From positions 1-46,154 of the forward strand of contig CAIZNN010000230.1 in assembly GCA_903934285.1 (NCBI GenBank): a stretch of 46,154 nt of DNA. The letters run 5' to 3'. Both the position numbers and the translations under genes were made by a program. The first letter of the stretch is position 1. Each line of letters opens with the position of its first letter. Shown here one piece after another: positions 1 through 46,154 of the stretch. Origin of the DNA: Akkermansiaceae bacterium (GTDB lineage: Bacteria; Verrucomicrobiota; Verrucomicrobiia; Verrucomicrobiales; Akkermansiaceae). The notes below the pieces were generated by a model. That model was not told the origin of the DNA. It worked only from the letters and a program-made list of their open reading frames with translations, and made no database searches.

Positions 1-4
1 CAGG

Positions 5-150
5 ATGCCCAATACGGTTTACTTAAGACGAGACAGGGACGAGACAGGAAGAGGCGGCGGGCAGGATGCCCGCGCCACAGGTGGCCCGGGCATCTTGCCC
101 GGAGCCTCGACTCAAACCACCAAGGGTGCTAAGTAAACCGTGTTGGGCAT
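5..150. repeat. MITE-like nested palindromic element
   Basis: The two ends form near-perfect 21-bp terminal inverted repeats: positions 5-25 against 130-150, one mismatch (left arm reads ATGCCCAATACGGTTTACTT). An inner inverted repeat (about 59-73 against 88-101, GGGCAGGATGCCCG against its near-complement) nests inside. There is no coding capacity, so this is a small non-autonomous palindromic element or REP cluster. About 48 bp of its right half recurs with two mismatches, in the opposite orientation, at 44991-45038 inside rtcB. The autonomous partner is unknown; the transposase at 13888-14991 is only a candidate. Confidence 0.65.
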
Positions 151-225
151 GCAGCCCGGAGCCATCCGTTGCCGCAACCCCGGGCCATACCGCCAGCATC
201 GGGCGGGGGTGGCGGTGCTGCGGAG

Positions 226-873
226 TCAGTTCGCTGCGGGCTTGGGAATGTCCTTGAAGTCAGCCGGGACTTTGCTGATGACGTAGGAGAGGACCTGGGC
301 GATTTCCACCGGTGAGAGTTTCTGGCCCCAGGCCTCCATTTTGGCGCCGTTGTTGCCGGTGCTCTCCGGCGGCGAGCCTTTGTTGATGAGATTGAACAGC
401 CCCATCGGCTTGTCGCTGAATTTCCATTGGTGATCGGTAAGCGGCAGCCCCGGGAGCGGGATTTTTTTGCCCTTGCCATCGTCTTGGGTGGCGCTCAGAT
501 CCACCCCATGACAGGGCACGCAATTTTTGGTGAAGGTGGCCTGGCCGGCGGCGACATAGAGCGGATTGGTGGCCAATTCGTACACCAGCTTGGAATCGTT
601 GAGGTCGGCCAGGAGTTTGTTGAGTTCCTTGAGCTGGACCGCCTGCACCGCAAGGATTTTTTCCTGCACCGCTTGTTGTGGGTTGGTGAGCAGCGAGGTG
701 CCATAGTAAACAAACCAGTAGCCGACAAAAAAGACTATCGCCCCATAGAAGGTGAAAAGCCACCAATTGGGCAGCTTCTGATCATATTCCTGAATGCCAT
801 CGAATTCGTGTTCACGAAGGATGATTTCGCCTTTGGCTTTGGCAAATCGGCCGCGTTTGGGGTCTGCGCTCAT
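226..873 (-). CDS. ccoP: cbb3-type cytochrome c oxidase subunit III, single-heme CcoP
   Basis: Membrane-anchored cytochrome c subunit that passes electrons to the catalytic subunit of a cbb3 oxidase. The 215-residue product has the FixP/CcoP N-terminal signature (HEFDGIQEYDQKLPNWW, about residues 22-38), one membrane helix (about 39-57), a charged helical linker and one class I cytochrome c domain with CVPCH at 118-122 and a likely axial Met at 179. Classical CcoP is about 300 residues with two CXXCH domains; only one is present here. The ATG at 871-873 overlaps the ccoQ stop codon (ATGA), implying translational coupling. In-frame codons further upstream belong to the overlapping ccoQ region and were not used. 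Confidence 0.9.
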   Translation of the reverse strand: MSADPKRGRFAKAKGEIILREHEFDGIQEYDQKLPNWWLFTFYGAIVFFVGYWFVYYGTSLLTNPQQAVQEKILAVQAVQLKELNKLLADLNDSKLVYELATNPLYVAAGQATFTKNCVPCHGVDLSATQDDGKGKKIPLPGLPLTDHQWKFSDKPMGLFNLINKGSPPESTGNNGAKMEAWGQKLSPVEIAQVLSYVISKVPADFKDIPKPAAN

Positions 874-1121
874 GGCATTTTTGGGGGGGAGGTGGGGGCG
901 TCGGGAGTGGTCGGCTGGGTCGGCTGGTCGGCGGGCGGCACCGGCTGGGTCGGCTGGCCGGCCTGCTCGTCTGCGAGCGGCAGATGGGCGAGGTGCTCGC
1001 GCTTGGCCTTGGGCAGGCAAAAGGCGCGGATGGTGCCGATGAGGAAGATGGCGGCCACCACGGCGAATGAGCAGATCACAATGACCATGACCCATTCTTC
1101 ATAGATGATGCGCTGGAACAT
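870..1121 (-). CDS. ccoQ: CcoQ-like small subunit of cbb3 oxidase
   Basis: An 83-residue protein between fused ccoNO and ccoP, the standard place for ccoQ (FixQ). It starts MFQRIIYEEW, has one hydrophobic helix at about residues 11-33 and then a basic stretch, as in CcoQ. The last 35 residues are a Pro/Thr/Gln-rich tail (QPTQP, TTPDAP) that echoes the Thr-Pro tail of the upstream CcoNO. Its TGA overlaps the ccoP ATG. CcoQ is poorly conserved, so the call rests on topology, size and position rather than on a diagnostic motif. Confidence 0.7.
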   Translation of the reverse strand: MFQRIIYEEWVMVIVICSFAVVAAIFLIGTIRAFCLPKAKREHLAHLPLADEQAGQPTQPVPPADQPTQPTTPDAPTSPPKMP

Positions 1122-1177
1122 GGGGCGGGTGGGGGGCTTGGTGAAGTGCCGAGTTGTTAGGCTCCGGCGTGCCGTGA

Positions 1178-4000
1178 TTACGGAGGAGTCGGAGCTGCCG
1201 GAGTTGCTGGAGCTGCCGGAGTTGCTGGAGCTGTCGGAGTTGTCGGAGTTGCTGGAGTTGCTGGAGCTGTCGGACTTGTCGGAGTTGTCGGACTTGTCGG
1301 AGTTGTCGGACTTGTCGGAGTTGTCGGACTTGTCGGACTTGTCGGACTTGTCGGACTTGTCGGACTTGTCGGACTTGTCGGACTTGTCGGAGTTGTCGGA
1401 GTTGCCGGAGTTGCCGGAGTTGCCGGAGTTGCCGGAGTTACCGGGGCTGCCGGCGCCATCTTGGACACCGGGGGACTGGCGCGGTAGCTGTCGGGATTGA
1501 GCGGGATGGGCATCGCCGGGCCCCCCTTGGTGATGGTGCGGTAGGCGCCGAGTTTCTGGACGTAGGCGATGAGCGCCACGGCTTTGGTCTTGGCCAGATA
1601 GTTGCGCAGCTCGGCACCCGCCAGATCCGGCTTGGCCGGCAGATACACCTTGGCGGCCACCAGCGAGGCGGCGATTTCCTGCGACTGGGTTTCCGCCTTG
1701 TCGCGGATTTCATGCTGGCTCAAGGCCGGCCAGGGGACACCGAGGCGGACTTGGACCGCAATCTTGTTAGGCAGGGACTTCACATCCGTCTCCTGTTCGA
1801 AGAGCCAGGGGAAGGAGGGCATGTTCGAGCCATCGGAGATTTGGCGGGGGTTGAGGAAGTGATTGAAGTGCCAGTCGTTGCCGCGTTTGCCCACACGCAT
1901 GAATTTGTAGTCCTTGCCCTGGTCATCTTTGGCGATGGGGCCGCCTTCGCGGGCGAGGTCGGGGCCGGTGCGTTTCGACCCCCATTGATAGGGATGGTCG
2001 TAGAGGGATTCGCCCAGATGCGAGTAGTCATCCACGACGCCGGGGCGGCCATAGCGCAAGACATCGGCGGAAAGAGTGCGGATCATCTGGGAATGACACA
2101 GATAGCAACCTTCCGCGACGTAGATATCGCGTCCGGCGAGTTCGAGCGGGGTGTAGAGTTCCTGCAGGCGGCCCTCGACGTTTTTCTCGCGGTTGACGAT
2201 GAGGGTGGGAATGATCTGCACCGCGCCGCCGATGGCAGCCACGAAAAACACCAGCACCGCGAAGGGCAGGTAATTTTCAATGATGCGCTCATGCCAGCGG
2301 GTCCACCCGTCATTGGACGAGCGGAAGGCGAAGACGGCCTTGATGGCGATGAGCACGGTCAGCAGCAAGGCCGCCTTGTCCGCATGCGGCGGCAAGAAGA
2401 ACCAGAGCAAGGTGGAACAGATGCCAAGGAAAATGTAGGCGAGCGGGTCGTTGATCAGGGCTTCCGTCCACGTCATGGCGTCCTTGGCCCTGGGCTCCAG
2501 CACCGCGATTTCCACCGATTCATTGTACGGGCTGCCGGAGCGCGCGGTTTTCCAGATGTTGATGGCCAGCAGAACAAAACCGGAGAGATACAAAAAGCCC
2601 CCCACAAACCGGAAGATATAGAAGAGCTGGATGTTCTCCAGCGTCTGCAGAAAGGTGTATTCCAAGGTGGCACCATCAGGCTTGAATTGGCTGAGCATGA
2701 GCCCCTGCGAAATGCCCGAGAACCACATCGCCACAATGTAGAGCAGCACCCCGACCAGGCCGATCCAGAAGTGCATGTCGGCCAGCGCCTTGGACCAGAG
2801 TTGGGTTTTCCACAGCCGCGGCGCCAGCCAGTAGAACATGCCGGCGGCCATGAAGCCATTCCAGCCTAGAGTGCCGGAGTGGACGTGGCCGATGGTCCAA
2901 TCGGTGTAGTGGGACAGGGCGTTGACCCCCTTGATGGCCATCAGCGGCCCCTCAAAGGTGGCCATGCCGTAAAACGTCACGCCGGCGACGAAAAACTTGA
3001 TGACCGGATCGCTGCGCAGCTTGTCCCAGGCACCGCGCAGGGTGAGCAGGCCATTGAGCATGCCGCCCCAGGAGGGTGCCCACAGCATCAGTGAGAACAG
3101 CATGGCGAGGTTTTGCAACCACACCGGCAACGCGGTGTTGAGCAAGTGGTGCGGCCCCGCCCAGATATAGATGAACACCAACGACCAGAAATGGATGATC
3201 GATAAACGGTAGGAATACACCGGCCGGTTCGCCGCCTTGGGCATGTAGTAATACATGATCCCCAAAATCGGCGTGGTTAGGAAAAAGGCCACCGCATTGT
3301 GCCCGTACCACCATTGCACCAAGCCATCCTGCAGGCCGCCGAAAATCGGATAGGAATGGGTCAATGAGGTCGGCAGCGAGAGGTGGTTGACGATGTAGAG
3401 CATGGCCACCGTGATGATGGTGGCCATGTAGAACCACAACGACACGTACAGGCTCGGCTCATTGCGTTTGGCCACCGTCCAGAAGAAATTGATCGCGAAG
3501 ACGACCCAAATGCACACCACCGCGAGGTTGATGGGCCAAATCAATTCGGCGTATTCTTTGCCCCGGGTGAAACCGGCCGGCAGAGTGAGCGCCGCTGCCA
3601 CGATGATGAGTTGCCAGCCCCAGAAATGGATCGCGGAGAGCAAGTCCGAGGCGGTGCGCACCTTGCACAGCCGCTGCGTCGAGTAGTAAATCCCGGCAAA
3701 CATCATGTTGCCGACAACGGCGAAAATGACCGCATTGGTGTGCAGCGGCCGCAAGCGCCCAAAGGTGAGAAATGAGATGCCTTCGGTTTGGAAAAACGGC
3801 CACCAATCCCAACCGAATTTCGCCGCCACCCAATCGTGGAGCGGCTTGGTCAGCATCTCCAGAATGTGCCCGTTCATCTGCCACCACGACAGCTGCGTGG
3901 CAATGAGCACACCCACCGTCATGCCGATGATGGCCCAAAAGATGGAGGCGATCATGAAGCGCCGGACGGAACTGTCGTCGTAGGTTATGGTGGTGGTCAT
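1178..4000 (-). CDS. ccoNO: cbb3-type cytochrome c oxidase, fused subunits I and II (CcoNO)
   Basis: Catalytic subunit of a cbb3 terminal oxidase joined to its cytochrome c subunit II; reduces O2 to water in the cytoplasmic membrane. 940 residues from the ATG at 3998-4000. Residues 1 to about 490 are CcoN: many membrane helices, the heme-ligand region RPLHTNAVIF, the histidine-rich HNAVAFF and GPHHLLNTALP motifs, and DWTIGHVHSGTLGWNG. The rest is CcoO: membrane anchor, heme site GCYLCH near residues 630-635 and axial-Met region SNMPSFPWLF. Residues from about 851 to the end are a low-complexity Thr/Pro/Ser/Ala tail encoded by a 9-bp repeat. CcoNO fusions are known in some phyla. In-frame codons upstream of 4000 lie over the ccoS-like gene and were rejected. 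Confidence 0.93.
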   Translation of the reverse strand: MTTTITYDDSSVRRFMIASIFWAIIGMTVGVLIATQLSWWQMNGHILEMLTKPLHDWVAAKFGWDWWPFFQTEGISFLTFGRLRPLHTNAVIFAVVGNMMFAGIYYSTQRLCKVRTASDLLSAIHFWGWQLIIVAAALTLPAGFTRGKEYAELIWPINLAVVCIWVVFAINFFWTVAKRNEPSLYVSLWFYMATIITVAMLYIVNHLSLPTSLTHSYPIFGGLQDGLVQWWYGHNAVAFFLTTPILGIMYYYMPKAANRPVYSYRLSIIHFWSLVFIYIWAGPHHLLNTALPVWLQNLAMLFSLMLWAPSWGGMLNGLLTLRGAWDKLRSDPVIKFFVAGVTFYGMATFEGPLMAIKGVNALSHYTDWTIGHVHSGTLGWNGFMAAGMFYWLAPRLWKTQLWSKALADMHFWIGLVGVLLYIVAMWFSGISQGLMLSQFKPDGATLEYTFLQTLENIQLFYIFRFVGGFLYLSGFVLLAINIWKTARSGSPYNESVEIAVLEPRAKDAMTWTEALINDPLAYIFLGICSTLLWFFLPPHADKAALLLTVLIAIKAVFAFRSSNDGWTRWHERIIENYLPFAVLVFFVAAIGGAVQIIPTLIVNREKNVEGRLQELYTPLELAGRDIYVAEGCYLCHSQMIRTLSADVLRYGRPGVVDDYSHLGESLYDHPYQWGSKRTGPDLAREGGPIAKDDQGKDYKFMRVGKRGNDWHFNHFLNPRQISDGSNMPSFPWLFEQETDVKSLPNKIAVQVRLGVPWPALSQHEIRDKAETQSQEIAASLVAAKVYLPAKPDLAGAELRNYLAKTKAVALIAYVQKLGAYRTITKGGPAMPIPLNPDSYRASPPVSKMAPAAPVTPATPATPATPATPTTPTSPTSPTSPTSPTSPTSPTSPTTPTSPTTPTSPTTPTSPTAPATPATPTTPTAPATPAAPATPAAPTPP
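1183..1445. repeat. 9-bp minisatellite in the ccoNO 3' end
   Basis: About 29 tandem copies of a 9-bp unit, written on the plus strand as TCGGACTTG with variants TCGGAGTTG and CCGGAGTTG. It is in frame with ccoNO on the minus strand and encodes triplets such as SPT, TPT and APA. Blocks of identical units suggest recent expansion by slippage or unequal exchange. The period of nine keeps the frame open when copy number changes. Confidence 0.93.
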
Positions 4001-4022
4001 GGCTGGGAGGAAGCAGGTGGCG

Positions 4023-4226
4023 TCAGGGGATTTGGGGACGGCTGGCGGCCGCCGCCGCAGGCGTTTCGTGCGGGGGTGGGGCCACATCGAGTGGCAAGAG
4101 CGAATCCCGCTCCGGACTGGAGCGGCGCGAACGGCGGACTTCGGCGGCAAAACAAACGATGAAAATCCCGGCCAGACAGACGGAAATGAAAATGGTCAGC
4201 GCCAACACGTTCACGGCGCGAACCAT
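4023..4226 (-). CDS. ccoS: CcoS-like cbb3 oxidase assembly protein
   Basis: A 67-residue protein ending 22 bp upstream of ccoNO. It has one N-terminal membrane helix (about residues 8-27) followed by a basic segment and the motif SPERDSLLPLD, then a Pro/Ala-rich tail. CcoS/FixS proteins are short single-helix proteins needed for cofactor insertion in cbb3 oxidase, and the acidic motif after the helix and the position fit. The usual GQFDDL-type motif is not present in its textbook form. It could instead be an unrelated small membrane protein of the operon. Confidence 0.5.
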   Translation of the reverse strand: MVRAVNVLALTIFISVCLAGIFIVCFAAEVRRSRRSSPERDSLLPLDVAPPPHETPAAAAASRPQIP

Positions 4227-4279
4227 AAAAACGGCTTAAGGAAAAGCAAGCCCCGCGGCAAGATTTGCCGATAATTTCC

Positions 4280-4825
4280 TTACAGGCCGTGCAAGGGTTC
4301 GATTTTGCGGCCTTGGGAATTGAGCCATTCCAAGAACACATCGCCCACGATCTGGGGCAGGCAACTGATCTGGAACAACTCGGGATTGAGAATGATGTGG
4401 CACTCGGCCAGGCTGTCGGGAGGCAACCCGATGCCGACGTGAAAGACATTCCTGAGGCCGCGGGTGGCGGCCGCTGCCAGCGGCGAGTCCAACACCACGT
4501 GGCCGCGCGCGGCCAGCGCCGCCAGCGCCCGCTGCGTGCCAAACGGATGCGGCGGCGGTGAGGGGTCCGCCTCATCCTCCAAGCCCAGCAGATGGCGGTG
4601 CCGCGGGTCTTCCGCAATCAGCGGCACCAAGTCGGGTTGCACTGCCAGCCAGCGGCCCTCACCATCATCGTCGTATTCATTCAAATACGAGACGATGCCG
4701 GTGGCAAGCCGGGAACTGAGCGCCGCAGGGGTGCCGTGCAACACGATCGAACAGGCCACAGGAGACTCCGGCGCGGTGGCGAGCAACCATTGGTGAAATA
4801 AGGCGATGGAAGGGGCGGCGGACAT
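4280..4825 (-). CDS. hypothetical protein
   Basis: Unrecognised protein of 181 residues from the ATG at 4823-4825. It begins MSAAPSIALFHQWLL and ends near the ccoS-like gene. No membrane helix, signal peptide or catalytic motif is evident. There is an acidic patch (YLNEYDDDGEG), a Pro-rich loop (DPSPPPHPFG) and a C-terminal half rich in hydrophobic strands (RNVFHVGIGLPPDSL, CHIILNPELFQ). It sits between lptB (117 bp upstream) and the oxidase genes on the same strand and may be co-transcribed with either. Starts further upstream at 4852 or 4918 are possible. Confidence 0.6.
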   Translation of the reverse strand: MSAAPSIALFHQWLLATAPESPVACSIVLHGTPAALSSRLATGIVSYLNEYDDDGEGRWLAVQPDLVPLIAEDPRHRHLLGLEDEADPSPPPHPFGTQRALAALAARGHVVLDSPLAAAATRGLRNVFHVGIGLPPDSLAECHIILNPELFQISCLPQIVGDVFLEWLNSQGRKIEPLHGL

Positions 4826-4941
4826 GGCGCAAGCAAGCAGGTACAACCCCATGCTGCAGCAAATCCGCGCCGCACGCTCCGCGCCGACTCTGGAAGGGTG
4901 CGCGGATTTTCGGAACAATGGCGGCCAGCGCGCAGCGCCGG

Positions 4942-5706
4942 CTACATGCGGAAATCCTCGCCGAGATAGTGTTTGCGGGCGATCGGGTCATCCACCAGTT
5001 CGAGCGACGCGCCCTCCAGAATGACCCGGCCATCGTGAATGAGGAAGGCGCGGTCGGTGATGGTGAGGGTTTCGCGGACCGAGTGGTCGGTGATCAGAAT
5101 GGCCAGCCCGTCGCGTTCGCGCAACTCGCGCACGATGCGCTGGATGTCCTCCACGGCAATCGGATCGATGCCCGCAAAGGGCTCGTCGAGCATCAGCAGG
5201 GTCGGGTCGGAACACAGCGCCCGGGCAATCGCCAAGCGCCGCTTCTCCCCGCCGGAAAGCGTGATGGCCACCGATTTGGCCAGCTTGCCGATGCCGAAGC
5301 GCTGCAGCAGGTCGTGGGCCCGGGCGTGCCGCTCCGCACGGTTGAACTGCGGCCGGGTCTCCAAAATCGCGAGCAGATTGTCCAACACCGAAAGCTTGCG
5401 GAAAATCGATTCTTCCTGCGGCAGGTAGCCCATGCCGAGGCGGGCGCGGCGGTGCATCGGCAGCCGCGAGATGTCATGACCGTTGAAGCAGACCGACCCC
5501 CCATCCGCGGGAATGAGCCCGGCGATGATGTAAAACGAGGTGGTCTTGCCGGCGCCGTTCGGGCCTAACAAGCCGACGATTTCCCGCGGTTGCACGGTGA
5601 TCGACACGCCATCGACCACGGCACGGCCGTTGTAGGTTTTGCGCAGGTTGGAGGCAAACAGAACGGCGGATTCTGCGTGGCAACAGGTGGAGCCGGGGTC
5701 GTGCAT
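4942..5706 (-). CDS. lptB: LPS export ABC transporter ATPase LptB
   Basis: Cytoplasmic ATPase that drives LPS extraction from the inner membrane by LptFG and transfer along the LptC-LptA bridge. 254 residues: Walker A GPNGAGKTT at 48-56, Q-loop in YLPQEESIFRKLSV (the PQE-S-FRKL sequence is characteristic of LptB), signature LSGGEKRR, Walker B LLMLDEPFAGIDP and switch His in ITDHSVRETL. It ends with YLGEDFRM, a typical LptB C terminus. Directly downstream of the lptC-lptA frame. The ATG at 5704-5706 was chosen because the in-frame extension covers low-complexity repeat sequence. lptF and lptG are not in the window. Confidence 0.95.
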   Translation of the reverse strand: MHDPGSTCCHAESAVLFASNLRKTYNGRAVVDGVSITVQPREIVGLLGPNGAGKTTSFYIIAGLIPADGGSVCFNGHDISRLPMHRRARLGMGYLPQEESIFRKLSVLDNLLAILETRPQFNRAERHARAHDLLQRFGIGKLAKSVAITLSGGEKRRLAIARALCSDPTLLMLDEPFAGIDPIAVEDIQRIVRELRERDGLAILITDHSVRETLTITDRAFLIHDGRVILEGASLELVDDPIARKHYLGEDFRM

Positions 5707-5748
5707 GGAACGGTGATGGGGAAGTGAAGCGGAAGAAGGAATAAAGTC

Positions 5749-5872
5749 GCAAGACTGCAAGACACAAGACACAAGACGCAAAAGCAGAAGATGAGTTGGG
5801 GCAGGAAAATCAGGGCTTTGGGCGTTCTTGTCTTCTGTCTTCTGTCTTCTTGTCTTCTGTCTTCTTGCGATT
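5749..5872. repeat. Degenerate AAGACA / GTCTTCT short repeats
   Basis: On the plus strand, repeats of AAGACACAAGACACAAGAC type at about 5749-5780 are followed by GTCTTCTGTCTTCTGTCTTC repeats at about 5828-5868. The two blocks are roughly complementary (AAGAC against GTCTT), so RNA from the region could fold. The second block encodes the charged C terminus of the LptC-LptA frame (KKTEDKKTEDRRQER); the first lies in the gap before lptB. Confidence 0.75.
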
Positions 5873-7162
5873 GATTTGGTCGAGCGGCAGGATCGTCTCG
5901 GTGCCGCCTTCGGAGAAGCTGAATTTGCCGTCAATGACCCGAATGGTTTGATCGGATTGTTTGGCGCGGTTGATCATGCCGCCTTTCTTGACCCACGGCT
6001 TGCCGCCGCTCAGCACGATTTCGCCAGTCTTGAAATTGTAGGTGAAAATGGCCGCGGCGGCTTCGATGGCCTCATGGTTGGCATCGGGCTTTTGCCGCAG
6101 GTGCACCGCCCCGGTGGCTACCACGCGCTCGACATCGCCAAGTCTGACATTCAGCCCGCCGGGGACCGGTTTGTCGCCGGGCTGGCGCTCCGCCGCCGGC
6201 TTTTTCTCGAAGAACACCTTGATCTCGTTGGCACCATCCAGAGTGAAGCGCGGGTCGGCCACCGTCACGTTTTTCAGATAAACCAGCAGCCCTTTGTCGG
6301 CGTCGAAATACATGCCGCCTTCGCAGTTGATGACGGTGTCGTCAGGACCGGGCTTGACGTCCAGCGGCCGCGCTTGCTGGACCGGCGCCGGCGCGGCGGG
6401 CGGGCTTGCGGCAAGCAATTCTTCCCGCTCCAAAAACGCGCTGGCCGCACGCGTGGCTGCCGCCGACGCATCCAGCGCCGCCCGTAGATCGCTGCGGGCT
6501 TGGGCGCTGGCCTCGGCCGCGGCCACGGCGGGTGCCGCCGCCGATGGTGCCGCTGCGGCGGGTGCCGCCGGGGGGGCCGCCGGGGGTGCCGCCGGGGGTG
6601 CCGCCGGGGGTGCCGCTGATGGTGCCGCTGATGGTGCCGCCGGGGCGAGGGCCACCGGCAGCGCAAGGAGGGCGGCACCAAGGAGGGCCGTGGCGCGGCG
6701 GGGAGACTCGGGCGGGGTCATGGTGGTCTTGGGTGGTGCTTGGATGCGGGTCGTGCTCGGACCCATGAGAAAGCCCTCGGCTTGGTCAAGCTCGTACAGC
6801 AGGCCGGTGCCGATGGCCGAGAGGCGCTCGAAATTGAGGGTGACGGATTGGCTGGCAACGAGGGTGCCTTTGGTTTGATCGAACCGCGCTTTCGTTAGAT
6901 CCATGCGCGCCCGGGGGCTGCGGTCGGGGTGGAACAATTCAATGGAGACGGCCTCACCATCGAGGATTTCGGTGGAGACCAGGGTCATGGCCTTGGCCCG
7001 CAACACGCCGACGAGATGGCGGTTTTCATCGTAACGCGGCAGCATCACCCCGGTGAGCAGACTGCCCGGCGGCAGCAACGAGGCAGCCGAGATGGCGCGC
7101 TTGGGCGGGGTGGCGGCAATCGCCCCGCCCACCCCCAGCAACCAGGCGGGGGCGAGTAGCAT
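5810..7162 (-). CDS. LptC-like / LptA-like fusion protein (LPS export bridge)
   Basis: One open frame of 450 residues with two recognisable parts. Residues 1 to about 140: hydrophobic leader MLLAPAWLLGVGGAIAA, then an LptC-like strand-rich domain (LPRYDENRHLVGVLRA, GEAVSIELFHPDRSPRARMDLTKARFD). From residue 148 (an internal ATG at 6719-6721) a second signal-like stretch follows (RRATALLGAALLALPVALA), then an Ala/Pro repeat and an OstA/LptA-like domain (VINCEGGMYFDADKGLLVYL, GDVERVVATGAVHLRQ, KTGEIVLSGGKPWV). The order kdsA-[lptC-lptA]-lptB supports the role: the periplasmic bridge for LPS. A TTG at 7184-7186 is an alternative start. LptA may also be made from the internal ATG. The charged tail comes from slippage repeats. 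Confidence 0.8.
   Translation of the reverse strand: MLLAPAWLLGVGGAIAATPPKRAISAASLLPPGSLLTGVMLPRYDENRHLVGVLRAKAMTLVSTEILDGEAVSIELFHPDRSPRARMDLTKARFDQTKGTLVASQSVTLNFERLSAIGTGLLYELDQAEGFLMGPSTTRIQAPPKTTMTPPESPRRATALLGAALLALPVALAPAAPSAAPSAAPPAAPPAAPPAAPPAAPAAAAPSAAAPAVAAAEASAQARSDLRAALDASAAATRAASAFLEREELLAASPPAAPAPVQQARPLDVKPGPDDTVINCEGGMYFDADKGLLVYLKNVTVADPRFTLDGANEIKVFFEKKPAAERQPGDKPVPGGLNVRLGDVERVVATGAVHLRQKPDANHEAIEAAAAIFTYNFKTGEIVLSGGKPWVKKGGMINRAKQSDQTIRVIDGKFSFSEGGTETILPLDQINRKKTEDKKTEDRRQERPKP
6542..6648. repeat. 12-bp Ala/Pro-coding tandem repeat
   Basis: GGGGGTGCCGCC-type 12-bp units with variants, read on the minus strand as PAAP repeats in the linker between the LptC-like and LptA-like parts. 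In frame, so copy-number change alters only linker length. Confidence 0.85.
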
Positions 7163-7210
7163 CAGGGCTGGAAGGTTGCCGGTCAAACAAGGCGTGGGGC
7201 GGCCGCGGGG

Positions 7211-8029
7211 TCAGCGCGAGGCGTGGTGGATGGCGATGAGTTTCACCAGGAGATCTTCGATGAATTCCAGCGGGATTTGATTGGGGCCATCCGACAGGGC
7301 ATTGGCCGGATCGGAGTGCACTTCCATGAACAAGCCGTCCACCCCGGTGGCCACCGCCGCGCGCGCCAACACCGGCGCAAGTTCGCCGTCGCCGCCGGTG
7401 CTGCCGCCCAGACCGCCGGGCCGCTGCACCGAGTGGGTGGCATCAAACACTACCGGCAGCCCTTCCTTGCGCATCCAGTAAAGCGCCCGCATGTCCGCCA
7501 CCAGATTGTTGTAGCCAAAGGTGGTGCCGCGCTCGGTGAGCACAAACCGCTCACAGCCAAAGGCGCGCAGCTTGTCGGCTATGTTCACCGTATCCCACGG
7601 CGCGAGGAATTGGCCTTTCTTGACGTTGACCGCCCGGCCGGTCTTGGCCGCCGCTTCTAACAAATCCGTCTGGCGGCACAGGAAGGCCGGGATTTGCAGC
7701 AGATCGACGTGCTCCGCGGCGATTTCCGCCTGCGCGGCGGTGTGAATGTCGGTGGTGACGGGGATGGCGAGTTCCTTGGCAATTTCGCCCAGGATGCGGC
7801 AGCCCTCGACCGGCCCGGGCCCGCGGAACGCGCTGACGGAGGTGCGGTTGGCCTTGTCAAACGAGGCTTTGAACAAAAAGTGGATGCCGGTGCGTTCGGC
7901 GATTTCCTTGAGCGCGCGGGCCATTTCCCAGGCGAAGGGCTCGCTTTCCAAGGCGCAGGGGCCGAGGATGAAAAAGGGCACGGGGCCACCCACGGGGACA
8001 TGGCCGATATTGAAGGGTTCGAAGGACAT
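7211..8029 (-). CDS. kdsA: 3-deoxy-8-phosphooctulonate synthase
   Basis: Condenses phosphoenolpyruvate and D-arabinose 5-phosphate to Kdo-8-phosphate, the first committed step to Kdo of the LPS inner core; cytoplasmic. The 272-residue product is the usual length. Diagnostic segments are FILGPCALESE, FKASFDKANRTS, RGPG, TTDIHTAAQ, LQIPAFLCRQTDLL, NVKKGQFLAPWD, LTERGTTFGYNNLV, VFDATHSVQRPGG and FMEVHSDP. The Cys in GPCALES and the Asn in KKGQF-type neighbours do not by themselves settle whether it is metal-dependent. ATG at 8027-8029; 21 bp separate it from the DUF1844 gene upstream. Confidence 0.97.
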   Translation of the reverse strand: MSFEPFNIGHVPVGGPVPFFILGPCALESEPFAWEMARALKEIAERTGIHFLFKASFDKANRTSVSAFRGPGPVEGCRILGEIAKELAIPVTTDIHTAAQAEIAAEHVDLLQIPAFLCRQTDLLEAAAKTGRAVNVKKGQFLAPWDTVNIADKLRAFGCERFVLTERGTTFGYNNLVADMRALYWMRKEGLPVVFDATHSVQRPGGLGGSTGGDGELAPVLARAAVATGVDGLFMEVHSDPANALSDGPNQIPLEFIEDLLVKLIAIHHASR

Positions 8030-8050
8030 GGGGGGTACGGGGGACGGTGG

Positions 8051-8332
8051 TCAGTTCGCAACCGTTGCGCTTGGGCCGGCGGCGGCTGCGTAGAGCGGGC
8101 GGAGGTTGCTGATGGCGGCGCTGAGGAGCTTGGCTTCTTGCGCGCTGAGGTTGCCGCGGGTCTTGGCAACCAGCATTTCAAGACTGTCGATGACGGATTG
8201 GGCCGCGCGCAAGTTGATTTGCGGCTGGCCGCTGAGCGGGTTGGGGATTTGCCCGAGAAACAACCCCGCATTCTGCGCTTGCAGGAGGATGAACTCACTG
8301 AATCGGGGATCAGCTTCGGCACTGGCGGACAT
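8051..8332 (-). CDS. DUF1844 domain protein
   Basis: 93 residues. The segment DPRFSEFILLQAQNAGLFLGQIPNP followed by NLRAAQSVIDSLEMLVAKTRGNLSAQEAKLL matches the DUF1844 pattern (an L-x(n)-G-x-I/P-NP turn, then a helix with a conserved D and ending in K-T-x-GNL-T/S-x-E-E). The family is small, cytoplasmic and of unknown function. It begins the kdsA-lpt operon and faces gcvP across a 242-bp divergent gap that should hold promoters for both directions. Confidence 0.85.
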   Translation of the reverse strand: MSASAEADPRFSEFILLQAQNAGLFLGQIPNPLSGQPQINLRAAQSVIDSLEMLVAKTRGNLSAQEAKLLSAAISNLRPLYAAAAGPSATVAN

Positions 8333-8574
8333 GCAGGGAGTCTGGCGCGGAAAACCGAATCAGCAAAGAGGAAAAACGCGGGATTTCGCGCGCCGAAATC
8401 CAACAATATCTCCGTCCCCCGATTTGTCCCGGCCACGACCCTGGCAAAGCGGGTCAAGCGGCGCCGAGGATTTTTGTTGTGCACGGCTGACAAGGGTTGC
8501 GCGGACGCGGATTTCGGGGCATTACCGGGGCTCCGCAGTCGCTGTTTCCCTTCCCCTCACCCCCATTGCTGCTC

Positions 8575-11412
8575 ATGTCCGCACGTCTTGATTTCAGCAG
8601 CCGTCACTTGGGTCCGGTGGCAGCCGAGCGCCAAACCATGCTGCACGCCATCGGTTTCCCCAGCCTCGACGCCCTCGTCGAGGCCGCCGTGCCGGTCGCC
8701 ATCCGCCTCGACGCCGCGCTGGACCTGCCAGCTCCGCGCACGGAACCGGAAGCCCTCGCCTGGCTCAAAAGCATCATGGGCAAGAACCGCCTGCTCAAGT
8801 CATGCATCGGCCAAGGGTACTCCGGCACCCACACTCCGGGCGTGATCCAACGCAACATCTTCGAAAATCCCGGCTGGTACACCGCCTACACCCCGTATCA
8901 AGCGGAAATCGCCCAAGGCCGGCTCGAAGCATTGCTCAATTTCCAGACCCTGATCACCGACCTCACCGGCCTCGACGTGGCCAATGCCTCGCTGCTCGAT
9001 GAGGGCACCGCCGCCGCCGAAGCGATGAGCCTCGCGCTGGCCGGCAACGCGAAAGGCAGGACCCTGTTTGTTTCCGACCGCTGCCACCCGCAAACCCTCG
9101 ACGTCGTCATTACCCGCGCCGAACCTCACGCCATCGACGTGCGCGTCGGCGATTGGCAAACCTTTGATCCCGTGGCTTGCGATGGCTTGTTCGCCGTGCT
9201 GGTGCAATACCCCGATACCCGCGGTCGCATCGATGAGTTCGCCGGCTTTTTCGCCAAGTGCCAGGCGGCGGGCGTCGTCACCATCGTCGCCGCCGATCTG
9301 CTGGCCCTCACCTTGCTCCTGCCCCCAGGCGAATTCGGCGCCGATATCTGCATCGGCTCGGCTCAACGCTTTGGCGTGCCCATGGGCTTCGGCGGACCCC
9401 ACGCCGGCTTTATGGCCTGCAAGGATGCTCTCAAACGCAAGATGCCCGGCCGGCTTGTCGGCGTCTCCGTCGATGCCCGCGGCAAGCCCGGGTTCCGCCT
9501 CGCCCTGCAAACCCGCGAACAACATATCCGCCGCGATAAGGCCACTTCTAACATTTGCACCGCCCAGGTCCTGCTCGCCGTGATGGCCTCTATGTATGCC
9601 GTCTATCATGGCCCGGACGGGCTCCGCCACATCGCCCGCACCATCCACGGCCACACCGCCAGCTTGAAAAATGCCCTCAGCGCCGACGGCGTCGCCATCG
9701 AGGACGGCGCGTTTTTCGACACCCTGGTGGCCAGGGTCCCCGGTGAGGCCGACACCATCCTCGCCGCTGCGGTGGCGGCCGGCATCAATCTGCGCCGCAT
9801 CGATGCCGACCACCTCGGCATTGCGCTGGATGAAACGACTAGCGCCGCCGACCTCAGGGCCATCACCGCCGCCTTCGGGACGCACTCGCCGCGGCCGTGC
9901 GCCGGCGCGGCTGCCCCGGTGTGGCCCGCCGCGCTGGTGCGCAGCTCGCCATTCCTTACCCAAAAGGTGTTCTCCAGCTATCACTCGGAAACCGAGATGC
10001 TGCGCTACCTCAAGCGGCTCGAAACCAAAGACCTCGCTCTCAACGAATCCATGATTGCGCTGGGGTCCTGCACCATGAAACTCAATGCCACCTCGCAGAT
10101 GATGCCGCTGAGCTGGCCGGAGGTCGCCGCCATCCATCCCTTTGTCCCCGCCGACCAAAGCCAGGGCTACCGCGCGATGCTCGGTTTGTTAGAAGACTGG
10201 CTGGCCGAAATCACCGGCTTTGCCGCCGTCTCGCTCCAGCCCAACGCCGGATCGCAAGGCGAATTCGCCGGGCTGCTCGCCATCCGCCGCTATCACCTCG
10301 CCCGCGGCGACGCCCAGCGTACCGTGTGCCTCATCCCGGTTTCCGCGCACGGCACCAACCCCGCCTCCGCGGTCATGGCCGGCATGCAAGTCGTCGGGGT
10401 CAAGTGCGACAACGATGGCAACATCGACGTGGCCGACCTCAGCGCCCGCGCCCACGAACACCGCGACAAGCTCGCCGCGCTGATGGTCACTTATCCGTCC
10501 ACCCACGGCGTGTTCGAAGCCACCATCCGCGCTATTTGCGGTATCATCCACGAGGCCGGCGGCCAAGTGTACATGGATGGCGCCAATATGAATGCCCAGG
10601 TCGGCCTAACAAGCCCGGGGGCCATTGGCGCCGATGTTTGCCATCTCAATCTCCACAAGACCTTCTGCATTCCCCACGGCGGCGGCGGCCCCGGCGTGGG
10701 CCCGATCGGCGTGGCCCCGCAGTTGGTGCCCTATCTGCCCGGCCATCGCGAACTCGCGGCCAAGGCGGGAGCCGTGTGTTCCGCGCCTTGGGGCAGCGCA
10801 TCCATCAACACCATCTCGTGGATGTATATCGCCATGATGGGCACCGCCGGCCTCACCGAAGCCACCGGCGTCGCCATCCTCAACGCCAACTACATGGCCA
10901 AACGCCTCGCCCCGTTTTTTCCTATCCTCTATACCGGCAATCAAGGGCTCGTCGCCCACGAATGCATCATCGACGTGCGCCCGCTCTCAGGCCAGAGCGG
11001 CATCACCGTCGAGGATGTGGCCAAGCGCCTGATGGATTACGGCTTCCATTCGCCCACCATGAGTTGGCCGGTCGGCGGCACCCTCATGATCGAACCCACC
11101 GAGTCGGAATCCAAAGCCGAACTCGACCGGTTCTGCGAGGCGATGATCGCCATCCACGGCGAAATCTCCGCTGTCATCCGCGGCCAGGCCGATGCCAATG
11201 ACAACCCGCTCAAACACGCCCCGCATCCGGTCGAGGCGGTCTGTGGCAACGCTTGGCCCCACGCCTACTCCCGCGAACAAGCCGCCTTCCCGCTGCCGTA
11301 TCTGCGCCACCACAAGTTCTGGCCCGCCGTCGCCCGGATCGACAATGTCCATGGCGACCGCAACCTCGTCTGCACCTGCGACTCGGTGGAAAGTCACGCC
11401 GCGGATGCTTGA
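8575..11412 (+). CDS. gcvP: glycine dehydrogenase (decarboxylating), P-protein
   Basis: PLP enzyme of the glycine cleavage system; decarboxylates glycine and passes the aminomethyl group to lipoylated H-protein. 945 residues, the full-length single-chain form with an N-terminal half (RHLGP start; [35 protein letters not shown]) and a C-terminal half carrying the PLP lysine in [16 protein letters not shown], Lys about 695. [27 protein letters not shown] and MDGANMNAQ are all present. The ATG at 8575 was chosen because [11 protein letters not shown] then sits where the family begins. No gcvT or gcvH gene is in the window. Confidence 0.97.
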
Positions 11413-11478
11413 CCCCGAGGCCCCGCGCCTTCGCCCGGCAGCAGCAGGCTTGTGGCCGGCGTGCCGCCACGGCCAACC

Positions 11479-12108
11479 TCAGGCACCTTGTTTGAGCGCT
11501 TGCCAAGCCTGCCAGACAAATAGCCCGAGGAAAAGCGGGAAGATGATCGAGCCGGTTGTTTTGAAAATCAGCAGCGCCATGCTCAGGGCGGTGAGGATGG
11601 TGATCCACAGGGTGAGCTTGAGGCGCGCCGGACCAAGCAGCGCGTTGAGCATTTGTCCGCCATCCAGCGGCAGTACCGGCAGCAGGTTGATGCCCGCCCA
11701 GATGACACTGATATAGGTCAAGACCTGCCAAAAATGCCCGGCCGCAGAAGTGAGCGTGAAGAGCCCCGGAATAAGCAGATAAACGGCCAGCCCTAACGAT
11801 ATCTGGGCGGTCGGACCGGCTGCGGTGACCAGAAAATGCTGGGGCCGGGTGAAGCGCGCGCCGGGAAATTCCGCTAACCCGCCGAAGGCTTGCAGCGTGA
11901 TTGCGCTGCGGGCACCGAAGGCGCGGCCGGTGAGCGCATGGCCGAGTTCGTGGACAAGAATGGAGATGAGCCCGGCCAGCAGGAACAATGCCAGCCGAAG
12001 GATGCCTTCCTTGGAATTGGCCGTGGCCCCGCCGCCGATGATGGCCAGCGAAATCCAGAACCAAGGCTGGATTTGAATGGGGATTCCTAACAGGTAAAAG
12101 CGAATCAT
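11479..12108 (-). CDS. M50-family site-2-protease-like membrane metallopeptidase
   Basis: Polytopic membrane protein of 209 residues with the zinc motif HELGH at 53-57 and the second motif NLLPVLPLDGG at 141-151, the arrangement of the M50 family. There is no PDZ or CBS domain, so it is a minimal form like the SpoIVFB/rhomboid-sized proteins often called stationary-phase or site-2 proteases. The substrate cannot be told from sequence. It is convergent with gcvP (66 bp between them). The RND outer-membrane gene ends 17 bp upstream on the same strand, so the two may share a transcript. Confidence 0.88.
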   Translation of the reverse strand: MIRFYLLGIPIQIQPWFWISLAIIGGGATANSKEGILRLALFLLAGLISILVHELGHALTGRAFGARSAITLQAFGGLAEFPGARFTRPQHFLVTAAGPTAQISLGLAVYLLIPGLFTLTSAAGHFWQVLTYISVIWAGINLLPVLPLDGGQMLNALLGPARLKLTLWITILTALSMALLIFKTTGSIIFPLFLGLFVWQAWQALKQGA

Positions 12109-12125
12109 GAGGGGCGGGAAGATTG

Positions 12126-13511
12126 TTATTGCCCGCTCCAGCCGCCGCCTAGGGCCTTGGCCAGCGCGGCCAAAGTGATCCGTTGCAGGGCATCGACCAT
12201 GCTCAGGGAAAGGCGGGTTTGCAGCACGGTGCGGTCGGCATCGACGACTTCGAGATAGCTGGTGAGACCCTCATTGTAGCGCTCCTGCGAGAGTTGTCGC
12301 GTCTCCTTCGCGCTTGTTAGCGCAGCCTCCAGCGCACTGCGCGAACGGGCCAAACCTTTCAGATCCACCAGCGCGTCTTCCACTTCGCGCAGCGCAATGA
12401 GCAACCGCTGGCGGTAGCCGGCCAACGCCTCGTCATAGCTGCTGCGCGCGGCCGCCAGCTTCGCCTGGTTGGCTCCCGCGTTGAAAATGGGGGCCACCGC
12501 CCCGGCTCCCAATGCCAGTGTCCGGCTTTCCCAGGCGAGGAAGTTGGACGCCTTCAGCGACGCCAACCCGGCCTCCCCCAGCAGATTGAAATTCGGATAG
12601 AAGGCGGCCGCGGCGACGCCGATTTGGGCGTTGGCGGCGCGCAGTTGCTGCTCTGCGGCACGCACGTCCGGCCGCCGCAACAACACCGCCGCGGGCAACT
12701 CGGCGCGAATGGTCGGCAGGGCCGGTTCGGCGACCTTGACCGGGATGCCGAAATCGGCGGGGCGCGCGCCGCACAGCACGGCCAAGGCATGTTCCGCTGA
12801 GCCGCGCTGCCGCTGGACAATGGCTAGATCGTTGTTGGCAAGCTCCAGTTCGGTGCGCGCGCGACTGGTGGCCAGCCCGTCGGTCAAGCCGGCATCCGTC
12901 TTGGTTTTCTGCAAGTCCAGCGCTTCCTTGCGGCTCACCAAGGTGTCGTTGACCACGGCTTCCTGCGCATCCAGCCCGCGCAACACAAAATATTGGCGCG
13001 CCACCTCGGTGGCCAGGCCGAGGCGCAGCGCATCGAACAAGGCGGCGCTGGCGGCGGCTTGGGCGGTCGAGCCTTCAAGCTGGCGTTGGTTGCGCCCCCA
13101 CAGATCAAGATCGTAGGCGAGTTTGAAACTGCTGCGGTAGTCCTGGTTATCCAGCTTGACGGCCGGGTTGCTGACCACATTGCCCGAGGCGCGGTCGATG
13201 CCGGCCGTGGTGGCCAAATCCAGCGTGGGAAACAACCGGGCGCGATCCACTCCCACCAGCGCGCGGGCGGTTTCCACCCGCGCCTTGGCGGCGGCCAGAT
13301 CGTTGTTGGCCGCTAGCGCGCGGTCAACCAGTTGGTTGAGCTTGGCATCACCGAACAGTCTCCACCATGCGTCCGGCAGGCGCTTGGCCGCGACGTCCCG
13401 GCTCTCCTTCCAGTGGCTGCCGCCGCTGGCAGCGGGGAGCGTGAAATCCGGGCCAAGCTTGCAGGAGCCGAGCAACAGGGCGGTGGCAATAAGCAGTAGG
13501 CGGGGGGGCAT
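12126..13511 (-). CDS. RND efflux outer-membrane lipoprotein, NodT/OprM-type
   Basis: TolC-like channel subunit of a tripartite efflux system. 461 residues from the ATG at 13509-13511, with a lipoprotein signal and lipobox LLGSC (Cys 17). Typical family segments: W-x-x-FGDAKLNQLVDRALAANNDL, ARALVGVDRARLFPTLD, YDLDLWGRNQRQLEGS, LLRRPDVRAAEQQLRAANAQIGVA, FYPNFNLLGEAGL, and SQERYNEGLTSYLEVVDADRTVLQTRLSL. No periplasmic adaptor or RND pump gene is adjacent, so its partners are elsewhere. In-frame sequence upstream of 13511 runs through the 9-bp repeat array and is not plausible coding sequence. Confidence 0.93.
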   Translation of the reverse strand: MPPRLLLIATALLLGSCKLGPDFTLPAASGGSHWKESRDVAAKRLPDAWWRLFGDAKLNQLVDRALAANNDLAAAKARVETARALVGVDRARLFPTLDLATTAGIDRASGNVVSNPAVKLDNQDYRSSFKLAYDLDLWGRNQRQLEGSTAQAAASAALFDALRLGLATEVARQYFVLRGLDAQEAVVNDTLVSRKEALDLQKTKTDAGLTDGLATSRARTELELANNDLAIVQRQRGSAEHALAVLCGARPADFGIPVKVAEPALPTIRAELPAAVLLRRPDVRAAEQQLRAANAQIGVAAAAFYPNFNLLGEAGLASLKASNFLAWESRTLALGAGAVAPIFNAGANQAKLAAARSSYDEALAGYRQRLLIALREVEDALVDLKGLARSRSALEAALTSAKETRQLSQERYNEGLTSYLEVVDADRTVLQTRLSLSMVDALQRITLAALAKALGGGWSGQ

Positions 13512-13887
13512 GGGGCGAAATGCTTGTGGGGACCTCGATGAAAATGCTGACTTGTTAGCCAAGGCAATAGGGGGGCTGTGGGGCGTGTGCGGGACTGGAT
13601 GACTTGAAATACCTGTTATACGCGCGATGCGATGCGTTCGGTACTGCCCCGGTAAGGGATACCTTGCGGATGACCTAAGGCTCCACGCGGATAAACTCAA
13701 GCTCAAATGCAACGTCAGCCTGATCTGAAAATCAGGTGTCATACAAACAATCAGATCTGGGGAATCTGAGGATTCTGAGGATTCTGGGGAATCTGGGGAA
13801 TCTGGGGAATCTGGGGAATCTGAGGAGTTGCCCGTGGGGCCTCGGGCGGCTGTGCAGGGGCCTCGGAAATTGCTCCCGACGCCCGCT
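13512..13887. other. Intergenic region with hairpin and repeat array
   Basis: No gene is seen in these 376 bp. The stretch next to the efflux gene should carry its promoter. A short perfect hairpin lies at 13719-13736 (CCTGAT, 6-nt loop, ATCAGG). A 9-bp array occupies 13754-13829. The last 58 bp, immediately after the transposase stop codon, show nothing recognisable. Confidence 0.6.
13754..13829. repeat. 9-bp tandem array downstream of the transposase
   Basis: About eight units of AATCTGGGG with variants ATTCTGAGG and AATCTGAGG. It is not in a plausible gene. It lies 58 bp beyond the 3' end of the HUH transposase. Period nine matches the arrays in ccoNO and the start of the sucB linker, although the unit sequence differs. 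Confidence 0.9.
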
Positions 13888-14991
13888 CTAACCGATCTTC
13901 CGGCGCAAGTCCCGCACGCTCCACAACCGCCCGGCCGCCGCCGCGCCGCTGCCCCGCAGTTTCCGCGCCCCATCCTTGCGCGTCGCCCCGAAGCGCTCCC
14001 GGCACCGCGTGAACACCTCATCCACAAAGGCCCGGCTGCCGAGCACCGCTCCGTCCGTGAAATACCTCACCCGGCTCCGCAGCATCTTGCTTAGCGCCAC
14101 ATCCCGGCTCCGCTCCAGCTGCGCCATCTCTGCCTCCACCGCCTCCTTCCTGATGCCTTTCTTGACTACCTTCACCTCCCGCCCGCCGCCCTCGCCCACC
14201 ACTTCCTGCAGCTTCTCCGCGCCTTCCGCTAACAATAGCATCCGGTAGTCCTTGGACACCTCACCCGCCCAATGCCGCGCATCCGCCTCATAGCCCTTGT
14301 GGGCCATGAGCGCCCGCACCAGGCCGGCCCGAGCCTTCTTGCCATTGCCTCTTGCGCCGCCGCCCATCGCCTCGCCATAACTACTCCAGCGATACTCCGC
14401 CGGGTCGCCCACCATCCCCGCCCGCACCGGGTTCAAATCGATATAGGCCGCCATCGTCCTGGCCGCCAGTCCATCCTCCACCAGCACGCTCTTGAACCGG
14501 GATTCCCACAGCGCGCCGGTGCGTTCGTACTTGGTGTTGAACCACCGGCTGAACCGCAGCAGCAGCGTTTTCATGAACTCCCCAAGGTCGTGCATCCGAT
14601 AAGTGAAGCGCTCATGCAGCTCCCTCACCAACGACTCATCCGCCAGCCCGTCCCTCACCTGCTGCCGCAGCTCCGCCAATTCCTTGGCCACCACCCCTAC
14701 CGCCGCCTCGTTGTAGATCGCCCGCAGCCGCCGCAGCAACTCCTGGTCCGACAGGCCTCCTGCCGCCAGTGGCGGCACTTCCAGCAGCAAATGCACATGG
14801 TTGCTCATCAAACAATACGACAACACCCGGCAGCCCGAAAAATTCTCATACATCCGCAGGTACGTGCGGAATTGCTCTTTTTCCTTCTGCCCGAACGCCA
14901 ACCGGCGCTCCACCACCCGCGTGATGCAGTGATAAATCACAGGGCGTTCGGTGGATTCCTTCCACGGAGCCAGCCAGCGCGCGCGTCTCAT
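13888..14991 (-). CDS. REP-associated (Y1/HUH) tyrosine transposase
   Basis: Single-strand DNA transposase of the IS200/RAYT type. 367 residues from the ATG at 14989-14991. The HUH motif is in LMSNHVHLLLE (His 65 and 67) and the candidate catalytic Tyr is in AAYIDLNPVRAG (Tyr 183); GALWESRFKS is also typical of the Transposase_17 fold. A further 150-residue basic C-terminal region (KMLRSRVRYFTDGAVLGSR, FVDEVFTRCRERFGATRK) follows, as in longer RAYT proteins. It stands alone without flanking IS ends, as RAYTs do. The window holds several REP-like palindromes that could be its substrates, but the match is unproven. Confidence 0.9.
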   Translation of the reverse strand: MRRARWLAPWKESTERPVIYHCITRVVERRLAFGQKEKEQFRTYLRMYENFSGCRVLSYCLMSNHVHLLLEVPPLAAGGLSDQELLRRLRAIYNEAAVGVVAKELAELRQQVRDGLADESLVRELHERFTYRMHDLGEFMKTLLLRFSRWFNTKYERTGALWESRFKSVLVEDGLAARTMAAYIDLNPVRAGMVGDPAEYRWSSYGEAMGGGARGNGKKARAGLVRALMAHKGYEADARHWAGEVSKDYRMLLLAEGAEKLQEVVGEGGGREVKVVKKGIRKEAVEAEMAQLERSRDVALSKMLRSRVRYFTDGAVLGSRAFVDEVFTRCRERFGATRKDGARKLRGSGAAAAGRLWSVRDLRRKIG

Positions 14992-15401
14992 AATGAAATT
15001 AAGGTTGCGGGTTGTTGCTAAGGTAGTGTCCAGAAAATACTCCCTCGCCTGACGCTTCGCAAGCTGGATTTGATTGTTTCTCTGACACCATGTGATGATG
15101 ATAATGGTTTTTCTGACACCAGACACCATGTTGTCGGGGCGAGGTCATTGGGGCCCACCACAAGGATCGGGGACCGGCGCGGCAAAGTTTTTAGATTTTT
15201 GCCGGATGCGGGCGTCCACGCGCCGCCGCGCCAGGATTTTTGTTTGACTTCGCGGAAATTCCTCACTATCGGTAGCGCTCCCCCCGGCGGGGTTCTGCCA
15301 AATTCTTGCTTTTCGCCGTTCTGCGCGGCAACGACTGGATCGATTGGGACGCTGCCGAGTCATACAATTTTTCACAAGTCTTTCATTTGCAACCATTTTT
15401 C
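14992..15401. other. Divergent intergenic region between transposase and mreB
   Basis: No gene is seen in these 410 bp. Two direct copies of TCTGACACCA lie at 15081-15090 and 15112-15121, followed by another GACACCATG at 15122-15130; GGTGTCAG-type sequences are often seen next to RAYT genes (my recollection, not checked). The right half should contain the mreB promoter and leader. Confidence 0.5.
15242..15270 (+). promoter_or_regulatory. possible mreB promoter
   Basis: TTGACT at 15242-15247, a 17-bp spacer, then TATCGG at 15265-15270. The -35 is good and the -10 poor. It would give a leader of about 125 nt before the mreB ATG. Confidence 0.25.
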
Positions 15402-16442
15402 ATGTTCAAGAAACTTTTTGGAAATTTTTTCCCGAATGATATTGGGATTGATCTCGGCACGGCCAACACGCTCATATACGTCAAAGATCATGGCGTGGTG
15501 TTGCGCGAGCCGTCGGTGGTGGCGGTCAAGGCCGGCACCAACGAGGTGCTGGCGGTCGGCGACGATGCCAAGCGGATGCTGGGTCGCACGCCGGGCAACA
15601 TAGTGGCCATCCGCCCGCTTAAGGACGGGGTGATCGCGGACTTTGAAGTGACCGAGGCGATGCTGCGGCACTTCATCCGCAAGGTGAATAAGAACCGCCG
15701 CTCCAACCCCCGCGTGCTCATCGCCATTCCGTCTGGCATTACCGAGGTGGAGCGGCGCGCCGTGCGCGAATCCGCCGAGCAGGCGGGTGCCCGCGAGGTG
15801 TATCTCATTGAGGAGCCGATGGCCGCAGCGATTGGGGTGGGGCTGCCGGTGCAGGATGCATCCGGCAATATGATTGTGGATATTGGCGGCGGCACCACCG
15901 AGGTCGCCCTCATTTCGCTTTCCGGCATTGTGTATGCCCGCAGCGTGCGCACGGCCGGGGACGAATTGGACGAGGCCATCGTTTCCTACATGAAACGAGC
16001 CTACAATCTGATGATTGGGGAGCGCACCTCGGAAGACATCAAAATCCGCCTGGGCTCGGCGGCGCCGCTGCCCAAGGAAATGACCATGGAGGTCAAGGGC
16101 CGCGATCTGGTTGCCGGCCTGCCCAAGACCATCACCATCACCTCGCAGGAGATCCGCGAGGCGATGGCCGACCCGCTCCGCACCATCGTTGACGCGGTTC
16201 GCACCACTCTGGAGCGCTGCCCGCCCGAACTCGCGGCCGACCTGGTCGACCGCGGCATAGTGCTGGCCGGCGGGGGAGCCCTGCTCAAAGGGCTCGACCG
16301 CCTGCTGCGGGAAGAAACCGGGCTGCCGGTGCACATCGCCGAGGATCCCCTCAGCGCGGTGGCCGAAGGCACTGGCAAGGCGCTTCAGGAAATCGCCCTC
16401 TTGAAACGCGTCACCAACACCGACCGCAGGGTCGAGCGTTAG
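15402..16442 (+). CDS. mreB: rod-shape-determining protein MreB
   Basis: Actin-like cytoskeletal ATPase that positions the elongation machinery on the inner face of the membrane. 346 residues. Phosphate-1 loop [15 protein letters not shown], phosphate-2 loop [16 protein letters not shown], adenosine loop [13 protein letters not shown], and [22 protein letters not shown] with [10 protein letters not shown] are all as expected. The N terminus [10 protein letters not shown] is a likely membrane-binding amphipathic segment, which supports the ATG at 15402 over in-frame codons further upstream. First gene of mreB-mreC-mreD-mrdA. Confidence 0.98.
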
Positions 16443-16456
16443 GCAGGCCCCGGGCC

Positions 16457-17272
16457 ATGAAGCCGCTCAATCTCATAGCTATTCTGCTCTTTGTGAGTGG
16501 TGCCGTGTGGGCGCTCACGCGCAGTGAGCGCACGGTGCGTGAGATTCAACGGGGCTATTTTGCGGCGATTTCGCCGTTTCTCAAGAGCGGCTCGCAGACT
16601 GAAGCGTATGCCCGCAGTTTTCTGGATGAGGTGCAGCACTCCAAGGTGCTGGAAGCCGAGCTGGGCGCGGTGCGCGGCGAACTGGGCCGGCTCCACATCA
16701 TCGAGTCGCGTTACCGTGAACTGGAGCGCGAGAACGACTCGCTGCGGCACGCCGTGGATTTCAAAAAAACCACCAGTTTCAATGTGGCCGCGGCGCAAGT
16801 GATTCGCAGGCAGCCGACGACTTGGTGGCAAACCGTGGAAATCGACGTTGGCGAAGAACGCGGCATCGGCACCCAGCTCGCGGTGCTCTCCAACGACGGG
16901 CTGGTGGGCATCATCGACCGCCCGGCCAAAGACCGCTCGTCGGTCATTTTGCTAACCGACGAGGCGTGTCAGGTTTCCGCCAAAGTCGAGAACAGCCCTG
17001 AAGTGGGCATTCTCAGCGGCCAGCGCGGGCAGTTTGAAGGCACGCCGCTGCTGCGCTTGAAATTTTTGTCGAAGAATGCCGCGTTGCGCGCGGGCCAGCG
17101 GGTGTTGACCACTGGCCGCGGAGGCATTTTCCAGCCCAACATCCTGCTTGGAACCATCGTGTCGGTGGAGAAAGGCGCCGAGGATTCCGAAGCTCTGGTC
17201 CGTCCTGCGGTGGACTTCGCGGATCTAGGCACGGTGTTCGTCGTGCTGTCCAACGATTCCCCTAAGAAGTGA
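16457..17272 (+). CDS. mreC: rod-shape-determining protein MreC
   Basis: Periplasmic scaffold of the elongasome that activates PBP2. 271 residues: N-terminal membrane helix (about 4-20), a coiled-coil from about 50 to 98 (HSKVLEAELGAVRGELGRL, RYRELERENDSLR), then the two beta-barrel domains (VEIDVGEERGIGTQLAVLSNDGLVGII, AGQRVLTTGRGGIFQPNILLGTIVSVE). It follows mreB after 14 bp, and its TGA overlaps the GTG start of mreD. Confidence 0.95.
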   Translation: MKPLNLIAILLFVSGAVWALTRSERTVREIQRGYFAAISPFLKSGSQTEAYARSFLDEVQHSKVLEAELGAVRGELGRLHIIESRYRELERENDSLRHAVDFKKTTSFNVAAAQVIRRQPTTWWQTVEIDVGEERGIGTQLAVLSNDGLVGIIDRPAKDRSSVILLTDEACQVSAKVENSPEVGILSGQRGQFEGTPLLRLKFLSKNAALRAGQRVLTTGRGGIFQPNILLGTIVSVEKGAEDSEALVRPAVDFADLGTVFVVLSNDSPKK

Positions 17273-17853
17273 CCCGCTACACGCTCATCACGGTTTTGTT
17301 AGTGCTGGCCAGTTTCGTGGTGCAGCAGTTTCTGCCCGCGCTCACGGCGCTGCACCACTCGCGCATTTTGCTCGTGCAGCTGGTGTTTCTGTGTGCGGCG
17401 GTCACCGTGGGGCAGCCCGCGATGCTGTTGTTAGCCTTTGTGTGCGGGTTTGTGTGGGATGCGCAATGCACGCTGGGGGCGCACGGTGGCGACCCGGAGA
17501 TTTACAGCCAGCCGGTGGAATCGCTGCGCTTCGGCTATTCGATTCTGTTGTATGGGGCGATGGGCCTGCTGATGCAGGGCATTCAGCCGCTGTTCAAGCA
17601 AGGCAAGTGGTATTTCTCGGCGCTGCTGTCCGGCCTTGCCATTTTCCTCTATTTGGCGGCGGAGTACCTCATCATCACCTTCGTGCGCGGCAACTTCATA
17701 TTTGCCAAGGCCACGGCGCTGCAGATGGCCTACACCTCGCTTCTAACCATGTTGTTCTCGCCGCTCGTTTTCTGGCTGTTGTTTGGCATCGCCAGCTGGT
17801 GCGGCCACTCCATCAACCCGGAGGCCGGGAAAAAGCGCCGCCGTCATTTCTGA
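17269..17853 (+). CDS. mreD: rod-shape-determining protein MreD
   Basis: Membrane partner of MreC. 194 residues with five or six hydrophobic helices and a basic C terminus (GKKRRRHF). It starts at a GTG (17269-17271) overlapping the mreC stop (GTGA), a clear sign of coupling. Assigned from topology and its place between mreC and the PBP2 gene. The acidic/cysteine loop DAQCTLGAHGGDPEIYSQP between helices is unusual but unexplained. Confidence 0.88.
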   Translation: MTRYTLITVLLVLASFVVQQFLPALTALHHSRILLVQLVFLCAAVTVGQPAMLLLAFVCGFVWDAQCTLGAHGGDPEIYSQPVESLRFGYSILLYGAMGLLMQGIQPLFKQGKWYFSALLSGLAIFLYLAAEYLIITFVRGNFIFAKATALQMAYTSLLTMLFSPLVFWLLFGIASWCGHSINPEAGKKRRRHF

Positions 17854-17857
17854 TCCC

Positions 17858-20017
17858 ATGGAACCCCGCTACCGCCTGCGCCTCTACCTGCTCACCGCCT
17901 TGGTGCTGACGGGATTTGGCGCATTGCTCACGCGGCTCTACGAGTTTCAGATTCAACGCCGCGACGAGTTTCTGCAGATGATGCCCGGCAACAGCACCGT
18001 GACGGTGCGCGAGCCCGGCATCCGCGGTGAAATCACCGACCGCAACGGCATCCTGTTGGCGCGCAACCTGCGCAACTACGAAATCGCGTTCAATCTGGAG
18101 GAAATCCACACGGCGTATCGCCTGCAACATGCCGCCGATCCCACCTTGAAACGGCTCACCAAGAAAGACGGGCTGGAGCGGGTGGACGAGGACAAGGACA
18201 TTGTGGATATAGTCAACAACTGGACCATCAAACGCTTCGACAGTCTGCACCTCACCAAGAACTACAATGCCGGGGCGCTGCGGACCCATTATCTAACGCA
18301 CCGCGGGCTGGTGCCGTTCAGTTACCGCACCGATTTGAGCTATGATGAATTCGCCCGCTGCGCCGAGCACAATCTCGAGTTGCCCGGGGTCTATTTGGGC
18401 ACCCGCGCGCTGCGCCAGTATCCCTACGCCGCGTTGGCCAGCCATGTGCTCGGATACATCAAGCCATGGGAACCGGCGGACATTCCCGACAGTGCCAAAC
18501 GCAAGTTCGGCCACTACATAGGCGACGCCAAAGGGATCGCCGGCATTGAGCAAAGCATGGACGCGATATTGCGCGGGCCGGAGGGCCAAAAAAAACTGCT
18601 CAAGGATGAGAAAGGCCATATCATCCGCATGATCGACTACACCAAGCCCGGGGTAGGCGCCAAACTCACGCTGGCGCTTGATGCCCGCGCCCAGCTTCAC
18701 GTCGAAAACGTGCTCCGTCGTGCCGGGCGCGCCGCCGCGGTGGTCATGGATGTGGGCACCGGCGAGGTCATCGCGATGGCTTCCATCCCGGACTACAATC
18801 CCAACGACTTCATCCCGTCGATTTCCAATGCCCAGTGGAAAGCCTATCTGGACAACAAGAAGATGGATCCATTTTCCAACCGTTCGATCAAGCCGTTCAC
18901 GCCTGGTTCGACCTTCAAGCCGCCGACCGCCATAGCCGGGGCCTTGGAAGGCATGGCGACGCGGGCGTTTTCGTGCGACGGGTATATTCTGTTTGGCAAG
19001 ATCAAGATCGGCTGCTGGATTTGGAACCAGCACAAAGGCAGTCACGGCACGCTGACCCTGCCCAAGGCGATCCAACAATCCTGCAATCCCTACTTCATGA
19101 AACTGGCCAACACCATCGGCTGGAAAGCCATGGTCACCGGTTTCCAGATGGTTGGCTTGGGCAAAGCCACCGGCATCGAGCTGCCGGATGAATCCCCCGG
19201 CATTCTCCCGGGCAGCCGCCCGTGGCGTGCCGCCAATCCCTCCGCGTCGATGACCCCGGCGATCACCGCGATGCTCGCCATCGGCCAGGCTGATGCCATG
19301 GCCACCCCGCTGCAACTCTGTGCGATGGCCGCCTGCATCGCCAACGGCGGCAAGTACTACAAGCCTCGTATCGTCAAGTACGCCACTTCGGCCGAGGGCC
19401 GCAGGGTCATTGAGGACAAGCCCAAACTCGTCGTCGATTTGGTGGCGGCGGGCGTCAAGCCGGAGCATCTGGAGCTCATCCGCAAAGGCATGTGGCTGGC
19501 GGTCAACAAGCCTGGCGGCACGGCGGCCCGGGTGAAAATCCCCGACATTGAGGTTGCCGGCAAAACCGGCACCGCGCAAACCATCGATGACGGCAAGAAA
19601 TCCAACAATTCGTGGGTGATTTGCTTCGGGCCCTACGACAAGCCCAAATACGCGGTGTGCGTGCTGGTGCAAAACGGCGGCTCCGGCGGCAAGGTTTGCG
19701 GCCCGCTGGCGCACCTGATCTTGCGCGGCCTGTTTGCCCAGGATGAAGGAGTCAAGCTGCCGCTCAAGCCCCAGCTCGCCGTGCGTGGCAACGCCGAGCG
19801 CATTGAGGAAATCCTCATTCCCAAAGATGAAGCGCTGGCGATTCTCGCCGGCGATGAGGCGGAAGGCGCCGGCGAAACCGGCGAGGAAATCGAAAACCTC
19901 GATGCGCCGCCGCTTGCCGCCACCGCCGAGCCGGTCATTCCCACCCCGGTCATTACTCCTGAAATCGATGAGGATGGCACCGTCATCCCCCGCGCTCAAC
20001 CCGTTCCCGAACCCTAA
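17858..20017 (+). CDS. mrdA: penicillin-binding protein 2 (peptidoglycan transpeptidase)
   Basis: Monofunctional class B transpeptidase that crosslinks side-wall peptidoglycan with RodA and MreCD. 719 residues: N-terminal membrane anchor (about 9-27), dimerisation/pedestal region (REPGIRGEITDRNGILLARN), then the transpeptidase domain with STFK (Ser 351), SCN (Ser 408) and KTGTAQ (Lys 569). A Pro/Glu-rich tail of about 70 residues (EEIENLDAPPLAATAEP) follows the catalytic domain. The ATG at 17858, 4 bp after the mreD stop, was chosen; earlier in-frame codons lie within mreD. rodA is not adjacent. Confidence 0.96.
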   Translation: MEPRYRLRLYLLTALVLTGFGALLTRLYEFQIQRRDEFLQMMPGNSTVTVREPGIRGEITDRNGILLARNLRNYEIAFNLEEIHTAYRLQHAADPTLKRLTKKDGLERVDEDKDIVDIVNNWTIKRFDSLHLTKNYNAGALRTHYLTHRGLVPFSYRTDLSYDEFARCAEHNLELPGVYLGTRALRQYPYAALASHVLGYIKPWEPADIPDSAKRKFGHYIGDAKGIAGIEQSMDAILRGPEGQKKLLKDEKGHIIRMIDYTKPGVGAKLTLALDARAQLHVENVLRRAGRAAAVVMDVGTGEVIAMASIPDYNPNDFIPSISNAQWKAYLDNKKMDPFSNRSIKPFTPGSTFKPPTAIAGALEGMATRAFSCDGYILFGKIKIGCWIWNQHKGSHGTLTLPKAIQQSCNPYFMKLANTIGWKAMVTGFQMVGLGKATGIELPDESPGILPGSRPWRAANPSASMTPAITAMLAIGQADAMATPLQLCAMAACIANGGKYYKPRIVKYATSAEGRRVIEDKPKLVVDLVAAGVKPEHLELIRKGMWLAVNKPGGTAARVKIPDIEVAGKTGTAQTIDDGKKSNNSWVICFGPYDKPKYAVCVLVQNGGSGGKVCGPLAHLILRGLFAQDEGVKLPLKPQLAVRGNAERIEEILIPKDEALAILAGDEAEGAGETGEEIENLDAPPLAATAEPVIPTPVITPEIDEDGTVIPRAQPVPEP

Positions 20018-20057
20018 CCGTCTCAACACCATCAAACACTCTAACATAATACCAACC

Positions 20058-21647
20058 ATGATCCAACGCATCAAACGGCTTCTAGGCATCGGCAAGCCCG
20101 ATCCCTCCCGTGGCAACAGCATTATTGTCAACGTCGAAAAACTCGAACGCCGCGTCGCTCTCGTAGAGGATGGCGTGCTTGAGGAATACACCGTCGAGCG
20201 GGAGGGCGACCAAAACATCGTCGGCGGCATCTTCAAGGGCCGCGTCAAGAACATTGAGCCCGGGCTCAAGGCGATGTTCGTTGATATCGGCCTCGACAAG
20301 AACGCGTTCCTGCATTTCTGGGACGCCATCCCCGCCGCCCTCGATGCCGGCCTGGAGGAGATCCAGCGCGAAACCCATCCGAAGCGCCAGCAGAAGAAAG
20401 TCACCTCCAAGGACATTCCCGACATCTATCCGGTCGGCTCGGAGATTGTCATTCAGGTGTCCAAAGGGCCGATTGGCACCAAGGGCCCCCGGGTGACGAC
20501 CAACATTTCGTTGGCCGGGCGTTATCTGGTGCTGATGCCCTACACCGAACAATTCGGCATTTCGCGCAAGATTGAGGATCCGGCGGAGCGCCAGCGCCTG
20601 CGCAAAATCGTGCAGAAGCTCTCGGTGCCGGAGGGCATGGGCATCATCATGCGCACCGTGGCGCAGAGCACCCGTGCCCGCCACTTTGTGCGGGACCTCG
20701 CCATGCTCCTGGAACAGTGGGACCAAATCGAGGAATGCCGCGTCAACTCGCCGACGCCGGCCTGCATTTTCCAGGAACCCGATTTGATCGAACGCACGGC
20801 GCGCGATTTTCTAACGGATGAGATCGACCAGGTGATGTGCGATGATGCCGCCACCACCGAGATCATCCGCGAGATTGCCGGCAAGATTTCGCGTCGCGCC
20901 AAGCGCCGCGTCCACTATCTGCCATCGGCCACCCAGCCGATTTTCGAGCGGGTCAACATTCAGAAACAAATCGACGAGGCGTTTTCGCGCCAGGTCTGGT
21001 TGCCCTGCGGCGGCTACATCGTGATTGATGAGACCGAGGCGCTCATTGCCATCGACGTCAACACCGGGCGCAACCGCGGCTCCAAGGATGTGGACCGGAT
21101 GATTTTGGAAACCAATGCGGAGGCGGCGCAGGAAGTCGCCCGCCAACTCCGGCTGCGCAACATTGGCGGCCTGGTGGTGGTGGACTTCATCGACATGCGC
21201 CATCGCAAGGACCAACAGACGGTGTACAAGGCGATGCGCGACCGGCTCAAGAAGGACAAGGCCAAGACCCAGGCGCTGCAGATCTCGCCGATCGGGCTGA
21301 TGGAAATGACGCGCCAGCGGCTCAACGAATCGCTGCGCGACTCGATGTATGAACCCTGCCCGTATTGCCAGGGTCGCGCGCGGGTCAAGACCCCGATGAC
21401 CATGTCGGTGGAGATTCAGCGCCGGCTCAACACGGTCATTCAAAAGCACCGCGACTCGCTCGGTGACATCATCATCATCGTCAACAGCGATGTGCTCAAC
21501 CGCTTCAAGAGCGAGGATGCCAAACTTCTCGTCGAGTTGGAGCGCTCGCATTCCGGGCGGCTCATCTTCCGATCCGATCCCACCCTCAACCGCGAACGCT
21601 TCGCCATCATCGACGCCAAAACCGAGAAAACCATCGACCAGGGCTGA
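20058..21647 (+). CDS. rng: ribonuclease G/E family endoribonuclease
   Basis: Single-strand endoribonuclease for rRNA and mRNA maturation. 529 residues, the length of RNase G or a minimal RNase E without the degradosome scaffold. It has an S1-type RNA-binding region (GGIFKGRVKNIEPGLKAMFVDIG), the catalytic domain with the Mg ligands in AIDVNTGR and VVVDFIDM, and the Zn-link motif CPYCQG. The N-terminal MIQRIKRLLG is a basic amphipathic segment. It follows mrdA after 40 bp, the common mre-rng association. The ATG at 20058 is preceded by ATAATACCAACC with no Shine-Dalgarno site. Confidence 0.94.
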   Translation: MIQRIKRLLGIGKPDPSRGNSIIVNVEKLERRVALVEDGVLEEYTVEREGDQNIVGGIFKGRVKNIEPGLKAMFVDIGLDKNAFLHFWDAIPAALDAGLEEIQRETHPKRQQKKVTSKDIPDIYPVGSEIVIQVSKGPIGTKGPRVTTNISLAGRYLVLMPYTEQFGISRKIEDPAERQRLRKIVQKLSVPEGMGIIMRTVAQSTRARHFVRDLAMLLEQWDQIEECRVNSPTPACIFQEPDLIERTARDFLTDEIDQVMCDDAATTEIIREIAGKISRRAKRRVHYLPSATQPIFERVNIQKQIDEAFSRQVWLPCGGYIVIDETEALIAIDVNTGRNRGSKDVDRMILETNAEAAQEVARQLRLRNIGGLVVVDFIDMRHRKDQQTVYKAMRDRLKKDKAKTQALQISPIGLMEMTRQRLNESLRDSMYEPCPYCQGRARVKTPMTMSVEIQRRLNTVIQKHRDSLGDIIIIVNSDVLNRFKSEDAKLLVELERSHSGRLIFRSDPTLNRERFAIIDAKTEKTIDQG

Positions 21648-21668
21648 GCCGCACCGCGCGGGATGTTA

Positions 21669-21686
21669 GGGGCCGCCAGCGGCCCC
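21669..21686 (+). terminator. possible hairpin terminator after rng
   Basis: Perfect 7-bp GC stem GGGGCCG/CGGCCCC with a CCAG loop, 21 bp beyond the rng stop. No T-run follows directly (a T-rich patch appears 45 bp later), so it may be a weak terminator or an RNA 3'-end stabiliser. Confidence 0.4.
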
Positions 21687-21870
21687 CGGCAAGCCCGGCG
21701 CGCGGCAAATACCGGAAAAAAAGCGCGGATTTTTATTAACCTTTCCTAAAAACATCGCCGGAATCCGTTGTGGTACAGGGGAATCCGGGTTGTTAGGTTG
21801 GCGGCATATTTTCCTTGCACGTGGCGGTGGGGGCCGGTATCCAAGGCCGCCCGCAAGGGCCACCTCAACG

Positions 21871-22308
21871 ATGAACCTGACCCGGAACCTAAAATCCGTG
21901 GCCCTGGCAATCGCCGGCGTCATTCTTTTTCCCAGTTGCGCTGCTACCAGCAGCGCCACCGCGAAAGCCAACATCAAGTTTCCCGAGTTTTGGCCGGTCA
22001 AGTCGGTGCAGAATGGGAAAGCGTCATGGTATTCGATCAAGACGAACTTCGGCACCCGCACCGCGAGCGGCCAGCGGCTCAGCAACAAGGCCGCCACAGC
22101 CGCGCACAAGACGCTGCCCCTGGGCAGCACCGTGCGGGTGACCAACGTGGCCAATGGCAAGGCGGAGGTGGTGACCATCACCGACCGCGGTCCCTACATT
22201 CGTGGTCGCATCATTGATGTGACCGTGGGGGTGGCGGAACGGCTCGGCTTCGCTTCGCGCGGCGTGGTGCCGGTGAAGGTGGAAGTGCTCGCCACACCTG
22301 CCTCATAG
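21871..22308 (+). CDS. rlpA: RlpA-like septal ring lipoprotein (double-psi beta-barrel)
   Basis: Outer-membrane lipoprotein; RlpA enzymes cleave naked glycan strands during division. 145 residues from the ATG at 21871: signal and lipobox (GVILFPSC), then a DPBB domain with NGKASWYSIKTNFGTRTASGQRLSN, AAHKTLPLGSTVRVTNVANGK and TITDRGPYIRGRIIDVT. The catalytic-type Asp/His positions of lytic RlpA look present (ITDRGPY, AAHKTLP). There is no C-terminal SPOR domain. The last 115 bp overlap the lipase-like gene on the other strand. Confidence 0.9.
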   Translation: MNLTRNLKSVALAIAGVILFPSCAATSSATAKANIKFPEFWPVKSVQNGKASWYSIKTNFGTRTASGQRLSNKAATAAHKTLPLGSTVRVTNVANGKAEVVTITDRGPYIRGRIIDVTVGVAERLGFASRGVVPVKVEVLATPAS

Positions 22309-22979
22309 TGTGGCGGGAGGGCGGCACTGCGCATCAAGCGCCGCTCGATATCGCTGAGCACGGCGTTGGAGCTGAGCATCAACGGGTGCAGGATCACTGG
22401 AAACTCGAGATTTTCGGCGCGCTGCCAGATGGAACTGGTGGGCGGGCGGATCACCAGATCCATCGGCGTGCGGTAGGAGATGACCGGCATTGAGCCGAGG
22501 CGGTATTCGGACTTGTCCAAGTCTGCTAGAAACGCGCTGCCGGGGCGCATTTGCGCAGCCCCGAGCGTCGGGTACAGCCAGGCGGTGCGCGTGCCGTGAT
22601 GGGGCGAGGCAATGGTGATGAACGTATCGCAGCGCTTGGCGCCGTGCAGGTTCTGCAAATAATAGCGGGCCACGATGCCGCCCATGCTGAAGGAAATGAC
22701 CGCCAGCGGCGCGTCCAGCCCGAATTTCTTGTCGATATCCTGCTTGAGCCGCTCGGCGATGGGTGCCAGGCCGCCGCGTCCGTCGCTCGGCTTGAGGCGG
22801 GCGACGTAGCACTCGATGCCGAGCTTTTCGAGGCGCATTTTCATCATGTCGAAGGACGAGCCGGTTTCGGCAAAGCCATGCACCAACACCGCCTGCCTAA
22901 CCCGCGGGGTGCCGGCGATGTGCGGCGCGGCGCAGGCAGCGAGCCATCCGGTGGCGAGGCAGGCGAACAGGCGGGTCAT
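22194..22979 (-). CDS. lipase-like alpha/beta hydrolase lipoprotein
   Basis: Likely exported ester hydrolase of the triacylglycerol lipase/PGAP1-like group. 261 residues: signal with lipobox-like LAAC (Cys 16), oxyanion segment VLVHGFAETGSSF, nucleophile elbow ISFSMGG (Ser 98), and ITIASPHHGT. The frame continues antisense through the 3' end of rlpA; the last 40 residues are Ser/Thr/Pro/Arg-rich and probably not part of the fold. The ATG at 22977-22979 follows a short hydrophilic n-region. Confidence 0.85.
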   Translation of the reverse strand: MTRLFACLATGWLAACAAPHIAGTPRVRQAVLVHGFAETGSSFDMMKMRLEKLGIECYVARLKPSDGRGGLAPIAERLKQDIDKKFGLDAPLAVISFSMGGIVARYYLQNLHGAKRCDTFITIASPHHGTRTAWLYPTLGAAQMRPGSAFLADLDKSEYRLGSMPVISYRTPMDLVIRPPTSSIWQRAENLEFPVILHPLMLSSNAVLSDIERRLMRSAALPPHYEAGVASTSTFTGTTPREAKPSRSATPTVTSMMRPRM

Positions 22980-23034
22980 GAGGAGCGGGCGGGTTCTAAC
23001 AAAGCCAAAGGCTTGCGGCAAGCGGAGGTGCCAG

Positions 23035-23382
23035 CTACCCGGGCGGCCAGAGCAATTGGCGTCCGGCGAGGAGATGGACGTGCAGATGGGGCACGGCTTC
23101 GCCGCCGTGAGGGCCGTTGTTGATCACGACGCGGAAGCCGGACTCGGCCACCCCCTCACTGCGGGCGAGTTGGCTGGCGGTGAGCAACAAGTGGCCGAGC
23201 AGGGCGGCGTCGTGGGTGGTGGCCAGGGCCAGCCGCGGGATGGGCAGGCGCGGCACAATGAGGATATGCACCGGGGCCTGGGGTGAGATGTCACGAAACG
23301 CCACGCAGCGGTCATCTTCGTAGACCACCGTCGCTGGAATCTCCTTGTCACAGATTTTTTCGAACAATGTCTTGTCGGCCAT
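23035..23382 (-). CDS. HIT-family nucleotide hydrolase/transferase (HINT-like)
   Basis: Small cytoplasmic nucleotide-binding protein that hydrolyses phosphoramidate-linked nucleotides. 115 residues, the standard length. It opens with TLFEKICDKEIPATVVYEDD and has the histidine triad HLHVHLL (His 99, 101, 103), preceded by VVINNGPHGGEAVPH, characteristic of the HINT branch. Upstream of the lipase gene on the same strand. Confidence 0.95.
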   Translation of the reverse strand: MADKTLFEKICDKEIPATVVYEDDRCVAFRDISPQAPVHILIVPRLPIPRLALATTHDAALLGHLLLTASQLARSEGVAESGFRVVINNGPHGGEAVPHLHVHLLAGRQLLWPPG

Positions 23383-23516
23383 GCCAAGGCACGCTGCCAC
23401 AGGCGGCGGCTCACCGCAAGTGTGGTGTTTGCGGAGGGGGCGTGACCAATCATAAGCCAAACCCGCCCCGGGTTTGTTAGAAACGCGCGTGCGGGCACCC
23501 GCGGGGCGTGGCGGAA

Positions 23517-24449
23517 TCAATCCGGGCGGGTCAGTTCGACGAAGACATCTTCGAGGGTGGCCTCGTGACGGAACAACGACCGCAGTGGCCAGCCGTATTG
23601 GGCTGCCAATTGGGCGATGGGTTCGCGGGCATCCATCCCGGAATCCACCCACACGATGTAGCGCGTCCACTCGTCGTCCATGGCCTCGGGCGTGACTTTT
23701 TTCACGCCATCGAGACGGTTGATGGCGGCGGCGACCGTCTCGGTGGCGGCTTGGATTTCCACTTGCAAGCGGCCGGCGGCGCGCATTTGGGCAATCAACT
23801 TGGCCGGGGTGTCGGCGGCGCGGATTTTCCCGTTGTCGATGATGATGACGCGGTTGCAGGTCATTTCCACTTCGGTCAGGATGTGGGTGGAAATCAACAA
23901 CGTGTGGGATTGGCCGAGTTGGCGGATGAGTTCGCGGATCTGGCGGATTTGGTTGGGATCCAGCCCGTTGGTTGGCTCATCGAGAATGAGCAACTCCGGA
24001 TCATGCACCAAGGCATCCGCCAGACCGACCCGTTGGCGGTAGCCTTTTGACAGGGTCTTGATCATCTTGCGGCGCACCCCGTCGAGGCCGCAGGTGTCGA
24101 TGACCTCGCCCACCCGGCGGCGGCTGTCATGCTTGCCCAGGCCCTTGAGTTGGGCGCGGAATTTCAGGTACTCCCGCACCCGCATGTCCTCATAGAGCGG
24201 GACGTTCTCCGGCATGTAGCCGATGCGGCGGCGGGCTTGCAGCGATTGGCGGAAAATGTCAAAGCCGGCCACCCGGGCGCTGCCGGAGGTGGGGGGCAGG
24301 TAGCCGGTGAGCATCCGCAAGGTGGTGGTTTTGCCGGCGCCATTGGGCCCGAGAAACCCGACCACCTCGCCGCGGGCCACGCTGAAGGAAATGTCCCGCA
24401 CCGCCTCATGGCGGGCGAATTGTTTGGTGAGGTGGCTGGCTTCAATCAT
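23517..24449 (-). CDS. ABC transporter ATP-binding protein, GldA-like
   Basis: ATPase of an export-type ABC system (DrrA/GldA/NatA branch). 310 residues: Walker A GPNGAGKTT, Q-loop region YMPENVPLYEDMRV, signature LSKGYRQRVGLADAL, Walker B LLILDEPTNGLDP and switch His in ISTHILTEVEM, then a C-terminal domain (VEIQAATETVAAAINRLDGV). The PEN-LY sequence and the LSKG signature are typical of GldA-like ATPases, which in Verrucomicrobiota and Bacteroidetes pair with ABC-2 permeases and a GldG-like protein. No permease is adjacent: HIT lies downstream and divergent sucA upstream. Confidence 0.92.
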   Translation of the reverse strand: MIEASHLTKQFARHEAVRDISFSVARGEVVGFLGPNGAGKTTTLRMLTGYLPPTSGSARVAGFDIFRQSLQARRRIGYMPENVPLYEDMRVREYLKFRAQLKGLGKHDSRRRVGEVIDTCGLDGVRRKMIKTLSKGYRQRVGLADALVHDPELLILDEPTNGLDPNQIRQIRELIRQLGQSHTLLISTHILTEVEMTCNRVIIIDNGKIRAADTPAKLIAQMRAAGRLQVEIQAATETVAAAINRLDGVKKVTPEAMDDEWTRYIVWVDSGMDAREPIAQLAAQYGWPLRSLFRHEATLEDVFVELTRPD

Positions 24450-24587
24450 GGGGGCGCGGTGGGCTGGGCCTGGCTCACTCCCGCATCTCCGATTGACGCG
24501 GCGAGTTCCGCCCCCTATGTATGTGGTTTGAGCGGCGGGCCAAGCGTGAAATTCGCGGGCTGCCGGCAAGTCTCCCCAGCATCGCCC

Positions 24588-27332
24588 ATGAACGCCTCGG
24601 TTCCGACCCGCGCCAACGCGGATTTGATAGAAGAAAATTACGCCCGCTGGCGTGCGGACGCGCGCGCGGTGGAACCGACCTGGGCGGCGTTTTTTGAAGG
24701 CTTCGAGCTGGGGGCCGCCCAGCCCCGGCCAGTGGCGGCGGCCGGCGAGGCCGGGGGGGATTCCGGGTTGGGGGCGAAAGTGGTGACCCTGCTCTACAAT
24801 TATCGCAGCCTCGGCCACACCCAGGCGCGGGTCAACCCGCTCGAGGACCACCCGCCCCGCAACCCCAGCCTCGCCATGGGCACCTTGGGCTTCAGCGCGG
24901 CGGAGTTGGAGCGCGAGGTCTCCAGTCCGTGTTTCCGCCACGCGGCGCCCATGAAATTGCGCGATATGATCGCGGCGCTGGAGGCCACCTATGCCGGCGC
25001 CATCGGTTTCGAGTTCATGCATATCCATGACTCCGCGGTCCGCCATTGGCTGCGCGAGCGCATCGAGGCCCGCACCCTGGAACCACCCGCCCCGCCCGCG
25101 CGCCAGACCGACGCCCTGCGTTGGTTGTTAGAGGCGGAGGCCTTCGAGCAATTTCTGGGACGGAAGTTTCTGGGCGAGAAGCGGTTTTCGTTAGAAGGGG
25201 GGGAAGGCGCGATGATCGCGCTCAACGCGCTGCTTGAGAAGTGCCCGGCTGCGGGCGTGCTGGAGATCGAGATGGGCATGACCCACCGCGGCCGCCTCAA
25301 TGTGTTGGCGAATTTTCTGCGCAAAACCCTCACCACCATTCTCCACGAATTCACCCCCGACTATGTGCCCGCGGCGGTGGCCGGCGATGGCGATGTGAAA
25401 TACCACCTCGGCTACGAAAACACCCGCGAGTTGGCCGAGGGCAAAATCCGCGTCAACCTCGCCGCCAACCCGAGCCACCTCGAAGCGGTCAATGCCATCG
25501 TCGAGGGCAAGGCGCGTGCCCGCCAGCGCATCCTTGGCGACGATGGCAGCGGCACCGACCGCAAGCGGGTGCTGCCGCTGCTGCTCCACGGCGATGCGGC
25601 GTTCGCCGGCCAGGGGTCGGTGGCCGAGGTCCTCAATCTATCACAATTGCCCGGCTATCGCACTGGCGGCACCATCCACCTCATCATCAACAACCAGATC
25701 GGGTTCACCACCGCGCCGGCCGACGCCCGCTCGTCAGTCTATGCCACCGACGTCGCCAAAATGATCGAGGCCCCGATATTGCATGTCAATGGCGAGGACC
25801 CGATGGCACTCCACTGGGCGTCGCGCCTCGCCCTGGAGTTCCGCCAGCAATTCGGCCGCGACATCGTCATCGACATGCTTTGTTACCGCCGCCAGGGCCA
25901 CAATGAGGCGGACCAGGCGGCCTTCACCCAACCGCTGCTTGCCAGGAAAATTGCCGCCCGCGAGACTTTTGGCCAGATATACAAACAACAACTCGTCGAG
26001 CGGGACGTCCTCAACCAGGACGAGGCCGACGCGATTGAGCAAACGATTTGGGACAAGCTCGAAGCGGGCTACAACAAGATGATGGAACTGAGTGCCGGCG
26101 CCGAGCGCACGGCTTTCAGTGGTTCGACGGCCATCATCCAGTCCGGGTATTCCCACGCCCCGGTGGCCACTGGCATCAGCCGCGAGCGGTTGCATCATCT
26201 CGGCACGGTCCTCACCACGCTTCCCGCCGGCTTCCAGCTCAACCACACCTTGGCCAAGCGCTTTATGCCGCGCCGCGTTCATGCCTTGCAGCATGGCGGC
26301 CCCTTCGATTGGGCGTTTGCCGAGGCGCTGGCGTTCGGCTCGTTGCTCATGGAGCAAACGCCGGTGCGATTGTCCGGGCAGGACAGCCGCCGCGGCACCT
26401 TTTCGCAGCGCCATGCGGTGTTTTACGATTCCGAAACCCGCGCGCGCCACATCCCCTTGGAGCACCTCGGCCCCGGGCAGGCCAGGTTTTGTGTCTATAA
26501 CTCGATGCTGTCCGAGTTCGCCGTGTTAGGATTCGATTATGGCTATTCCCTCGGCTACCCGGCGATGCTCACGCTGTGGGAGGCCCAGTTCGGCGACTTC
26601 TCCAACGGCGCGCAAGTCATCATCGACCAATTCATCGCCAGTGCCGAATCCAAATGGCAAATCCCAAGTGACCTTGTCCTGTTGTTGCCCCACGGCTATG
26701 ACGGGATGGGGCCCGAGCACTCCAGTGCCCGCCTCGAACGCTTCCTGCAACTCTGCGCCGCCGATAACCTGGTGGTCGGCAACTTCACCACCCCCGCCCA
26801 ATATTTTCATGCCCTGCGCCGCCAAAAACATCAGGGCTGCCGCAAGCCACTCGTGGTGATGACACCCAAAAGCCTGCTGGCGCGCCAGGAAGCGGTCTCC
26901 CAAGAGGCGGATTTCCTCGAGGGCAGCTGCTTTCAGGAAATCCTGCCCGACATCAAAACCTTCGCCGATCCGGCGACGGTGGAGCGCGTCATTTTCTGCA
27001 GCGGCAAGGTCTTCTACGATCTGTGCGGCCACCGCAAGGCGGCCGCCATCGAAGGGGCCGCCATCCTCCGCCTCGAACAACTCTATCCATTCCATCGCCG
27101 CCGCCTCGCCGCGCTCTGCAGCCAGTTTCCCAACGCCCGCCACTTCGTCTGGTGCCAGGAGGAACCCGCCAACATGGGCGCCTGGACGTATATCGCGCCC
27201 TTGCTCGATGCCGTGGTCGGAACCAAAGTTGGCTACGCCGGCCGCCTCGCCGCTGCCAGTCCCGCCTCCGGTGCCAAGGCCATCCACTCCCGCGAGCAAC
27301 ACGCGCTGCTTGCCCGGGCTTTCTCGATCTAA
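24588..27332 (+). CDS. sucA: 2-oxoglutarate dehydrogenase E1 component
   Basis: Thiamine-diphosphate enzyme that decarboxylates 2-oxoglutarate and reductively succinylates the E2 lipoyl group (TCA cycle). 914 residues. The N-terminal segment [27 protein letters not shown] is the E2-interaction helix of E1o; the core has [46 protein letters not shown] and [12 protein letters not shown], and the C-terminal half [36 protein letters not shown] and [12 protein letters not shown]. It is 20 bp ahead of sucB. The ATG at 24588 starts [13 protein letters not shown]; the in-frame extension covers the divergent ABC gene. Confidence 0.97.
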
Positions 27333-27352
27333 CACCCAACCCGGCCCCAGTC

Positions 27353-28492
<1,140 letters not shown>

Positions 28493-28599
28493 CCACCGCG
28501 GATTTCAGGAACTGTGAGGAGGCTCCGGCGCATCGTGGCCCGCCACCGCTGTCTGAATTGCCATAACAAGGGAATTTTAAAAAACATTGGGGTTCCTTC

Positions 28600-28628
28600 T
28601 TGACAAGTTGCGGGGATTCCGGCATATC
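28600..28628 (+). promoter_or_regulatory. probable rpsU promoter
   Basis: Consensus TTGACA at 28600-28605, a 17-bp spacer, then CATATC at 28623-28628. The -10 is imperfect. The start would be about 45 nt ahead of the rpsU ATG in a 184-bp gap. Confidence 0.45.
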
Positions 28629-28676
28629 CCGCGCCCCGAGAATCTGCGGACCCAACCAACCAAAACAACGAATCGC

Positions 28677-28919
28677 ATGCGTGGAGTGATCATGAAGAAA
28701 GGCGAGCCTGTCGATCGGGCTCTGAAACGCCTCAAGACCAAACTCGATACCGAAGGAGTGCTTGAAGAGATTCGCCGCCGGCGGTCCTTTGAGACCCCCA
28801 CCGAGCGCAAGCAGCGCAAACTCCGGTCCGCCTCCAAACGCAACAAGATCCGCTGGCGCTACACCTCCGGCACCTCCGGCACCGCCAACACCGGCGAAAA
28901 AATCGAGACGGCCGATTGA
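28677..28919 (+). CDS. rpsU: 30S ribosomal protein S21
   Basis: Small basic ribosomal protein, 80 residues: KKGEPVDRALKRLKTKLDTEG, RRRSFETPTERKQRK and SKRNKIRWR are clear S21 segments. A short Gly/Thr/Ser-rich tail (SGTSGTANTGEKIETAD) extends past the usual end. The ATG at 28677 gives MRGVIMKKGEPV; an internal ATG at 28692 would start directly at MKKGEP. Monocistronic: its own promoter and a strong terminator. In some phyla lacking SD sites S21 has been linked to translation initiation, which is of interest here. Confidence 0.93.
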   Translation: MRGVIMKKGEPVDRALKRLKTKLDTEGVLEEIRRRRSFETPTERKQRKLRSASKRNKIRWRYTSGTSGTANTGEKIETAD

Positions 28920-28949
28920 TTTTCCCTGGTTCCGCAGATCAGGAAACAA

Positions 28950-28979
28950 ACGGGTGCCACACACGGCACCCGTTTTTTT
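28950..28979 (+). terminator. rho-independent terminator of rpsU
   Basis: Perfect 9-bp stem ACGGGTGCC / GGCACCCGT with a 6-nt ACACAC loop followed by a run of seven T. The clearest terminator in the window. Confidence 0.93.
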
Positions 28980-29062
28980 GTGGCGCGCGCAAGGGGCTCC
29001 GGGGCTACGCCAGCGCATCGGCTAACAACGGTCAGCGGCCGCTGCTTGCCGCAATGCCCGCC

Positions 29063-30133
29063 TCACACCCCGTCCTTGCCCTTGTTCTTGCCGCTGTCCA
29101 CCGCGGCCGGCACGACGGGAAAATCATCCATCAGCAAGGCGACCAATCGCCGCCCGGCCTGGGTGAGTGAGGCCTTGTCGCCATCGCCCATCACCAGGCC
29201 CCGGGTGAGATAGCGCTGCGGCACCTCCGCCGGCCGGATCTGGCTGATGAGTGGCGCCGCGACCTGCCGCTGGCTGGCTGCGATGGCAAGCGGCAATCCG
29301 GTGGCACTGAAGCTCAGCTCCCATGACACCGCACCCTCGGCGGTGCCATGCAACAACCACGGGTATCGGGCAGCCAACCCCGGTTTGCCTGGTTGCGCGG
29401 GTACCAGCACCTTGAAATGCACCGGCGTGGCCGCCATAAACTGGCTGAACTGCAACTGCGGGTTGGCCTGGTGCTCGACGAACAAGCGCGACACATCGGT
29501 CCCCGCCAAATTCATGCCGTTGAAATTCCCGTGGCAATTGGTCCCGTTGCCATTGAGCTTGTGCCAATCCTCATAGCGCGTGCTCATCAACAGCGCGAGT
29601 TCCAGATGCAGGTGCGCCCGCGTGCGATTGATCCCCGCCCCGGTGAACCCGAGACGGCCCAGCGCCCCGCCCGCCACCACCACCTCGCCAGGCTTGCAGC
29701 TGACCTCCGCCAGATGGGCGTAAAGCGAATACACCGAGGAGTCCTCCCAGCGATGCTCCACCACCACGTATTTCCCGTAGTTGCTGCGGCCGGCGAGCGG
29801 ACTGATATGCACCACGGTGCCATCGGCGATGCTGCCGACCGTGTCGAGCGGGTTGCCGGCGCGGTCGCGCTCGAGTGGGGTGATGTCGATGCCTTCGTGA
29901 AAATGCGTGAACACCAATTGCCCGTTCACCCGGATGGGCGTCCGCACAAATCCAAATGTGCCGCCTTCCCAAGGCTTGCTCACCGCGCCCTCAAAGGTCC
30001 GGTCCACGTACATGAAAAACTGGTCCGGCGCCCCGGCTAACAGGTTGTGGTTGGCGGTCGGCAGGCACAAGGCCAGTGGCGCGGCAGCCGCGACAGTGGC
30101 TCCGAGCAGCAGGATGGCGGGCAGGCGGATCAT
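29063..30133 (-). CDS. secreted M23-family metallopeptidase
   Basis: Peptidoglycan-type LytM/M23 endopeptidase fold exported to the periplasm. 356 residues: signal peptide (MIRLPAILLLGATVAAAA), then the zinc site THFHEGIDI (His 79, Asp 83), SLYAHL (His 140) and HLHLEL (His 174, 176). All ligand positions are present, so it may be active. The C-terminal 150 residues are an unrecognised domain ending in a Lys-rich GKNKGKDGV. Next to the small secreted protein at 30147 (13 bp), probably co-transcribed. Confidence 0.88.
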   Translation of the reverse strand: MIRLPAILLLGATVAAAAPLALCLPTANHNLLAGAPDQFFMYVDRTFEGAVSKPWEGGTFGFVRTPIRVNGQLVFTHFHEGIDITPLERDRAGNPLDTVGSIADGTVVHISPLAGRSNYGKYVVVEHRWEDSSVYSLYAHLAEVSCKPGEVVVAGGALGRLGFTGAGINRTRAHLHLELALLMSTRYEDWHKLNGNGTNCHGNFNGMNLAGTDVSRLFVEHQANPQLQFSQFMAATPVHFKVLVPAQPGKPGLAARYPWLLHGTAEGAVSWELSFSATGLPLAIAASQRQVAAPLISQIRPAEVPQRYLTRGLVMGDGDKASLTQAGRRLVALLMDDFPVVPAAVDSGKNKGKDGV

Positions 30134-30146
30134 GAATTCGGCGGCT

Positions 30147-30653
30147 TTATTTGGCTTTTTTCTTCTTCTTGCCTTTGCCGCTATCGCCGATGCGAGGCAA
30201 CACCTTGTCGAAGAGTTTGACTTCATCGGTGGTGATGCCCTTCCAGACGACGATCAAGCCATCGTCCACCGGCTTGTCGATGATCACCCCGTCGACCACC
30301 CGGCCATTGACCTGAGCCAGCAAGTACTTCCCCTGCGCGGTGAGGCTCAGCACATTCAACCGCCGCTTGCCCGCGTCCTTGAGTTGGAACACCAGCCCAT
30401 ACTCGTCGCCGCTGCCCGAAGGAAACGGACTGAACGCCACGATGTCCCGCATGGTGATTTCCGGCATCCGCAGGAAAAACCGCTGCTGCCCCTCATCCAT
30501 TTGCGGAAATACCATCTTTGGACTCGCCCCCTCACCCTCCGTTTCCAGATGAAACGTCACCATGCCCATTTCCCCCGCCTTGCCACCGGCTTGGCCAAGC
30601 GGCGCCATAACGAGGGTGACGAGCGCCGCCAGCGCTGCAATGCGTAGGTTCAT
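30147..30653 (-). CDS. secreted protein with SecD-P1-like segment
   Basis: 168 residues, signal peptide (MNLRIAALAALVTLVMAPLGQA). The region LNVLSLTAQGKYLLAQVNGRVVDGVIIDKPVDDGLIVVWKGITTDEVKLFDKVLP resembles the beta-alpha fold of the SecD first periplasmic head (a strand, AxVNGxVxxxPxI, then G-I-T-x-E-E). That is inference from pattern only; no membrane domain is present. The C terminus is poly-Lys (GKGKKKKKAK). The ATG at 30651-30653 was chosen because it starts a signal peptide. Divergent from obgE. Confidence 0.7.
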   Translation of the reverse strand: MNLRIAALAALVTLVMAPLGQAGGKAGEMGMVTFHLETEGEGASPKMVFPQMDEGQQRFFLRMPEITMRDIVAFSPFPSGSGDEYGLVFQLKDAGKRRLNVLSLTAQGKYLLAQVNGRVVDGVIIDKPVDDGLIVVWKGITTDEVKLFDKVLPRIGDSGKGKKKKKAK

Positions 30654-30747
30654 GCGCGGATTCAAGCACATCGCGCCAACCCCGAAAGCAAAATCGCTGG
30701 CTTTTGCGCGTTGACCGCCACCCCGGTCTGGGGAATTCTGTGGCCGC

Positions 30748-31794
30748 ATGTTCATCGACCACATTCGAATATCAGCTAAAGCCGGCGACGGCGGCGACGG
30801 CGTCGTCTCATGGCGGCGCGAAAAATTTGTGCCGCGCGGCGGTCCGGATGGTGGCGATGGCGGCGCGGGCGGCGATGTCATTCTCATTGTCGATCCGTCC
30901 ACCGACAACCTCCGCGCCTACCACTACGACCCGAAATTGAAGGCCGAAGATGGCAAACCCGGCGGCGGCACCCGCAAAACCGGCCGGGCCGGCAAGAAAA
31001 TCATCGGCAAAGTGCCGCCCGGCACCGTGGTTTATCGCAGCCGCGCCGCCACCTTGGCCGAGGCGGTGGATGCCGAGCGCAGCGATGAGGGGATCGATCT
31101 GGAACCCATCGCCGACCTCACCGAAAACGGCCAGCAATTCGTGCTGTGCCGCGGCGGTGAGCCAGGCTGCGGCAACTGGAACTACAAAACTCCGACCAAT
31201 CGCGCGCCCACCGAGCACACCCTCGGCACGCCCGGCGACCAAGGCATCTTCTACCTCGAACTGCGGCGCATCGCCGATGTCGGCCTCGTCGGTTTCCCCA
31301 ACGCCGGCAAATCCACCCTTCTCGGCAAACTCTCCGCCGCCAAGCCCAAGGTCGCCTCCTACCCGTTCACCACCTTGCAGCCCTCCGTCGGCGTCGTCGA
31401 GTTCCCAGGCTTCCGCCGCTGCACCGTCGCCGATATCCCGGGCCTCATCGAGGGTGCCCATGAAAACCGCGGCCTCGGCCACGAATTCCTCCGCCACATC
31501 ACCCGCTGCAGCTTGCTGCTCTTCACCATCGACATGGCTGGCGTCGATGGCCGCGACCCGGTGTCCGACTTGGAAATCCTGCGCCGCGAAATCAAGGAAT
31601 ATGACGACGACCTCGCCCGCTTCCCGTGGAAAGTCGTCGCTAACAAAATGGACCTCGCCAGCGCCGCCGCCAATCTCGACGCCTTCCGCTTGCGCTTCCC
31701 CAAAGTCGATATCATCCCGATCTCCGCCGACCATGAAACCGGCCTCGACGAGCTCCGCCAAATCCTCGACAACGAAGTCGGCCACCGCCGCTAA
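30748..31794 (+). CDS. obgE: Obg-family GTPase ObgE/CgtA
   Basis: Ribosome-associated GTPase of 50S assembly and stress response. 348 residues: Gly-rich Obg domain (GDGGDGVVSWRREKFVPRGGPDGGDGGAGG), then the G domain with G1 GFPNAGKST (182-190), switch FTTLQPSVGVV, G3 DIPGLIEGA and G4 NKMD. There is no C-terminal OCT domain. Genes rplU-rpmA, often upstream of obg, are not here. Confidence 0.97.
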   Translation: MFIDHIRISAKAGDGGDGVVSWRREKFVPRGGPDGGDGGAGGDVILIVDPSTDNLRAYHYDPKLKAEDGKPGGGTRKTGRAGKKIIGKVPPGTVVYRSRAATLAEAVDAERSDEGIDLEPIADLTENGQQFVLCRGGEPGCGNWNYKTPTNRAPTEHTLGTPGDQGIFYLELRRIADVGLVGFPNAGKSTLLGKLSAAKPKVASYPFTTLQPSVGVVEFPGFRRCTVADIPGLIEGAHENRGLGHEFLRHITRCSLLLFTIDMAGVDGRDPVSDLEILRREIKEYDDDLARFPWKVVANKMDLASAAANLDAFRLRFPKVDIIPISADHETGLDELRQILDNEVGHRR

Positions 31795-31934
31795 TGCCAG
31801 GCGGCGTGGCTGCGGCGTCCCGCCACAGGCCGTGAGTGCGGCCTCTGGCCGCAATCGCAAGGTTTCCGCGTCGCCATAGTTGCCGCTGCCAGCCACCATC
31901 CATCCCCCCCCGGTTTCTAACCAATCCCGCCGCC

Positions 31935-32366
31935 ATGCATCACCGCGACACCACCAATCCCCCCGAGTGGGCCCGCCGCGTCAACCGCGGTTGGTTCGTC
32001 CACGGCGGACTGGACGTTACCGCCGATGCCTGGCTCACTCATCTCGAACAAACCGATCCCGCCCGGTTCCTGGCGTCCTGTGAGATCGCCCGCGCCCTGA
32101 GCCGCGGCCCCGACCACACCATCGATCCCAAGCCATGGTTTTACGCCGGCCTCTTCAGCCTGGCCACGCCCGAGGAAGCCCGCCACTACCTGGCCAACCA
32201 CAGGTTCACTGCCGCCGCCATCCCCGCGCTGGCGCATGACGCAACCCTCGACCATTGGGTGAGCACGCTCGGCCCGGCGTCCCGCGAGGTGCTCGAGCGC
32301 CTCCGTGCAGCGGTGCGCGGCCTCGCCAGCCAATACGCCTGCAGCAAACCCCAGGGGCAGGGCTGA
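31935..32366 (+). CDS. hypothetical protein
   Basis: 143 residues, no signal peptide or membrane segment, no family recognised. Begins MHHRDTTNPPEWARRVNRGW; contains aromatic/charged segments (DPKPWFYAGLFSLATPEEARHYLANHRFT) and a C-terminal helix (ASREVLERLRAAVRGLASQY). It follows obgE after 140 bp. Codon use looks like the neighbours, so it is likely a real gene. Confidence 0.6.
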   Translation: MHHRDTTNPPEWARRVNRGWFVHGGLDVTADAWLTHLEQTDPARFLASCEIARALSRGPDHTIDPKPWFYAGLFSLATPEEARHYLANHRFTAAAIPALAHDATLDHWVSTLGPASREVLERLRAAVRGLASQYACSKPQGQG

Positions 32367-32787
32367 TCCGGCGGCCCTTCCTGGTGCATCGTCTGGCGCC
32401 GCGCCGCTCCCGCTGCGTTCTGCGTCCTGCTCACGGGCGCCGGACAAAAATGTTAGGCGGCAGTCCGCGTGCCACGTGTATCCAATGGCGGCCTTCTCAA
32501 GGGTTGGCCTGAAGGGCCAGGAGATTTCAGCCCAGGGCTGAGCGCTAGCGATGCCCTGGGACTGGTAGGTTGGAACTAAGGTCTGATGGCCCGATGGGCC
32601 ATGGCAACCCAGGACTGGGTACCTAGACACGCTCCAATGCCCCCTCTGCCAACTTCACGACAATGCTTCAACTTTTTTGTCCGACACCCCTGCTGCGCCG
32701 GCTCACGCGAAGTCAATTTTGGTATTTACGCAATCCATTTTTTCGGTAAGCTGGGCCGATTGCAGTTCTTCCAATGCCCTTCCTGCC
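32367..32787. other. Intergenic region with REP-like cluster, upstream of glgP
   Basis: No gene is seen in these 421 bp. The middle part (32506-32620) is a chain of palindromes annotated separately. The right part is AT-richer (AATTTTGGTATTTACGCAAT at about 32715) and should hold the glgP promoter, but no clear -35/-10 pair was found. Confidence 0.6.
32506..32620. repeat. cluster of four hairpins, REP-like
   Basis: GGCC-TGAAG-GGCC at 32506-32518; CCCAGGGC (32531-32538) pairing with GCCCTGGG (32553-32560); perfect ATGGCCC-GAT-GGGCCAT at 32586-32602; ACCCAG-GA-CTGGGT at 32607-32620. Coding potential is absent. A composite REP/BIME-like element or a structured RNA leader are both possible; the former is favoured. 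Confidence 0.65.
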
Positions 32788-35244
32788 ATGCAACCCTCCC
32801 CTGACATCCGCACCGGGCTTAGCGCCGGGGAAATCAAACAAGCCTTCCTCGACAACCTGCACTGCGGCTTGGGCCGTGGCGCTGCCATCGCCACAAAGCA
32901 TGACCTTTATTTCGCGCTGGCGCTGACGGTTCGCGACCGGCTGTTGGAACGCTCGGCGGCGAGTCTGCAACTCTACGGCGGCTCCAACGCCCGGCGCGTC
33001 GCCTATTTGTCGGCCGAGTTCCTGCCCGGCCCCCATCTGGCCAACAATCTCCTCAACCTCGGCATCACCGCAAGCGTGCGCGAGGCGCTCGGCACACTCG
33101 GCTACGACCTCGATGCACTCCTCGATCAGGAAGAGGAACCCGGCCTGGGCAATGGCGGCTTGGGCCGGCTGGCATCGTGCTACATGGACTCGCTCGCCTC
33201 GCTCGAGGTGCCCGCCGTCGGCTACGGTATCCGTTATGAGTTTGGTATCTTCGATCAAACCCTCCGCGATGGCTGGCAGTGCGAGGTCACCGACAAGTGG
33301 CTGCGCTTCGGCAACGCCTGGGAAATCGCCCGCCCGGAGATCACCTATGCCGTTGGGTTTGGCGGCCACACCGAAGCCTGGACCGACCCCCAGGGGCGCT
33401 ATCGCGTGCGCTGGGTGCCCGCCGACCAAGTCATGGGCGTGGCCTACGATACCCCGATCCTCGGCTATGCCGTCGCCACCTGCAACACGCTGCGACTGTG
33501 GAAGGCCGAGGCGGTCGAGTCGTTCGACTTTGCCGCCTTCAACCACGGCGACTACGATCGGGCGGTCGAGGACAAGGTCGCTTCGGAGACCATCACCAAA
33601 GTGCTCTATCCGAACGATGAGGCCCACCGCGGCAAGGAGCTGCGGCTCAAGCAACAAATCTTTTTCGCCAGTTGCGCGTTGCAGGACATGTTGCGCATCC
33701 ATGCGCTGCAGGGTTGCACGCCGCAAACGTTCCATGAATGTTGGGCGGTGCAGCTCAATGACACCCATCCGGCGGTGGCGGTGGCGGAACTCATGCGGCT
33801 GCTCCTCGACGTGCATGATCTCGCCTGGGACGAGGCATGGGCGGTCACCCGCGCCACCTTCGCCTACACCAATCACACCCTGCTGCCCGAGGCGTTGGAG
33901 AAATGGACCGTCCAACTCTTCGGCGCGCTGCTGCCCCGGCATCTCGAGATCGTTTATGCAATCAACCACCGCTTCCTCGCCGAAGTGCGGGCCGCCTTCC
34001 CAGGTGACGAGGCGCGCCTGGCGCGCCTCTCGATCATCGATGAATGCGCGCCGCGCTCGGTGCGCATGGCCCACCTCGCCAGCGTCGGGTGCCACAAAAT
34101 CAACGGCGTCGCGCAGCTCCACACCGAGTTGCTCAAGCAGACGGTGTTGTTGGATTTCGCCGCGCTGTGGCCCGCCAAATTCTGCAACGTCACCAACGGC
34201 GTCACCCCGCGCCGCTTTGTGGCGGTGAGTAACCCAGGCCTCACGCAACTCATCACCGGCCGCCTCGGCGATGGCTGGCTGCGCGACCTCAGCCAACTCC
34301 GCCAGCTCGAAGCGCTGGCCGACCACGCCGGATTCCAGCAGCAGTGGCGCGAGGTGAAGCTGGCTAACAAACGTCGTCTCGCCGCGCTCATCGCCGCGCG
34401 CACCGGCATCAGCGTCGATCCGGGCTCGCTCTTCGACGTGTTGGTCAAACGCATCCACGAATACAAACGGCAGCATCTCGACGTGCTGCACATTCTCACG
34501 CTGTACTTGCGCCTCATCAAAAACCCGCAAGCCGCCGTGCCCGCGCGCACCTTCCTCTTCGCCGGCAAGGCCGCCCCCGGGTATTTCTTGGCCAAGCTCA
34601 TCATCAAACTCATCACCGCCACCGGCGAGCGGGTCAATCACGACCCGCTGGTGGCCGACCGCTTGAAGGTCGTCTTCTTTCCCGACTACAACGTCAAGAA
34701 CGCCCAGTTCATCTATCCCGCCGCCGACTTGTCCGAGCAAATCTCCGTCGCCGGCAAGGAAGCCAGCGGCACCGGCAACATGAAATTCGCCCTCAACGGC
34801 GCGCTGACCATCGGCACGCTCGATGGCGCCAATGTCGAAATCCGCGAGGAAGTCGGCGCGGAGAATTTCTTCCGGTTCGGCCTAACCGCGCCCGAAGTGG
34901 CCGCGCTGCTGGCCCGCGGCTACCGCCCGCGCGAGCATTACGAGCAACACCCCGAACTGCGCGAAGTCATCGACTTCATCGCCAGCGGTGCCCTTGCCGG
35001 CGGCGATCGCGAATTGTTCCGGCCCCTTGTCGATAATCTGCTCGAGCACGATCCGTTCCTCGTGCTCGCCGATTTTGCGGCCTACCTCGAAGCCCAGTCC
35101 CGCGTCAGCGCCTCCTGGCAAATGCCACAGGCCTGGACACGCCAGTCGATCCTCAACACCGCCCGCGTCGGCAAATTCTCCTCCGACCGCGCCATCCGCG
35201 AGTACTGTGCGCAGATTTGGCATATCCAGCCCGCCACGTCATAA
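32788..35244 (+). CDS. glgP: glycogen/starch phosphorylase
   Basis: PLP enzyme that releases glucose 1-phosphate from glycogen. 818 residues, the usual length. ARRVAYLSAEFLPGPHLANNLLNLG, NGGLGRLASCYMDSLASL, WEIARPE, QLNDTHPAVAVAELMR, NVTNGVTPRRF, VKRIHEYKRQHLDVLHI, and the PLP lysine in EASGTGNMKFALNGALTIGTLDGAN (Lys about 666) are diagnostic. It starts at the ATG 32788; an in-frame upstream codon would add a Cys-rich non-homologous stretch. pyk follows after 40 bp. Confidence 0.98.
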   Translation: MQPSPDIRTGLSAGEIKQAFLDNLHCGLGRGAAIATKHDLYFALALTVRDRLLERSAASLQLYGGSNARRVAYLSAEFLPGPHLANNLLNLGITASVREALGTLGYDLDALLDQEEEPGLGNGGLGRLASCYMDSLASLEVPAVGYGIRYEFGIFDQTLRDGWQCEVTDKWLRFGNAWEIARPEITYAVGFGGHTEAWTDPQGRYRVRWVPADQVMGVAYDTPILGYAVATCNTLRLWKAEAVESFDFAAFNHGDYDRAVEDKVASETITKVLYPNDEAHRGKELRLKQQIFFASCALQDMLRIHALQGCTPQTFHECWAVQLNDTHPAVAVAELMRLLLDVHDLAWDEAWAVTRATFAYTNHTLLPEALEKWTVQLFGALLPRHLEIVYAINHRFLAEVRAAFPGDEARLARLSIIDECAPRSVRMAHLASVGCHKINGVAQLHTELLKQTVLLDFAALWPAKFCNVTNGVTPRRFVAVSNPGLTQLITGRLGDGWLRDLSQLRQLEALADHAGFQQQWREVKLANKRRLAALIAARTGISVDPGSLFDVLVKRIHEYKRQHLDVLHILTLYLRLIKNPQAAVPARTFLFAGKAAPGYFLAKLIIKLITATGERVNHDPLVADRLKVVFFPDYNVKNAQFIYPAADLSEQISVAGKEASGTGNMKFALNGALTIGTLDGANVEIREEVGAENFFRFGLTAPEVAALLARGYRPREHYEQHPELREVIDFIASGALAGGDRELFRPLVDNLLEHDPFLVLADFAAYLEAQSRVSASWQMPQAWTRQSILNTARVGKFSSDRAIREYCAQIWHIQPATS

Positions 35245-35284
35245 CCCTCGCACCCGCGCAGCCCAGACATACGCCATCCCCCCA

Positions 35285-36775
35285 ATGAACCCCCCTCCTA
35301 ACAAAACAAAGATCGTTGCCACCATCGGCCCCACCTCCGACTCGCCGGAGATGCTCGAACGCTTGATGCGCGCGGGCATGAACGTGGCGCGGCTCAATTT
35401 TTCCCACGGCGGGTTCACCGGCCACGGCGAGCGCATCGCGCGCATTCGCGCGGCGGAAAAGGCCACCGGTTGCCGCGTGGCGATCATGGCCGATCTGCCC
35501 GGACCGAAGATGCGGTTGGGCAATATCGTGCCGGAAGCCATCCAGCTCGCACCCGGCGATGCGTTCACCCTGACCAGCGACGACATCGTCGGCGACCCAC
35601 ACCGCGTCGCGATGAGTTTCGAACCGTTGCCGCGAGTGGTCAAGCCGGGCGACCGCCTCTTCCTCAACGACGGCATGGTGCAACTCATCGTCGAACGCGC
35701 CGCCGGCAACGAGGTCCACTGCATCACTGCCGTCGGTGGCGAGTTGTGCTCGAAAAAAGGCCTCAACCTTCCCGGCATCAACCTCGGCATCAGTGCCTTC
35801 ACCACCCACGACCGCGCCTGCCTCGAGTTTGCCCTGGCCCACGGCGTGGATGCCATCAGCCAGTCGTTCGTCGAACGCGCCGCCGATATCACAGCGGTGC
35901 GCGCCGCCGCCTTGGCGCTGGGCAAGCGCCCCTTCATCATTGCCAAGATCGAACGCGCCGATGCCTTGGTCCACCTCGATGAAATCCTGCAGGCCGCCGA
36001 TGGCATCATGGTGGCGCGCGGCGATCTGGGTGTGGAGGTGCCGATCGAACACATCGCCGTGATCCAAAAACAGATCATCGCCAAGGCCACCGCTGCGGGC
36101 AAGCCGGTCATCACCGCCACCCAGATGCTCGAATCCATGACTCACAACCGCATGCCGACCCGCGCCGAGGCCACCGACGTGGCCAACGCCATCCTCGACG
36201 GCACCGATTGCATCATGCTCTCCGGCGAATCCGCCATGGGCAGCTTCCCCGAGGAATCCGTGGCCATGTTGGCGAAGATTGCGGCCAGCACCGAGGCCCA
36301 TCGCGAGGCGAACTGGCAGATCTCGGAAACCCTGTTGCGCTGCGCGGGCTCGGCCACCGCCGACGGGGTGCTCGCCGATGTGGTCCAGTATTCAATCGGC
36401 ATTTCCCCTGCCGCGGCGGTCTTCGTCCCCACCCAAACCGGCTCCACTGCACGCATGATCTCGCGCTTCAAACCCCGCGTCTGGATCGTCGCCGTTAGCC
36501 GCGAGGTCGCTGTCTGCCAAAATCTCGCCTTCTCCTATGGCGTGTGTGCCATCCACGCCGCGAGCGAACCCGCCGATTGGCGCGACTTTACCCTGTCCTG
36601 GCTGCGCAATGCCGGCTTGCCCACCCGCCTCGCCATCTTGGTCGCCGGCCCTTCCCCGCGCCACCCGCAGGCGAATTACCGCGTCGAATTCCTCGTGGGG
36701 TCGGCCCCGTGTTTCGAGCAGTCCAGCCGGACTGCGGCCCCGCCGGAACCACCCGCGAAAATCGCCACCCCATAG
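35285..36775 (+). CDS. pyk: pyruvate kinase
   Basis: Converts phosphoenolpyruvate and ADP to pyruvate and ATP. 496 residues: TKIVATIGPTSDSPEML, GMNVARLNFSHG, MADLPGPKMRLG, the B domain, KIERADALVHLDEIL, GIMVARGDLGVEVP, and TATQMLESMTHNRMPTRAEATDVANAILDGTDCIMLSGESAMG. The C-terminal allosteric domain ends with an extra segment of about 20 residues rich in Pro/Ala. Downstream of glgP: glycogen breakdown leading into lower glycolysis. Confidence 0.98.
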   Translation: MNPPPNKTKIVATIGPTSDSPEMLERLMRAGMNVARLNFSHGGFTGHGERIARIRAAEKATGCRVAIMADLPGPKMRLGNIVPEAIQLAPGDAFTLTSDDIVGDPHRVAMSFEPLPRVVKPGDRLFLNDGMVQLIVERAAGNEVHCITAVGGELCSKKGLNLPGINLGISAFTTHDRACLEFALAHGVDAISQSFVERAADITAVRAAALALGKRPFIIAKIERADALVHLDEILQAADGIMVARGDLGVEVPIEHIAVIQKQIIAKATAAGKPVITATQMLESMTHNRMPTRAEATDVANAILDGTDCIMLSGESAMGSFPEESVAMLAKIAASTEAHREANWQISETLLRCAGSATADGVLADVVQYSIGISPAAAVFVPTQTGSTARMISRFKPRVWIVAVSREVAVCQNLAFSYGVCAIHAASEPADWRDFTLSWLRNAGLPTRLAILVAGPSPRHPQANYRVEFLVGSAPCFEQSSRTAAPPEPPAKIATP

Positions 36776-37031
36776 GCGCGCACTAAACTAAAATGCAGTG
36801 GACACCGCGACCATTTCGGTGTAGCTTCATCACGTTGCGGATTCAAGCGCGACGAAAATGAACATCCCGCAGATCCGCATCGGCGATGCGCTTGGGATCA
36901 CCCTAACCGGGCGGCCTGCCAGCCTGATTGAAAACCCGTGAGCGGAGGCCGGCGGGGGCAACCCTACAACCTGGGCAGTCAATAACAACCATTTCCTAGC
37001 AGTATTCAGAAACCCCAACTTCCTAACAGTC

Positions 37032-38546
37032 ATGAAGTCACGAGGCCCCCAATCCAAATTCACCAGTCAACCCTTGCGCAGCGCCATCGCCATCTTATGG
37101 GTGGCTTCACTCGCCGCAGGCTCGTCCGTGGCACCCGGACAGGGCGCCGAGGCGCCGGCAACGACTACCACCACCACGCCCACGGAGACGGCGTGGAAAC
37201 TTCCCAACGAGCAACTGGATTCCCTGGTCGCGCCGATCGCGCTGTATCCCGACCCGCTGTTGAGCCAGACGCTGGTGGCTGCGAGCTACCCGTTGGAGCT
37301 GATTCAGCTGCAACAGTGGATGGAGAGGAACAAGTCGCTGAAGGGCAAAGCGCTGGCCGATGCCGTGCAAAAACAGAACTGGGATCCAAGCATCCAAGCC
37401 ATGGTCGCGGTTCCGGACGTGGTGCAGCGCCTGGCCGGCAACATCCAATGGACCACGGACCTGGGCAACGCATTCCTGGCGCAACCCGCCGACGTGATGA
37501 GCGCAGTCCAGCGCATGCGAGCCAAGGCGCAGGGGACGGGAGCTTTGGTGACCAACACCCAACAAAAAGTCGAAACCCAAGTCATCGAAGGCGGCACGCA
37601 GGTCATCGTGATTGAGCAAGCCAGCCCGGAGGTGGTTTACGTCCCCTCGTACGATCCGGTGGTGGTTTATGGCGCGCCCGCTTATCCTTATCCATCCTAT
37701 ATCTATCCGGGATACGTGCCGGGAATGGGCTTGGCGTTTGGGGCCGGATTCGTCTTGGGCGCCGCTTGGGGCGGCGGCTGGGGTTACCACTGCGGCTGGG
37801 GCGGCGGCGACGTCAATGTCAATATCAACAACAACTATATTCGCCATTATAACAACATCAACAACCTCGACCGGGGCCTGCAGGGAGGCAAGTGGCAGCA
37901 CCAGCCGGCACATCGCGGTGGCGCGCCGTACGGACCCGGCGGAATCGGCGGCGTCGGCGGTGCCACCCGGCCCGGTGGCGTCGGTCGCCCCGGCGGAGTC
38001 GGCGGCGTCGGCAAGCCCGGCGGAGTCGGCGGCGTCGGTGGCGTCGGTGGCGTCGGTGGCGTGGGCGGTGTCGGCAAGCCCGGCGGTGTCGGCGGTGTCG
38101 GCGGTGTCGGCGGTGTCGGTGGCGTCGGTGGCGTGGGCGGTGTCGGCAAGCCCGGCGGGGTTGGTAAGCCCGGCGGCGTTGGCGGCGTGGGCAAGCCCGG
38201 CGGCGTAGGCGGCGTGGGCAAGCCCGGCGGCGTGGGCGGCGCAGGCAAGCCCGGAGGCATCGGCGGCGCGGCCACCAAGCCTGGTGGCGGCGCGGCCAGC
38301 CGGCCCAGCACGCTGCCAGCGAGTCGTCCCAGTGGCAGCAACAATATCGGCAGCCGCAACACATCGCCCGGCCCGGGTTATGGATCTAGCAAAAGTGCCT
38401 TCGGCGGCAGCGGCGCCAGCGGGGGTGCCGCCCGGGCCAGCAGCTTCAGAGGCGCCAGCAGCATGGGCAGCCGTGGCGGCGCCAGCCGTGGCGGTGGCGG
38501 CCGTGGCGGTGGCGGTGGCGGTGGCGGCCGCGGTGGCCGCCGCTAA
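37032..38546 (+). CDS. DUF3300 protein with Gly/Val/Lys-Pro-Gly repeat tail
   Basis: 504 residues. N-terminal signal (IAILWVASLAAGSSVA), then the DUF3300 domain from about 55 to 215 (LDSLVAPIALYPDPLLSQTLVAASYPLELIQLQQW, WDPSIQAMVAVPDVVQ, ASPEVVYVPSYDPVVVYG). After a Gly/Asn-rich stretch (GGDVNVNINNNYIRHYNN) comes a long low-complexity region of GVGG and GVGKPG repeats and a Ser/Gly/Arg-rich C terminus. Exported and of unknown function. It is normally next to a DUF2950 gene, as here, 53 bp apart. The ATG at 37032 begins MKSRGPQSK. Confidence 0.9.
   Translation: MKSRGPQSKFTSQPLRSAIAILWVASLAAGSSVAPGQGAEAPATTTTTTPTETAWKLPNEQLDSLVAPIALYPDPLLSQTLVAASYPLELIQLQQWMERNKSLKGKALADAVQKQNWDPSIQAMVAVPDVVQRLAGNIQWTTDLGNAFLAQPADVMSAVQRMRAKAQGTGALVTNTQQKVETQVIEGGTQVIVIEQASPEVVYVPSYDPVVVYGAPAYPYPSYIYPGYVPGMGLAFGAGFVLGAAWGGGWGYHCGWGGGDVNVNINNNYIRHYNNINNLDRGLQGGKWQHQPAHRGGAPYGPGGIGGVGGATRPGGVGRPGGVGGVGKPGGVGGVGGVGGVGGVGGVGKPGGVGGVGGVGGVGGVGGVGGVGKPGGVGKPGGVGGVGKPGGVGGVGKPGGVGGAGKPGGIGGAATKPGGGAASRPSTLPASRPSGSNNIGSRNTSPGPGYGSSKSAFGGSGASGGAARASSFRGASSMGSRGGASRGGGGRGGGGGGGGRGGRR
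37960..38270. repeat. GGCGGNGTC 9-bp repeat encoding Gly-Val-Gly
   Basis: GGCGGTGTC, GGTGGCGTC and related 9-bp units encode GVG, interleaved with AAGCCC (KP). A 39-bp block ending AAGCCCGGC recurs at least twice (about 38040-38090 and 38115-38160). Frame is kept throughout. Confidence 0.9.
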
Positions 38547-38599
38547 TGACAGGCATCCGGGCGATTAGGGACAACCCAATTAGAACAGGATCTAACATC

Positions 38600-39586
38600 A
38601 TGAAAGCGTCGAAATATCTGATTCCAGCGATTTTGGTTTCCGGCTGCCTTTGCCTCGGCTTGCAGGCGGCGGATCCGGGCAACAATGAGGCGGCGGCGAA
38701 AGGCGGAAAAGTTGCCGCGGCGGCGGTGCCGGCAAAGCTAAAACAATTTGATACCCCGGAGCAGGCAGCCGCCAGCTTGATTGAGGCGGCGACAGCCTTC
38801 GAGCTGCCAGCCCTGAAGGAAATCCTGGGTCCGGATAGTGCCGACATCCTGACCACGGAAGATCCCGTGATGGACAAGGCACGGGCGCTTGCGTTTGCCG
38901 CCAAGGCCAAGGAAAAACTGGCGATTGAGGTCGATCCGAACCATCCGGATCAAGCCATCCTCGCGGTTGGTGAGGATGCCTATCCGCTGCCGATTCCGCT
39001 CGTCAAGAACAAGGACAAATGGTCCTTCGACACCAAGGCGGGCGCCCAGGAGATTCTGCTGCGGCGCATCGGCGCCAACGAGTTGGACGCCATCGCCATC
39101 TGTCGCGGGTTCTGCGAAGCACAGCATCAATACGCCCAGGCCAAGCATGATGGCGCATTGGTCAACCAGTATGCGCAGCGCATCATCAGCACGCCGGGAA
39201 AACAGGACGGCCTGGCCTGGCAGAACGCGCAAGGCGCTTGGGAAGGCCCGGTCGGAGAGGGCATTGCCAAGGCGCTGCAGCAAGGTTATACCAAAAAAGA
39301 CAAGCCTCAACCGTATCACGGCTACTACTTCAAGGTGCTCAAGGGACAAGGCCCTGCGGCACCGCTGGGACAGATGGACTTTGTGGTCGGGGGCGCCATG
39401 ATTGGCGGGTTCGCACTGGCGGCGGCGCCCGCCCAGTATCAAGTCACCGGGGTCAAAACCTTCATCGTCAGCCACACCGGCATCGTTTACGAAAAGGATC
39501 TGGGGGCCAAAACCCTCGAGCTGTTCCAAAACCTGGAGCGCTTCAACCCCGACAAGACCTGGCAGCCCACCGACGATCAGTGGTAA
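38600..39586 (+). CDS. DUF2950 protein
   Basis: Exported protein of 328 residues. Signal with a lipobox-like VSGC (Cys 16), then the DUF2950 domain: FDTPEQAAASLIEAA, KWSFDTKAGAQEILLRRIGANELDAI, FCEAQHQYAQ, YAQRIISTPGKQDGLAW, YHGYYFKVLKGQGPAAPLG and GGFALAAAPAQYQVTGVKTFIVSHTGIVYEKDLG. No known activity. Second gene of the DUF3300-DUF2950 pair. The ATG at 38600 is the signal-peptide start. Confidence 0.92.
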   Translation: MKASKYLIPAILVSGCLCLGLQAADPGNNEAAAKGGKVAAAAVPAKLKQFDTPEQAAASLIEAATAFELPALKEILGPDSADILTTEDPVMDKARALAFAAKAKEKLAIEVDPNHPDQAILAVGEDAYPLPIPLVKNKDKWSFDTKAGAQEILLRRIGANELDAIAICRGFCEAQHQYAQAKHDGALVNQYAQRIISTPGKQDGLAWQNAQGAWEGPVGEGIAKALQQGYTKKDKPQPYHGYYFKVLKGQGPAAPLGQMDFVVGGAMIGGFALAAAPAQYQVTGVKTFIVSHTGIVYEKDLGAKTLELFQNLERFNPDKTWQPTDDQW

Positions 39587-39773
39587 GGAGGCCGGAGCTT
39601 GCAGGTTCTTCGTGGGCGCGGAGAGCGGGGTGAGAAGAAAAGCTGAAAGCTGAAATTCAGAAAGTTGAAAGGAAGAGGGAGGGTAAAGAAAAGCAGAAAG
39701 CGGGAAGCAGAATGCGGAAATGAAGAGGGCGTTGGGCGCTGGCTTTGGCAGTCTATGGCCGGGTCATGGGCTG

Positions 39774-39790
39774 GTGGGCGGGACGCCCAC
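39774..39790. repeat. REP-like palindrome
   Basis: Perfect GTGGGCG-GGA-CGCCCAC inverted repeat in the 234-bp convergent gap between the DUF2950 gene and the SGNH hydrolase. The rest of that gap is purine-rich with GCTGAAA repeats (about 39640-39720). It could also work as a bidirectional terminator, although no T-run follows. Confidence 0.55.
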
Positions 39791-39820
39791 GCTCCTTGAG
39801 GCGGCGGGCCGTGGCGGGTG

Positions 39821-40570
39821 CTATTTTTGATAGAACAGGCTCACCGCCTTGATCCATTCGTCGGCCATGAGTTGGTGGCCGGAATACGTCGGATGCACCG
39901 CATCCCAGATCCAGTAGGCGGCGGGCGCGCGCTTGCAGGCGTCATCGAACACGTGCTGGAACTTCACCAGCGCCGCGTGATGCTTGGCGGCCAGCTTGGC
40001 CACAATCGCCTGCCGCAGTTTGACGTCCTGACCGCGCGCGTCGCTTTCCTGGCGGCCGTCCTTGGGCAGATAGAACGGTTCGCACAGCACCACGCGCAGG
40101 TTCGGATTGGCCGCCTTGGCATCGGCCAGCAGCTTGTCATAGACCTGCTCATACTGGTCGAGCGGGATGGCGCCGCTGTCGTTGATGCCGATCAGGATGC
40201 TGAGCAGGTCGGGCTTGAGGTCGAGGGTGTCTTTCTGCCAGCGGGCCGCCAGTTCGGTGACCTTGTTGCCGCTGATGCCGCGGTTGAGGAAGGTGAGCTT
40301 GCGCGCCGGATACTGCGCGCCGAATTTGGCCGCGATGATGAAACAATAGCCATGCCCGAGAATGTGGTTGGGGTCCTCGCTGCGTCCGCGGTTGCCGTCG
40401 GTGATCGAGTCGCCTTGGAACAAGATCCGCGCATTCTCGCCGAACATCGGGTCCGTCGCGTCTTGCGCCGCAACCGCGCCCCGGCAAGCCAGGGCCGCCA
40501 CGACCGCCAAGGTGAGAACGGAACGGCGGGGAAAACGGCGGGGTGTGTTAGATAATGGCGGCGGGTTCAT
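39821..40570 (-). CDS. secreted SGNH/GDSL hydrolase
   Basis: Ester or acyl hydrolase of the SGNH superfamily. 249 residues: N-terminal Arg-Arg signal (RRFPRRSVLTLAVVAALACRGAVA, Tat-like), block I ILFQGDSITDGNRG with the nucleophile Ser, block II NRGISGNKV, block III ILIGINDSG and the catalytic pair IWDAVHPTYSGHQLMADEW. Similar to carbohydrate-esterase-like GDSL proteins. The substrate is not predictable. Downstream of the helicase gene on the same strand, 140 bp apart. Confidence 0.93.
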   Translation of the reverse strand: MNPPPLSNTPRRFPRRSVLTLAVVAALACRGAVAAQDATDPMFGENARILFQGDSITDGNRGRSEDPNHILGHGYCFIIAAKFGAQYPARKLTFLNRGISGNKVTELAARWQKDTLDLKPDLLSILIGINDSGAIPLDQYEQVYDKLLADAKAANPNLRVVLCEPFYLPKDGRQESDARGQDVKLRQAIVAKLAAKHHAALVKFQHVFDDACKRAPAAYWIWDAVHPTYSGHQLMADEWIKAVSLFYQK

Positions 40571-40710
40571 GGTTGGAATCGGCGCGGAGGCTGGCGATGA
40601 GTTTGCTGGGCTGGACGGCGGTGTCAAGCGCCAGCTCAATCACCGGCGGATGGCTTGCTTTTGTGCTGCTCGGACACACGGCGCTGCGGAGACCGCCGCT
40701 CCTTGGGCGC

Positions 40711-43389
40711 CTACGGATCCAACAACGAGCGCACGGTGGCCGGATCGAGGGTGGCGGCGAGGTCGGCACCGGCGAGGATGCCGGCGGCGAGCTTGCCCTT
40801 TTCCTGTTGGAGTTTGTGGATGCGCTCCTCGACGGTGTCCTGGCACAGCAGCTTGTGCACAAACACCGGCTTGTCCTGGCCAATCCGATAGGCGCGGTCC
40901 GTCGCCTGCGCCTCGGCCGCCGGGTTCCACCATGGGTCGTAGTGGATGACGGTGTCCGCGGCAGTTAGATTGAGGCCGGTGCCGCCGGCCTTCAGCGAGA
41001 TGAGAAACAGCGGGATTTTGCCGGTCTGGAAATCTGCCACCAATTTGCCGCGGTCCTTGGAGGCGCCGGTGAGCTTGAGGTAGGGGATGCGCACGTGGCA
41101 GAGATGCGCCTCGATGAGTGCGAGCATGCTGGTGAATTGTGAGAACAGCAGGATCCGCCGGCCTTCTTCGATGAGCAACTCCAACAGGGCCGTCAGGAAA
41201 TCCAGCTTGGCGGATTCGCGCACGTGGCTGGAGAAATCGTCGGGCAACAGGCGCGGGTCGCAACAAATCTGGCGCAGCTTGAGCAAGGCATCGAGGAAGA
41301 CAATCTGGGATTGGCCGAGGCCGCGCGCGGCGATGGCCTGGCGCACGCGTTTGTCCATGGTGGCGCGCACGGTTTCGTAGAGGTCCTTTTGGTTGCTGTG
41401 CAGTTCGATGAGGTGGACCAGTTCGGTTTTCGGCGGCAATTCCTTGGCCACCTGGTCCTTGGTGCGGCGCAAAATCAACGGGGCCACGCGGCGTTTGAGC
41501 ACCTCGTTGCGTTCGGCGTCGCCATCCTTTTCGATCGGCTTGCGGAAGCGGCTGTTGAATGCCTCCTCGCTGCCGAGAAACCCCGGAATGAGGAAGCGCA
41601 GCAGGCTCCACAACTCGCCGAGGTGGTTCTCGATGGGCGTGCCGGACAGGCACAGGCGGTGGCGCGCGTCGAGCTTGCAGGCGGCCTGTGCCACCTTGGC
41701 GCGCGGGTTCTTGATGTTCTGCGCCTCATCCAACACCACCAGGTGAAAGGCCACGCCGCGCAACTTGTCGATGTCGCGCTGCAACAGCGCGAATGATGTT
41801 AGAACCAGGTCGGCGTGGGGGATCGAACGGAAATATTTCTTGCGCTCCGCCCCGTTGAGCACCAGCACCCGCAGGCTGGGGGTGAACTTGAGCGCCTCGG
41901 CCCGCCAGTTAGGCACGACCGAGGTGGGTGCCACCACCAGCACCGGCTTGCCGGCCGCGTGGCCGGCCTGTTTTTCGGTTAGAATATGGGCCAGGGTTTG
42001 CAAGGTTTTGCCGAGGCCCATGTCGTCGGCCAGGATCCCGTGCAACCCGTGGCGCGCCAGGAATTGCATCCAGTGAAAGCCGCTGAGTTGATAGTCGCGC
42101 AGCGTCGCCTCTACCCCCGCCGGCAGCGCCACCGGCTCGATGCCGGAAAAATCCTTGAGCTTCGCCGCCAACTCCGCCAGATCCGGCGGCGGTGTGAGCC
42201 CGAGTCCCTCCAAACCGGCGAGCGCCGCGGCATCCAGCGCGTGCAGGCGGGTGCGCTCGGGAAACTTCGGGTCGAGCAACGCCGCGAGGTGTTGCAGAAT
42301 CATCCGCACCCGGCCCACCGGCAGGCGCAGCGCGGCGCCGTTGGGCAGCGGCGCGTACACGTGGCCGTTGTTTGGACGGTCCAGCGTCTCCTCCAGGAAA
42401 TCGCTTTCTAACAATCCTGCCAGGATCGGCAACAGGTCGTGGCGCTCGCCGGCCACCTCGAAGCCCACCGACAAGCTGAACCAGCCGCCGTGACCCGCCT
42501 CCAGCGCGCTGTCCCACTGCGATGGATCGGCGTCAAACACGCAGTGGCCGACGTTGTCATCGATGGCGACACGCCAGCCGAGCGCTTCCAGCCGAGCCAC
42601 CATTTCGCCGCGGAATTGGAACCAGAACTCATCGACGGGCACCCGCCCCGGGTCGGGAAACCAGCGGTCCGGACCGGTGGTGGAGGCCGCGTCCCTGGAC
42701 TTGAGATTGAGCAGGAAGCGCCACGCCGAATTCGCCTGCAGCGACGACAGGCCGGTATCGCGGAGTTGTTGGGCGGCGGCGTTTTCGGCCGCCGCATCGT
42801 GTTTGAGAACCGCGGTTTGGCCGTCGGCCAGCGTCACGGTGCTCACCCACTCCGGCGCGGCGGCCCGCAGTGGACTACTATGCCCATCGTAGTTGACCAC
42901 CGCGCTGGCGAATATCCATTGGTCCGGCGCGGCCAGCCCGAGCGATTGCAGCAACAGCCGCGTCGTGCGGTCGGTCGGCTCGCGGGTGACGTGCAACTCG
43001 AAGCGCGGCTCGGGCCTGAGCCACGGCCGCTCCGGTGCGGGCTCACTGCGCACGTCGCGCGCGGCGGGCAGGGCCGCCGCCACCGCCGCCGCCACACTAT
43101 GGCCGAGCAGGCGTTGCGGGTCGCGGTCCTTCGCCGCTTTAAGCAACAGCGCCGCCGCATGATGGCAATAGCTGCCAAGCTCGCACGTGCATGAGGTCTC
43201 GAAATCCCAGGCGCTGCCGGAGTGCCAGATATGGACCTCGGTTTCCTCGTTGCCCACCATGCCCAGCAGCGCGATGCTGGCGGCGTCGATGCGCAAGTCC
43301 CTGACCTTCGACACCAGCGGTTGCGCGGCGGCGAGAATCTCGTCGTCGAAGCGGTTTCTCCAGCGTGAATCGCCGAGAAAGGCTTGCAT
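40711..43389 (-). CDS. SWIM-domain SNF2-family DNA helicase
   Basis: Swi2/Snf2 ATPase of the bacterial HepA/RapA-related group. 892 residues: N-terminal SWIM zinc finger (CTCELGSYCHHAAALLL), a middle bacterial-SNF2-associated region (ADPSQWDSALEAGHGGWFSLSVGFEVAG), and the motor: Walker A DDMGLGKTLQ, DEAQ box VLDEAQNIKN, SGTPIENHLGELWSLLRFL, motif V SLKAGGTGLNLTAADTVIHYDPWWNPAAEAQATDRAYRIGQ. Probably acts on nucleic acid or protein-DNA complexes; no partner is adjacent. The ATG at 43387-43389 was chosen; a TTG six codons upstream is possible. Confidence 0.95.
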   Translation of the reverse strand: MQAFLGDSRWRNRFDDEILAAAQPLVSKVRDLRIDAASIALLGMVGNEETEVHIWHSGSAWDFETSCTCELGSYCHHAAALLLKAAKDRDPQRLLGHSVAAAVAAALPAARDVRSEPAPERPWLRPEPRFELHVTREPTDRTTRLLLQSLGLAAPDQWIFASAVVNYDGHSSPLRAAAPEWVSTVTLADGQTAVLKHDAAAENAAAQQLRDTGLSSLQANSAWRFLLNLKSRDAASTTGPDRWFPDPGRVPVDEFWFQFRGEMVARLEALGWRVAIDDNVGHCVFDADPSQWDSALEAGHGGWFSLSVGFEVAGERHDLLPILAGLLESDFLEETLDRPNNGHVYAPLPNGAALRLPVGRVRMILQHLAALLDPKFPERTRLHALDAAALAGLEGLGLTPPPDLAELAAKLKDFSGIEPVALPAGVEATLRDYQLSGFHWMQFLARHGLHGILADDMGLGKTLQTLAHILTEKQAGHAAGKPVLVVAPTSVVPNWRAEALKFTPSLRVLVLNGAERKKYFRSIPHADLVLTSFALLQRDIDKLRGVAFHLVVLDEAQNIKNPRAKVAQAACKLDARHRLCLSGTPIENHLGELWSLLRFLIPGFLGSEEAFNSRFRKPIEKDGDAERNEVLKRRVAPLILRRTKDQVAKELPPKTELVHLIELHSNQKDLYETVRATMDKRVRQAIAARGLGQSQIVFLDALLKLRQICCDPRLLPDDFSSHVRESAKLDFLTALLELLIEEGRRILLFSQFTSMLALIEAHLCHVRIPYLKLTGASKDRGKLVADFQTGKIPLFLISLKAGGTGLNLTAADTVIHYDPWWNPAAEAQATDRAYRIGQDKPVFVHKLLCQDTVEERIHKLQQEKGKLAAGILAGADLAATLDPATVRSLLDP

Positions 43390-43718
43390 GTCCGTGGTGT
43401 CTGGCAAGGTGGCACCACCGTTCTAGCACGGATTGCCAACCAGCCAATCCTGAAAATCCCGCCGATTCATTCTCGACAATGCGCTCGCCGCGACTGGCGT
43501 CACGCGGCTGCCCAAGGCGTGACGAGGCTCCAGCTGCCGCCGCCACCACCCCCAACGCGTTGTCACCTGTGCGCCTGCCAATTTCTTGTCGCGGTCCGGT
43601 GGGGAGTGCCGGCGTCGCGCCGGCAATGTTCGGCATCCTGCCGGGCATCTTCCAATGTGGCGCCAACGCCCGGCCGCCTAAACGCTCCGCCATCCCCTAA
43701 CATCCAAACCTATCCCCC
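43390..43718. other. Divergent intergenic region with REP-like palindrome
   Basis: No gene is seen. A perfect hairpin TGCCGGCG-TCG-CGCCGGCA lies at 43607-43625, followed by GGCATCCTGCCGGGCATC, reminiscent of the inner repeat of the element at 5-150. It should carry promoters for both the helicase and rtcB. Confidence 0.6.
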
Positions 43719-45155
43719 ATGCACGTCATCCATAAGTCCGGCGAAGCCCTCGGCTTCATCCCGCTGCCCGGCCACGCGGGCAAGCCCGTCACCGTGGTCG
43801 GCACCGATGCCATCCGTGAGGGCTTTGATGCAACCTGCCTCAACCAGGCGGTCAACTCGCGGCTGGCCCCCGGCGTCACCGATGTGATTCTCAACCCCGA
43901 TGGTCATGCCGGTTATGGCGCGCCGATCGGTTGTGTGATGGTCTCGCCGACCCATATCTATCCGGGCCCGGTGGGTGTGGATATCAAGTGCTCGATGTCC
44001 CTGTTGCAGCTCGACATTGCGGAAGATGTGCTGATAGACAAGCGCACCCGCCGCCGCATCATCGATGCCATCGTCGAGCGCACCCCCACCGGCGCGGGCC
44101 GCGGCCAGCGCTCGGTGCCAAAGAGCCGCCACGTGGACCGCGAACTCGGCGTGCTCGCCGTGACCGAGGGGGCGTCGGCGCGGGTGTGTCAGGCGTTAGG
44201 CATCCCGCCGGATTGGGCGATCCGTTGCGAGGACTCCAAGCACACCGGCCACGACGGCACTCCTGAGGCGTTGAACCTCCGCCTTGACGCCATCCTTGCC
44301 GCCGGGCGCATCCGCAATTTCGCCGAGAAGATGCAACAACTCGGCTCTTATGGTGGCGGCAACCATTCCGGCGAGTGCGAGATCACCCGCGTCATCGACC
44401 GCCCGGACGCCCGCGCCACTGCGGCCGTGTTCGGCTTGCTGGATAGGCATGCCTCGTTCCTCAGCCACTGTGGCTCGCGCGGCTTCGGCAATTTGTTAGC
44501 CCAGGGCCAGTTCAAGGATCTGGCGCGCAAGTTCGAGCGCTGGGGCACCCCCTTTCCCAGCGGCGACAAGCACCTCGTCTATGCTCCGCTAGGCACGCCC
44601 GAGGCCGCTGCCTATCTCGACGACATGGCGCTGGGCGCCAACTTCGCCACGGTCAACCATTTGCTCATCAATGCGCTGGTGCTCGAAGCGTTCCAGCTAA
44701 TCCTGCCCGGCACCCGCGGCCATCTCGTGGATTTCATTTCCCACAACATCGCCCGTGAGGAAATCATCAACGGCACCAAGGCCTGGGTCCACCGCAAGGG
44801 CGCCACCCGCGCCATTCCCGGCGGCCACTTCGCCCTGGCGGGCACCCCGTTTGCGCGCTCCGGCCATCCGATCCTGTTGCCCGGCAACCCGCGCGATGGC
44901 TCGGTGGTCATGGTCGCCCAAGCCGGCGCCGAACTCACCGCCTGGTCGGTCAATCACGGGGCCGGCCGCGCCATGGGCCGCAGGCACGCCGCCCAATACG
45001 GTTTACTTCGCACCCTTGGTGGTTTGAGTCGAGGCTCCCGACGCCTACAAGAATTTCCCCGAGGTGCTGCGCAGCGTCGAATTGGCCGGGCTCGCCACCA
45101 CCGTTGCCAAGCTCCAGGCGCGCTTTGTCATCAAAGACGAAGCGGCGCCGGATGA
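43719..45155 (+). CDS. rtcB: RtcB-type RNA ligase, C terminus disrupted
   Basis: GTP-dependent ligase joining 2',3'-cyclic phosphate and 5'-OH RNA ends. Intact through the core: NPDGHAGYGAPIGCV, metal site VGVDIKCSM, GSYGGGNHSGECEI, HCGSRGFGN, and the guanylylated-His motif SVNHGAGRAMGRRHA. At 44991-45038 the gene contains a near-identical copy of the repeat from 101-148; beyond it the frame is wrong, ending at 45155 with non-homologous residues. The authentic C terminus lies in the next frame (annotated separately). Whether an active enzyme is made is doubtful, since the last conserved strand with its GTP-contacting Lys is lost. Confidence 0.85.
   Translation: MHVIHKSGEALGFIPLPGHAGKPVTVVGTDAIREGFDATCLNQAVNSRLAPGVTDVILNPDGHAGYGAPIGCVMVSPTHIYPGPVGVDIKCSMSLLQLDIAEDVLIDKRTRRRIIDAIVERTPTGAGRGQRSVPKSRHVDRELGVLAVTEGASARVCQALGIPPDWAIRCEDSKHTGHDGTPEALNLRLDAILAAGRIRNFAEKMQQLGSYGGGNHSGECEITRVIDRPDARATAAVFGLLDRHASFLSHCGSRGFGNLLAQGQFKDLARKFERWGTPFPSGDKHLVYAPLGTPEAAAYLDDMALGANFATVNHLLINALVLEAFQLILPGTRGHLVDFISHNIAREEIINGTKAWVHRKGATRAIPGGHFALAGTPFARSGHPILLPGNPRDGSVVMVAQAGAELTAWSVNHGAGRAMGRRHAAQYGLLRTLGGLSRGSRRLQEFPRGAAQRRIGRARHHRCQAPGALCHQRRSGAG
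44991..45038. repeat. partial copy of the 5-150 palindromic element within rtcB
   Basis: 46 of 48 bases match the reverse complement of 101-148. The first 18 bases are also identical to 7-24. It replaces roughly 25-30 codons of rtcB rather than being simply inserted. Confidence 0.9.
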
Positions 45156-45159
45156 TTAA
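45028..45159 (+). pseudogene. rtcB: displaced C-terminal remnant of rtcB
   Basis: Frame +1 relative to the upstream part reads EAPDAYKNFPEVLRSVELAG then LATTVAKLQARFVIKDEAA, the family's expected C terminus, ending in TAA at 45157-45159. An in-frame TGA at 45025-45027, within the repeat, prevents read-through. Confidence 0.85.
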
Positions 45160-45234
45160 GGCAAGGCGGAAGGCAAGAACATATGGAAATCGGTTTGCCA
45201 TGCTAACTACGATGCCTCCTGACATCTCCGCTGT

Positions 45235-46123
45235 GTGAATGCCGCTTGTGAGATTTCGCCAGGCGCCGCGGTGGGTATGGAGATCGGCTCCACCGAGCTG
45301 GAGTTTCATCCCGGCACAATCCGGGGTGGCGGCTATCATTTCGGGATCGGCACCGCCGGCACCACCGCCCTGTTGTTCCAGACTCTGCTGCCGGCCTTGC
45401 TGCGCGCGGATGCCCCCGGCACCTCGAAGGCGGCACCCACAACCCGCTCGCACCGCCGTCTGAATTCCTGGAGCGCGTGTACCTGCCGGCCGTGTGCCGC
45501 ATGGGTGCTAGCGCCACCATCGCCCTCGGCGAGACCGGCCTTGCCCCGGCTGGTGGCGGCTGCATCCTGTCTAGCACCACTCCCTGCGCCGGGTTCGCCC
45601 CCTTGCGAGTTGCACGAGCGCGGCGAGTTGCTAGGCCTGCGCATCCCTGTGCCGATCCGCATTCTATCGGCCGCGATCGGCCGCCGCATGCTCGACGCCG
45701 CGTTGGCAAAGCTGCCCGGCTCGCCGCTGCCGCGAAACCCCGCGCGCCCGGCCCGGGGCGCGGCGTGTGCTGTCATGTGGAAGCCACTTTCGAGCACCTG
45801 ACTGAACTGACCTGCAGCGTCGGCGTGCAAGGTGCCACTGCCGAGCGCGGCGGCGAGCGGGCGGCGAAAACCATGCCTGACTTCATCGGCTCCAGCGCCG
45901 CGGTGGGCCGCCATCCCGCCGGTCAACTCTTGCTGCCGCCAGCCCGGGCTGGTGCCGGCAGCCTCACCACCATGGCCCCGACGAGCATCTGCCCACCACC
46001 ATGGCCGTCATCGAGCAATTCCTGCCGCTGCCCTTCCGCATCACCGGGGCCGCCCGCGCCACCCGCGTCATTGCCGTGGGGTGCGGCTGGGAGCGGCTCC
46101 CAGCCGCAACCCAACTCTCGTGA
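45235..46123 (+). pseudogene. rtcA: degraded RNA 3'-terminal phosphate cyclase
   Basis: RtcA makes 2',3'-cyclic phosphate ends and is the usual partner of RtcB. Fragments in order but in different frames: IGSTELEFHPGTIRGGGYHF and GTAGTTALLFQTLLPALLRA (from 45235); EGGTHNPLAPPSEFLERVYL and GLAPAGGG (from 45423); CELHERGELLGLRIPV and IGRRMLDAALAKL (from 45601); HVEATFEHLTELTCSVGVQG and AAVGRHPAGQLLLPPARAGA (from 45765); EHLPTTMAVIEQFLPLPFRI (from 45983) to TGA at 46121. The N-terminal 60 or so residues with the GEGGGQ-type motif are missing. At least four frameshifts. The last codons lie in a palindrome. Confidence 0.9.
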
Positions 46124-46154
46124 GTCACCCGCGCCGCAACCCAACTCTCGTGAG
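46086..46154. repeat. palindrome and 21-bp direct repeat at the window end
   Basis: A 10-bp perfect stem GGCTGGGAGC/GCTCCCAGCC with a single-base loop lies at 46086-46106. Then a 21-bp unit beginning CCGCAACCCAACTCTCGTGA occurs at 46104-46124 and again at 46134-46154, where the window stops. Repeats like this often end an assembled contig. Confidence 0.85.

Follow-up and report, generated by a model that had tools for sequence, protein, structure and literature searches.

The rtcB gene studied here is very probably a pseudogene, broken in two steps, the insertion of a MITE and a subsequent deletion, within an rtcBA operon under weak or no selection. The window, i.e. the whole stretch of 46,154 nucleotides that was analysed, is one whole contig of a 4.8-Mb Akkermansiaceae draft genome (282 contigs, rated 97% complete), and the parts of rtcB, rtcA and the element located in it below lie on its forward strand. 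No second rtcB was found in this genome: one search gave a single match, the window itself, and another gave two, which are the two pieces of the gene in the window.

The conserved part of rtcB, recognised by its PF01139 match and collinear with its relatives as far as GRRHAA (residue 425), occupies positions 43719-44993, with 425 codons in frame and the substitution F217S. The ORF starting at 43719 has a stop ending at 45155 and a product of 478 residues. After 44993, 37 foreign nt (44994-45030) take the place of 81 nt (27 codons) of rtcB, and as a result the authentic C-terminal tail, EAPDAYK...APDD, lies in another frame. This tail (45031-45159, 42 codons plus stop) was identified by its match to the relative L110, whose residues 452-493 match window positions 45028-45153; its stop, in the next frame, ends at 45159, near that of the shifted ORF. 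The preliminary description of this DNA had proposed that some 25-30 codons were replaced by 48 bp, with the authentic C-terminal 40 residues left in the next frame. The replacement stands, at 27 codons, and so does the displaced tail, at 42 residues, while the foreign stretch amounts to 37 nt.

The relatives compared were the best 80 of 357. Most belong to the Verrucomicrobiota, and the nearest include Akkermansiaceae MAGs, Luteolibacter and Haloferula; the nearest rtcB of all is that of L110, an Akkermansiaceae MAG (88% identity over the first 425 residues). In relatives, 27 residues absent from the window stand between HAA and EAPDAYK (RTLDQ...YPID in L110) and are followed by the tail, EAPDAYK...ARFVIKD. 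These residues are present in 13/13 loci of the first set of relatives compared, and in 75/75 loci of the 80 examined whose frame was resolved by motif (74 with the whole tail, one cut by a contig end; the other five were left out). The window ORF carries a frame lesion relative to its homologues, one of the marks of a pseudogene. PF01139 matches it with 249.6 bits over profile positions 1-362 of 426 (1-425 in L110), so that a complete RtcB domain through the C-terminal Lys is missing and 64 C-terminal profile positions are unmatched in frame.

The lesion does not stand in isolation. Directly 3' of rtcB, as in L110 and in a further relative, L129, lies rtcA (45223-46078), which by its match to relatives is also a pseudogene: its first ~45 codons are missing, the matches are spread over three frames, and alignment with L110 and L129 reveals length changes of -7, +1, -1 and -1. 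Changes on the window branch of rtcA are distributed over the codon positions as 23/37/31 (p=0.20 versus an even spread), against 23/14/64 and 20/14/38 in the relatives (window versus relatives, p=1.8e-5). In the 5' part of rtcB, the window branch shows 18/19/40 versus 24/16/128 in both relatives (p=4e-4), with an N:S of 17:33 versus 20:106 (Fisher p=0.013).

Two further stretches of the window served as controls: 40711-43407, which is the helicase gene, and positions 1712-4150 within the left ORF. Both were compared with the same two genomes as the rtcB rows (G073 and G062). Their window N:S values were 20:79 and 12:77, respectively, and neither displayed a codon-position shift (p=0.68 and 0.64), the G062 copy of 1712-4150 having an internal stop and G062 being rated 6% contaminated. 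The rtcB rows of this comparison are the same data as the first rtcB test and no second test, since the rtcB present in L213 and L214 does not differ from that of L110 and L129. The shifts on the window branch of rtcA and rtcB, with none in the controls, indicate that constraint has been relaxed in the operon and not in the two control genes; this is a second mark of a pseudogene. Thus, constraint is lost in rtcA and relaxed in rtcB. With rtcA to all appearance fully neutral and rtcB only in part, the pattern suggests that rtcA decayed before rtcB.

The foreign stretch belongs to an element of 136 bp with 16-bp inverted ends (CAATACGGTTTACTTA), a full copy of which lies at the left contig end (10-145). 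Being short, bounded by terminal inverted repeats and present in many copies, it qualifies as a MITE. With the left-end copy as query, at least 85 matching stretches were found in the draft genome, at least 41 of them strong (E below 1e-50); the copy count is a lower bound, with 40 of 183 candidates scored, and some copies at contig ends may be two halves of one place. With one mismatch allowed, the terminal 17-mer is found 103 times in the genome of 4.8 Mb (44 times forward, 59 times reverse), against none for the reversed pattern used as control.

Target-site duplications, also expected of a MITE, are found as well. In the fetched loci there are 35 full copies, 25 of them with both flanks; 12 of the 25 are bordered by exact 11-bp repeats, one by a repeat of 10 bp and 12 by none or one base, and rtcB itself keeps one flank. 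Among 97 distinct element ends, each insertion contributing its two ends separately, 79 stand directly after GG-N7-CC, versus 0.75% of window positions. The middle of the element is a REP-like palindrome, the arms of which (GGCAGGATGCC and GGCATCTTGCC) resemble the target, and 24 of the 97 ends directly follow one of four REP-like palindrome-arm 11-mers; all four together have one occurrence in window positions 201-46154. At L009, L019, L077 and L083 copies are nested or in tandem, some right after the REP-like palindrome of another copy. At L020 (element G000:C241:12197-12340) the flanking sequences of 11 nt, GGCATTCTGCC and GGCAGAATGCC, do not form a direct repeat, each being the reverse complement of the other, perhaps owing to an inversion.

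Matches to the element exist in at least 24 of 73 genomes of the genus, the source genome included. Many of them cover the REP-like middle only and, among the matches listed, those over most of the element are 70-84% identical. The transposase profile PF01609 had no match in the genome (the same profile matched 9/14 control genomes), and no transposase was recognised by eye in the starts of the five longest ORFs of 13 stretches with solitary or odd element ends. Ends of this sort number 4 in all across four genus genomes with good matches to the element. It is possible, if somewhat short of probable, that the element represents an undescribed Akkermansiaceae MITE family with a REP-like palindrome, which would prefer REP-like palindrome arms as targets, generate 11-bp duplications through some transposase, and break genes such as rtcB by its insertions and remnants. 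Among the matches listed in a search of the open-licence literature by title, there was no report of such a family or of rtcB loss in Verrucomicrobiota. The element family is the one mildly new part of the case.

Within rtcB, GGCACGCCGCC (44983-44993) conforms to the target rule of the element (GGN7CC) and would be the left copy of the presumed 11-bp duplication. The remnant, delimited by element alignment (44994-45038), begins precisely with the outermost base of the element, directly 3' of GGCACGCCGCC, and comprises the first 45 of its 136 nt; the leading 37 of these, up to 45030, have no counterpart in rtcB. It agrees with the nearest element copies at 44/45 nt. The 48 bp had been described as identical to the left-end element; kinship is borne out and identity is not, as the inverted repeat 101-148 / 44991-45038 agrees at 46/48 positions (96%). 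Since the second target copy is gone, the insertion in rtcB rests on one flank.

The right junction, placed by alignment with relatives and with element ends, lies inside the element, at GAGGCTCC (45031-45038), 8 nt that the element now shares with the EAP codons of rtcB. In 45 of the 46 distinct element ends with GAGGC(C/T)CC, more of the element follows; the one exception is the end in rtcB, where rtcB sequence follows. At the junction place, 39 related rtcB sequences (some of them duplicates) read GAGGC in 14 cases, two of these being GAGGCTCC, and otherwise in 25 (L110 has GAGGCACC and L129 GAAGCGCC); the 8 nt are the present-day length of the homology, and the ancestral rtcB sequence may have differed there. 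The repeat-mediated deletion put forward in the preliminary description is retained as regards the repeat and the deletion. Recombination between two repeat copies is rejected because the right junction is inside the element, the short homology joining the element interior to the EAP codons.

In the first of the two proposed steps, the 136-bp non-autonomous MITE would have transposed into GGCACGCCGCC, after rtcB codon 425. A later deletion between GAGGCTCC of the element and the EAP codons would have taken away 27 codons together with the second copy of the target and the far 91 bp of the element, and would thereby have put the tail out of frame. Its length would be ~190 bp, 91 from the element, 11 from the duplication and 81 + 8 from rtcB. 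The target match, the element end, the junction, the missing codons, the decay of rtcA and the relaxed constraint are observed; the size of the deletion and the order and mechanism of the steps we infer. The setting would be an rtcBA operon under weak or no selection, its rtcA decayed and its rtcB bearing a guanine-pocket substitution.

An assembly error, in which the true rtcB would be intact or contain the full element and the assembler would have fused the rtcB tail with an end of the element, is unlikely. It would fit a draft in 282 contigs, several of which begin or end in the element, which means that the assembly breaks there; the junction, moreover, lies near a contig end, at a distance of 1.1 kb. 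No other strain was found to share the junction, which counts against the two-step account. Nevertheless, the join has 8 shared nt only, the remnant variant TTTACTTCGCACCCTTGGTGG occurs once in the assembly, and the decay of rtcA and the relaxed constraint on rtcB are independent of the junction. A working rtcB behind such an error, which the preliminary description had named as its own refutation, is made unlikely by the rtcA pseudogene, F217S and the relaxed constraint, none of which that description mentions. Still less probable is a one-step template switch, by which 37 nt of an element elsewhere would have been copied into rtcB during repair, replacing 81 nt with no transposition: such an event would agree with the presence of one element end only and no second target copy, but the remnant begins at the exact terminal base, directly after GGN7CC, like real insertions. 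Insertion followed by deletion is the reading adopted in what follows.

As regards the truncated product, the catalytic His motif (VNHGAGR, with His413) is intact, as had been claimed, and the guanine-pocket Phe of the NHF motif is replaced (F217S). The position of F217S aligns with Phe204 of Pyrococcus RtcB and the lost Lys with Lys480, the latter through Lys487 of L110, confirming the earlier claim that the C-terminal Lys is lost from the frame. A study of the Pyrococcus enzyme includes the observations that both residues contact guanine, that neither the F204A nor the K480A mutant is active unless Archease is present, and that Archease rescued both (PMC3973293). This rescue counts against a loss of function, as does the comparison of 197 conserved RtcB columns: the window departs from them at 4 positions, the median among 75 homologues being 1, but three homologues depart more (9, 6 and 5) and two others also at 4. 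Judging from the sequence, ligase activity would have been lost, and although the 478-residue ORF still scores as RtcB, its product probably does not work as an enzyme. That this product might be a functional RtcB whose C-terminus is new is scarcely credible: the open frame to 45155 and the presence of the catalytic His speak for it, but the PF01139 match goes no further than profile position 362 of 426, the equivalent of Lys480 lies outside the frame, that of Phe204 is replaced, constraint is relaxed and the partner rtcA has decayed.

Across the genus, any RtcB match is found in 28/73 genomes and a whole rtcB, with a single frame reaching at least residue 490, in 18/73; the other matches include the source genome in two pieces, a G020 piece at a contig end and seven weak ones to distant relatives only. 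Absences of rtcB are upper bounds, because several genus genomes are incomplete. With a gene so patchy in the genus, its loss is unsurprising. An isolated rtcB fragment of 52-53 residues (L036, G019:C359:11512-11673), 92-94% identical to L110, lies inside a 44-kb contig of a different member of the genus and is perhaps a second case of rtcB decay.

Concerning the remainder of the contig, synteny of the helicase gene next to it with rtcB had no match in 7 related loci, and no RNA family reached the gathering score in the window. Tandem repeats of 9 bp and 12 bp form arrays at 1127-1489, 13746-13835, 27597-27788 and 37910-38540, and some of these lie within long ORFs. The right contig end (46105-46154) carries CGCAACCCAACTCTCGTGAG twice, at 46105 and at 46135, which is probably a repeat where the assembly stopped.

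The locus resembles the known rtcB-rtcA operon of the RtcB 3'-phosphate RNA ligase (PF01139) in its first 425 residues and in having rtcA directly after, and differs from it in the 64 C-terminal profile positions unmatched in frame, F217S and the decayed rtcA. Bacterial MITEs have been described as measuring 70-300 bp, with inverted ends of 15-30 bp and without coding capacity, in a source that also mentions Rickettsia palindromic elements lying in frame inside genes thought to be functional (PMC3733652). The element is like bacterial MITEs in its 136 bp, 16-bp inverted ends, target duplications and many copies, and unlike them in its 11-bp duplications at GG-N7-CC and its REP-like palindrome middle. 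With the Rickettsia elements the remnant shares the presence of a small repeat inside an ORF; unlike them, the piece in rtcB shifts the frame of a decaying gene.

The case is one of ordinary gene decay. It offers a readable route of gene loss, in which a decaying RNA-repair operon, whose rtcB is patchy in the genus, still bears the scar of the element by which it was disrupted. It is also a caution for annotators, as an ORF of 478 residues that scores as RtcB probably encodes no working enzyme.
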